DNA from: Liolophura sinensis
Taxonomy: Eukaryota > Mollusca > Polyplacophora > Chitonida > Chitonidae
Direction of reading: 5' to 3'
Assembly: GCF_032854445.1 (NCBI RefSeq)
Contig: NC_088303.1
Coordinates: forward strand, 17,553,501 to 17,617,500
Length of the DNA: 64,000 nucleotides
The stretch's first letter is position 1. Each line of letters begins with the position of its first letter. The notes under the pieces are model-generated. The model was not told the origin of the DNA. It did not search any database and saw nothing but the letters and a program-made list of their open reading frames with translations. The position numbers and the translations under genes are program-made. Positions 1 through 64,000 of the stretch are shown one piece after another.

Positions 1-999
1 TGAACTTATGGACACAGCGATGGGTCATGAATACCGTATTTCACCTGAAGTTTGGCCTGTAATAACTGACTTTCAGCAGCACATTAAGATGTTAAAATGA
101 TATTTTTGATATCAACGCAAAAGTTTTCCTGATAAGATATTTATCAAATTTCACAAAAAACTCATAAGTTGTCCTGTAAATTGAATAAATCACCTTGGTC
201 TCTACAGCATAACCTTGGTCTTGTTGAAGATGACTCCAGGTCAAGGCCATGACATACCCTCAGGTTCATCTTGAGGCTATGGCATGGACAAACATACAGG
301 GAGACAGACAGACAGACAGACAGATAGACAGAGAAAGCAGCAAATATATGGATCTGAAACAATTTCCACATAGCATGATAAATCCTGTAGGTTTGATGAT
401 TCATTGTTTGTGATAGAGACTCTTAAGTATCAGATGTCCAGAGAACAGGTGAGTTGAGAGAATATTTACTGCATTTCTAACGCGGACAAAACATAGCATT
501 CAGAGAATCCCACTAGCTCACATGCTTTAGCAGTCACCTAGACAATGGAATCAGGATAAAGATAAAAGTTGTAGACAAGTGATGTGGTAGTAAAAACATC
601 AATTTGTCAGGAGTTCGTGCACAAAACTGAGGCAGTGGTCTTTGATATGCAAATTGTGAACAGCATGAGGCAATCCATGAACAATTCCAATGCTGTGAAT
701 GGCTCAGCAAATGTTGAGCCATGGTAGTAAAAGAAAATTTCATTGTGGGGTGTTCGAGTACCAATTCCCTGGAGTGGTCTTTGATATGCAAATCGCTTCC
801 CATGATTTGCTATCCGTGTAGTATGGGTGGCCACTGCGGCTCTCTGGATGGCTGGGTAAACACTCAGCTGATAACACTCACTGTCTGTATGGATGGTTTA
901 AACATTCCGTCACAGTACAGGAAGGCATATGCGTCAGCCAGTGTCATAGGCTCCTAGTACTACAAGTACAGATGTGGAAACCTTTCTACAGATACTGTG

Positions 1000-1990
1000 T
1001 ATATACCAGATAATTTGGTATACACCAAGGTAAAATTTTACACTCTACCAATTTGGTAAAGTAGCTAGAGAGACAAAAAGCTTATCTAGGTAAGTGACTG
1101 CATAAGAAACTGTAGACCTACAAGAAAGGCTTGTAGAAATCCGTGTTCACAGGTGAACTGAATGAAGTCAATCTGAATGTGTGTCCACAAAACAGGAAAA
1201 TGGTAAAATCGCCAGAGGCACCCAATACACTTCTTGTTCTCCTACATGTATGTAGGCACGTGCATCAAAATTGTTGCCCTACATGGAACTTTTCTTGATT
1301 ACAAAAATGGAAAATCTGGCAAAGTCCATAAATCTCATAAGCAATAAAGTCACCGAAACCCTGTATACATGAAATTGTTGCTCTTCATGGAGGCTTAATT
1401 TCCAGAGAAGCTGTTTATGACAGAGAACAAATTGATGTTTATATAACTGGTAAATTTTTGAAATGAAAATGTATCAATTAAAATCATTACAAAACATTCA
1501 CAAAGCCTATAAAATTAAACCAATAAAACAGTTCAACGTTCCATCAGTAGGCTGTTTGTAGATGTACACAGGTGAAAAGAAATATAAAAAAAAACACAAA
1601 CAAAACATAGCTTTCAATCGCTGTATGTTGGAGATCCACACATGACTGCCATTATACAGGAGCTATAAAAAAAAAAAAAGCTTAACCTACGATCTGAGAA
1701 TTTGCATTTACACGCCATACCTTGAACTAGCGAGTAAAAAAAACACCTCACCTTCAATCCATGTGTGACAGCCCAATATACAAGAGCTAAAAAAAAAAGC
1801 TTAATCTTCCAAACCTTTGACTAGAAAGCTTAACGAAAAAGCTTGACCTTCAATCAATGAATGAGAGCCCATTATACATGTTCAGGAGCTAAAAGAAAAA
1901 GCTTAACCTTCAACCCATGTATGAGAGCCCATTATAAATGCTTAACTGGACACCAACAGCGAAACTTTTTCTTCCTCTCACAATACCTCT
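1000..1990 (+). repeat. Dispersed repeat family D, copy 1, with an internal 60-bp tandem stretch
   Basis: FCSK intronic sequence. Stretches near 1055-1560 recur in diverged form at 27640-27790 and 28570-29160, for example AATCGCC...CTCCTACATGTA followed by a CATGGAGGCTT module. Within 1610-1950 a unit of about 60 bp with GAGAGCCCATTATA and AAAAGCTTAACCTTCAA is repeated about five times. Strand is arbitrary because no coding part is visible. Nothing gene-like was seen in 1-2150. Confidence 0.5.
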
Positions 1991-2150
1991 TGTACAGGCA
2001 AGCTAAAAAGCTCAACAGATAAAGAAGCACATTACTGTCTTCTGTTGAACCTTTACACTTCCAAACAGAGTGGAAAATTCCTTGAAGAATACTTGATCAA
2101 AGATGAAAAATTCAGTACATAGGTCGAAAGGCTACTATTCAAGCACATAC

Positions 2151-2299
2151 TTCTAAGCCAACAAATGGCTTTGCCCAGGACAGATTGCACGCTGGTCCAC
2201 TTCGTAAGCCACCTTTATGCCCGGCCATGCTCCCCAGAACATCTGCAATGTTAGCCAAAACCCGAGCAACCACCCCTGGGGATTCCGAACTGAGGGCAA
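2151..2299 (-). CDS. FCSK: FCSK exon 17, last one in the window
   Basis: Acceptor CTTGCTAG, donor GTATGT, phase 1 to 0. Encodes [20 protein letters not shown] and ends [21 protein letters not shown], aligning with the [17 protein letters not shown] block before the kinase domain. The next exon is not recognisable in 1-2150. Confidence 0.93.
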
Positions 2300-5200
2300 C
2301 TAGCAAGAGCAAAAGACAAATGTAACAATATAAATAGTTTTCTTGCATAGTTTCTGTATAACTTTTTCTTTCATTACTTATATCCTTGACTGACAACATG
2401 CGAATCATGCATTAAATTGTTTAAATCATTCAATCGTTGAAGTGTCTTGTTTTTTTTGGAGAATTTTTATTTTTGTGTAGCTCATTGTGATATTTACCTT
2501 TATCCAATGTCTCTAAAATGTCAGCCGATGCGCCTTCAACCCTGGCACTGTTGTACACACAGCAGAAACCGTTGTCTAGGCCATATATCAGAGTATTTTC
2601 TATTTCCCGCTTGCTCACTTCATAAAACAGCCGTCTGCAAATAAGACACTTTTTCCAAACAAGAGAAGAAAACAAGAGAGAAAACATCACTCTAAATGCG
2701 ATTTTCAATATACGACAGAAGAGTGATGTCCCCTTGGTGTGACATGGCCACTTTATGTCTTCTTAGGGCCAAGTCTTCAAATTTAACATCCTGTGACCAT
2801 ATATGACTTAGGTAATTATTGGGAAAAAAATAAATACAAAGAAAATTACAGTAATCCTTTGGACAAGTTCTACGTTACTGACAAGTACTATCCTAACATG
2901 TATATACGATTAACTGAAAAATGTAAGATTTTGTATTTAGATACATGTACCTGTATGTAGCCTTTCAGTTCTATGAAATGATCCTAATGTACTATGTACT
3001 TAATGCACTCAACATTATAAGTTTTGAACAGAAAAAAAATGTGTCAAGGCAAGAATGCTTTGTTCTTTTAAACTCTTTAATAAGTTTGAGAAATACAGTC
3101 TTACCTTCTGCTTTCAAACTCCTCCACTATATCACCGTATGACATGATATCGTGCAGAGAAATACGCCAGGAGGAGCGCCACCTATCGGTGAAAAACAGA
3201 AAACCTAATCTGAAGATGATCCACTTAGCATTTACAATTGCTTATATTAGTGAGGTTGAGATCAAAATATAGTGATAAAACTTGGTCAGACAGATGATCT
3301 CCCAAGATATGGTTGCAATATTGCTGGGGTGTTGCTCTTTCATTCATTCATCTAGATGTACATTATATTGTGTTTAGTCACTCATATTCTCGCCTGGGCC
3401 ACTCAAGAATATTTTGACGTATATGATTCCAGTCAGGTTAATTGGTGGAAAAAATCACACACAGGTTGGAGGAAAGCACTGTTGTTCAAAAGATACTGTA
3501 ATTAATTCAACCTTTTCGCACATTTGCAAAGGGTTTATTCAAGCAATATTCTTCGTAGGCTGTAAAAATTATAGTTTATGTGAAGCTCTGAACCTGGCCA
3601 GTCCAACCAATGCAGTTTTCTCTCCAAACATCAAATTACAAATGTGTATAACATGTGCTGTACATTGCTCTTTCACATGTGAAAGGGTTGAGGATATAGG
3701 TGCTTTCTGACAGTGACCCATGGCTGTATCGGCAGGATGCATACAACCTCACTAGTCCAGGCTGGATCTGTGGCTAGGAGAGGGAGCCACATCTAAACTG
3801 AATGGGCCTGAGTAGCCCCCAATTCATTACTGGTACAAGGCTAATCATTGTACTCTTCATGCAGGTGTGTATAAACTGACTATGGCAAATGGCTGAAAGT
3901 TTTGTATGTGAGTTACTGTCACACGATCTGAATTGGCGGCAAGATGACAGAAGAGAGCGATTAGGTTCCCGTTCATTTCATTTCCCTGCACGGCACTTGG
4001 CAGTTGTGGTTGCTAATCCTCACCACACAGGTTCAAGTCACTAACAGTGCATGATGTGTGCAGGTCTTCCAGCTCATAGACATGCATGTACATCTCTAAA
4101 CATACCCATGAATGAAATCAAATAAAGTATTAAGACAGGCAATGTCTATTACAAAACTTTAAGTTCCAAACACTGTCTCAAAGCATGACCATGTCAAACA
4201 AAGAATGTACATGAACAATGTACACTTCAGAAGAACAAATTATTGGGGTTAGGCCTACTTGGAAGTCACCTCACACCATTATCTGGTGAACAGTTGTCTG
4301 CTGAGAGCCCTCATTGTGTAACATTGGTGTCCATGTAATTCCAATTTAGTATGTCAGTCTACACATACATTTTGTTTCACAGTCAGAACTGTCGTCCTAC
4401 TGCAGAAGAGTTCCTTTGTTCTAAGTGGCTTGTATCTACATGCAGATAAAACCAATCTGTATGACTAAAACTTCATCTGAGGGGACTCAATTAAGTACAA
4501 AGCAAGTATTTATGTTTTTGAAATATGGGCGGAAGTTGACAGTCTTTCAAATGACGACAGAATGAAAAAGAAACGTTTAGCTGCAGCAGTGCGAACACGC
4601 ATGTGTAGGTGTCGCTTTGATCGCAATTCGACATCTTCACCTTCTTCATTATACCAGAGAGCCCTGCAGTTTAAAAACGAATATTTCACATGACACTCCA
4701 CATGCGTAAAGGTAGTGGTTAGTCATGGTTAGTCATGGTTAGTCATGCTTAGTCTCCCAAATGTTCTCCCTCTTTTCTCTTTCTCTCCTTTTTTTTTTTT
4801 TTGTTTTATGTCGTACTCAAGAATATTTCACTTATACAACAGCGGCCAGCGTTATGGTGGGTGGAAACTCGGCAGAGCCCGGGGGAAACCCATGACCATC
4901 CGCAGGTTGCTGGCGGACCTTCCCACTTACGACCGGAGAGGAAGCCCAAATGTTCTCCCAAATTCTCATTTATCACAAAATAACATAATAAAACTTGATA
5001 AACTTGATAATAGTCAATCGGTTGTGAAGTGCATGTACTACAATCACTATGATTAAAACTGAAAAACATGAAAGAATAGGGAAACATGAACTGTTAGTGG
5101 TAGCATCATAGACTAACTGCTCAGTGAAGCGTGAGCTTGTTTATTACATTCCTGAACTGTCAGTATAATCCCCGGACCAACCCTGACGCTCTCCCGCAGC

Positions 5201-8200
5201 GCTCAGTCAGTAACAACCACTATCAATGCAATGAATCCCGGGATACACTTTCTGAGTACCAGGGCGAAACTTTCGGTCATTTAACATTGATCAGTTGGTC
5301 AGTTGTTTGGTTGGTCAGTCAATCAAATATTTTAACATCCTATCTCGTATAGGACATGTGATTAACATGGGGCCTGATTTCAAGACAATGTCAACTTTCC
5401 CAACAGATTTCACTGCTATTGCATATTTGCAAACTGATGAGAAAAATCTGTCCTTTTGTTAGGTTATGGTTACCTTCTGAGCGTGGCCCCAGCCTCTCCC
5501 TGCAGCCATAGACACTCCTTCAACCCAACATTCTCTGTGGCATGGAAAACTGGGAATAGTTTAGCTGTGGCTAGTGTCTGCTCTTTTGGGTTCTGAAATG
5601 AAGAGAACGCAACAATGGTTTATCACACATAGAAAATCTTATTTGTGTTCAATACTGTTTTCTGCCATATTTGAAAATATTTCACTGATATGACTGTGGA
5701 CTCATGACTAAGGGGTGGAAGATATCTCCTGAGGAAACTGGACAGAGCCCAGATGAAACCATTTCACCTGGCCAGGTAAACATGATACACCGGACATAAA
5801 ACCTACATGTAGTGTGGAAGAAACACCTGAAACTAAGACACACCTTTCTGATTAAAAACCTGAGACAAATAAACCAGAGATGGATTTGAACCTGGTACCT
5901 CACACTCTAGACTGCTCAACCACTTCTGCCATCCGTTATTACCTTGGTATCCCAGAGATCCTCCTTCACAATGCCTGTCCTAAGGAGAAAGTCTTCCCAC
6001 GGTTCATTACAGAAAGTTCCTGGATCTTCATACACGGAGGCCTGTAACAGAGCTAACCCATTTCATCAATGAACCAGGGGGCATTTACTATATCCAGGGC
6101 CATATTTAGAGCCATTTCAGTTCCAAACTATAAGTTCATAAAGCACCTGATTTGTGAAAAAAAGTTGACCATTAGGCATACCAATTCACAAATAATATTT
6201 CTTACCAGAAGAGACACACTGCTACATTATGAAGGAAATAAAACTGAAGGTGGGAATTACTAGTCTAAGCCATAAACTGAAAAATAAAAAAACTATTAGG
6301 CCAAATATACAAACTGGCTCTGACTTACATGAAGGTTATCAAATCTGCCATGCACTGTTAGCACGTGCTGAGAAGTGCCAAGCGTCTTCAGATGGATGTA
6401 GAATCCCTGAACAACAACACTGTTGGCAAATCTTACTGGGTGCAGACTCTGTCAAACAGAACAAACCAATACGAAATCAGAATCAATATTATGTCAATCA
6501 AAAAGCCATGTTTTCTCAGGGCATGTCTTTAAAAATCAGATAGAGAAAGATTTATGCATACAATTATTTTGAAAATAACACCAAAAATGATTTGTTTAAA
6601 TCACTGAAGATGCAAGCTTCATAAAACTGTGCACATGATTTCTCTACAACCCATATTTCCCTCAAAGTGTTTTAAAATATTCGTTACAGTGGTGATTGAA
6701 AAGGTCAAAGAATTCAGGTAATTGTAGATTTAACCCTCAAGAAATGTTCAGTTACAGTGATCGGTCTTATATGTACAGAAAACCAGACTCCCTGGGGTAA
6801 ACCACGGACCTTAAATGACAAAGATAAACATTTCCATGTCTGAGGTACAGACCTGCAAACCTTATACCCCCAAAAAAGCCGTCATTAATGGTGTGGTGTG
6901 CACCTACAAGTCAGTGCGACAGCCAGCAATACTCAACCAATACAATGACTTACAGGTCTTCAATTTTCATACTAAGTTTTACAGGTCAAATTTGTTGAGT
7001 ACTAATGTCATGTGAGAGTTTATGTATGTATGTATACTTGAGGTTAAACATCATACTTTTTCGGTCATAAGACGACCAGGAGTCATTAGATGTGTGTGTA
7101 CATATATTGTGTCTTCTTGTGGCAGGGTGAGTACTTGCCGCCAAGGCTGCATGCAGTTGTGTTATACTGACATCGGAGCAGCCAGTCACGTTTCCTTTCC
7201 CTGACCTCTCATTGCTGAGCGGCAAGCAAGGCAGCAGGTAGTACCATTCTTAAAGTCTTTGGTATGACCTGACATGTTTGATCTTGGTGTCTCCCGACTT
7301 CCCGACTCCCAACCCTCTAGCCAATAGGTAACCAAAGGGGTCATAGGAGTTTGTGGATTAAGGTCTTCTACTGTCAAAGTATCCAGGCTGGTTTTGTCCT
7401 TGTGGCCAAAAGTCTGCAAAACATGCCCTGCTTAGGCATAATGACTGTTCAGCTCTCTTTGCTGTATACACAGAGTGAAAAAATTAATGTTTTCTGATGT
7501 CTTGTTTTCACTGTGATCAAATATTTTAGTGTCAATCAAACTAATTTTACCACAGCAAGTCTTGTAGAGAAGTTTAATTCCCTGATCTTTTCTTTATTTA
7601 TCTCTTTGATTGGCATTTCACCCTGTCCTCAAGAGTAGCTCATTTTCAGCATGGTGAACGGCATTATGGCGGGAGAAAAATGTGCCAAGCCAGGGGGAAG
7701 CTCACAACCAATACCATCCATAGTCTGCATTGATCTTTCAGGTTCAAATGTACTGCTACAAAAACTTACTTTGCTGTTGTCGAGTTTGACGCCAGTGTAG
7801 AGGGAGTCTTTGCCCAGAGTTACTTCCCCTTCAATACAGGAGTGAGAAATGGCCGTGTTCTCCATGGTGACGACCCCGCCTGTCAGAACACTGTTCACCA
7901 CCACACAACTATCACATACATTGCAGGAGGGCTGAAAATAGTCACAGACACACACTCACATTAAGAGGTGGCTGAAGCAATAAAACCATGTGGCATTTTC
8001 ATCAGAAATATAAAAATTGAACTGTTTTTTATTTTGCTTTTCTGAACACACTGATTATTCTATCGACAGAGTGAATGATTATACTGTTTGACACAAAAGT
8101 ATTTCAGTAATATCCTCGCGAGACAATGAAACAGGTAAATAAACATTTATGATTTGGTTTTGGTGTAAGTGGAAATAATGAGATCATCTTAATGAACTTC

Positions 8201-11200
8201 TTTGGGGTTACTTTGCTTACTCTTGATACATCAATGTAGGAATGTATTTTACTTCTGAACACAATGACACTCACATCTATATGGGAATGTATTTTACTTC
8301 TGAACACAATGATACTTACATCTATATAGGAATGTATTTTACTTTTGAACACATTGATACTTACATCTATATAGGAATGTGTTTTACTTTTGAACACATT
8401 GATACTTACATCTATATAGGAATGTGTTTTATTTTTGAACACGAGGTTCAGGTCCTTCATGGTCTGTAGAGGACAGTTAAGCTGATACTCATGATGGTCA
8501 CTGCCTCTACTGCCCAGGTAGTGGTAGGATCCCTCTACAATACCTGGGAGTACACAAGGAACAATACAAACAAGCTTTGTCTATAGATTAGATTGTTACT
8601 AAACACTATACTCAAGAAGTCAGTTTTATGGCTGGTGGAATCCATGTAGCCTGTGGCAAACCATGGACCTTTGGCATGTTCCTGATGGACCTACATGTAC
8701 CTACATGTGATTAACACACTATACTGGTGGGTGAGGAGTGGTCTTCAAAAAGCATTAGACTGCAGAAACAATAATAAAAGAAATTTGTACATTCCTTGTA
8801 AATAGAAGAATTTAGAATCATAAAGCAATACAGTTTGACAATATAAAGGTGCATTGGGGGCAGATTAGAGCAGATTTGTTCATGGTTTCATTTGATAGGT
8901 CACTGACAGACATAAGTTCAATCTCATTCTTTTTTTTTTTTTTTTAAATTCCGCTGCTCTCTTAGCTCATGGGGTCTTCGTGGCAACAAGTGGTCGACAG
9001 TGACTCTGTGCAGCCTTACACGAAGTTTGATAAACACTTGCATTTCACTAATGACATGTCATGTCAGTAATTGCTCAGATTTCAATGATTTGTTCTTGGC
9101 ATTCTGGTTTGCCCCACCTGTAAAACTGGTCAACATCATATAAGTGAAAAGTTCTTGATGTGAAACATTATTTGTATGAAATTGTTAATTTTAAGATAAC
9201 TACAACTGTAAAGATGACTTCAATGGTAAAGAGTCTTTTGTAAGGATGTTGCGTCCATTAAGATAGATGATTTACAAAAGTAAAAATGTGTAAATATTTA
9301 TTTATTTGATTGGAGTTTGACATGAGCTGCACTTGAAGTCACAGTAAACCACAAATATATTTGTAAAGATCATGTGAAGGGGACTCCACGTGTAAAGATG
9401 TTGTGCTCACATGGACGTATCTTCAGATCACTTAAGTTTTTCCAGATGAGCTGACGCGCTGTTTTCATGATGGCCCTGTCAGTCTTCAGTTCTCCCGAGC
9501 TTTCGTACTGCGTGGACCCAGACATGCCAAAAACTCCACTACGATCACCTGACACAAAGGCCTCCTCATTCACCCCACTCGCCATCGGCAACATCACATC
9601 AAAGAAAAACGAAAGCTGGAAACAGATGATGTTCCGTTAATACAGAAAGCATATAACATGCATGATTTTCAAACAAACTGTCACTTCAATTTGAAGGTAA
9701 AGAAAACTCTCAAAGCATACTTATTCTTAAAAGAATCAGATTTTTAAGGCTTCTGTCAGTGATATGCAGTTGTACTGTATATAATACAAAAAATTTGTAA
9801 GGGAGGAAGGTAATTTTATCTCGTGTTGTTTTAATGCAAGCCTGCTCTAAAAAAAACCCACGATGAAAAAAGAAATATGTGTAAATCCACCTTTTTCTTT
9901 TGTCAAATCATGAGGTTTTCATGACTTTACTGTGTTTCGAGGCTTTCCGATCACGTAAATATATAAACAGGAAAAATTGGTGAGACGGTCCCCATTTACA
10001 CAAATTAGGTAATATTTTTACACTCTCCTTTGACGATGAAAAAAAAAAATCTAGACTGTAAAGCAAAAATTTTAATTGTGTGAACTAACCCATAAAGATA
10101 GTATGGATACAAATAGATGTATCCTGTCTTTGAAACCTTGTAATTTCTTAAAAAAAATTTCTATTAAAAAGAAATTAATGTCAGATATTTAAATGAATAG
10201 ATCTCCATGTTTTCTGTATATCTTCAGTGTTATACATGTGTCACAAAATGGTCATATCAATCAATCAATCAATCATTTGACAAAGACACATCAATTCCAA
10301 CAACCACAATTACAGTTTCCTTTAGAGTGTTCAAAACTGATAATGATCTACCATTGTACTGGTATTCAGAATAAAAAAGTTTGCCACAAGCCACAATTTT
10401 ACCTGTCCAGAAGGAGCTTAGTTAGTTACCTGTAACGGTGGGGAGCCATTGTCGACGCCCATGTAAGTACAGGCATCCAGGGGAGGCTTGACATGGAATG
10501 AGAGAAGCTGCTGACACACGGCCACACCCAGATACACAATCCCACACAGCTGAGAAAAACAACACGCCAAAACTATTTCTGCACTGCTGAAAAAAAGCTC
10601 CATTTTGGAACGAATGTCAAAACTAACTTAAATATGGGTCAAATATTTATCTTTACTTTCTGTATACCACTGTAATCAGAAGATTTTTTTCACAGTGCGA
10701 GTATGTGTTCATAAGCAACAAGTGTAAATAATTATACCATTAGAACAATGGTAAGATCTAACAGAAGGAAAGGTACATTTGTAGTTTTTAAAAAGCTTAT
10801 TGGTGAGTGAATATTTAGGGAATGCTAATATGCCAAAAATATCAATGTTAAATGTTAAGACCACACTTCTTACCACGGGCACTTTTCCTGATGGTAAAAC
10901 ACATTCGTTGATACTGTCCATACTAGCCTTGTACAATATATCTTCAACAAAGCCCTGCCAAAGGTCCAACGGAAATGATTAATTACATAATGTCATTTAG
11001 GTGTTTCATTTGTACATGTCATTTCATATCTTCTCAAAGTTAACCAATAACCACTGCACAAATGTATCAGCTTCCACCACATACGGAATAAGTACTAAAG
11101 ACAACCAATGATTTTGGCTGTACATGTACTCACTCATATGGAAGACAGGGTTAAGGTTGAACAAAACCTCAATGTTCTCCTGCACTACTAACTTTGTAAA

Positions 11201-14200
11201 GCCAAGAAAAAAATTATGCACCTCCCCAAGGCTGAAGCACATGACAAACTTCCACAGGCTCATTACAAACTTCATAGTATCATAAAAACTGGTACTTCTC
11301 CAGGCACACTGCAACTTTGTAGTGCCAAGAAGAAACTCATGCAGCTGCCCAAGCACATAACAAACAAACTTTGTAGTGTCACAAGGAAACATAGGTACTT
11401 CTCCAGTCACATTACAAACTTTGTGTCACAAGGAAATATCACTACTTCTCAAAGCACAAACTTTGTAGTGCTAAGAAGAAAGATCTGTACTTCTCCAGGC
11501 GCAAACTTTGTAGTGAAAAGGAAAAGAACTACAAACTTTGCAGTGTTACAAAGAAACATTGACACTTCTCCAGGCACCAGTGCTAAGAAGTAAGATGTAT
11601 CATCACCTCATCATCCAATTTATATATGATAAAAAACCCTGCACTTCTTCAGGCACATTACAAATTTTGTAGTGTCAAGAAAAAAAAAACCTGAACTTCT
11701 CCAGGCACATCACAAATTTTGTAGCGTCAAGAAAATAAACCCTGCACTTCTCCAGGCACATTACAAATTTTGTGGTGTCAAGAAAAAAAAACCCTGCACT
11801 TCTCCAGGCACATTACAAATTTTGTAGGGTCAAGAAAAAAAAAATCTACACTTCTCCAGGCACATTACAAATTTTGTAGCGTCAAAAAAAAACCCTGCAC
11901 TTTTCCAGGCACATTACAAATTTTGTAATGTCAAGAAAAAAAAACCCTGCACTTCTCCAGGCACATTACAAATTTTGTAGGGTCAAGAAAAAAAACCCCT
12001 GCACTTCTCCAGGCACATTACAAATTTTGTAGTGTCAAGAAAAAAAAAAACCTGAACTTCTCCAGGCACATCACAAATTTTGTAGCGTCAAGAAAATAAA
12101 CCCTGCACTTCTCCAAGCACATTACAAATTTTGTAGTGTCAAGAAAAAAAAAACCTACACTTCTCCAGGCACATTACAAATTTTGTAGTGTCAAGAAAAA
12201 AACCCCCTGCACTTCTCCAGGCACATTACAAATTTTGTAGTGTCAAGAAAAAAAAAACCTGAACTTCTCCAGGCACATCACAAATTTTGTAGCGTCAAGA
12301 AAATAAACCCTGCACTTCTCCAAGCACATTACAAATTTTGTAGTGTCAAGAAAAAAAAACCTACACTTCTCCAGGCACATTACAAATTTTCTAGGGTCAA
12401 GAAAAAAAAACCCTGCACTTCTCCAGGCACATTACAAATTTTGTAGTGTCAAAAAAAAAAAAAAACCCTGCACTTTTCCAGGCACATTACAAATTTTGTA
12501 GTGTCAAGAAAAAATACCCTGCACTTCTCCAGGCACATTACAAACTTTGTAGTGTCAAGAAACAAAAAACCTGCACTTCTCCAGGCACATTACAAACTTT
12601 GTAGTGTTACAAAGAAACATCAACACTTCGCCAGGCACACTACAAACTCTGTAGTGTTACAAAGAAACATCGACACTTCTCCAGGCACACTTCAAACTTT
12701 GTAGTGTTACAAAGAAACATCAACACTTCTCCAGACACACTACAAACTTTGTAGCTTTATAAAGAAACATCAACACTTCTCCAGACACACTACAAACTTT
12801 GTAGCTTTATAAAGAAACATCAACACTTCTCCAGGCACACTACAACCTTTGTAGTGTTACAAAGAAACATTGACACTTCTCCAGGCACCAGTGCTAAGTA
12901 GTAAGACGTATCATCACCTCATCATCTAATTTATATATGCTGTGTGAGCGACATTTCTCTTTGTCCTCCGGAATAGTCAGGGCGTACACATCACAGGGCT
13001 CCCATTCTATCACTGAAACAAAGCCATGTACAAGAGCCTGTGAGTGGGTTTACAATCAGTTATTAATCAAATATTGTTAATTTTAATGACATCAAAGTAA
13101 CAATAAAGTTATACATCAAGAGCGACATTCAAAATATATACAGTACAAATGTATATTTGTTTTTAATTAGGCACCTAAATTCTATTCTATTTTATTTGAA
13201 ACTACTATAATTGTGGAATAGAATTGATGTGGAGACAACAACAGATATAAAAAAAAATCAAGGTATGAAACAAAGATTTAGTTTTCCACCTTTTTTTTTT
13301 GGGCCTGATTACTTATTAGCTTGATACTAACCAGTGTTATCTGTCAGTGTGATTAACATCTCAGTACTGCATACCCATACACCTGGAGGGGAATTCACCG
13401 CGATCTGTGGATAGAGCATGGCAACAATGGTCAATGAACACTCAACTCTTGTTTACCAGAACAAGTTAAGCCACTCCCTTTACTAGACTTAACAGATCTG
13501 CAGTTAACCTGATTGTTAAACTTAGTGTATTTCACCTAAAGCATAGCATTATGATACCCTAAATGACCATAAATTCAGTTCACGACTAACTTGTCCATTT
13601 TCCCTGATCCTGAGATTTCTTTAGAGTTTAGAAAGGTGTTTAAAGCTTTTCTTGGCACATGGGATGACATTCTACTCAGAAATTGCAAGTTACAGCACCA
13701 AGAATAATAGTTTGTGATATTCATTTGCCTCTGAAAATACACTTTTGTAGGCCAATTTAAGGTAATTTCTTATCAGAAACTTGAAGTTGGGAATGTAAAA
13801 ATACACATCCAGAAGCACTTAAAGGCCTTTGAATAACACTTTTATGCCAACACTTAAGTTCTTCTACTGAGAAATTAATCAAACTTTACAAAAAAACCCC
13901 TCTTATGTTGCCCAATAAAGTGGATGATTCCATCAGAACAAAGAAACATGTGTCATTTAAAACAAACTGAATCTACTGATGACATATTAGCTTGCCTGTA
14001 ACCATGGCAACTGATAGGTGTAAACTTGCTGGCATTAAACTGACAGGAAACAAAAATAAATAAGTATCCCATATACAACTTTGTATTTTACCAAAAATTT
14101 AATACTGGGTTTTACTTACATAACACTAACCAAATGACCATTTTTCATCTCACAGAAACCATTTTCTTATTTAAAAAAAGAAATGTAATTTCAGTCCTAT

Positions 14201-17200
14201 ATTTTACAGAAATATTTCCTTTCACTGTATTACCATGCAGGAGAAAAATTTAATTTACAAAATGATTAAAAAGCTGACTAAAGCCCATACCTTTTCTGTA
14301 AGCAACTCTATAAGAATATCAACATGAGTAACTAGGCAGTCATACTCAGGTTGTTTGGGTTTGGCAGGAAAAGTGAGAAATGGCCGGCCACAAGGGTCGT
14401 ACGGGTATTTCCTGCCCTACAATGTTAAATCAATGTTACTCAGTAATCAATATGAAAACCCATTCAGCTGTACAAAAATAAGTTAAAATGATCTGATAAT
14501 TAAACAGCACACTCTCATTTTGAAGATTATATTTTGAAATGTTTGTTTGTAAGACACATTGAGCATAAATGCATGGGAATAATGCACAAAATAATTTCAG
14601 ATATGCCAGGTTGTAATTTAAAACAATTATACTCTTCAACTCAGTGGTTCAGGATTTTCCATGACCTACGTCAAACAACACTGAACTCTTTTCCCGCTAA
14701 GAAGTGACTTTTCCCCCTAACACTTCTTAATGGCACCTGCTGAACCGTGACACACCTTCACATGTACAAGGGTAACAGAGCAGAGGGAAACCATGAGGTG
14801 CCTGACATACACCCAGATGTATGAGAGTAAAAGAGCAGAAGGAAACCACCAGGTGTCTCACACACATCCAGAAGGACAACAGAGCAGAAGGAAACCACCA
14901 GGTGTTTCACACACATCCAGATGGACAACAGAGCAGAAGGAAACCACAGCACCTCATCAGGTGCTGGACACACATCCAAATATATGGATGGAACAAAGCA
15001 AAAAGAAACCATGGCACCTCCCCAGCTCCCTAGGTGTCTGACACATATGCAGATGTATGAGAGCAACCCAGTAGAAGGAAACCATGGCACCTCACCAGGA
15101 GGCAGGCACACCTTCAAATGCATGAGGCTCAACAGAGTGAAAGAAAACCAAGGGACCTCGCCAACTTGCTAGGAATCTGACAAACCTCGAGATGTACTTA
15201 TTTATTTATTTCAAGAATATTTCACTTATACAACGGCGGCCATCATTATGCTGGAAGGAGAAAGAGCAGAGCCCGGGGAAAACCCAGGATTCTGGCAGAT
15301 CTTAACATGTATGTTCGGAGAGGAAGCCAGCATGAGGTGGATTTGAACTCACAGCGACCACATTGGTGGAGGGCTCCTGGGTTATTGTGCCATTCTGGCA
15401 TGCTAACCCTTTGGTCACATAGGCCCTGCCAGATGTATTTAAGTCCCCAGTCAACTGCGCTGTGGTTGGATTTTGAAGTGCAACCACACTGGTTAAGGAC
15501 CAGGAAGTCTGAGCTCATGTAGTTTTTCCCCGTGGTCCAGCGAGGGACTGACAATCTCAAAAGAACAGAGAGTAACAGTGACAGATGCAGGCTTAGCTGC
15601 TGTGGGGATCTTTGTTATAGAGGCTTACCGCATGAATAATGATGATGTGTGCATCCTGTAGGACATCAGCATTGACAACCTGGAAACAAAAACATTGTTG
15701 TCTTCAAAATATAAACATGGAGTTAATTCAGACGAGTAACTGGTCACTTTTATTCCAACATGGTTGTGAGCTCCATGATACATGTAGTCCACACTTAGCT
15801 TCCCGACCATACACATTTCTCTGCAGAGTAAGCCTTGATCCTTGGCAGCGCAAACTTGTCTTGCTCTTTTTATTTGACGTACATCACTGCCAATAACAGC
15901 ACATGCCCTACTGCCTATACTTGCCTTACACTGCTGCCAACAACAGTAAATAACCTCTCCTGATACACGCCTTACATCACTGCCAACAACAGCACGTCCC
16001 ACTGCCAACAAACAGCACATGCCCTGCTGCTTATATTTGCCATACACCCCTGCCAACAACAGCACATGCCCTGCTGTCTATACTTGCCTTAAATCACTGC
16101 CAACAACAGTATATGGCCTACTCACTTTACTTGCCATACACCCCTGCCAACGACAGCAGATGCCCTGCTGCCTATATCAGCTTTACACCACTGCCAATGA
16201 CAGCACATGCAATGCTGCCTATACTTGCCTTACACCCCTGCCAACAACAGCAAATGCCCCGCTGCCGATACTTGCTTTACACCACTGCCAACAACAGCAC
16301 ATGCCCCGCTGCCTATACTTGCCTTACATCACTGCCAACTACAGCACATGCTCGGCTGCCTATACCTGCCTTACATCACTGCCAACTACAGCACATGCCC
16401 GCTGCCTATACCTGCCTTACATCACTGCCAACTACAGCACATGCCCGCTGCCTATACCTGCCTTACATCACTGCCAACTACAGCACATGCCCGCTGCCTA
16501 TACCTGCCTTACATCACTGCCAACTACAGCACATGCCCGCTGCCTATACCTGCCTTACATCACTGCCAACTACAGCACATGCCCGCTGCCTATACCTGCC
16601 TTACATCACTGCCAACTACAGCACATGCCCGGCTGCCTATACCTGCCTTACATCACTGCCAACTACAGCACATGCCCGGCTGCCTATACCTACCTTACAC
16701 TACTGCCAACTACAGCACATGCCCCGCTGCTTATACCTGCCTTACATCACTGCCAACTACACCACATGCCCCGCTGCCTACACCTGCCTTACACTACTGC
16801 CAACTACAGCACATGCCCCGCTGCCTATACCTGCCTTACACTATTGCCAACTACAGCACACAGTCCGCTTCCTATACATATACATACCTGTTTTACCTGA
16901 CTACCAACAATACATCGAGTTGTTTGCTTCATGCCTTACACTCATTTTCTAGCTCATGAATGAATTTAGTGTACTGCTTGACTGTTTCATGCTTTACTCC
17001 AAAATTTTTCACTTAGAAGTTAAGAAAACAACAAACAAGTGAATTTCAACATGCATAAGACTTTGCAAACAACGCTGCAAACTTTGTCTCCAATGCTTAT
17101 ACAGGAAGATCTGAGAAATCTACAAACTAAAGGTGGTTTTGCATTAAGTAAGCGTTATCATGAATTAGAATGGCTAAGCTGTGGGATTATGTAACATTTG

Positions 17201-20200
17201 ACAACTATAACAACATTATAGGTGTATCCTGGTTGAGAGCACATGTGGTTCACTAGCTACCATTAACATGTTACGCATAGAGGAAGTGGCTACAAGTTGC
17301 ATTTGTTATATATATATTTAATTGACTGGTGCAAGACTGCGTGCTCAAGAATTTTTCAGAAAGTTACATTTGTAATGCAGTGATTTTCATAAATCTACAG
17401 TGTCTAATGCAAAAAAAAAAAATATATATATATATAAATATTTCAGCCTGACTGGAGTTTTTTTGATATTTTTTTTTATTATTTTTTGATATTGATATAT
17501 CAATTTTTTGATATTATGACCTATACATCGCTTCCTTGCATGTTTAGAGCTTTACAAGTAGCTTGCTTGCAGTATAATAGGAAAAGAAGAGTAAACTAGA
17601 ACTGAAAAAAGAAGTGGCCTTACGTGTGTTAGTAGGTGTCACTCGGTTTTGTAATCAAAGCGTTTCCCAGCCTGTCACTCACGTTTTGTCATCAAAGCGT
17701 ACCTCAGTCTATCACTCAGGTTTTGTCATCAAAGCGTACCTCAGTCTATCATTCAGGTTTTGTCATCAAAGCATGTCCCAGTCTGTCATTCAGTTTTGTC
17801 ATCAAAGCATGTCCCAGTCTGTCATTCAGTTTTGTCATCAAAGCGTGTCCCAGTCTGTCACTCAGTTTTGTCATCAAAGCGTGTCCCAGTCTGTCACTCA
17901 GTTTTGTCATCAAAGCGTGTCCCAGTCTGTCACTCAGTTTTGTCATCAAAGCGTACCTCAGTCTATCACTCAGGTTTTGTCATCAAAGCGTACCTCAGTC
18001 TATCATTCAGGTTTTGTCATCAAAGCATGTCCCAGTCTGTCACTCAGGTTTTGTCATCAAAGCATGTCCCAGTCTGTCATTCAGTTTTGTCATCAAAGCG
18101 TGTCCCAGTCTGTCACTCAGTTTTGTCATCAAAGCGTGTCCCAGTCTGTCACTCAGTTTTGTCATCAAAGCGTACCTCAGTCTGTCACTCAGATTTTGTC
18201 ATCAAAGTGTGTCCCAGTCTGTCACTCAGTTTTGTCATCAAAGCGTACCTCAGTCTGTCACTCAGATTTTGTCATCAAAGTGTGTCCCAGCCTGTCACTC
18301 ACGTTTTGTCATCAAAGCGTACCTCAGTCTATCATTCAGGTTTTGTCATCAAAGCATGTCCCAGTCTGTCATTCAGTTTTGTCATCAAAGCGTACCTCAG
18401 TCTATCACTCAGGTTTTGTCATCAAAGCGTGTCCCAGTCTACCACTCACGTTTTGTCATCAAAGCGTACCTCAGTCTATCACTCACGTTTTGTCATCAAA
18501 GCATGTCCCAGTCTGTCACTCAGGTTTTGTCATCAAAGCATGTCCCAGTCTGTCACTCAGATTTTGTCATCAAAGCGTACCTCAGTCTGTCACTCAGTTT
18601 TGTCATCAAAGCGTACCTCAGTCTGTCACTCAGATTTTGTCATCAAAGCGTGTCCCAGTCTGTCACTCAGTTTTGTCATCAAAGCGTACCTCAGTCTGTC
18701 ACTCAGATTTTGTCATCAAAGTGTGTCCCAGTCTGTCACTCAGTTTTGTCATCAAAGCGTACCTCAGTCTGTCACTCAGATTTTGTCATCAAAGTGTGTC
18801 CCAGCCTGTCACTCACGTTTTGTCATCAAAGCGTACCTCAGTCTATCATTCAGGTTTTGTCATCAAAGCGTGTCCCAGTCTGTCATTCAGTTTTGTCATC
18901 AAAGCGTACCTCAGTCTATCACTCAGGTTTTGTCATCAAAGCGTGTCCCAGTCTATCACTCACGTTTTGTCATCAAAGCGTACCTCAGTCTATCACTCAC
19001 GTTTTGTCATCAAAGCATGTCCCAGTCTGTCACTCAGTTTTGTCATCAAAGCGTGTCCCAGTCTGTCACTCAGTTTTGTCATCAAAGCATGTCCCAGTCT
19101 GTCATTCAGTTTTGTCATCAAAGCGTGTCCCAGTCTGTCACTCAGTTTTGTCATCAAAGCGTGTCCCAGTCTGTCACTCGGTTTTGTCATCAAAGCATGT
19201 CCCAGTCTGTCACTCAGATTTTGTCATCAAAGCGTACCTCAGTCTATCACTCAGGTTTTGTCATCAAAGCGTGTCCCAGTCTATCACTCAGGTTTTGTCA
19301 TCAAAGCGTACCTCAGTCTATCACTCAGGTTTTGTCATCAAAGCATGTCCCAGTCTGTCATTCAGTTTTGTCATCAAAGCGTACCTCAGTCTATCACTCA
19401 GGTTTTGTCATCAAAGCGTGTCCCAGTCTGTCACTCAGATTTTGTCATCAAAGCGTGTCCCAGTCTGTCACTCAGTTTTGTCATCAAAGCGTGTCCCAGT
19501 CTGTCACTCAGGTTTTGTCATCAAAGCGTACCTCAGTCTATCATTCAGGTTTTGTCATCAAAGCATGTCCCAGTCTGTCACTCAGTTTTGTCATCAAAGC
19601 GTGTCCCAGTCTGTCACTCAGTTTTGTCATCAAAGCGTGTCCCAGTCTGTCACTCAGTTTTGTCATCAAAGCATGTCCGAGTCTGTCATTCAGTTTTGTC
19701 ATCAAAGAGTACCTCAGTCTATCACTCAGGTTTTGTCATCAAAGCGTGTCCCAGTCTATCACTCAGGTTTTGTCATCAAAGCGTACCTCAGTCTATCACT
19801 CAGGTTTTGTCATCAAAGCGTGTCCCAGTCTGTCATTCAGTTTTGTCATCAAAGCATGTCCCAGTCTGTCATTCAGTTTTGTCATCAAAGCATGTCCCAG
19901 TCTGTCATTCAGTTTTGTCATCAAAGCGTGTCCCAGTCTGTCACTCAGTTTTGTCATCAAAGCGTGTCCCAGTCTGTCACTCGGTTTTGTCATCAAAGCA
20001 TGTCCCAGTCTGTCACTCAGTTTTGTCATCAAAGCATGTCCCAGTCTGTCACTCAGATTTTGTCATCAAAGCGTACCTCAGTCTGTCACTCACGTTTTGT
20101 CATCAAAGCGTACCTCAGTCTATCACTCAGGTTTTGTCATCAAAGCATGTCCCAGTCTGTCATTCAGTTTTGTCATCAAAGCATGTCCCAGTCTGTCATT

Positions 20201-23200
20201 CAGTTTTGTCATCAAAGCGTGTCCCAGTCTGTCACTCAGTTTTGTCATCAAAGCGTGTCCCAGTCTGTCACTCGGTTTTGTCATCAAAGCATGTCCCAGT
20301 CTGTCACTCAGTTTTGTCATCAAAGCATGTCCCAGTCTGTCACTCAGTTTTGTCATCAAAGCATGTCCCAGTCTGTCACTCAGTTTTGTCATCAAAGCGT
20401 ACGCCAGTCTGTCACACGCTTTTGTCATCAAAGCATGTCCGAGTCTGTCACTCGGTTTCAACAGCTTTTCTCTAAGTTTTCTACACATAAGTTTTCAACA
20501 CAACATCGCCAAAAATGACTGTCTCTGATGTCTCTTATATTATTATCAAATGTTTTTTGTTGAGCAAATATAAGTTTATTCTACCACTATACTAAATTTG
20601 CTTGGCTGAAACATTTTCAGCATGGCGTACAGGTTATAGCTTACTATGACTCACAGTATCACATCGTGGCTGCCGTAAGTTATGCATTTTAAGTTGGTTT
20701 ACAGGCATCTTATGCAACTTTTTGTGTTCCCTGTAAGAGATGAAGCTAAAAATTTTGATTATTTAGAAATTTAAACCAAATCATATTATAGTTCACAAGA
20801 GAAATATTATCTTTAAGAATAAAAATAATAATTTACTTTTATAGGTTACCATGTATCTTTAACAGATTGCATTGATAACAGTCACTTCCTTCTTTAATGG
20901 TTTCTTTAATACCTTCAACACAGGAGAGTTACGAGACCAACGTAAAATCACTTAAGTTATGGGAAGTTGGCGAGAAGTGTGCAGTCGTATTTTGCTGTGG
21001 CAAGTGGAGTATTAAAACTGTGAACAGAGAAAGTGATCTTGTGTTGTGAGCTCTGTGATGGCTGAAGGCTTTCAAGATGGCTAGCAACTACAACTAACTC
21101 TTACTGATGTAAACAGTACCGAACAGGAACATTAGAAGGGGAAACAGAAGCACGCAACATCACATCATTTGCAAAAGAACACTGTAGTGACTATGACGTG
21201 TTTGTAGCAGAGGCGATGTGCTGTGATTGATATCGAATGTACTAGAACTGTATGTGGTGTTAACAAACATAACACAGTCCAATCCTTGCCCAGTCAAAAG
21301 CAGTTAAAATCTGGAGATGGTAAAGTCGGTCAAACAGGTGACAAAACTGGCACAAATAGGAAGTACTAGCTGTCAAATTCACACAGAGGTTGTGCCAACA
21401 AACATTCCATTACTTCTGAGTAAGAATTTACTCAAGAAAGCTGGTACAGTATTAGACCTTAAAAATGACAAGGCAAAAATGTTCAATGAACCTGTAAATC
21501 TAGAATTTACATCCAGTTGACATTACTGTATTGACATTTCAGCCAAGTTAGACACAAATGAGAACTGTGCAGAAGAAGTTTTGATGTCAGCTGACTTTTC
21601 GAAAGTCAAATGAACAAAAAAGAACTGCTTGAAAAAATTCACAGTCTAGCCATGAATCCGCTTCAATGCCTTTTGAAAACAGTAGGAAAACGCACACACA
21701 TGTTGCAAGAAATTGTACCCATGTGCACTTCATGCATGAAATTTAAAAGCCATACCCCAAACCTGCAGTTGGCATGCCTCTGGCTACTAAGTATAATGGA
21801 ACCGTGCCTAATTAGGGCCCTCTGTGTGGTATCTGCACCTGATAAATTTATTTACTAGATACAGTGTAGCCTGTGTTCAAAACAAAAGTGTCTTCAGAGA
21901 TAGTTGCTAAGTTCATACAACACTGGATATGTGCTCATGGGGCTTCATGTAAAGTTCTTATAGATAATGGAGGGGAATTCAATAACTGGGAATTCAGTAA
22001 TATGGCACAGAACTTCAACATAGAAGTTAAGACCACAGCAGCATATTCACCTTGAAGTAATGGATTAACGGAAAGACACAACCAGACACTTACAGAAATC
22101 CTTCTCAAAGTTAAGGATGACAACAAATGTGTGCATTTATGGCAAAAAACTGTTTACACAATCAACATGGCTTCAGCCTCTACAAGCTTGTATTTGGTCA
22201 GTCCCCAAATCTGCCTTCAGTTATAAGTGACAAACTTCCAGCTTTAGAAGGTATCACTCGAAGTGCTGATGTAGGAAGGCATATAAGTGGCTTGCATGCT
22301 GCCAAGACAGCTTTCACTGAATCTGAGCGTTCTGAGCGTGTTCGTAGAGCCTTGAGAAAACAATCTCGTCCACTGTCAGCTGACTATGTTAGTGGGGATA
22401 AGGTGTATCACAAACGTAATGATAGTTCAGAATGGAAGGGCCCTGGTATTGTCATTGGAAGTGATGGCGGTTTTGTCATCTTTGTCAGACATAGTGGAAC
22501 ATATGTGCGAGTTCACCAGTCTATATTATGCAAGATAGATACACCTGAATGTAATGACAAAGTAGGAAGTAAGACGAATTGTGTAACCATACACACCAGA
22601 TAATCTCTGGGAAACTGACCTTTCTGATGATGATTCACAGTCCCTTAATAGTCATAAAAGCCATGAGACTCCAAGCAGTTTTAATGACTTTGAGTCGGAT
22701 AGTGTCAATGAATCAGGCATAGTCGAGTCAAATTTGTCATAGAATAGCTCAGAAAGTTTAAAAATTCATCCAGGGGACAAAGTTCAGTTTAGGGATAGTG
22801 ATTCAGGCACATTACATTCAGCAACAGGGAAGAATAAACTATGGCATAACTTGCAGTATTCAAAGCCGTCAGATAAAGCTGGCGTAAATGAATCTGTTGA
22901 CTTGAGTAGCAGAATTCGAAAAGGTAGAACAAATTAACCAAAGTGATGATAGCATACTTGAGGTTAGTGATACTGACTTTTCTGAAGCCAAATCTACAAA
23001 ATTACAGTGATAAATAATGATGTGTATGTCACCATACGTGATAAGGGACAAAAATGTATTTCCACCAGGTGGATTTACACACTGAAGAACAGTCCTAATG
23101 GAATCATTCCCAAAGCAAGACCTGTTGCGAGAGGGTTTGAAGAAAGCAGGAATGAGGAAATTTCTAAGGACCTTCTCACGTGTGCCACTGAATCACTCCG

Positions 23201-25255
23201 TCTAGACTTGGCTCTTCTAGTACAGTAGAAATGGGCTCCCAGGTCAATGGACATTAAAACAGCCTTTTTACAATGTCTAGGTTATCCAGAGACTTTTACA
23301 TCAGGTCACCCAAAGAAGCAAAACGTGTGGGTGTTGTTTGGAAACTTCAAAAGTGTATCTATGGCTAAGGAGATGCGTCTCTTTACTGGAACAAGCAAGT
23401 GGCTCTTCAGGGACTGGGAGACAGTTATTTCATTGTGTTCATTTTGACATTGCTACAGGAACGACATGATCTTCATCATGACAGTGATTTTATTATTTAT
23501 TGAACTCTGTGTTAATGTCAGAATTTTAATTTCCTTCCTTTCTTAGTAATTATATTGTGATCCCTTTGCCTTTGTTCATGCACACTTACAATCTACACAG
23601 ACTTTTCTTTTGGACTGTGAAGAAAAAGTCATTTTATTTCTTTTGTTTCTTTCGTTTTCAGACATGAAAAGCATCACTGCTACAAGTCTTTGGAATCAAC
23701 CATTTTCTACAGAGGTGTTAGAGCATGTTCATTATATTTCTGGGATAGGAAAACTGACATATATATATATCAGATTTGTGTTCTTACAATAGGGGAAAAA
23801 AGTCTAATACATGCTACAGAACCGAAATTGTTTACCATACTTGTAGACTCCTTTAGTTTTCAGATAAGCCTGGAATAGATGTTGAACATTCTCTACACCG
23901 CTGAAAGATATACATGTATATAGCTCTTTCTGATGTCATCAAAAACAGTTAGAATAAATGGAGATTGAACAAGTAAGAAGAGGTTTTACTGACTGCAAAC
24001 ATGTATTGAAATCTGAAACGTCACTTCAGTGAGAATGTTTAAAGTTTTCTCAAACGAGCAAATAACATGTCATTTACAATAGACACCTAATACTGATCGA
24101 GGGGGCTTATGTTCGCCGGGGGTTTTGTCTGCCTGAGCTTTTGTCCCTCCCCCACTCATTTTTAACCAAATTTGCAATTTTCCCTTGACACAAACATGAA
24201 TCCATGCATACAGTGTCCTATTCCAATCTGTAAATGGAAGAGAGAAGATAACTCACAGAGAATCCCTGTTTTGCGCTTATGTATTCGGACACCATCAGCA
24301 GTGCATTTAGCGTAGCTCCTCCACTCCCCACCTGAGACTTAGGGTCTTCAGCTGTCAGTAATATCACATCTTTATCAATGTATCCTTTTTCCTGCCGAAT
24401 CTCCAATTCTACAAAGAACAGAAAAAAGCAACATACATAAAATCATTCAAGTGCTATCCATTTAATAATACACATGTGTTAATCCTCAATGTTTATTAAT
24501 TTTGGCATAATCTACATATGGCCTAAAATTCTGCCTCCAAAAATTGCATTTCGGATGTAAAGTAAATGTCATAAAATTTGCTTTTGCAGCTGAAGCTTAC
24601 ATTTTCCTAATATAATATCATCCTACCTTCCAAAAAAAGCTGAAAATACCTTTGCAGGAACTCTCAGAATCAGGCAAAATAAACAACTTAGTCATGGGTG
24701 AAATTTTAGGTCACGTGTCAAATAAAAAGAAAAAAATGGGAGAAATTATAGCAGCCCTTCAGGTCCTTGTTATCAATTTCGACCAGCCGTTCTGGAGATA
24801 TGATATGGACATGTTGGACAAAGTTCCTTATTTTACCTTCCTGTTCAAGGTTTTTTTTCTTTTTGTTTATAGCCAAACTTTTTCGCTTGTACGATAGCAG
24901 TTAAGATCAGGGTTTGTGGAAATGGAAATGCCAAAAGAAAACCACCATGATCTAATCCTTAACAAGGTGCCAGAAATACCTCCTGATGAAAAGCTACAGG
25001 CATACTAGGTGTAGTTCAGTGTTAGCATGAAAAACCATGAAAAACTCTTTCAATGGCCAAATGCCGGAACACAGCATGATAATGAGTTCACATCAGTGTA
25101 TGATGATGAATATTTGTGATAAAGTTAACCAGAACTTCTCAGGACCATATGTGACGTCCGTAGATTTTACCTCTTTGATAGGCATAGGATGCATCCATGT
25201 GAGTGCAGGTAAGCACAATGGCAGTCCACTTCTTTTTCCTTGGAGCTGCCATCAT
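2151..25255 (-). CDS. FCSK: L-fucose kinase (fucokinase), N-terminal 662 codons, 17 exons; gene continues off the left edge
   Basis: Cytosolic enzyme of the fucose salvage pathway: ATP plus L-fucose gives L-fucose-1-phosphate, later made into GDP-fucose. Exons on the minus strand, in order: 25171-25255, 24257-24408, 15629-15679, 14291-14416, 13332-13404, 12918-13012, 10874-10954, 10430-10549, 9411-9615, 8410-8543, 7770-7931, 6329-6448, 5943-6041, 5474-5592, 3105-3182, 2498-2634, 2151-2299. All have AG/GT borders and compatible phases, summing to 1986 bp without a stop. Motifs matching animal fucokinases as I recall them: WTAIVLTC near the start, [12 protein letters not shown] in exon 2, [14 protein letters not shown] in exon 8, LFPVFH in exon 14, [10 protein letters not shown] in exon 17. 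Vertebrate proteins have about 1080 residues, so the C-terminal GHMP kinase domain should lie beyond position 1. The start is the first of two adjacent ATGs. Confidence 0.93.
2635..3104. other. FCSK intron 15, no feature seen
   Basis: 470 bp of AT-rich sequence between exons 15 and 16, with canonical borders and no repeat or open frame of note. Confidence 0.7.
3183..5473. other. FCSK intron 14
   Basis: 2.3 kb. It holds a partial SINE (4795-4948) and an exon-like open stretch at 4511-4679 that I rejected. Joining exons 14 and 15 directly gives the same length as vertebrate fucokinase, so nothing coding is missing here. Confidence 0.6.
4795..4948 (-). mobile_element. tRNA-derived SINE, family 1, 3' part only
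   Basis: Contains the family core in reverse orientation: ACTCAAGAATATTTCACTTA, then GCGGCCAGC, GGGGGAAACCCATGACCATC and CGCAGGTTGCTGGC. The tRNA-like head with A and B boxes is missing, as in a truncated copy. Confidence 0.85.
5645..5938 (-). mobile_element. Old, diverged SINE copy
   Basis: In FCSK intron 13. Diverged AATATTTCACTGATATGACTG and CTGGACAGAGCCCAGATGAA segments correspond to the family-1 body. The end GATTTGAACCTGGTACC, read on the minus strand, is a B-box-like head. Identity is low, so family membership is tentative. Confidence 0.45.
7022..7260 (+). repeat. Dispersed repeat family B, copy 1
   Basis: In FCSK intron 11. Shares with 46424-46640 the order TGTGTCTTCTYGTGGCAGGG, a TTATACTGACA block and CAGYAAGYAGTACCA. 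Its first part (CATAAGACGACCAGGAGTC) matches 27965-27990. Non-coding; origin unknown. Confidence 0.5.
7595..7705 (-). mobile_element. Diverged SINE fragment
   Basis: TTTATCTCTTTGATTGGCAT, then CAGCATGGTGAACGGCATTA and GCCAGGGGGAAGCTCAC follow the order of the family-1 SINE 3' half, about 60 bp before exon 11. Confidence 0.5.
8241..8465 (-). repeat. 45-bp tandem array overlapping the FCSK exon 10 donor
   Basis: Five 45-bp units begin at 8241, 8286, 8331, 8376 and 8421. On the minus strand each has TTCAAAAGTAAAACACATTC, then CTATATAGAT, then a donor. Donors are GTAAGT at 8409, 8364 and 8319, GTGAGT at 8274, and a decayed GTATCA at 8229. Every unit is open in the FCSK frame and would add 15 residues of the type [15 protein letters not shown]. 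Confidence 0.92.
8410..8543 (-). CDS. FCSK: FCSK exon 10, ending in a serially duplicated splice donor
   Basis: Phase 1 to 0. Starts after AG at 8544-8545, encodes [16 protein letters not shown] (matching the SSGSYSYM region of vertebrate fucokinase) and ends [10 protein letters not shown] before donor GTAAGT at 8409. Exon 11 follows in frame with [14 protein letters not shown]. The last 33 exon bases plus the first 12 intron bases form a 45-bp unit repeated four more times downstream in the same frame, so the true 3' border is ambiguous. Confidence 0.85.
8544..9410. other. FCSK intron 9
   Basis: 867 bp. Contains a T-run at 8931-8945 and a short SINE-tail-like TTTATTTATTTGATTGGAGT at 9297-9316. 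No gene-like signal. Confidence 0.5.
9616..10429. other. FCSK intron 8, no feature seen
   Basis: 814 bp, AT-rich, with a short (TCAA)n run near 10257-10275 and several A-runs. No repeat family or exon recognised. Confidence 0.6.
11170..12900. repeat. Minisatellite of about 50 bp, some 33 copies, in FCSK intron 6
   Basis: Unit: CTGCACTTCTCCAGGCACAT, then TACAAATTTTGTAGTGTCAA, then an A-run of 5-14. The A-rich central block (11640-12500) is flanked by variants in which the A-run is replaced by TTACAAAGAAACAT. It lies directly downstream of exon 6 (minus sense), and an internal segment at 11591-11632 copies the end of that exon. Short open frames inside are by-products. Confidence 0.92.
12918..13012 (-). 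CDS. FCSK: FCSK exon 6, whose 3' end and donor are duplicated in the neighbouring minisatellite
   Basis: 95 bp, phase 1 to 0, encoding [19 protein letters not shown] and ending SIYKLDDE before donor GTGATG. Exon 7 continues GFVEDILYK as in fucokinase. The last 23 bases and the donor recur almost exactly near 11597-11627, about 1.3 kb into the following intron. The donor (GTGATG) is weaker than that of most exons in this gene. Confidence 0.85.
13405..14290. other. FCSK intron 4, no feature seen
   Basis: 886 bp between exons 4 and 5, AT-rich, with no repeat family recognised. Confidence 0.6.
14755..15190. repeat. Degenerate tandem repeat of about 50 bp
   Basis: Around eight irregular copies of AGAGCAGAAGGAAACCA plus a segment with CACACATCCAGATG. 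Lies in FCSK intron 3 and ends at the tail of a SINE. Confidence 0.75.
15196..15430 (-). mobile_element. SINE family 1 copy
   Basis: Starts (plus sense) with the reversed tail TTATTTATTTATTT, then AAGAATATTTCACTTATACA, GCAGAGCCCGGGG, GAGGAAGCCAGCATGAG and GATTTGAACTCACAGCGACC, the reversed B box. The head is diverged. Confidence 0.85.
15890..16875. repeat. Minisatellite of 46-48 bp, about 20 copies
   Basis: Unit: TGCCTATACCTGCCTTACAT then CACTGCCAACTACAGCACA. The centre (16320-16690) is nearly uniform at 46-48 bp and the edges are diverged. It carries open frames of 250-293 codons in all three plus-strand phases, which a 46-48 bp unit free of stops explains. No sign of coding. Confidence 0.93.
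17640..20455. repeat. 36/37-bp minisatellite, about 77 copies (2.8 kb)
   Basis: Unit: TTTTGTCATCAAAGC, then GTGTCCC or ATGTCCC or GTACCTC, then AGTCTGTCACTCA. A one-base insertion (CAGG or CAGA before TTTT) switches the unit between 36 and 37 bp. Unit variants are shuffled, but a run of them at about 18190-18520 recurs at about 18705-19040. Three overlapping plus-strand frames of 922-960 codons are open because the unit has no stop in any frame. Confidence 0.97.
21873..22603 (+). pseudogene. Copia integrase fragment
   Basis: Core from [13 protein letters not shown] through the DNGGEF acidic motif and [11 protein letters not shown], then a frame change near 22125 and a 158-codon open stretch ending in [19 protein letters not shown] follows TTAAYSP (near 22053) in place of a codon that is usually sense. 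Inactive as it stands. Confidence 0.85.
23007..23440 (+). pseudogene. Copia reverse transcriptase fragment
   Basis: [20 protein letters not shown] begins the RVT_2-type domain, and [18 protein letters not shown] then a stop precede MDIKTAFLQ. The catalytic YVDD region is not visible, so the domain is truncated or degraded after about 23440. Confidence 0.8.
24257..24408 (-). CDS. FCSK: FCSK exon 2, sugar-nucleotide-transferase-like motif
   Basis: Acceptor TTTGTAG, donor GTGAGT, phase 1 to 0. Encodes [10 protein letters not shown], then [19 protein letters not shown], the most conserved N-terminal block of animal fucokinases. It is followed by an 8.6-kb intron loaded with repeats. Confidence 0.95.
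25171..25255 (-). CDS. FCSK: FCSK exon 1 with start codon
   Basis: Reads [17 protein letters not shown] and continues to AYQR, followed by donor GTAAAA at phase 1. The WTAIVLTC stretch aligns with the WTVIILTC start of vertebrate fucokinase. No in-frame upstream stop lies close by, so the start rests on family alignment. Confidence 0.88.
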
Positions 25256-26508
25256 TTCATGCAACCATGCAATCCAGTCAATTTATCTGAAGAAGAAGCA
25301 AAAAAAAAAAACAAAGAGAAAAATGAATGAATTACAACAAATTGATCAACTGATTGGTGTTTAAGAATTTTTCTTACAGATGAATGGAACAAAATTATCA
25401 ATTTAAGTGTATAGACTAGATCAGACACTAAGCCCCCGATGTAGTTCAGACGCCATCACTGTCACTCCTGTGATATACAGTTAAAGCCTGAGAGAACAGA
25501 ACACTGTAGTCTAAAGTACTAACATCTACCCTAATTCCTTGACCTTTTCGCATATGAAAGAGCACCTTTCAGAGCAATTTATGCAAGTTTATAATTTGAA
25601 TAAATCAGGGCTTCACCAAAAGTATAATTTCATCAGCCTACACAGAGCTATGCCTTCAGAATATACATGTACTTCAATAAACACCTTGCGAACATTCGAA
25701 CAGATTGAAGAATTACAGTATTCTAGTTTCACAATTCAATGAAGGGCCCTCGCTGGCTGACACAGTTACAGCCTGAGGTCACTGCAGCTGTTTGTCTCTC
25801 AATCAAGGTCACATGTTCTAATCCAGGGCCCACTTGACACTGTGAGCACGTAAAGGCCATGACAACGACATAATGCCTACATTGCTGATTGCAATGGCAG
25901 TTAAGTCATCATAACGACATGAAGGCTTCGTACATGCAGGCTCTGACTGCAGCTTTCAGTCAAAGTGTTGTAGCTTACCCCAGTCTCCACTAAGAGCCCT
26001 TACTGCAGTCATATTAGTAAAAATAACGTCATAAAGCAAATCAATGCAAATCCAACTATTGGCCTACACTTCAGCCTATATTGATATTTAGTATTTCTTA
26101 ACGACTGTCAATGTACAACCCAAACATATATAAATGTACATCGCTCATCACTTTTGTGTAGCATGAAACATCTTGCGTTGATGCCATCGACCTACGACAT
26201 GAACATATGAGCTTGTGATTTACTCACTTGACATGCACCAAGGATTTGCATGACAGCATTACCATAAACCCACTATACAACAAACCATCTGTTCACACAT
26301 ACTGGGAGAGCCAATGCAGACTGAAGTCACATACATAATGATTAATTTTGTGGACGTATTTGTGAACGCGCGATTGAAATAAACACTTTTCATACTTTTT
26401 CAATCTGTTAACTATGCCAACATTGGCACCTGATTAAACACGTAAGCTTTCAATCACCATTAACTTGTCAAAATTGTTTTACATGCTTTGAAGAATTATA
26501 TCAATACC
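25256..26508. other. Region upstream of FCSK; no gene seen
   Basis: Should contain the FCSK promoter and 5' UTR on the minus strand. I see no TATA box or other site I can defend, and no repeat family except A-runs near 25300. Confidence 0.4.
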
Positions 26509-26995
26509 TTTATTTATTTATTCATTTGATTGGTATTTACGCCGTACTCGAGAATTTATTTATTTATTTATTTGATTGGTGTTTTACGCCGTACTCAAGA
26601 ATATTTCACTTATACGACGGCGGCCAGCATTATGGTGGGTGGAAACCGGGCACAGCCTGGGGAAACCCACGACCATCCGCAGGTTGCTGGCAGACCTTCC
26701 CACTTACGGCGGGAGAGGAAGCCAGCATGAGCTGGACTTGAACTCACAGCGACCGCATTGGTGAGAGGCTCCTGGGCGTCATTATGCTGCGCTAGCGCGC
26801 TAACCGACTGAGCCACGGAGGCCCCTAACCCGTACTCGAGAATATTTCACTCACAGAACGGTGGCCAGCATCATGGTGGGTGGAAACCGGGCAGAGCCTG
26901 GGGGAAACCCACGGCCATCCGCATGTTGCTGACAGACCTTCCCACATACGGCCAGAGAAGCCTGCATAAGCTGGACTTTAACTCAGAGTGACTGC
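26509..26995 (-). mobile_element. SINE family 1, outer copy interrupted by a younger copy
   Basis: The outer element is split: its tail side is 26509-26555 and the rest is 26831-26995. The sequence CGTACTCGAGAAT occurs at 26543-26555 and again at 26831-26843, the target-site duplication of the inner element. After the second copy the outer body resumes with ATTTCACTCACAGAACGGTG. Confidence 0.88.
26556..26830 (-). mobile_element. SINE family 1, full-length inner copy
   Basis: Best reference copy in the window. In minus sense it has a tRNA-like head with A box TGGCTCAGTCGG and B-box-like GAGTTCAAGTCC, then GCCAGCATGAGCTGG read inverted, the core GGGTTTCCCCAGGCT, and a 3' end GAATATTCTTGAGTACGGCG followed by AAATAAATAAATAAAT. 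A 13-bp target-site duplication flanks it. Expected to be RNA polymerase III transcribed and mobilised by a LINE. Confidence 0.92.
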
Positions 26996-27929
26996 ATACA
27001 TATGTTTTGGGCATTCCTCTAAATAGTGCCATCAAGGTTTTTCACTTTCTTGTGCAATTATTACAAGATTGATTTAAATTATAAAATAATTGATCAGCTA
27101 CAAAATGATAACAATAATTTAATCAGAGAGGTACTAATGAAAACAATAAAATATTAATAAGATATATTGAAGGAAAAAGACAGGAAACAGTGGATACAGC
27201 ATAACATAAAGGACAAGAAATGCTCATAAATTTCAACTACACATACTAGTTACCATGGCAACAGTTAAGTGTACTGCGATCAAAGGTAACACATCGAGAA
27301 TTATATCTAAACCAGTGGTAACAGGCTGAAAATAAAAATTCAAAATAAAAACCTATTAAAAAAAAAAGAAATCTGGCAGTTGGACGATTAGAGCTTTGAT
27401 CAGTTCAAGTTGACCAGACATTAGATTCATGAAGAAAAATATGTCCAAATGTACTCAAATTGATATAAATGAACTATTTCACATTTAAATGGTGCACATC
27501 TTCAAAGCATCTTCATAAAGCCTCAGATGAATATGTAGTTAAACTTGTAAAACTTGTGAAAGAAGAAGCTTGATGCTGAGTTGAAGACTTGCAAATGGGG
27601 AAACACTGACTAATTGTGTTCACCCAAATGTACACAAATCTGGTGAAGTAACTAGAGCAAGACAATAAGCTTCCATAGATAGACGTTTGCAAAAGAAAAT
27701 GTAACCCTACATGAAAGGCTTACAGAAATTTGTGTTAACTGGGGAACAGAATGAATTTTTTATGAGTCGACAAAACAGAACAATGAGAAACCCCATAGTT
27801 TGCAGGTAATAGCTTCAGTTCAAATAGCAGCCACTGGTCCTGAAAGCCCATTTGAGTATGACGTTAAATCCCAAGCACCCACTCAGCAGCCTAAGTTGAC
27901 AGGACATTTAAATTCATATTGAGCAGGTG

Positions 27930-28030
27930 CTCAGGGTTTAATGTCATACTTATCAATTTATCATCATATGACGACGAGGAGTCTGTGATGCAATGTACCT
28001 CCGTTTGTGCAGGGTAGCCCTTTTTTCTGC
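27930..28030 (+). repeat. Repeat family B, short copy
   Basis: GTTTAATGTCATACTTATCA, then CATATGACGACGAGGAGTCT and GTGCAGGG follow the start of the family-B copy at 7040-7130. Confidence 0.4.
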
Positions 28031-28633
28031 TGCTACTTACTGAGACAACTTGCCAAAATTTATTTCATGAAATCTTCAAAGCATGCCCATCGTCCCCACC
28101 AAGTTTACCAAGATGGTGGAACAACAGCTGAACCAAACAAAAAAAGCTTAACCTGATAATTAGAATAAAAATGCGAACATCCGTAATTTATAATCAACAT
28201 GTGTAAATGTCCAAATTAAGTCATCAATCCCACCAAGATTCATCAAAGTAATGTGAAAAACTGTGAGGCAAGCAGACCCAAACATAAAACCCAACTCAAC
28301 TGACCCAAACAAAAAAGCTTACTGGGACACCAAACACCACTTTTCTAAGACACTCACAATACCTTGCCTTACTTCGTAATGGTGAGCTAAAAATGCAAAC
28401 ATCGCTAATTTATAATAAAAATGAGTAAATGCCCAAATCATGTTCATCATTCCCACCAAGTTTCAGAAAGGTGATGCTGAAAATGCAGACCCAAACATAA
28501 CACCTTTCTCAACTGACCCTAACAAAAAAGCTTACTTGAACACCAACACCGATACACGAGCTAAAAATAAGGACAAATCTGTTAAAATCGCCACTGGGAC
28601 TAGATTATCAATGCTCTTCTTGCTCTCCTACAT

Positions 28634-28885
28634 GTAGGGGAAGCCTCCGTGGCTCAGTCGGTTAGCGCGCTAGAGCAGCATAATGACCCAGAAGCCTCCT
28701 ACCAATGCAGTCGCTGTGAGTTCAAGTCCAGATCATGCTGGCTTCCTCTACAGCCATAAGTGGGAAGGTCTCGCACCAACCTGCGGATGGTCATGGGTTT
28801 TCCTGGGCTCTGCCCCAGTTTCCTCAAACCCATAATGCTGGCCGCCGTTGCATAAGTGAAATATTCTTGAGTAGGCCAGAGCACA
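28634..28885 (+). mobile_element. SINE family 1 copy in plus orientation
   Basis: Begins GGGGAAGCCTCCGTGGCTCA with A box TGGCTCAGTCGG, then B-box-like GAGTTCAAGTCC, body GGATGGTCATGGGTTTTCCT and end AAATATTCTTGAGTA. It is inserted in a family-D repeat. The (AAAT)n tail is absent. Confidence 0.92.
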
Positions 28886-30082
28886 AAAATAGTAGTCCTA
28901 GATGAATGTTTTTCTGTTTACAAAGAAATAGGCAAAGTCCAAATATCTTAAAACAAAAAATAAAAGAGTAATAATTATAGAGACCCTGTGTGCAAGAAAT
29001 TATAGCCTTGAATGGAGGCTTTCTAGAAAACATGGGTTTACAACAGTAAACAGTGAAGTTTATATAGTTGGTAAAATTTTACACTGAAAGTCTATAAATC
29101 AAAATGACTCAAAAACATTTAGAGAGCCAATCAAATTAAAATCAATAAAGAAAGAGGTACACCATATGTGATCCTTTGAACATGAGAGTGAAAAAAACTA
29201 TTAAAAAAACATAACTTTCTATCCTATAATCCTCAACCATTTCAGTATTACATATAAAGATGACAATCAAAGACAATAAACCTCATGTTTTACTCCTTTG
29301 GGCGCACTTGCAAAACCGCTGATGAAATGATGTAAATAGAACGAATGGGTCAAAACATGATGAATAGATAGATAATCATAGAATGCAGCAAGCGGACAGT
29401 GACATCGTTAATTTCATTCTATCCTCAGCCAAGACATCACATTGGGAGCCCATGAGAGCCCATTACACAGGAGCTACAAAAAAAAAAAAAGTTTAACCAG
29501 ACCCCCACACTGCCATTGAGGGACAGGAGTTCACGGGAATTCTGAGTGGGGGCGCTCATGCATATACCCGGAGTAGGGTTAGAACTGTGGCGGTACACAG
29601 CCTTGGTGCATGAGCGGTGGTCAAATGGAGCATTTTCTAACATCAACTTCCAGTATTTGCGCAATCATCCCCACTCGAAACTCCCGTGAACTTCTCCCTA
29701 CATACATGTATAAAGGACGACACGGTCAGAAACCGTTAGTTTTACCATCAGTTTTACCTGGGATTAAGACAGATTAATCCCAGGTCTTACACTCCTATCT
29801 ACTTTATGGTGTCCTGCGAGTCTGCACCACCAACAGTCGTTAGGAATTATCCACAACATGTGGACAGAATTGATCAATACGCCAGCATGTAGATTAGTCC
29901 TTTACCAGTACGCGATTCATTTGGACATAGTGCCATTGTCTTCTATCACCCATGTCATGGGACAGAATAGACAGAAAACAATGGTGCTGTGTCCAAGTAA
30001 ATCACTAATCTAATGTTTTGACTGATTTATTTCTTTTCCTTTTTGACAAACTAGAGGCTGTGTGAGACTGTCGCAAGAGGCT

Positions 30083-30345
30083 GTATTTATTTATTTATCT
30101 GACTGGTGTTTTACGCCGTACTGAAGAATATTTAACTTATAACATGGCAGCCAGCATTATGGTGGACAGAGCCAGCGGGAAACACACGACCATCCAAAGA
30201 TTGCTGGTGGACCTTCCCACATATGGCCACAGAGGAAGCCAGCATGAGCTGGACTTAAACTCACAGCAACTGCATGGATGGGAGGCTCCTGGATCATTCC
30301 ACTGTGCTGGTGTGCTAACCCCCTCAGCCACAGATGTCCCCCCGG
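30083..30345 (-). mobile_element. SINE family 1 copy
   Basis: Reversed tail TATTTATTTATTTATCTGAC, then GTTTTACGCCGTACTGAAGA, AACACACGACCATCC, GAGGAAGCCAGCATGAGCTG and a diverged head ending GCTAACCCCCTCAGCCACAG. Confidence 0.88.
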
Positions 30346-30872
30346 GTAGAAAACAAATGTTCAAACACTAGTTGGATTGAATGGGTACTGAAATTCCCTT
30401 CACACTTCACTACACAAGGCCCTACTCCTCTGAAAGCAGGCCTAAAACAGGTTTAAGTCTCAATGTAAAGTAGCAGTACCATTTAGTGAACTCTCTATAC
30501 CAGAACACAAATTTCACTGGATGATATGAGCAATTCATGTTATGTTAAGACTTGGGTTATATACATATATAGTTGGTGATACACCCCGAATTACTATACT
30601 ACATGCATTATTTTGTACCAAGTTACAGTAAGTAACAAATCTGGGTGTTCTTAAAATGGTTGCCTTAGTAAGGTGATTGTGATTCATCTTTTAGTGGAAT
30701 CATTGGAAAAACTAAATGTCTTCTAACATGCACACTGTTGGCTTTACTCAGGGTCATGAGAATGTGACCCAGATGCTTGTCAGCTCTTCACCCTGGAGTC
30801 TTGTCTACAATACCAGTTTTTTGATCATCCAACCAACTCTAAATCCAATCTGTCCCTAAATACTGGTTTTAA

Positions 30873-31443
30873 AGGAGAAGAAAACTTAAAACAAATACCA
30901 TTGAAAAGAGTAGGCATTTCCTCGCAGGTGCTTGTCATAAAAAAATTCTAATATGTACCTCAAGTTGATAAATTATAAATAAAGTCAGCGCTAAAATCCG
31001 CTGTGGGCGACTCCATTTTGCCTAAGAACTAGTCCTGAAGTCTTTTGTGTTAGGAGGAGAATTGCCATCCGAAACCGCCAAAGCGTAGTTCGTACATTTC
31101 TGATAGAACTCCTCTTCCCAGAAGGTAGAGAACAGCACAGTTTAATTTCTGCTTCACGATCGGAATACCGTAATGTAGGACGTGGGTTCCAAGTTTACAC
31201 AAACAAGCCGGCAGTTTTAACGACTCTCATTGGCTGAGAGGAAACACATCCCCAGCATAAATTAAAGGGTGTTGAAGATGGAGGACGCCATGGACTCGTC
31301 AACTTATGCCAGCTACGCCATTTTCAGGCTTTACGTGTATGGCGAGGAAAAACTGCAAAATTATGCAGCACTGGCACCACCATATAGAAAAGAAATGTGC
31401 TCTTTTCAGCCTATAGTGTCATTTTAAAAAATTTTCTTCTCCT
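30873..31443. mobile_element. Non-autonomous DNA transposon (MITE), 571 bp, TTAA target duplication
   Basis: TTAA at 30869-30872 and at 31444-31447. The ends are inverted: AGGAGAAGAAAA on the left and TTTTCTTCTCCT on the right, identical over 12 bases. No open frame. TTAA duplication fits piggyBac-type transposition, but the terminal AGGAG differs from the CCCTA ends of the piggyBac at 43771. Confidence 0.85.
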
Positions 31444-31447
31444 TTAA

Positions 31448-34045
31448 GGCCACTTCTTTTACGCATATCACTGCACGACATATCAGCGCTTTATTCATGT
31501 ATTTTTCATTGGTAACTGATTTTAGTTACCAATGTGAATAAGCTTTGGGACTGACTGATGATCAGCGTTATATACAGATGAGATTTCACCATTCAAATAG
31601 GTATGTTTAAGTGCACATGACAATATTGTCATGAATTTTGGCTGAATAATTTTGGAGTGTCCCATCAGAAATGACCCATCGATCGGTTTCACAAACCTAA
31701 TGCTTCTGCTATCGATTATAAAGGAGTGACAAAGCTTCTGCATAGATCATATGGAGACATGTAACAGCTGTCTAAATAGTTAGGATTGTTCTACGGTTTT
31801 CATGTTGACTTTGTACAGAGTACATAGGTAGAGAGTGAAACTGAATGCTTTTTAGTGACAAATGCTATAAGAATACAGACATGGATTTTAATACTGCTTC
31901 TCATTAGATTACCACTAAAAAATGATGACATATGTACAGCTTGGTTTTATGTTAAGCGCATGTCGTGTGCTACTGTTTTAGAGTAGCACTTTGCGGAATG
32001 GCACGACTGGAGTTTTCACTTTCAGTATACCGTAATGATCAAAATTTAAATGTAATTGAGGCAGGTAAATAACAGCAATTCTTGATAATAGTCCTTAACA
32101 ATTAATTTGACTGAACAACTACTGGTCAGTGTACTCAGGCTAGCCCGTATCAAGTCAGAACCATACAAACAGTTATAGTTCCCAGGACCAGGAGTTAGCC
32201 TCACGTGTCTGTCTCAACTGATCTAGTCTGATCATAGCGTACATGACGTTGTTGTTGTTGTTACGCTTCCTGTTTGCGTGTTTCTAGGACAATATCTTGC
32301 GTAACAAGCTGTGTCATTTAGATGATTCACCCATTCCTCTCATAGTCTATCTTACTTACTTCATCAACAAGAACCTGTCAAAACGCTTGTTTGCCGCTTT
32401 TGCATTCGTCTAATGGAACACTGCACAGTGTTCATGTACGCGACCTCCCACCCTGCACCTCGAAATAGGCGTGTCCCCAAAGCAGAAGAAGCCAGTTTCT
32501 GTGCGTGTCTATATGCGCCAAGCAATCTGTGTGGCGCGAGAGTCAAACTTCGTATATGATATGTATTGTAAACATATTTTCATAACAATTTTGTTTTCAG
32601 TAAAAGCTGAGGTCTACTAAATGACAGACATCGTCGCTGCCCTTTTTTTTTAAAACTTAAGCCATATGGGGCGTGTAGGTTCAATTTACATGGACTAATA
32701 TCTGTTACCGGTATATAATTAGTCCCAGGCTCTAGTAATGATGTTAGTACTGTACTTAAGCTGCAACACGAACCGAAAGTTACAGTAAAGCCCCCGATTA
32801 CCGATGGGCTGAATGTATAAAAGAGGAATATTTGGGCTATTCCAAGAATGTTATTCCTCTCTTCCTGTATCCATGCATAGCTGTACGTAAAACAAGCTTA
32901 TTCCACTATTTCTCTTAATTCAGCCGGCTACTCTAAACAAAACATGGTAAATTTTATAGAAAGTCTGTATGTTGTCTGGGTGGTGCAAGAATGATTTCTG
33001 TTATTTTAAGTATTGTATCATATTCAACATAATAACCTGTTAGTCTAATAAAATGGTTACCGGTGTATTGAATTAACAGAATAGGCCTATGTGTGTTATA
33101 TTTTACAAAATAATCCGCTGCAACAACAGATTACACTCTAGAATCACTTAGATAACAGACTGTGTTAAATTTAAAATATTAATTTTTGAGTTTAAATGAC
33201 CTCACGCCCTATCATGTTGACATTCACCTTGTCGGTTTACTGATCAACTCAGTGTGTCAGAAATATAATATATGGAGGTGGTACATTTAAGACATTTGGC
33301 CTTAGTCTGTACCGTGCACGCCCGTGTGCAAATGGCGACGGATGAAATTGGGCTGTTCTTGAATGTCCTTGGCACTCACACAATCTGATCTGAATCAGTC
33401 AGTTGACATGCGGAGATGGCCGAGGACGAGTGGTTAAGAGGCTTGGTTTTCAATCGACCTGGAGTTAATATGGCGGATTTCCAAACCAAGCCTGACTGAG
33501 CGAAAACAATATCTATACAGAGCTTCATGTCCTCATATCCATGTCTGCTAACACGGTCTAAGCGAGTTTTGACACGGAACGTCCTTATTGGTTGACGGCT
33601 GATTACATGAATAATTGTCGCTGTCAACATGTGCTTCCATGCACAGCGTGCAAAAATAGACCACATAGATGCATGGAATTCTTAGGAAGCTGTGAAAGGC
33701 CATGGTTAGACAAACCGGAATTACATTGTTCGCGTAGCGGCCCCACCCCACGTTTACGAAAAACTGCGTTCGAGTCGTCAGCGGAAAAAGGTGCTTTCTC
33801 GGGTTATAGAAATAACACGCGCCCGATTGGTTAAAACTGATAAAATGGGAGCGCTATCGTATACAAAACATCACAAACAATAAAAATGTATGTTCGCTTC
33901 TGAAACTTTATGTGGGATACTTAATCATTGTATATGTACATTGATTTAGTCTAGTGTTGAAGCAATCTACTAACGCACATTCATGTGCATGTATAGGCCT
34001 GGGTTTTATGAAACCGGGCCCATATAATAGTTAAGCTTGAACATT
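31448..34045. other. Intergenic sequence, no gene recognised
   Basis: 2.6 kb with (GTT)n near 32250 and moderately CpG-containing stretches (32360-32545, 33300-33840). Short frames on both strands have no recognisable domain. One tRNA-like relic is listed separately. Confidence 0.4.
33409..33475 (+). pseudogene. tRNA-Ser-like relic, 5' half
   Basis: GCGGAGATGGCCGA, an extra GGAC, then GAGTGGTTAAGAGGCTTGG and a T-rich loop resemble the D-arm and anticodon arm of class II tRNAs such as Ser. No variable arm or T-arm with GGTTCGANTCC follows, so it cannot be a working gene. Chance resemblance is possible. Confidence 0.3.
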
Positions 34046-34046
34046 G

Positions 34047-34228
34047 GCTTATTTATTTATTTGACTGGTGTTTTACGCCATACTCAAGACCGGGCAGAGC
34101 CTGGGGAGAAACCCACGACCATCCGCAGGTTGCTAACAGACCAACCCACTTACGGACGGGAAGCCAGCATAAGTTGAACTTGAACTCACAGCGACCGCAT
34201 TGGCGAGGGGCTCCCTGGTCAATACGCT
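34047..34228 (-). mobile_element. SINE family 1 copy with internal deletion
   Basis: TTATTTATTTATTTGACTGG, GTTTTACGCCATACTCAAG, then directly ACCGGGCAGAGCCTGGGG, so about 50 bp (the AATATTTCACTTATACGACG block) are missing. It continues to GAACTTGAACTCACAGCGAC and GCGAGGGGCTCC. Confidence 0.88.
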
Positions 34229-34697
34229 CCCAGGCAACATCCATGCATCTCTTACTTTGCAAAGCTCACATCGAAACTTGTACGTGTTCTTTCGTCGAAA
34301 ATAAAATTCCATTATATATAAAGCTAATCTAGCTAACCATTTGTATATACTCATTCTTGGAAACGGATGAGAAAAGCGGAAGGAATGCTCAAAGCGTACA
34401 GCTGAGGTTTCTTTACTAAGAACACCCTAACGTAGAGCCCGGCTAGCCTTTGAGCCAACAAAATGCGCAGATTTTGCAATCACAATCAATGATACACACA
34501 TGACCGCTGATTTCCTAGTCCCACATTGCATAGTGTACATGATTACTGCGATGTAATGAATCAGCTGTATCAAAGAACTTAAGTTTCGGAGCAACATTGT
34601 TAATTTATATCTTGGACAAGCATCATGCATAACAGCACGTGGAGAAAACCATCCTGTCATAAGCGTATGTGAACATATGTTTACACATTATAAGTAA

Positions 34698-34976
34698 AGT
34701 GGAACCTCCGTGGCCTCCGTGATTAAAGCACGCAAGCAAGCCGCAATGGCCCAGGAGCCTTTCGCTCACCAATGTAGGCGCCGTGAGTTCAAGTCCAGCT
34801 CATGCTGGCTTCCTCTCCAGTCGAACACTCGAAGGTCTCCAGCAATCTGCGGATGGTCGTGAGTTTCCTCCGGGCTCTGATCTGTTTCTTCCTACCACAA
34901 AGCTGACCGCCGTCGTATAAGTCAGATATTCTTGATTAAGGCGTAAAACACAAATCAAATAAATAAATAAATAAAT
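34698..34976 (+). mobile_element. SINE family 1 copy with AAAT tail
   Basis: Head CCTCCGTGGCCTCCGTGATT, B-box-like GAGTTCAAGTCCAGC, body GGATGGTCGTGAGTTTCC, end GTCAGATATTCTTGATTAAG and tail AAATAAATAAATAAATAAAT. Confidence 0.9.
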
Positions 34977-35819
34977 CACTGAAGTAGAGAAGAAGTTTTG
35001 ACTTAGTCGTGCAAGTCGCTCCGATATTATTTTAAAGTCACTAATGTACATTGTAGCGAAGGTGCCGCCATCACGGCCAAGCAGTACTAGTTTTGAATAT
35101 ACATTGTACAAGACACGAACGGAACATTATACAGAGTAAAGAACTTTTATCCAGTGTAACCTTTCAGATATGCAAGTTCACACAGCAGCAAGCACTGAAT
35201 CACAGCAGGAATGCTGATATTCAGCAACCATGCACTCCTCACCAGCTATCTGACGAACGTCCGTTGATTTAGCCACTGGTAGCATGACCAGGCGCTACAC
35301 TGACTCAGTATGATCTCACATACTCAAGGTGAACCACAAAGCATAAATAGAAGTATATAGATATTCATTAACACCATGTGTGGTAAAGCACAATACGTCT
35401 TTATTGAAAGAATTTAAAAGCTCTTGGAAACTGAAAGCATTATTTAGGTGTTTCAACCTGTACATGGAACAGTATTACTTTACCTATTTAAAAGCTTGTT
35501 ATAAGAACCCAAAAATGAGAGTTTAAAACCAGAAGAAATGTTGTTGTTTGGTTTATTGACGGTTTCGGACGCACAGTCATTTCCACACGACAAATTATTA
35601 ATGCACAGAAGGAAAGACCGTAAACTTAAAAACCTGAACTGCTCAATTTAAAAAAAACTCTTAGCTCTAATTCTAACTCTAACTCATTAAGCAATTCTGT
35701 TAATACGGAGTGTAAAATAAAAAATGGCAAATCAGTTTTTCTTTCCGGATTGATATTGAACAATTAATTCATCAACATCAACAAAATAAAAAAGGAAACT
35801 AATTCAGTTTCTGTTTTAA

Positions 35820-35975
35820 ATATACCGAGGGCAAGTAAGCCGCCCCACCAGAGCCCACACAGGGCGACACAACTTTCTCTTTTTAAGTTTTAGGTGTGAC
35901 CCGATCCAAGATTGACCATGGATCTAACGCTTCCAAAGCGGACGCTCTACTAACTGTGCTGTCGGTAACGGTTTA
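35820..35975 (-). mobile_element. Second tRNA-derived SINE type (family 2)
   Basis: In minus sense: CACAGTTAGTAGAGCGTCCG (A-box-like) then GAAGCGTTAGATCC and GGATCGGGTCACACC (B-box-like), followed by AAACTTAAAAAGAG and GTTGTGTCGCCCTGTGTGGG. Different in sequence from family 1. I recall similar tRNA-type heads from oyster DNA. Confidence 0.6.
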
Positions 35976-37740
35976 ATGAAAATGAAGTTTTAAGGGTATG
36001 CATTTCATTTTTGAGATACATTTTACATTTTCTAACAGCCCCTCTATTTTATGCATATTTTCCTTCAGTGGTCGGGAATATTCGGAAAAGACATCGTCGA
36101 TGAACATGCGAGACCAGGTTAGCGCCCCCAATTCGGGCTAATCAATTTCCATTGACAGGGGACAATGCACATGGTCGTCTGCAATGCATAAAGCCCATGC
36201 ACGTGCCACACGATTCTCTGAAATGTGAAATCGGGACACGGCCTGGCGTCCGTTGTTGATGCTGAACACTCTTGGTAAATTATCCCACTAAACCATAAAA
36301 TGAATTAGCTTTTAAAAACATGTCACAAACGTCCTCTGATTTATTTCTTATGCTTTCATTCTTGCAAAACTGTCCTAAAGACAGTATTGTTACCAAAAAT
36401 CCAACAATTTCTCATAAAGTCGGTGCAATGCTCCTGCATTTCAAGCTCCGAATAATTGTCCCGTCGGGTAACTGTTCATATTTAGGGGGTTTAGCTCCTT
36501 TGACTAAAATAGTTCAGGACTCGATATAAATGAATCCACGAAAATAATACAGGCATCATAAAATGGAGGAAGACGTTGACAATTTTATTCACAAAACAAA
36601 ACAACGAAAAACCGTGCCAATGTAGGGGTAATGCCATGATAGTTACAGTAAGTATCTCTCCTACTAATATGCTTGAAGGACGGGAAAGTTACAAAGCGAC
36701 ATCAGAACAAACGGGGGGGGGGGATGGGCATCTCTTGTTACCATCATCTTCTGCACTTGATATCTGTAGCAGCATCTGTTGTGCAGCGTTCCATTTAACA
36801 TTTGTCACAGACATGCATTTAATTTTGTCGATAATTCCATTTCAATCTAGGTACCCCTCTGAAATCTCGCCTTGTCGGGCAAGAAACGTGTTTGTTATTG
36901 CAGAAACGAGAACAACATGGTGTCGTCTGGTCGAAGTTGACCGGTAATTTTGGCAAACAAAGGTAAACAAAGGATAGGCCCTACATTGGGCTTTTATTTT
37001 CGTGGATAATTTAGCGCTAGGGAATGATAATGTACATATATTTTTTTTTTTTATTTTTATAGAAGTGCAAGTCTGGCGCTAAAATGGCGCATAGAGCTAA
37101 GAAAAGACCCTAAGTAGTTCAGTTGTTTTTATTATTATTATTATTATTATTATTCTGGCGCATAGAGCTAAGAGAAGACCCTAAGTACTTCAGTTTTTTT
37201 TTTGGCAAAGTTTACAGTCGGACCGGCCGTTCATGACTGAAGTGACAGTGCAACTCTCCGTCAATCAGCATGTCAGTAGGAGATGCATACGGCTGTTGTA
37301 ACTAGGGTAATGAGGGTAAATATTGTGATTCAGATTATATTAAGTGGGTTTTTTTTTTTTAAATATTTGTGACCCGAAACGAACTTGTTCCTACCGTCAC
37401 TCGTTTTTGTTGTGCTGGTGGTGGCGGTTGTTGGTGCCCTTGTGTTCATCTTCAAAAGTCCAGTTATGGGCGTAGGCCTATTTGCACCACGAATCCAATT
37501 TTCCATATGACAAGTGTTTTTTACCCTGAAGATGGGGTTGCAAGGCGGCCTCGCCCATCTTGGCGATATCAATGTCTGTCCTTACTTTTTCTGCCTGTTT
37601 GCACAGCTAGTCTTTATACTTTTGTTTTTGAGCCAGTTGTAATTGAAGACCATTGTCGCTACACAGCGGAAAGTCACGCCGGCACACGTATGTTTGGTTG
37701 CAGACGATACAACTAAACATCCGCCATAAAACCATTTCGG
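35976..37740. other. Intergenic sequence with local direct duplication
   Basis: No gene recognised. A 45-bp segment (GGCGCATAGAGCTAAG and AGACCCTAAGTA) occurs at 37087-37125 and again at 37157-37195 around an (ATT)n run. A run of ten Gs is at 36714-36723. Confidence 0.5.
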
Positions 37741-37812
37741 TAGACATGCGCGCATGTGCTCTCAAACGTTCGCACCCATGATCGGAGATCTTCGTAATTG
37801 ACTGCTCGCTTT

Positions 37813-37910
37813 AGATGGACGTGCTGAGCCGAATAAGCGACGGATGGTTTGACTGGTACCTTGCACAGATATTCGGCGAACAACTTTCGTGCATGGTCTT
37901 ATTCGTGATT
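37813..37910 (+). CDS. Possible first coding exon of an unidentified gene
   Basis: ATG at 37813 opens 32 codons, MDVLSRISDGWFDWYLAQIF then GEQLSCMVLFVI, running into AG then GTAATT, a possible donor at phase 2. The surrounding 37680-37910 is CpG-rich compared with the flanks, as expected of an invertebrate promoter. No partner exon was found downstream on the plus strand, so this may be chance. Confidence 0.25.
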
Positions 37911-39520
37911 AGGTAATTTTATAACCATTTTTAACATTTTCGTGAATTTCGGTCTAGTACATAGTACGAATGTTAATTTTCCAAGACCTTTTCAAGGCAG
38001 CACTTAATTTTTCAAAGCATTTCAAGCCTTTATTTATGTTTTTTCGTTTTCAAGGTAGGGTGCGAACCCTAAGACAATGATCAAATTCCACGTCTGAAAA
38101 CTCGGAATCTGAAGTCTGGCTAGAGATGTCATTCTCGTAAACGTCTTCCTTTATGAGTTATAACTGATACGGCAGTGTATTTGCTTCTTTGTAGCTAGAA
38201 TCCATCTCGAAAATGACATCGTTTGATTAAAATTCGCAGATTATACAGGCCAGCTAGACTTGGTTGACCATCAATAACGTCACCCTTTGTGCCGTACTGG
38301 GAGGGCGGCTGGAGATCGGCTAGGGCAGTAGGTTTATTGTTTTGGTGGATTTAAAGGCATTATTACGTTTCTCTGAAGCTCTATCGGCAATATACAGTTT
38401 AAACAGGTTATAATCATTACAATTAGGACCAAGAGTTAAATCTGGACACTAATCCTTTAAAGACATCAATCAGCCCAGGCAGGTTAATTTATTTTTTCTT
38501 TAATTCTAGGAAGGAAGCTAACATTTCCTTCATTCAGACTGATCTTTGAATGCAGAATCTGCTTTGCAACATAAAATAATTGTATTACACCTTGGTGAAC
38601 TTTAGGCCCGAGGGTTATTGCAAGTCAAGTCCTGTATGTTCTTAATTCCACCCTGCTGTTAGCTACGGGCCGTGTGTAAATATACATGTTAGAGATAACC
38701 TTTCAAACAGCATCGAGTGTGTCATGCAACACACCGGCGTACGTTTACCTCTCCGAGTAATATGATTTCATGCTGTTTATGACTAACAAATAATTTGTTT
38801 TACAAATGAAAGAATTTGAGTTTGTTTACTTGTTTTGATTTGATAAAAGTGTTATCTCGCAGTTTATAGATAGTTTTTGTTTTTGCATTTTACACCCAGA
38901 CGCCATGGCGTTGAAAGAAAAACACAGAGCTCAGTTGAAAACGAAACACAGAGCTCAGCCTTATGACGTCATAACAAGTGAAAATTAAAATTTTACATTC
39001 TTACGTCACGCAACAATAAGACACGACGTCATACGTACGCAGCTTTGAGGTATTTAGGTAAACTGATATGTCATAAGCTTACCGTTGATTGTTCTAAAAT
39101 GCATGACCTCTGTGGTGCAAGTAAAACAAAATGGCTGCATACAATATGCAGTTTTGCCACATTTTCTAAATTTTTAGGGGTAGAATAGGCTTTTATCACC
39201 TTCACTTTGGGGTTTGTTGTGTAACTCCACACCGCCGAACCTTATTCGGCGATGTTTCGGATCTTAACAAATCCCTTGAATGCTGCGCATTCTTGGTACG
39301 CATCAAGGCTCAGCAGTATCGGGTAACATAACAAACACCGCTACGACCAGGTTAAACACTTAACCATTATCTGTGTAAGCAATGACTGGCCAACCCATCC
39401 TGGAAAATTTTCCCCCCACCATTGTGACGGCAACATCGAAGACATAATTTTCTTTCATTTATTTAATTTTCTTTTTTATCTTTTGTCATACATTTTTATT
39501 AATACATGTATATTTATTTA
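37911..39520. other. Intergenic sequence, no feature seen
   Basis: 1.6 kb of single-copy-looking sequence. A short direct repeat GAAAAACACAGAGCTCAG / GAAACACAGAGCTCAG occurs at about 38918-38958. Confidence 0.4.
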
Positions 39521-39524
39521 TTTA

Positions 39525-40005
39525 AGGTGCTACTTCAGTCTCAAATGAAACCCAGTAGAAATATTAATGATATGAGTGATACCCTATGAAACAGAGCTAA
39601 CACCATGGCTGAAAATGATTTATAATGACTGAATAACACTAATTAACCCAATAAATGACGAGTCCTCCAAATCAAAATCTTCGGCAGTTTTCACAAACTT
39701 TTCCTGATGTGGCGTGACAGTGTTCCCTATGTGAGGATGAATCAGGCAGATATGATTTTGGGTAAGTCAGTTATAGTGGAATGACGTCACAGGCGTTCGA
39801 AATGACGTCATTTATGGCTATATTTCAGCTAATTGTTGTCCCACAAGCTAAAATTGGAAACAACAGAAAATGTCAAACAATGTCACACCAGGCAAAATTG
39901 AAAACAACAGAAACCTTTAACAATTTAGTAAAGCAGGTGAGACTATTTCTGTCCCTATCATTTAACCATGCTTTCAAGACACACACATCGTGACATTAGA
40001 GTAGA
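39525..40005 (+). repeat. Dispersed repeat family C, copy 1
   Basis: Collinear with 60455-60935: GCTACTTCAGTC near the start, GATACCCTATG, TTTTCCTGATGTG, GTGACGATGAATCAGGC-type, ATGACGTCATTT, CACGCCAGGCAAA and CTTATCATTTAACC-type blocks in the same order. No coding part or terminal inverted repeat recognised. The element type is unknown. Confidence 0.75.
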
Positions 40006-40347
40006 CTGGGTCAAGTGTAGGTCGTTTCCTGGACCAAGGACGAGCCCAGTCAAGGTAGAAGGCAGCTCCTCACAGCTCTAGAATCACTTTTGTTAAAAAA
40101 AATACAAAACAAATAAAGAAATAAAAAAAAATGCATCACATCAAAAAGGGAGCTAGGTCCATGTGTTTTTGTACAGCCGCCAACTTTGTAAAGTGTGTAT
40201 TGCAACATAAAGATAATACAAGGAAAATACATGTGATTCAAAAGTCATAATTGATATAAAGCAATTTCTTTGTTCATCCTAAAGAATACAGGGAAAATTA
40301 ATGCTGGTACAACTGTTCATAGCATGAACACACAGCAATTTTGTCTG

Positions 40348-43300
40348 TCAAGCTGCTAGCTTGGATTTGTCAGTTCCATCACTCCTATCTCCAGTCGCTT
40401 TAACACTATGCAACCTCTTCCTCCTGTCTGTGGCTAGTTTTTCTCGCAGACATGCAATGGCTTTGCACTTCTGAATCAGGCTCTCAGCATGTGCCATTTC
40501 TACAATACAAAAAATTAGTGATAAATGTTCTGTTTCAACTGGGTAAGCTGCATGCAACTTGAGTGCACACTATTATCATATAAACATGTATACATAATTA
40601 TAAGATCTTAATACTGCATCATACATGTACTTCAGAAGGCCTAACACTGTCTCAGGCAGTTAATGTGCTGGTTCACTTCGACTATCAGTAACCTAACTAG
40701 CACTGAGCAAGTGAAAATTTCTTGAGAATGGTATTTAGCATCAATAAAATAAATAAGTAAATACACTGTAAGTCTGAATGCTTCAGTAATGGCACATAAT
40801 CAGGAAAAGAGTCCAGATGGAAGAAACCCTTATTATTAATGGAAGCATATCAAAAGTGCTGTACCTCAATCGGTGCACCTTTATTGATATGTTCACAATG
40901 TGTATTAAAAATTATCCATTTAGTCACATTGACGACCATTTCTTGCATGTGTCTGTCAACTCCATAGGTGGTTAAAAGTTTGAAGAGCACAGGCATTCTG
41001 GGGGAAGACAACCAGAAAGGAGTTTAATGTTAAAGGTCAGTTCCTAGGCAAAATTTTCTTGAGTATGAAATTTAATATCAATCAAACCAAATAAAATACT
41101 GGGGGTTTCAAAAAATTGGATAAGACAATTAGTGCATAAAAGCATTCCTTAATAAATGATGATGTCACTGAAAAAAAAAAAAAACAGTACTTCTTTTAAG
41201 GCGTTCTGTAGCTGGCTTTATTCCCATCAGTGACTGTCTGACTTCCAGTTTCATGTCATCAATAACGCAGAGTAATCTCTTGTATCTGTGGGTCTCTTTT
41301 ACAATATCTGAAAGTCAAATGTATCAATAATCAGGTTACATGCATATCTTTACTCAGGCATTGAAATGGTGTGCAAGAAAAAGCATCGATATCAGGTTAT
41401 GTCACTGACCTTCAGCCAGGCAGTAAAGTTTTCAATCCAGAAATTTTTGTCACTTATTTCTGGAAATAAACTTTCGGCCAGAATATAGAGGATATCGAAT
41501 AATGAAGGTGGAATATCATAAACATTTTCTGCGCGAGAGGTGAAAATGATAAACTAGGAGACGAGAAGCATCAAGTGAGTTATCATTTCTACCTTTCATG
41601 AGAAAAATATTTATGCTATTCAACTCTCACAGTGCAATGTTGTATTTATTATTTATATTTTGACAATATCGTGATTTTGGACAAGTTCAAGCAATGTTTT
41701 AGCTGTAGGCCTTCACAGATTTGTGTATATAGTGTGACATCGCAGATGACGTCTTGTATTGTTGTGTGATAAGAAATGTTAAAGTTGACTGAGCTTGTAT
41801 TATGTATCTTCTTCTAAACTCCAATTAGAACGTCATAAAACAAAATGTTTCTTTTTAATGTCATAGCGTCCGAGAGTAATAACAAAAGTGATATCTAACT
41901 CTAGCTAGTGAGATACCACTTTTATCAGTGAAGGAAATCCTGACATTTCACCTGAATATAAATAATATTTAATTTTTTACTGTATTATTGCATTGAATGC
42001 ATAAAATTCACTGAAGTATATTTATTCCTCCATAATATTAACACAAAGTCTTCTAGGTGCAGGAACATCTGTTGGTTAGTGTGCCCCACCATCACACTAA
42101 TTCATATGATAACTATTATTAAAATGTCTTTGACTTCATTTATTGGTCAAATTTTTCTTGTTAATAATCATTTGTGTGACAATATAATAAATTTAGATCA
42201 TGATACCTGTGTGACTTCAGTTACTTTGTACAAGTTTTCCATGTTAACAATCTTTATCACAACTGAATTAATTGTTACTAAAGTTACCTTGATAAAAGTA
42301 CCACATGTCTGGTTGAGGTAGAGCTAGGTTGCCTCTTATTGTGAAGGATGGGATTCCAATGCTCTGATGTCCACTTTTATCTGAAGGACTACATGAACTG
42401 TTGGCCTGTTTCCTTGCATTGCTGGCTTCTCTGGCTTTACTGAGACATTCCTGAAGTCCTGTCTGACCTCCCAAGGCCTCAGCAAATACACTCAGTGAGG
42501 TAAAGGACTCCCAGTCAAGGTCTGACATTGATGACCTTGATCCAGATGGTCGTACATCCTTATCAGTGGAGTCAGCCTTGACCTCTGAGGATGCTTGTCC
42601 AATCAGCTGCCTCTGCACACACGGCAGCATTTTATTGGGTGAGGCCAAAGATAAAGCATTGTTCAAAACTTGCTGATTAGCACAAATTCTGTACAAAATA
42701 GAGCGCTGCCTAAGGTCAGAGGCCGGCCGTATTGGTGTAGGGGTGGGATTAGGATTTCCAGACTGGGTACCAGTATTAAGATCTGAAGACTGTAATCTGG
42801 CACCAATGGATGGTAATTCTGCACTTTGATTGAATGACTTTGAAAGAGATAGTTGTGTGCCCACATTTGTCAGGTTGTTGTTAAAATTCTGATATTTAAG
42901 AATGAGGTTTTTCGCTGTTACACTATTTCCCTCAGATTGTCCCATGGTTTGTGAGGCCAAGTTGACGATATCTGCCAAGTTTAACACAGTGTAACAAGCT
43001 ACAGACGGTTTACTGCTATTTCCAGCTGTAGTGCTTGTAGGAAACACCTTGTTATCTGATGAGGGTGTGGACAAATTTGAGGCCATTCCTTTTCTCTCAA
43101 GCTCAGAGGAGTTTAGTTCTGTGTCTGGCAAAGAAGTAGTTTTATTCGGCAGGGAACTGCAGCTTTTGGTTTCTGACAAAAAACAAAAACAAGGAAAACC
43201 AAAATGTACAATTACCTACATGTATTTAAAAATAGCCTTGGAGTGTCACAGTTTCCATTTGAGCAGTTTAATATTTTACATACATATACTCATTTCTTGA

Positions 43301-46300
43301 GGTAGTGACTACCAGTAAGCTGAAGCAAATAAAAACATACATAAAGGCATGTTACAAAGGCTTACAAAAGACAAGTGGTAAATGAAGCTCAGAGCACCTA
43401 AGTATCTACACAATTTAATTTCGGCAAATTAAAAAACAGAAGTGTTCTCTTTCATGGAGCAAAGGCCATCCGTGGAATAAACTTAGGTCTAAATGTATAC
43501 TGGGACTAACTTTCACCATCCATTTATATCTATCATACAAGATGTTTATGTGAATAATGTCATGAGATTCCATGTCCAGAAATCACAATATAGAGGCTTG
43601 TGTGTGAATCCAGTCTGAACACAAAAGGGGACAGTTTGCTGTGAAGGGCATTGATAGTAAGGGACCAACTCTTGTTAACATTACTGGAATGTTAAAATAT
43701 TAGTATGAATGTATTCATATCTTATGGAAAATACTGTAAAGTGTCAACCAAACACTACAGGATTCATTAACCCTATATATGGCAGTATGTATTATGGCTA
43801 AATGGCAAAGTATTCATATTTAAATGTACACATCTCATTGAGACCACATCTTATTCCAGGCAGCTTTTGGAAGCCCATAATATTATACATATTTATGAAG
43901 CATATAACCCGGACTACAAAATAAGCTATAGTTTGGTACGGTGGCGCCCCCTATATGGTCATGTGATCCAAGATGGCCGCCTCGTTTATTATGGAATAAT
44001 TAATACCATGAGGTTACCAACCCTCATCACACCTTAGTGCTTGCCCAAATTGAAAAACAGACATACTCATTTTGTAGGAAATGTATTCAGCTTTCAGAAA
44101 ATCACAAGGTTTTATGTAAAATACTTCATATTTCCTCAGTTATTGGCCAAATAAAACAATTACGCATACTATCATTTGTTCGTTTTTGTCATTTCAGTGT
44201 TCAGTTCATGTTGACAACATCATGTATAATGTTCTGTAATGAAATCAGTCATTCAGGGAATTCTTATTCAAAGTCACTGTATGATACACACTTTGTAACA
44301 CTGTGTTACAATAATTTACAGTTACATTTCGCGCTCATCGAGTACCCCTGGAGCGACACGTCGTTTTCGACCGACGCGTGCAGGTCTCGGGTAATGTTCA
44401 AGATTTGGCTCACAGTTTGCGTGACATCCAACGTTACACCCTGGGCACCAATGCCGTGATCGCTTTCTCACCCCATCACTATATCGGTCACTACACACCA
44501 CACAGTCTCTCTCTTTCCTTCCATCAAGAAGTTTGAGGTGATGCTCTGGAGCAGGGGGCGTTGCAGGCGGCTGCTTCTCCAAACTGCCACAGAGAGACTC
44601 AACAATTGCCACAACAAAACCGTGCTTGTCTAACATTTTTTCTCGATCAGTGTTGAGCTTGTACACTTCATAGGAGTTCAAAATTGCTATGTCAAGTAGG
44701 TTTCTGAAAATTTTGACCCAGTAGCGATGTGTCGGACGCTCAGCTGCAATGTGACAGATCTTCTTATCACTGAGGTCTACTCCCCCAATATGAACGTTGT
44801 AGTGAAACACCATCGCTGGTTTCTGCTTCACCTTGCCTCGGACTTCCTTCTCTACATTCTCTGCCTTATGAAAGGTGCTAAGAAGAATTACTGGTTTCCT
44901 CTGGCTTTTTTCTCCCGAAAAGTAACAGTCAAAATGTTGTCTTTCCTTGCATACAGAGTTTCACCTGGCTGTAGTCTGGCATTGGCGACGTCCTTTGAAA
45001 GCCCTTTACTATTTACACGCACAGTTCCTGTGAGCAGTGTTTTCTGCTCAAAAAGAGCTTCAGCCAGCTTTGGTTTGGTATAGAAATTGTCCGTAAACAA
45101 ATGGTACCCTTTGTTAAGGAGGTTACAAACTTCCATCAGTCTCATGACAACGCCGTGAGCTTGGCCATCATCGTAGACAACATTTAACTCCTTACCCGCA
45201 GTTCAACGTGACAGACATAACCGTTTGTGTCGCATAGCTCAAACCTTTTCACACCAAACCTAGCGTGTCGCTTGTTTGGCATGCACTGGATGTACACACA
45301 TCTGTTTTTCATGCCGATCATGCTTTCGTCAATCGAGATTTCTCGGGTTGGTGTGTAATACTTTTTGAAAGCTGCATTCAGCTAGTCTAGAACTGGACGC
45401 ACTTTAAACCAGGGGTCGTGACCTTCCTCTCCCCGTTCTGCCTGCTGAGTTCGTTCGCAAACATGAAACATTCTGGTCATGAGTAGAAAAAAATTTTGTG
45501 ACATTACCGAATTGAAGTACGGCGTCTGCTGGGATGGTTTTGACATCCCAGTACGAAGCGAGTTGTGTTTTACGAATCAGTCCCATGTTTATGCACAACC
45601 CCAGAAATTTTTTCATTTCCACCACTCCTATCCCATTTTCTGGCCATTTCTTAAAACGTGAGGCTTGGCGAGTGTCAATCCAGTGAACAGTGCTGGGCTC
45701 GTTTAGAAAATTACATGCGTATGCATTTGTCTCTCGAACCAAATGAACAAACATGTCCTCGTCAAAATACAAACTGAAATATTCTATTGGGTCAGAGTTT
45801 CTAGCAGGTGCATTTCTAGGACCAGGATGTCGCACAGAAAAGTCTGGTACATGTATATCCAAATGATCCTCATTTTCCGGCTCCTGTACGATAATCCACG
45901 GGTTATCGGAGGTTGTGATGTTATTTTGTGCCTCGCAATCGCCGCTCCTCACCAAAACATGTCCGTCCCCATCTTCCCTCACTGCATCCGAAATTCGGCC
46001 ATTTCCCTCGGAATCTGAACTCAAATTATCAATGACATCGAATTCTGAATCACTGCCATCATTTGGCATATCAAAGTCACTATCGCTGTCACTTTCTCCT
46101 TCGCCTGTGACCCAAGAAAACACTTCAAAGACACCAGCTCTTCGCCGGCTCGGATCTGCATCCGCCATTTTGTAATCAACCTCGTTATCGTAAAACACGG
46201 TCTACAATTTGGGTTTAAAACAAATTCTGTCATTGGTCACTCAAATCCTTCTTCAATAATAAAGCCAAATGTACAGGACCATTCAAATATCGTTTTAGAA

Positions 46301-48152
46301 AGGCATTCGACATATTAGTCTACAGACAAATGCCAATCAAAAACGGGCCGACTAAATCGGCCCTAGCATTTCTGTAGCGAGAAACGGGCCGATGACATCG
46401 GCCTGTACCATAACTAGGGTTAAGTCTGAGTACATTTACTGTGTCTTCTCGTGGCAGGGCGAGTCCATCGTCAAAGTGCTGCCAACACTGAAATATCATG
46501 CCACAGATATTAGGCATGGCACTCCACCCAGCCACATTATACTGACACCGTGCTGTTTCCTTGCTCTATTAACCTCTCAGTATGAATACCAAGCAGGACA
46601 GCAAGAAGTACCACTTCTAAGGTATTTAGTACCATGTTGCATTATGTGCAAGCCTTTATTTTCATTTGCTACCACATTCTACACTGATTCTGGCAACTTC
46701 GTCAAAACCTATTCCAAGTTTAGTACCATAATTCTGTTGCCTCAAAGGCTTTGAAGCATGTAAAAGAATGCAGAGTTTGAGGACTCCATGTACATTAACA
46801 ATGAGAAAAATAAACAAAGTATATTTATTGCAATAAAAAAACAATAATATATTAGTTTGAATGTGACTCTTTTACAAGAATCCAAGTAGATTCTCATAGT
46901 TTTAGTTTACAAAGTTGTGAGAATTAGAGTCCCATCAAGAGTGAAGCCCTGATTTGCTAATTTACTCTTTTATTTTAAGGTTTGAAAATAGCTCCAGAGG
47001 TTTGAGAAAATGATTTTAGAAAGCAACATTAAAGTTATAAAAATCTTTTCCTTGATAATAATTGGGGATAATCAATAACCTTTGACTCTCGTTTTCAATT
47101 GTTTTTAAGACTTTAAATAAAGACTTAGTCATACTTTAAAATTCATTGGTAAAGTTGTAAAATTCATTTTCAAAGGTGTATAGAAGGACTATCCTCTGAC
47201 AAAGCTTAAAATACAATTTTCATTACCACCTGGTAGGTTCTTCAAATGCATATGATGCAAAACTAATCACTACTTACCATCTTGTTTCTCGAACAGAACT
47301 AGAATTACTATAGCCTATTTGCATATGTATGCATATAGAGAATTGGACAAATATGTAATCTGTCAGGGTATTTCTGAAGTTGAAGTGGATTTTCTCATAT
47401 GAAATATTTTAGGCCTATCTTTAACCTAAATAAGTCCAGGGCAAACGAGAGTAAATTTTTGAAAATAGTACCTCTGATAGGTTGAGGCCCAATCACTTCT
47501 TCTCTTGGGACTTTTTTCACCTTTTTACATGGGCAGTCTGCTTTAACACAAGTGAACAGCACTTCTCTAATGGTGTCCTCATTCATGCCAAACTCACGCT
47601 TGCCCATCGTGTACTTCTCTCGCATCTATTTTAACAAACAAAAGTAGGCAAGTAAGAAAAGATTAAAAGTAATGAACAATTTCAGCCATCAAAAATCACA
47701 TCTTAATTGTCCCTAAAAAAGTATTTTTATTCAAATTTTTATTTTCATCGGACTGGCAATACAAGGGAGATGTTAGCTACACATACCTTTCTCAATGTGA
47801 CCGAAAAACTAAGATGAGTTCCCAGAAATGACTCGTTCATTTGCCTGACAGCCGATTCAAAATCTTCTCGACATAAAATTTCTTTTCCATTCCTTTTCAG
47901 CAGAAGGACATTGTCAGTCTCTCGAAGTGTCATCCTTTTCGCCCAACCTAAAAAGCGGCCAGACAACCCATAGCCATGTTTATGCTTACTCTGAGGTGAA
48001 TCTAGCAAATTTGCTTGTTTCAGTTCGCTTTTTGACGGTCGAAGTTTTGTTGTTAAATATCGCACAAATAAATTGTACTGTTCTCGCGACAGTGTGCCTC
48101 CACGTTTAAGTTTCGGTGACGGTGTTGTCTCTCCTCCACCCTTTTTGTCCAT
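40348..48152 (-). CDS. Uncharacterised seven-exon gene
   Basis: Not recognised. Minus-strand exons: 47787-48152 (start MDKKGGGETT; 122 codons), 47472-47625, 42288-43172, 41406 or 41410-41528, 41191-41307, 40879-40997, 40348-40499 (stop TGA). The first four splice phases agree (0, 1, 1). The N-terminal part has basic residues and a LSREQYNLFVRYLTTKLRPS segment, exon 2 has a CVKADCPCKK cysteine cluster, exon 3 is low-complexity and Ser/Asn/Thr-rich, and exons 4-7 are helical-looking (FWIENFTAWLKD; MPVLFKLLTTYG; AHAESLIQKCKAIACLRE). Joining exons 4-5 and 5-6 needs weaker donors than the obvious ones, so the 3' half of the model is uncertain. The piggyBac insertion lies in intron 2. A nuclear protein is possible but unproven. 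Confidence 0.7.
42288..43172 (-). CDS. Large 885-bp internal exon of the unknown gene
   Basis: Acceptor TTTTTGTCAG, then open for 295 codons from ETKSCSSLPNKT to DMWYFYQ, with donor GTAACT at phase 1. Enriched in Ser, Asn, Thr and Gln, so probably disordered. Short ordered-looking parts are LNLADIVNLASQTMG, LYRICANQQVLNNALSLASP and FTSLSVFAEALGGQTGL. No known domain seen. Confidence 0.85.
43771..46419 (-). mobile_element. piggyBac element, 2649 bp, complete with TTAA duplication and inverted ends
   Basis: TTAA at 43767-43770 and at 46420-46423. The ends read inward CCCTATATATGGCAG on the left and CCCTAGTTATGGTAC on the right: terminal inverted repeats of about 14 bp with four mismatches. The transposase runs leftward and takes up most of the element. 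Near the right end are two short palindromes, GGGCCGACTAAATCGGCCC (46347-46365) and GGCCGATGACATCGGCC. Inserted in intron 2 of the unknown gene, same strand. Confidence 0.95.
44322..46168 (-). pseudogene. piggyBac transposase, frame-broken
   Basis: Start MADADPSRRR followed by an acidic N-terminus. DDE_Tnp_1_7 catalytic region: ISIDESM near 45335, HLFTDNFYT near 45090 and GVDLSDKK near 44785 supply the three expected aspartates. The C-terminal cysteine-rich finger is intact in pattern: CVVC, WCPGCNVGCH, then NCEPNLEHYP, ending at 44322. Breaks: frame change near 45480, an internal TAG near 45385, frame changes near 45200 and 44850. It cannot make a full transposase, but decay is slight, so the insertion is fairly recent. 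Confidence 0.92.
46424..46640 (+). repeat. Dispersed repeat family B, copy adjoining the piggyBac
   Basis: TGTGTCTTCTCGTGGCAGGG, TTATACTGACA and CAGCAAGAAGTACCACTTCT match 7115-7250 in order. The copy begins right at the piggyBac target site. Confidence 0.55.
46641..47471. other. Rest of intron 2 of the unknown gene, no feature seen
   Basis: 830 bp, AT-rich; no repeat or exon recognised. Confidence 0.5.
47787..48152 (-). CDS. First coding exon of the unknown gene
   Basis: ATG at 48152, 122 codons, donor GTATGT at phase 0. Upstream (48153-48300) is CpG-containing and probably holds the promoter. Exon 2 starts MREKYTMGKREFGMNE directly after TAG, in phase. Confidence 0.85.
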
Positions 48153-48948
48153 CGTTGAAGATTTTCAGTTTTATGTAAACCAGTTCGTGAAGAAAGTCGC
48201 AAATTGATGGTTTCTATACTAGCAGACGCCACTCACTTTCGAGCCTTCTAAAACACCAACTTTTGGCGCCAGCTTTACTTTGAGGGACCATACACAATGA
48301 CCAACATTTGGATAAAAACCTACCACAAACTTGACTTTCTTTCGAAACTATATACACTTGTGTGAACTTTTAAGTGTATGTATGTCGTCGGATGTTACGA
48401 CGTATAGCTGTAAATAGTAAATAGCTAATAATGCGGGAATACAACTTAAATAATTGTATAAATAATAACCAAGAAGGCCCATCATCCTGAGAGTGAGACA
48501 TCCCATCCTTAGCCTGGACTCATTTTTACCGATAAAATGACCGTTTCATTTCGATTCATTCAAACATAAATTTAAAAAATGTGCATATTGGCAGATCCTC
48601 TTCATGATATCTCATGTATCTGAACTTTAATCAAACAATGTTTGTGTTATTTTACGACTTTGCTGTAATTGAGAAGAGATCCCTAAACGGTAGTCGTAAA
48701 TGAGGTGTAACGTTCCAATTTATGATAGTAATGGCAGCCTGCATGGACAAAAACAGAACAGCGATTTCTTAGTTTTTGTCCTGTTCAGTTATGTCTGCAG
48801 AAATGATCGTTTCAACATGACAGGGGACATGCAACAGGGCACTTTGTTCGGTTTGGTGAGAATAACAGTGAATGAGTCATTAACTTAAGGAAACCCTCTC
48901 TGGACTGTCAGCTGTTGTTGTTGTCACTTAGTGACAGGTGCATGGCTA

Positions 48949-49082
48949 TTTCAACTTCTCTCTTTATACTGGCCATACACTGGGCGTGAAACTGTGTGAA
49001 ACTGTGTAGGCTTTACTGTAGGTTCCCCCGTATGGCTATAATACCCTACTTGTCTAGTATAAAGAGAGGAGTTGAAATATCC
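48949..49082. mobile_element. Small foldback / MITE-like element, about 134 bp
   Basis: Arms ATTTCAACTTCTCTCTTTAT and ATAAAGAGAGGAGTTGAAAT are inverted copies of each other over 20 bases with one mismatch, with a spacer of about 80 bp. A possible TA duplication flanks them. No coding capacity. Confidence 0.7.
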
Positions 49083-49185
49083 AGCTGGAGCTAGGATTTA
49101 TGAAAGTTACATGGATCTGCAGCTGAGCGCGTAGTCCAAGTCCACTGATTAGTAGGTTGAGAAATATTTGGATACACCATAAACA

Positions 49186-49203
49186 TGGCTGCTCAGCCTC
49201 AGG
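49186..49203 (+). CDS. Possible first coding exon of the C2H2 membrane protein
   Basis: AAAC then ATG GCT in good context, encoding MAAQPQ up to CAG followed by GTCAGA, a possible donor at phase 0 matching the exon at 51175. The result would start MAAQPQGVLIITTWIGVHGS, a short signal-peptide-like start. Other first exons further upstream are equally possible. Confidence 0.25.
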
Positions 49204-49299
49204 TCAGAGACTCAGCTATTCCTCTTACCTCTTACTGGCGAAATCCACATGGTAACATCTCCCCATTCATTTACCTCACATAATTTTCTAATGGTAATC

Positions 49300-49545
49300 C
49301 AATAAGGGGTTAGCATGCCAGCGCAGTGCAATGACCCAGGAGCCTCTCACCAATGCAGTTGCTGGGAATTCAAGTCTACCTCATGCTGTGTTCCTCTCTG
49401 GCTGTATATGGGAAGGTCTGGATGATCATGGGTTTCCCCTAAACTCTGCCCGATTTCCTCCCAGCATAATGCTGACTGCTGTCGTATAAGTAAAAAATTC
49501 TTGAGTGCGCCATACAACACCAATCAAGTAGGTAAATAAATCCAA
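49300..49545 (+). mobile_element. SINE family 1 copy
   Basis: Head diverged (GGGGTTAGCATGCCAGCGCA), then CCTCTCACCAATGCAGTTGC, GGAATTCAAGTC, GATGATCATGGGTTTCCCC and end CGTATAAGTAAAAAATTCTTG. Confidence 0.87.
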
Positions 49546-49565
49546 TAAAGTATCATTTCTAAAAA

Positions 49566-49722
49566 TTCCAGGGGTCTGCAGCAACCTGCGGATGATCATG
49601 GGTTTCCCCCGGACTCTTCCCAGTTTCCTCCAACCATAATGCTGGCCGCCATCGTATAAGTGAAATATTCTTGAATATGGCGTAAAACACCAATCAAATA
49701 AATAAATAAATAAATAAAGATT
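49566..49722 (+). mobile_element. SINE family 1, 3' half
   Basis: From GGGTCTGCAGCAACCTGCGG through GCTGGCCGCCATCGTATAAG to ATGGCGTAAAACACCAATCA and the tail AAATAAATAAATAAATAAAT. No head. Close behind another copy in the same orientation. Confidence 0.9.
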
Positions 49723-51174
49723 CCAGGCTATGTGGTACTGCCATGTTTCAAGACGGTGGCCACGTAATTAAGCTAATTAAATTTTGTGAACGTGCTCATG
49801 AGCAGACTTTAGTGTGGTAGTTTTGCTTCTCTGACATTGATCTTTTAGCACTTGCAATACTTTGGCAGTGCAGATGTTTTATTATTTGGGATGGGGTAAT
49901 TGATTAACATCACAATTTTGCACTAATCTGCAATAATAAACATCGGATATTGGAATCCAGGAGTTTGACTGTTGGTAATGATTCAAGTATTCATGTTTAA
50001 ATGATGAGACAAATGGAATCTGTCATTGGTGACAGCAGAGCCTGGAGGCTTTTTCCCTGAGATTGGATACCTCATTGGATTACCATTACAAAATAGTATG
50101 TGTCTATGGGAAGGGTGGATGTTAGGATGTGGATTGACCAGCTGGGTAAGTGGAGAGCTTATTCACCCAAACCTGTTTTTCACTATTCAGCGATTGGCAG
50201 AGTCTCTGACTAGAGGTTGAGCAGCCATGACTGCGACGTATCTAAATATTTCTCAATCTAGATGTCAATTTACTCCGACATACTGCCCAGTTTGCCCAGG
50301 ACAGTCTAACAACTTTGGAAGTTCATATTTCTCAACTTTTTCTCTTGCAAATTAGATCCCTTTACATATTTGCCACTTTCCATTAACTACCCAAACACCA
50401 CCCACATCCTCACATGTTAGTAATGCAGATAAGTGATGTCATTGCTTTTTTTTTCTCCAGTTGTAAAAATACAAGGAAAAAACTATGCTGGCACTTGTGA
50501 TTATGAGTTCAATTTTGTCAAAACATATAATAATCTCTCAACATGGAACTTAATCAAAAACAGCCTAAAAAAGGTGGAGAACAACTCTAAAAATAGATCT
50601 GGCAGTGTTCAGTACTTTTGGGGAAGAAATGCAGTAAACCCAACATAAACAAACAAAATACTTCTAACTACATCACCTGATATAAAATTCTGTGAAAATG
50701 TTAATTATGTACTGCTTTAGACTCATACATGTGGTCATATGTGGGTTCATGTGGGATAATAATGAAGAAGTCACCACTGGGTGATAAATGTAAGAGGCTT
50801 CACATTTGACTCAGTTGTATGTGGTGATACCCCAACTTCTTCACAGTTGTATAATGCGTATCTTGCATTGTGTAATAAACATATATCTCAAACCCCTCCC
50901 CTTAGTAGCGACAATCGCTGACTTTATTCCAGTTCCAGTCTGTGAGTATTTCCTGGCTAGATTTGGCAAAACGCATTTATAATTTTGTAAAAAAAAAGAC
51001 AAAAATGTGCCAAATGAAGCTCATTGACATTCTTGTCTGATTGATCAAACCTCTCTCCATTTCAGTTACAAACCTTTTGATATGAAGTACAGCTCTGCTG
51101 GTATTGTTTTACTGATTTGAGAGTTTTTTGAGAGTTTAGGGGTCATTAATCCCTATCATTATATTTCCATATAG

Positions 51175-54100
51175 GGTGTTTTGATCATAACGACATGGAT
51201 TGGAGTTCATGGTTCCTGTTTGCGAGAGCAGTCCAGAACTGTGCGACAGGTGGTCAGACAGGTATGTAAAATATCTGTATTATCTTCAGAAGATCAGGCA
51301 ATATCAGGTGTGTATAAAAACCTATAGTTATCTGCAGGCTGCCAGCTAACCAGGCAATGTCAAATGTGTAAAAACACCTATAGTTATCTGCAGACTGCCA
51401 GCGGATCAGGCAATGTCAGGTGTGTAAAAAAAAATCTATAGTGATCTGTAGGCTGCCAGCAGATCAGGCAGTGTCAAGTATATATTAAGAAAGCCCATTG
51501 TTAGCTACAGCAGATCAGGCAATGCCAGGTGTGTATTAAGAAATCCCATTGTTAGCTACAGCAGAGTAGGCAATGCCAGGTGTGTATTAAGAAATGCCAT
51601 CATTAGCTACAGCAGATCAGACAATGCCAGGTGTGTATTAAGAAATGCCATCGTTAGCTACAGCAGATCAGACAATGCCAGGTGTGTATTAAGAAATCCC
51701 ATTGTTAGCTACAGCAGATCAGACAATGCCAGGTGTGTATTAAGAAATCCCATTGTTAGTTACACCAGATTGGGCATTGTTTTTTATACTGGCAACACTT
51801 GATATGCATCTCAGTGGAATGGCTGTAATTGTCAAAAAACTTGAAGTATAACTATGTCACTCCTCAGCTCTGTCAGTTACATAAATTTACGGAAGTTAAT
51901 TTACTTCCATAGTTTCTATATGTATTTGCCAGTTCAGTGAAGGTAAATTTTATTTCATGCTATCCTGCATGGTACGGGTTCAGGCAGCCATTTGACATAC
52001 TGTTCATGTTTTTACAATGAGATGGTATTGTTAGCTTTTCTTGTCATATGTTATATGCACACATGTATCTTGCTCTTTGCTCCTACAGGAAATTTTTTCC
52101 GCCTTTGCCAAGGTGGGGAACTCTGTTGATATTCCACCTAGTTGCCCTTTTCATCCAGATAGGGACATGTACCTGGTTCATGAGAACAATAAGGCCATGG
52201 AGAGCGTGTCACGCTGGGTGTGTCAGTTCTGCGGGAAGGGCTTCACTGCAGAGCACTTCCTAGATCGTCATTTCCAGAACAGGCACCCAGAACACGTTAG
52301 ACAGGTAGCTATAGGTGTATAAATCCATGTGGATTATTTTGCTTGAATTTTGAGTTGTACATACTTTGGTTGTGCTCAGCATGGAGGAATTATAGGTGAA
52401 GAACTGGCCAGGCTGAAATATCGCTGAAAGTAAAGATGAACCACAAGCAAACAAACAAACACACTACTTTGATTATTAGAATGACAATTTGTGACAAACA
52501 TCAACCATGATAAATGTTATATAAAAGTCTAAAATTTCAATTCTGTTTAATATTTATGTATGTTGATGAAAACGGTCTTAACAGGGTTATTGTACCACCT
52601 GCGGATGGTCATGGGTTTCCACTGGACACTTTCTGGTTTCTTCCCCCATAATACTGGCTGAATAAGTATAAGTGAGATATTCTTGAGTACACTGTAAAAC
52701 ACCAGTCAAATAAATAAATTAAAATGTTTTTTAATGTACTGGTATTTATTTTTTGAATTTTAATCTCAACCAAAAAAATACTGATTAGTATTATTTTTGA
52801 CACGTATTGCAGGGTAGAGAGATTGTGTGTCTATCTGATTACTGTGATATTTTCCGCTGTGATGTGATTGGAACAAAAAATAAGGTGGATTTCTGGCAGG
52901 TTGCATTATGTATTGAGGATGATTTGATAGATCTACGGAGGAAATGTGAGGTGAGTCTAATGTTGCACTATATTTGGGGGGTGAACTGCTGCCAGGTGGT
53001 TAAGGTGCTAACCTTTCATTCAGTATGACATACAGAGTGTGGGTTCAGACAGTCAGTAAGGTGGGTAATGGTACGAAGAACTTTGTCACCATGTTGACTG
53101 TAAGACTTTCAGTAAAACTGTCAGTAGCCAAGGTGTTTAGTGTGCCAGTGCAGTGCAGACCCAGGAGCCTCTCACAGGTGTTGTTGCTGGGCATTCAGCG
53201 CATACTGGCTTTCTCTCCTGCAGCACATAAGAAGGTTGGCCAGCAACTTGCGAATGATCATGGGTTTCCCCTGAGCTCTGCCTAGGTTTCTCCCACCATA
53301 ATGCCAGCCACCATTGTATGAGTGAAATGTTCTTAGTACTGTGTAAATCTCCAATCAAATAAAGAAATGAATAATGAATTAATTAGATTGGAGAACTGTA
53401 AATAGGTATCAAAGCCTAAGTTAAAGTAGTCTTGAAGAACCAGATGGCTAGGCCTGATAGTTTCCACTTCAACCAGTTGTGACATATCACAAATTCTGTG
53501 TAACTGGCTTCCTCTCCATTTGTATGTGAGAGGGTCTGCTGTGAGCTCAAGTCCAGCTCATGCTGGCTTCCTCTCCAGTTGTATGTGAGAGGGCCTGCTG
53601 TGAGCTCAAGTCCAGCTCATGCTGGCTTCCTCTCCAGTTGTGTGTGAGAGGGCCTGCTGTGAGCTCAAGTCCAGCTCATGCTGGCTTCCTCTCCAGTTGT
53701 ATGTGAGAGGGCCTGCTGTGAGCTCAAGTCCAGCTCATGCTGGCTTCCTCTCCAGTTGTATGTGAGAAGATCTGCTGTGAGCTCAAGTCCAGCTCATGCT
53801 GGCTTCCTCTCCAGTTGTATGTGAGAGGGCCTGCTGTGAGCTCAAGTCCAGCTCATGCTGGCTTCCTCTCCAGTTGTGTATGAGAAGGCCGGCTGTGAGC
53901 TCAAGTCCAGCTCATGCTGGCTTCCTCTCCAGTTGTATGTGAGAAGGTCTGCTGTGAGCTCAAGTCCAGCTCATGTTGGCTTCCTCTCCAGTTGTATGTG
54001 AGAAGGTCTGCTGTGAGCTCAAGTCCAGCTCATGCTGGCTTCCTCTGCAGTTGTATGTGAGAGGGCCTGCTGTGAGCTCAAGTCCAGCTCATGCTGGCTT

Positions 54101-57100
54101 CCTCTCCAGTTGTGTATGAGAAGGCCTGCTGTGAGCTCAAGTCCAGCTCATGCTGGCTTTCTCTCCAGTTGTATGTGAGAAGGTCTGCTGTGAGCTCAAG
54201 TCCAGCTCATGCTGGCTTCCTCTCCAGTTGTGTGTGAGAAGGTCTGCTGTGAGCTCAAGTCCAGCTCATGTTGGCTTCCTCTCCAGTTGTATGTGAGAAT
54301 GTCTGCTGTGAGCTCAAGTCCAGCTCATGCTGGCTCCCTCTGCAGTTGTATGTGAGAAGGTCTGCTGTGAGCTCAAGTCCAGCTCATGCTGGCTTCCTCG
54401 CCAGTTGTATGTGAGAAGGTCTGCCAGCAGTCAATCAAATCAATAAATAAATAAATAACAATTATTCTGTTTCCAGGTTACAATGGATTTGTGCATTCCA
54501 ACACTTTTGTCCCAAAATACTTCACATGCTCTGAGAGGTGAGTGAAAGTTGTTTTATCTTTGCCTGTCAAGTTTCCCTCTAGACTGCAATTTTATACAGC
54601 TATTAAATGTTAAATTGCATTCAAACAGTCCTTTGGAAAAGTTGAACACTTATATTTACTTCATGTATCAGAGCTTCCCAATTTGGCTGGACATGTATTA
54701 AGATTGATTTTCAATCATAGATGTGCTTAGCTCTTTGTACCTAACATATTTAGAACACACACTGGGTTTTCAGATCTCCTTTGTTTTCAGAATAAATAAA
54801 TTTAGGTTCAGGAAATGATGCTGCAAAATTTATGTAACATTCTTTGGATGGAGTTTCTTGGTTTCTTTGGTAGTCTTGGATAACAGCTGACACTTTTAGG
54901 TTAAATAGACTTCCTTCCGATGGCAAAAAAAGTGTGCTGTTATTTTAGATGTTATCTGCATAAAGTTGAGATGTCTACTGACATATATGTGACTTTGAGT
55001 GAACAATTGAATGTTCAGTTGAATCAGGGGTTTGCCTTTGACCATCAGCATTCTCAAGTTCCTACATTTAGAGACATGGCCAAAGATTGACTTTTTTGAT
55101 TGATGCTACCTCCCCTTGTTCTCCAGACGGCTGTCCTACACGGTATTGTGTTGTAATTATGTGTCTGACCGTGTATGTTTAGTTGGCCGTACAGATCGTT
55201 GGGAATTACAAATACTGTATGGTAGATTATATTTGGTTTACTAGACTTATAATTCGCTTTCAGTATTCAGTATCATATTGTTTACATGTGTGATCCAGAG
55301 GCAAACAGTGTATTGTGGGAATGTTAGCACTGCCTCATTTGCATGTTATCTCATTGGGTGGAGAGTTTAGACCAGTGACGGATTTCCCCTTAGAATTCTC
55401 TTAATTAACATTTTTATACAATATGGACCCAGGAGGTTTAGTTTGAAGGAGTCATATGAAACCCATTTTTGTATTTAGCTGAACCAACTCAAAAATTCAG
55501 AATTTCTTTCTGCAGTGGGTCCCTTTAATGGGTAGCAGGAATATTCTGTTCTATTTTCCCTCAGCCTGTCTTAAGGCACCCAATACAATCTACTTCCTGT
55601 TTGAATATTTTCTGATTTGTTGTATGCACTGCATATGATACAGCTTTACCATTTCATCATATAAGGTAGGCTGTGGAAAAGATCACCATATCGTAAAACT
55701 GATGAAACCCATGGTTTGCCTCTGAATCATGTTTTTACAGACTTGTTGTACCAAGGAGTTTGTTCGTACCTCACCTGTCACACATACTGGGACACGCCTT
55801 TTCCTGAGGTATGTTATTTCCTCTTTTGTTGACATGATAAACATATTGTTTTGTACTTAAGGGCTTGTGACAGAGACAGTGTGAAGCCATGTCTGATTTA
55901 CAACCGAAAACTCATCATTAGTTTCGAGTTCTTTCAAGAAATCTTTTGTCATTAAATTTAAGAACAGTGCTACTGTTTCGGGTAACGTGAAAAATGTCGG
56001 GTGAAAATGTCAGGCAACCTTTGTTGACATTGATTTACAGATCACTGGTCTCACTATACTCCACAGGCACAAATGACATGTCTTTCATTTAGGAACTTCT
56101 CAAGTTCACAAATGGTTTCTCAATCTTTCGTCTATAATTACGTTTTGTGAAACTTTTTTCTGATGCCCATGTCATAGTAAATGTGATCTAAAATAGTTGC
56201 CTAACATTTTTGACTGATCACAAGATACAGTATGACTTTTTTACCTTTAGTGATAAAAGAGTTCAAGGTCAAAGCTTCACAAAGCTTCATCATTGAGAAG
56301 ATCATGAATAGTCAAAGCTGGCAGTCTTGTTTGATTAGGCTGAGAGTACTGCTGTTTCAGCAGTAGGGGGTAGTTAGCCCCATTGTTCATGCAAGTGTAT
56401 TGGTATGATGTTGTTGTTGACAGGAATCGCAGACGGCTCAGATCCTGTATGTGATGGCCTGTGTTTTTGTCCTGTTCGTGTTCATCATGTACTACTGCGT
56501 CGTTCTCAACTACTACTAGTAAGTCACTTCACCTACGTAGAAACGATGTAGATACAGCAAGAATTCAACAAGACAGTCATAACAGGAATACAGATGGCTG
56601 TCAGAGTTGAATGTAATTGTAGTTGTAAAATAATTCTTTTGTGTTAAATCCCCACAAAGTCTAGGCAGGAAAATACTGGAGCAAGATTTATTTATTTATT
56701 TGATTAAATTAATGTTTAATACCATGCTCAAGAAATTTTTCACTCACATGAGGCCAGACAAGTTATAAGGTGGACCAAACCACCAACATTCATCGGCTAC
56801 ATAACAAAGCCCATGACTTCATGGAGGAGCAAAAACAGGGAGAACAGGTTTTGAACCACACATCCACATTCAATTTGGTCAAGGTCATGATTATCACCTT
56901 TATTGCAAAAAGAGAAGAGAGCGTTTTGCAGCCTGCTACAACCTGTATTTGAAAAACAAGTGGACATGCAAATCCAGCTGAATTCCAGCATTTTTATAAT
57001 TTCCAATTTCCTAATAATTGCGACCATTGTCATGTTGAGTACATTCTAATTGTGGTTAGGTTGGGCTTTAAGTCAACTTTGTCAGGTACCTTCCTAAGGT

Positions 57101-57995
57101 GTGGCAGTTTTCTCCCATTAAGCCCATTTTACTGCCTGCCGTTACGTATTATGTAAGTAAAATATTCCCAAATGTGCTTTTCAACTCGATTAAAAAGACT
57201 ATGCCAGAGAAATTCTGTATCATGACTTGTATCTGTATTCTGTGTTCTGTATAAAGAAGCTTTGCATGCTGTGAATAAGTATTTGAAGATGAATTAGGTT
57301 GGAAAATTGCGTTTTTCTGCACTTTTCGACGATATGCACAGATAAATATTCAGCTTTAGGGTGAATCATTCATATGACGACTATTTTTTTGCAAATAAGT
57401 CCACAGGATAACACACATGTTGGTTATATATGCTCAATCTTTCTGACATCACAATTGCTTTAGTTGAAAATCCAATAATATGCAAGCATCTATTTTACAC
57501 AAACTTTACTGATCTGCCTTCTACATTCATTCGCGGCTTTGATCATTAATTTTTGCGCATAAATTAACTTTTGTAGATTGGGTCAAAATGCACCTACATA
57601 TACAAAGAAAATAATCATTAAGTAAAGACAAAAAAACGCAACATACTAAGGGTGACATTTTTTGGAAAGTGTTTTAAGTCAGCTATTGGAGAAAGAATGC
57701 AGAAAGTTCTGTTTAAATTTATAAACTGAATCATTCTCTCTTCAAATGAGGTCAGCAGTGAGGTCTTTATACATGTATATATCTATACACATGAGGAGAA
57801 AACATCCATTTTGATGTGATTGTATTTTACAGCTCAGATGACTGGGATTCCCCGCATGACCAGTGGAATGAGGTCACTTCAGATCAGATGCTATGGCGAC
57901 CAAGGTCACAGTATGACCCTGCTCTGGCTGCACAGCAGCGTCCTCGTATTACTGCAACACGACGAAAAGCTCAGCATTGCCCTTCCCCCAGCTGA
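51175..57995 (+). CDS. C2H2-finger single-pass membrane protein, seven exons (N-terminus not resolved)
   Basis: Exons 51175-51261, 52089-52304, 52813-52950, 54477-54537, 55741-55808, 56424-56518, 57833-57995 (stop TGA), all with AG/GT borders and closing phases: 275 codons. In order: hydrophobic start GVLIITTWIGVHG (signal peptide end); CPFHPDRDMYLVHENN; one C2H2 finger CQFCGKGFTAEHFLDRHFQN then RH (CxxC, 12 residues, HxxxxH); cysteine-rich segments CLSDYCDIFRCDV and VCSYLTCHTYW; a membrane helix near ILYVMACVFVLFVFIMYYCV; a polar tail ending TRRKAQHCPSPS. The layout and the motifs CGKxF..E.FLD.HF.NRH, CL.D.C...C and C...TC resemble a plant family of C2H2 membrane proteins of unknown function, as I recall it. 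If the start is a signal peptide, the finger is lumenal or extracellular, which is unusual. The 5' exon is not settled. Confidence 0.85.
51285..51775. repeat. Tandem array of 51-60 bp starting 25 bp after a splice donor
   Basis: About eight copies of GATCAGGCAATGCCAGGTGT then GTATTAAGAAATCCC and ATTGTTAGCTACAGCA. The first copies are 59-60 bp with a CTATAGTTATCTGCAGGCTG variant, the later ones 51 bp. Confidence 0.9.
52598..52722 (+). mobile_element. SINE family 1, 3' fragment
   Basis: ACCTGCGGATGGTCATGGGT, CCCATAATACTGGC, AGTATAAGTGAGATATTCTT and GTAAAACACCAGTCAAATAA. Confidence 0.85.
53120..53372 (+). mobile_element. SINE family 1 copy, diverged
   Basis: GTAGCCAAGGTGTTTAGTGT in the head, CCAGGAGCCTCTCAC, GATCATGGGTTTCCCC, CCACCATAATGCCAGCC, GTATGAGTGAAATGTTCTTA and a tail CAATCAAATAAAGAAATGAA. 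Confidence 0.82.
53510..54465 (+). repeat. 59-bp tandem array derived from an internal SINE segment, about 15 copies
   Basis: Unit: GCTGTGAGCTCAAGTCCAGC, TCATGCTGGCTTCCTCTCCA, GTTGTATGTGAGAGGGCCT. This equals the B-box and body junction of SINE family 1. The last unit runs into a SINE-like tail CAATCAAATCAATAAATAAA, so the array grew inside a SINE. It ends only about 12-45 bp before the acceptor of the exon at 54477. Confidence 0.95.
54538..55740. other. Intron 4 of the membrane-protein gene, no feature seen
   Basis: 1.2 kb between canonical borders (GTGAGT, TTTTTACAG); no repeat family recognised. Confidence 0.6.
55809..56423. other. Intron 5 of the membrane-protein gene, no feature seen
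   Basis: 615 bp, AT-rich, with canonical borders GTATGT and GTTGACAG. Confidence 0.6.
56519..57832. other. Intron 6 of the membrane-protein gene
   Basis: 1.3 kb. Near 56690-56765 a TTTATTTATTTGATTAAATT then ACCATGCTCAAGAAATTTTT stretch looks like a diverged SINE tail in minus orientation. Otherwise no feature. Confidence 0.5.
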
Positions 57996-59085
57996 TTAGT
58001 GAGGCACAGTTGGCATTTGCTTAGATGATGACAACAGTGAAGGTGCAGTCCTTCAGAGAATATCTTACTGTTTTGCTTGTGTCCAGCAAGTATGCACAAA
58101 ACAGAGTTTGTGGCTCAAAGAGGACGCAAAACAAAACTTCAAGCCTCCTGTCAGCGAATGCATAAGTAACACGCCATTCTTGTGCTCATGGCTGATGAAC
58201 GCTTACAGGTTTGAAATAATTTGGTCACAACAGTTTCGAGAGGGCACCAAAACGGGTGCCAAACAAACCCACTCTGCTGTTTGGTCCATTGACTTTAACT
58301 GTGACATCGAGCACAGTAAAGGACACAGATGTCATCATTGATGAACGACTGAGATGAACGATGTGTGTTTCACAAAAGCAAATTTCGAATATCTGGGTTG
58401 TGCGTCAGTGTATGAGGAATGTACAGCCCAAACAGTAGACTACTGTGTGGAGTAGCTGTTGAGTAACAGTGCCAACAGAGATCAAAGTTGCTGAGAACAA
58501 AACAAAGCACCTGAGCAGCTGTGAAAACATGATTTTCATTTCATCTAGATCCATGGTGATGGAGGAGATAGGATTTGCTGGGTTAAAGGCGTCAGCTTAG
58601 GTCATGCTTGAATAATAAATGTTCAGTAATGATATGACTGAAATGTCACTGATGTGTTGCTAAGCCATAACCACTCATTCATCCATGGCCTTAGTTTATC
58701 TTAGAATAAAAGGGCAGTGTGCAATATGGGAAGATCCGTTCGTGTGTTATATCAGAAGTCCATTAGAAATTTAATCTTAGCACTTTATCTATAGTTGTGC
58801 GCCTTATGGTGTAGTGGTTTGCCAGTAGGGAGTTGTGGCCCTTGATTGGTATCCATTACCTAGAAGTATGCAACTTCACTATAGCTAGTCTCCACAGCAC
58901 AGTACACATGTTACGTCGTCTGTAGAAGTTTGCGCCACCTGGAGGAAGATTATAAATTCTGCAAAGTAAAACTATGCATATAAATATTCATGCTGTAAGC
59001 ATTGGACTTGTATTACTTATTTGTACAACTCATTGTATACAACATCAGTTTATTGTAAAAATAAAAAAACAATTTGCATTGCCCT
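57996..59085 (+). other. 3' UTR of the membrane-protein gene
   Basis: Follows the TGA at 57993-57995. An AATAAA at 59060-59065 in an A-rich stretch is the best polyadenylation signal. The UTR end is inferred. Confidence 0.5.
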
Positions 59086-59960
59086 TGTTATTACTGGGAA
59101 TCCTGGGTTAGGATTCTTGTCTGGTGTTGACATTTTGATTCATTTATGGTTTTTGTTTCAGTGGGAATGGTTGGAATATTAGATTTGATTTATTACAAAT
59201 TATCTATTGTTGACCCATAATTGAAGGTTTATTAAATCAGGCCCATTTTTTCTGTTAGCGTAAGACATTTCCCGCCGTTCATTAACTAAACTGTCTATAT
59301 GGTGATAATGCCTTATCTCCCTATTACCACACAGGTATCTGGCAATTAAAAGCTTTGGTTTTCAGTGCTTAGTTTTTTCGTATGTGGTTGAGTGGTTGTG
59401 AAGCTTGTTTCTCTACTGCTAGGACATACAAGGTGGAGGATCAATCCCAACCTTGGGCAGGGAATTTTAACACTCTTCACTCTCTGTTCACAGGTCCTTG
59501 GTGACAATAAGAGCTGTTGTGTGCACATCTTTACATCACACATGAGGAAGTTAGTAACTTGCATCAAGTTATACTACCTCAGGTTCTCGAATTTCCTTTC
59601 TTGTGTTGACATCTGATATACCACCCTTGCATATTGGTGTCCTTGCGGTGCAATTTATGCAACTTTATATTTTGAATGTATTCCGTGTTTCTGAACTCTC
59701 TTAATATGGAAATTCAGGTATTTTAAAGCTTTATAACTGTCAGCAAGTGACTTATGTAACTTTTAATGAGGATTTTTTATGTGACCCAAAATGCTTGAAC
59801 CGCATATATCCATACAGAGATGCCATTTTTGTTTCTCACGCTGTCCGCTGCCGTAACAGTGACGGCCAGAAATTTAATATTAGCACTTCATCCATAGTTG
59901 CGCCCCTTATAGTGTAGCAGTTTGCCAGTAGGGAGTTGTGTTCCTTGATTGATATCAGTA
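58763..59960 (+). repeat. Pair of 90-bp direct repeats 1.1 kb apart
   Basis: 58765-58855 and 59873-59958 share AAATTTAAT, TTAGCACTT, CATAGTTG, GCCTTAT-type, GTAGTGGTTTGCCAGTAGGG and AGTTGTG. The second copy has diverged. Confidence 0.75.
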
Positions 59961-59995
59961 GGTCCTCTGAGCATTGTGTGTTAGCATGCGATGAA

Positions 59996-60412
59996 TACAG
60001 CAGGGCCAGGCTTATGGGTAGAGCTGACTGGAGTACCCAGGGCCAGGCTTATGGGTAGAGCTGACTGGAGTACCCAGAGCCAGGCTTATGGGTAGAGCTA
60101 ACTGGAGTACCCAGGGCCAGGCTTATGGGCAGGGCTAACTGGAGTGCCCAGGGCCAGGTTTATGGGCAGAGCTAACTGGAGTGCCCAGGGCCAGGTTTAT
60201 GGGCAGAGCTAACTGGAGTGCCCAGGGCCAGCTTTATGGGTAGAGCTAACTGGAGTACCCAGGGCCACGCTTATGGGCAGAGCTAACTGGAGTGCCCAGG
60301 GCCAGGTTTACGTGTTGAGCTAACTGGAGTACCCACGGCCAGGATTATGGGCAGAGCTGACTGGAGTACCCAGTGCCAGGCTTATGGGCAGAGCTAACTA
60401 GAGTACCCAGGG
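59996..60412. repeat. 37-bp minisatellite, 11 copies
   Basis: Unit: GGGCCAGGCTTATGGGCAGA then GCTAACTGGAGTACCCA. Point variants (GGTTTATGG, TGACTGG, GTGCCC) distinguish the copies. Confidence 0.95.
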
Positions 60413-60454
60413 TAAGCCACCCACATTCATACTGGACACAATGCTTGACTTTGA

Positions 60455-60935
60455 AGGGCTACTTCAGTCCTAAGAGACGCCAGGTTGAAATATTAAACTG
60501 ATATGAAGGATACCCTATGGAATATAGCTAGCACCACAGTTCCAAAAAATTTACATAGAGTCCTGAAAAACTATCTTTGGCATTTTTCGTAAAATTTTCC
60601 TGATGTGACGTAGTAATATTCCTAATGTGACGATGAATCAGGCTGATATGATGTCAAGTAATGCCGTTAGGCTGGAATGACTGCGTGTGCGTTTGAAAGT
60701 ACGACGTCATTTGTTGCTGTAGGTCAGTGATCGGTGACATCAAGTGTTCTTGCAAGACGTCACGCCAGGCAAATTTGGAAATGGCAGAAAACTTGTTTCC
60801 ATATTATCCTCCCACACTAAAAACAACGGATTTAATACAGTGCGTTTTTTCTACAATTTAAGAAATTCTGACTATGTCGATCCTTATCATTTAACCTTGC
60901 CTTTGAGACATACATGTCTTAAAACTAAAGTAGCT
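60455..60935 (+). repeat. Dispersed repeat family C, copy 2
   Basis: Collinear with 39525-40005 in the same orientation, with about 70-80 percent identity by eye in the better blocks (GGGCTACTTCAGTC, GGATACCCTATGG, TTTTCCTGATGTGACG, GATGAATCAGGCTGATATGA, CACGCCAGGCAAA). It immediately follows the 37-bp array. Confidence 0.75.
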
Positions 60936-63068
60936 CAAGCCACAGCCATATGTGAGACCTGCTTGGTCCAAGGCCTGATAATCACAGTGAGCCGCGTGCT
61001 TTAACCATCTGAGCCTGTCAGGCTGACTTTTGACTGCAACACTTAAAGACATTCGACTGGCGGTATCTGGTATTCTAAAGACTCTTCTTAGGATTTATCT
61101 CCTGATAAACAGGACAGTGACAATAACCATGATGAAGTTTGTTGAAGGAGCAAGAAATAAATTTAATTCTGACCACAGATTAAAGCAATAAGAAAAACAA
61201 ACAAACTGATCACTTGGACATTTGAGCTGTTTTATAAAATCATAGAAGCTTAAATAGCACCGCCTTTATTGGTGGATACATAGACTTGAAGCACCTTTTC
61301 AGGGTAGATAACTTTTACACTTGAATCATGAGCGACTTATAAATGATGACACAGCAGTTTTAACTTGACTAGGTCATGTTCAGTTTATACATATAATTAG
61401 CAAATAAATTACCTTGTACATGTGATATCACAGACGTGGGAAGCACATAAATAAACAATCACACTTTACAGGAATGAATAAACATACATAATCATAGCGG
61501 TACTTGGAGTAAAACTCACTCAAAAATGTGCTATACATAGTGTACACAAATTCCACACTGGAGTTAGGTGGATTTTGTTTACTACATTAAATTTTGCTAA
61601 ACACCTCCATACTAAAATTGTGAACCCAAATTATTTTAAAAGGATTTTATGAAACACATATGACAAAGAATGTGAAGACAAAAAAGCATTATGTTCCTAG
61701 ATTCTTAATAAATCTGTTAAAATCTGAACTACTGAGACTCTGCAAGTAATGATCAAAGAAATGAACACCTGCGACAAAAAGAAAATTTGTACTTGTCAGC
61801 TTTCTTGGTTGCACCAGGCACCACCACACACCACCAGACTAAGGGTATATATGTATTAATAAAGTATCCCATGTGAAGTTTAAAAACCATAAATTTTTGT
61901 CTTTGTGATTTTGCATAACCAAGATATTGCAGTTCAATGTGAGCAAAATCCCACACACAGAAAAACCAAATCCCTGCCATGTTACCAATAGTGATCATTC
62001 ATGGTGTTTCCGGTTGTTTTAAAGTAACATGGCACATCCTATATCCTCATAAGAATTCCAATCATAAACCGATTTAATGTATTACTAAGCACATCAGGAA
62101 CAGCTGCAGCCGTTCAGATCTGTTTCCACCCATCTTCCTGAATATAACTGTTTTCTTTTCTTTAACAAAATCCCAAATATGACAAAATTAATAAACTTGT
62201 ACACTAAATAATCATTTCAAAAAAAAAAAAAAATGAGAAAAAAAGACATTAAATCTCTTGTTAGGACAAAAAGATAATATTGCTCTTTCTCCTCTTCCAC
62301 ATCATACGTTTCAATCACAGAGTGTCATTCGCCCTTTAGTGTTGGGCTCCATTAAGGCATCAAGCTAATTTCTGCTTTTGCTTAGTATATTTATTTATTT
62401 ATTTATTTATTTATTTCATTGGTGTTTGATGATGTACTCAAGAGCATTTTACTTATACGACAGCAGCCAGCATTGTGGAAACTCGTAAATGCCCAGGCGA
62501 ATCCCATGACCATCGACAGGTTTGCTTAACATAAACATGCATATATATTATCACTGCATAAAATAATGAATTGTAGAATTACGATGCAGTCAAAACGGCA
62601 CATAAGTACACACTGCAACTTTACATATTTTAAGGTTTAGTAATCTCTGCACAAACAGAACTATTTGATGAAAATGTTTGCCTTCTAAAAACTGACATTG
62701 GATGTTATTTGTTTTTCCTAATGAGATGCATTGTCAAGAGTATTAGCCCATCGTCAAAGAAAAACTTAATTACATGAATTCATAGGACTCAAAACAATGG
62801 AATATCTCTGAATGTAGACTGCAAAATAATTCAACACAATGAAATCAAATTGAGTGGGCAAGGCTCACGGAAGAAAATAATACATCTTTTCTGGTTTATT
62901 ATGATTGTGATAAAAGCTGAGGTGATGGGGTGCTTAAGTGTGGAAATAAGTTATTTGGCACAAACTCAAATGTACATGTACTACACACATGACTGTATCA
63001 TATATACAACATGGAAGGTATCATGTACAATCTGCTCGCTGTAGCAGCAGGGCATTTATCAGCGTCTG
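60936..63068 (-). other. Probable 3' UTR and downstream region of WDR59
   Basis: AT-rich sequence left of the WDR59 stop codon. It contains a SINE (62388-62530) and an A-run at 62218-62233. No coding exon seen; I could not choose a polyadenylation site. Confidence 0.35.
62385..62530 (-). mobile_element. SINE family 1, tail-side fragment
   Basis: Reversed tail (TTTA)n at 62389-62415, then TTGGTGTTTGATGATGTACT, CAAGAGCATTTTACTTATAC, GACAGCAGCCAGCATTGTGG and CCATGACCATCGACAGG, then truncated. Confidence 0.85.
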
Positions 63069-63205
63069 TCAGGAGTCTGCCATCGGGTTACTCTCCAGGC
63101 AGTGGCATCCACAGCCAGAAGGACACAACTCATGGGACTGGAACCACTCCAGCATGTGGAGAGTGTGACCACCATGGCCACACGACAAGCAGAAATTGGA
63201 AGCTC
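63069..63205 (-). CDS. WDR59: WDR59 (GATOR2 subunit), last coding exon
   Basis: WDR59 is a WD-repeat protein of the GATOR2 complex, which acts at the lysosome in amino-acid signalling to mTORC1. Acceptor TTATTTCAG, then frame (phase 1) reading GASNFCLSCGHGGHTLHMLE and on to WFQSHELCPSGCGCHCLESN with stop TGA at 63069-63071. The pattern CxxCGHGGH...C..GCGCHC is the zinc-binding C-terminal domain of WDR59, and vertebrate WDR59 ends almost identically. The rest of the gene must lie beyond 64000, as 63206-64000 shows no further exon. WDR24 and other proteins share related C-terminal zinc domains, but the match here is closest to WDR59. Confidence 0.9.
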
Positions 63206-64000
63206 CTGAAATAATCCAACAACTTTCGTTTATTGATTGATAAGTTTCATTGATTGATTTCATTGCTGTTTAATGCCATTTGTCACTGAATACACAGCTT
63301 CATGATATTTACTTGCACCAGCAACTGAAAGTGAAATACTGCTAATGGTGTGTAAAAACTGATGCGCTTCAACATTAGATCTACTCATTAGACTGTATAT
63401 ATAACACTACATTTTGGATGCATACTAAACATACTGAAGCTGCAGCTGTTTAACTTTCATTCTATTACATACAACATATTTTGTTGACTGCAGAAGAGTT
63501 GGAAACATTGCCTAGATTTAACATGTTTTTTTAAAGAATTAAAAGGATTTGTTGACTTTTTACAGAAATGTGAGACTAAACAGCAAGTGTTCTGACATAC
63601 TGAAATGCTATAAATTAGCTGATTCTCTAAACATGCAACTCCTCTTATGACTTGCAAAAGACCTGACAAAATCGAGAGTTCAGCCAACTTCCTTAATTAA
63701 ACATCTCTCTATTACTATGACTGTTAAATCAATTTTAGCTTCTGTGGTGTATATTTCACATGAAAAGTGGAAAAAGTTTGCCGTCAGTAATTGCTAACAC
63801 CTGGATCACTTTGACGTAATGTTTTTGGTGTCAAGGATGGGTAAATATAATTTTTTCCTTTTCATATTTCATGAGATAATTGATATACTAATTATGTGTT
63901 AAGTTGTGATTTTAAATTTTGTCCCAGACTTAACATTATATAGTATAGTATAGTAAAGCCTCCTCATACGCCACCTGATTAAATGTCCAGTGGTTATCCA
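63206..64000. other. WDR59 last intron (part), no feature seen
   Basis: AT-rich; (TATAG)n near 63939-63955. No exon or repeat family recognised. Confidence 0.5.

Follow-up and report, generated by a model that had tools for sequence, protein, structure and literature searches.

At the boundary between exon 10 and intron 10 of the FCSK gene of the chiton Liolophura sinensis, the splice donor forms part of a tandemly repeated 45-bp unit, which comprises the last 33 nucleotides of the exon and the first 12 nucleotides of the intron. Are the repeated donors used alternately, so that the fucokinase varies in length in steps of 15 residues, as an earlier note on this DNA had proposed, or is the array a minisatellite that overlaps a donor by chance and leaves splicing largely as it would be with a single site? 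We addressed this question with the window (the whole 64,000-nucleotide stretch of contig NC_088303.1 that was analysed) and with the rest of the genome assembly. Positions without a contig prefix refer to the window.

The assignment of the gene to FCSK in the earlier note was borne out. A human FCSK query matched consecutive exons in tblastn from 25252 downward and beyond the left edge of the window (into C9:17543501–17553500), and the Pfam domains of the joined exons agreed with this assignment: Fucose_pyrophosphorylase (PF07959, E = 1.1e-46) in the N-terminal part is followed by GHMP_kinases_N (PF00288, E = 1.8e-9) in the C-terminal part, i.e. the two are fused in a single gene. In structure searches, the kinase part resembled the solved L-fucokinase/guanylyltransferase chains 9iip, 5yys and 9iit; the 519-residue N-terminal part had no solved relative at 0.01, and exons 10–11 taken alone had no reliable one (best E = 0.33). 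Exon 11 is presumably the start of the beta-helix part of the protein. The exon number 10 holds if one exon between 13332 and 10954, which is absent from our model and corresponds approximately to residues 163–193 of the human protein, is counted. According to junction modelling, exon 10 begins in phase 1 and ends in phase 0, and exon 11 starts at 7931, likewise in phase 0. Elsewhere in the assembly, a 529-residue open frame (C8:52274573–52275904, minus strand) has a full Fucose_pyrophosphorylase match (E = 1.5e-115) and is perhaps a separate fucose pyrophosphorylase gene.

Both TRF and the comparison of individual units confirmed the 45-bp unit on the minus strand. The array found by TRF measures 216 bp (8227–8442; period 45, 4.8 copies, 93% matches, score 348), and its donors lie exactly where they had been placed before (Table 1). 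The claim that all units are open and in phase 0 also proved correct, as the first stop that the FCSK frame meets after exon 10 lies beyond the five units, at 8106. The boundary score of the exon-10 donor is 85, against a maximum of 25 in 200 shuffles of the next 600 nt; in 40 junction tests on the 21 modelled FCSK exons, this donor was one of only two that scored far above the shuffles. Identity between neighbouring units falls off with distance from the exon, from 44 and 43 to 41 and 33 of 45 positions (from 8442 downwards; the last figure is that of unit 5) and to 34 of 47 aligned columns in unit 6.

Table 1. Coordinates of the FCSK exon 10 array, of its surroundings and of the other donor-side arrays
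Feature	Position	Strand	Remarks
FCSK exon 10	8410..8543	-	134 nt with the first donor; last 33 nt = repeat unit 1; tblastn and junction modelling
Repeat unit 1	8398..8442	-	exon end and donor GAT/GTAAGT at 8409
Repeat unit 2	8353..8397	-	donor GTAAGT at 8364; 44/45 identical to unit 1
Repeat unit 3	8308..8352	-	donor GTAAGT at 8319; 43/45 identical to unit 2
Repeat unit 4	8263..8307	-	donor GTGAGT at 8274; 41/45 identical to unit 3
Repeat unit 5, incomplete	8220..8262	-	outer end uncertain; donor reduced to GTATCA at 8229, PWM -0.63
Extra phase-0 donor AGA/GTAAGC	8215..8220	-	junction of unit 5 and the element; PWM 5.51, U1 -5.3 kcal/mol
End of dispersed inverted-repeat (MITE-like) element	8167..8219	-	80–87% identical to stretches on C12, C1 and C8
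Degenerate unit 6	8050..8094	-	donor GT lost; 34 of 47 aligned columns identical to unit 3
Degenerate unit 7	8005..8049	-	good alignment in first part only; in-frame stop
Intron 10	7932..8409	-	478 nt with the first donor; junction modelling
FCSK exon 11	7770..7931	-	acceptor ATTTTCAG/CCC, phase 0; junction modelling
Second FCSK array, kinase exon	window-relative -2353 to about -2890 (C9:17543501-17553500)		63-bp unit, TRF 7.8 copies
CCT3-like exon A	C8:53405971-53406162	-	66-bp units, seven CAG/GTGTGT, open past all seven
CCT3-like exon B	C8:53407400-53407582	-	stop at +1
CCT5-like	C1:72038329-72038478	-	109-bp unit, five donors, stop at +66
PSMB1-like exon	C13:7541783-7541920	+	stop at +44

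Three features of this region had escaped the earlier note. Two degenerate units (units 6 and 7), again with a period of 45 bp, lie further into the intron; none of 1000 dinucleotide shuffles of this stretch came up to their local alignment score of 40 (maximum 33). When the window was divided into 448 tiles, a higher score was obtained for one tile alone, which holds the array itself. The end of a dispersed MITE-like element, starting at 8219, separates unit 5 from unit 6. The opposite end of this element was not found within the window; the related short stretches on C12, C1 and C8 end in TAAGCAAAGTAAC, which is the end that adjoins unit 5. Finally, an additional donor, at 8220, arises where unit 5 meets the element; its use would add 63 residues. 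Given the decayed units beyond the element, the array is older than its contiguous part and was formerly longer, with its freshest copies adjoining the exon. In the assembly (609,464,459 bases in 632 contigs), neither a DNA search, which may miss repeats, nor a search for the core pattern that allowed no mismatches revealed a second site of the 45-bp unit, so the array was probably born in place. A dispersed origin of the unit was rejected, given that these searches found the array and the core pattern at the FCSK locus only. Minisatellites are otherwise common in the window, where ten arrays with units of 36–60 bp account for 11.7% of the length (among them 17637–20458, 11631–12888, 15880–16877, 53504–54424 and 60001–60412), several of them within FCSK introns.

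The FCSK array belongs with boundary-spanning minisatellites that are already known; the lineage and the apparent frequency seem to be new. The closest likeness is to the amphioxus 'mirages', minisatellite-like tandem duplications of exon–intron boundaries in Adh3, BflGb6 and BflGb9 (PMC3087553). According to that account, units there contain an exon end with its splice signal, several genes are affected, many units keep their AG/GT signals, copies at the edges stay outside homogenisation, haplotypes with six and with three units exist for one gene, and RT-PCR results suggest that regular splicing is undisturbed (PMC3087553). In FCSK, the tandem units likewise extend over the modelled boundary and, judging from the assembly search, derive from the gene's own boundary; GTRAGT is kept in four of the five contiguous units (PWM 7.9–8.0), and the intron-side units 5–7 are the most diverged. 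In contrast to the amphioxus cases, the FCSK array is found in a mollusc, has 45-bp units, lies on the donor side and maintains an open frame. The amphioxus work also had two haplotypes of one gene and RT-PCR at its disposal, whereas the FCSK array is known from the DNA of a single haplotype. No molluscan mirage was among the matches listed in a search of the open-licence literature, and our observations suggest that mirages occur in molluscs too.

In humans, a 31-bp VNTR with 16–21 copies, c.1444_1467+7(16_21), lies at exon 13–intron 13 of CBS (PMC2630376; also PMC1395315). Its name implies a unit of 24 exonic and 7 intronic nucleotides, so that the donor is repeated there as well; unlike the FCSK unit, that of CBS is not a multiple of 3 in length, and the array is described as polymorphic. 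CBS activity is said to be lower with more repeats (PMC5188458). Where internal tandem repeats lie at exon–intron boundaries of human segmental duplications, new introns can result (PMC2812944); these introns were inferred by the authors, and for two thirds of the intron changes there are also transcripts in which the repeat stays exonic. The likeness to FCSK is that expansion of a boundary minisatellite alters exon/intron structure (PMC2812944). Intron gain by tandem duplication is similar in that the duplication crosses a splice boundary; in that case, however, the duplicated segment spans the acceptor boundary and gave a detectable new intron, whereas in FCSK no frame-keeping acceptor was noticed by eye; on reading the sequence, the AG present in units 4 and 5 (TTCAG) would be out of phase with the donors.

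Which of the donors is likely to be used? We scored them with a donor position matrix (PWM) and by their pairing with the 5' end of U1. The donors at 8409, 8364 and 8319 score 8.04 each and that at 8274 scores 7.92, with pairing energies of -7.3, -7.3, -7.3 and -7.4 kcal/mol, respectively; pairing drops to -1.3 kcal/mol at 8229 and partly recovers at 8220. With this score, the exon-10 donor ranks 7th of 18 among the FCSK donors, the 17 others spanning 3.9 to 11.3 with six above 8.04, a comparison that is somewhat circular because the donors were partly picked by the same score; the 17 do not include the donors of exons 9 (7.7) and 11 (9.1), which came from separate modelling. The first three donors do not differ from one another, so leakage cannot be dismissed on local strength, nor does strength alone offer a choice among the first four. 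When flanking introns are large and strengths comparable, splicing favours the pair of sites with the shortest distance across the exon, and in human minigenes with two identical donors and introns of more than 250 nt the upstream donor was used exclusively, according to Carranza and colleagues (PMC9225289). The same study states that the downstream donor was chosen in about 60% of all human competing-donor events, and that where strength was unmatched the majority favoured the downstream donor in all four human intron classes (PMC9225289). Introns 9 and 10 measure 867 and 478 nt; because both exceed 250 nt, this exon-definition rule, which is based on human data, predicts the use of 8409. The alignment of exons 10 and 11 to the FCSK protein scores 43 with the donor at 8409 and 32–33 with the others, although any insert lowers this score. 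Taken together, the analysis suggests that FCSK splicing leans to the first donor. The part of the earlier interpretation that stands is thus the presence of donor copies of functional grade, each adding 15 residues in frame, and the part left unsupported is their actual use; the evidence leans to 8409. When the extended exon was modelled from its single sequence with AlphaFold2, the mean pLDDT was 50, too low to favour either reading.

The same genome provides further donor-side arrays for comparison. In the second FCSK array, each copy repeats the last 18 exonic nucleotides, and there are nine AAG/GTGAGC donors, the last two of which are off the 63-bp step. An in-frame stop follows 15 nt after the first of these donors, so a working enzyme needs the downstream donors to be passed over. 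Four more arrays were found in genes that we refer to as CCT3-, CCT5- and PSMB1-like, names that reflect our reading of the translated exons. A stop precedes the second donor in four of the six arrays, where later donors would consequently truncate the protein; FCSK exon 10 and the CCT3-like exon A remain open past all their donors. The donor scores of the PSMB1-like array (5.1 for the first donor versus 9.1 for the third and 9.5 for the fourth) do not fit well with a simple 'first and best' picture. For the set as a whole, the simplest account would be that duplicated donors after the first are largely passed over by the splicing of this animal.

We consider it likely that the FCSK array is a mostly silent mirage, that is, a minisatellite overlapping the donor by chance, and that the first donor is mostly used. 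The exon 10/intron 10 boundary would have been duplicated in tandem to give a minisatellite, with copies presumably arising via slippage or unequal exchange. Exon 10 would then be recognised by the spliceosome from its acceptor to the closest donor on its far side, at 8409, which would leave the extra donors inside the intron, mostly unused, and the array close to neutral. As the first donor copy is expected to be used, the array is probably harmless. At most, the in-frame spare donors might yield some minor isoforms longer by 15, 30 or 45 residues, or by 63 residues from 8220.

That alternate use of the duplicated donors produces fucokinase isoforms in 15-residue steps, over a range governed by copy number, appears doubtful. 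Length variation in such steps is possible on the grounds that there are four good phase-0 donors and the units are open, and the protein segment at the point of insertion shows little similarity to human FCSK in the alignment, which might leave room for extra residues. However, an open frame would arise by chance with a probability of approximately 0.29 (about 0.88 for the absence of a stop in the 12-nt intronic part, multiplied by one third if periods are free, on the assumption that a third of all periods are divisible by 3), and for this reason the open frame of exon 10 needs no selection. The CCT3-like exon A, open over seven units, is a similar case, and these two open arrays would also match selection for length variants, but the other four of the six donor arrays found in the genome are closed. 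Nor is there a sign of protein-level constraint between the units: seven of the codon differences are nonsynonymous and three synonymous, close to the 74% : 25% expected under neutrality, and we rejected protein-level selection on this comparison, in which ten changes provide little power.

It is quite improbable that a downstream donor (8274 or 8319) serves the majority of transcripts, which would make units 1–3 or 1–4 constitutive coding sequence and lengthen the exon. The intron-proximal rule of Reed and Maniatis, as told in PMC9225289, would point in this direction; moreover, intron 10 is not much longer than the 250-nt border, and the donor at 8220 would leave 289 nt. By the same rule, however, the products of the second FCSK array and of the CCT5-like gene would be truncated, and the protein alignment is best with 8409, with the reservation about inserts made above. 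An assembly artefact is very improbable, since the HiFi reads (SRX20411988), with an average of 8,347 bp, are far longer than the array, and although a single purged haplotype was assembled at a HiFi coverage of 14x (PMC11068029), the ordered differences between units and the older copies beyond the inserted element also speak against it. RNA-seq data of five tissues (digestive gland, foot, gill, gonad and heart) are public for Liolophura japonica (PRJNA973839; PMC11068029).

The frequency of such arrays was estimated in a survey of 117 donor and 117 acceptor edges (for each type, FCSK 20, ADH5 9, CCT 47, proteasome (PSM) 21 and AAA 20), a small sample in which edges are the ends of profile matches and only approximate splice sites, of which some may fall within an exon or mark the end of a gene. 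Three of 50 profile matches, located in long open frames (C5:5566404, C5:5567751 and C6:7942446), were excluded. The score threshold of 36 was chosen once the CCT edges had been inspected in a first round, in which scores above the shuffle maximum plus 3, or edges near a TRF array, had flagged 7 rows; it left out the acceptor edge C1:48451091 (score 32). Raw positives with scores of at least 36 comprised four donor and two acceptor edges in CCT, one donor edge in PSM, two donor edges and one acceptor edge in AAA, and none in ADH5; the two FCSK donor positives come from an earlier test, which had other settings. Several edges were dropped in the course of checking: at the CCT donor edge C8:53412069 the match overruns the exon and the donor likely lies outside the array, at the CCT acceptor edge C1:56787651 the similarity lies in the intron, and at C9:3026567 the array begins within the intron. 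The AAA edges C1:39401644 and C1:39401905 were dropped as well, because the whole exon is duplicated. At that locus (C1:39401644–39402075), two similar AAA-domain exons adjoin each other; they could have arisen by tandem duplication of an exon and be spliced in a mutually exclusive manner.

Checking by hand left 6 donor arrays among the 117 edges (FCSK 2/20, ADH5 0/9, CCT 3/47, PSM 1/21, AAA 0/20) and a single acceptor array (1/117, in CCT). Outside FCSK the figures are 4/97 and 1/97, respectively, the former being the fairer donor figure because FCSK was sampled on account of the finding itself. An automatic rule that required a span of at least 9 nt on each side gave 8/117 donors (CCT 4, PSM 1, AAA 1, FCSK 2, both of the FCSK donors being added from the test that gave no span) and 1/117 acceptors (CCT). 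The homologue of ADH5, which belongs to the same gene class as amphioxus Adh3, had mirages at none of its nine donor and nine acceptor edges. Control points, drawn at random no closer than 150 nt to a matched exon and in loci L006–L031 only, mostly intronic and not read by hand, had arrays in 83 of 1065 cases downstream and 86 of 1035 upstream; none of 260 shuffled targets reached the threshold. Against this background, donor edges showed no difference in any of the three counts (p = 0.36 for 6/117, 0.23 for 4/97 and 0.86 for 8/117). Acceptor edges look depleted of arrays (p = 0.0013 for 1/117 and 0.0047 for 1/97), and the direct comparison of donor with acceptor edges was not significant (p = 0.12).

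As a single locus, the FCSK array is ordinary; it is more interesting as one of several arrays of competing donors in one genome. Such arrays constitute natural experiments in which the spliceosome of one animal chooses among four to nine similar donors some 45–110 nt apart, and some of them, all in ordinary genes, have a stop between donors. Should only the first donor be used, the arrays would amount to a powerful test of exon definition in an animal that is not a vertebrate; if later donors are used, they would be a source of variable proteins. Gene predictors may set exon ends wrongly at these sites. A broader conjecture, which we regard as unlikely, is that several percent of donors in this minisatellite-rich genome lie in boundary arrays and that, where period and frame allow (FCSK exon 10 and CCT3-like exon A), splicing noise and changes in copy number would act as a heritable dial of protein length, with acceptor arrays being removed by selection. 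One array on the acceptor side was observed upstream of the exon at C8:53412482 (minus strand); it consists of 13.4 copies of a 41-bp unit, and many of the units carry a TTTATGTACAG- or TTTGTGTACAG-like acceptor.
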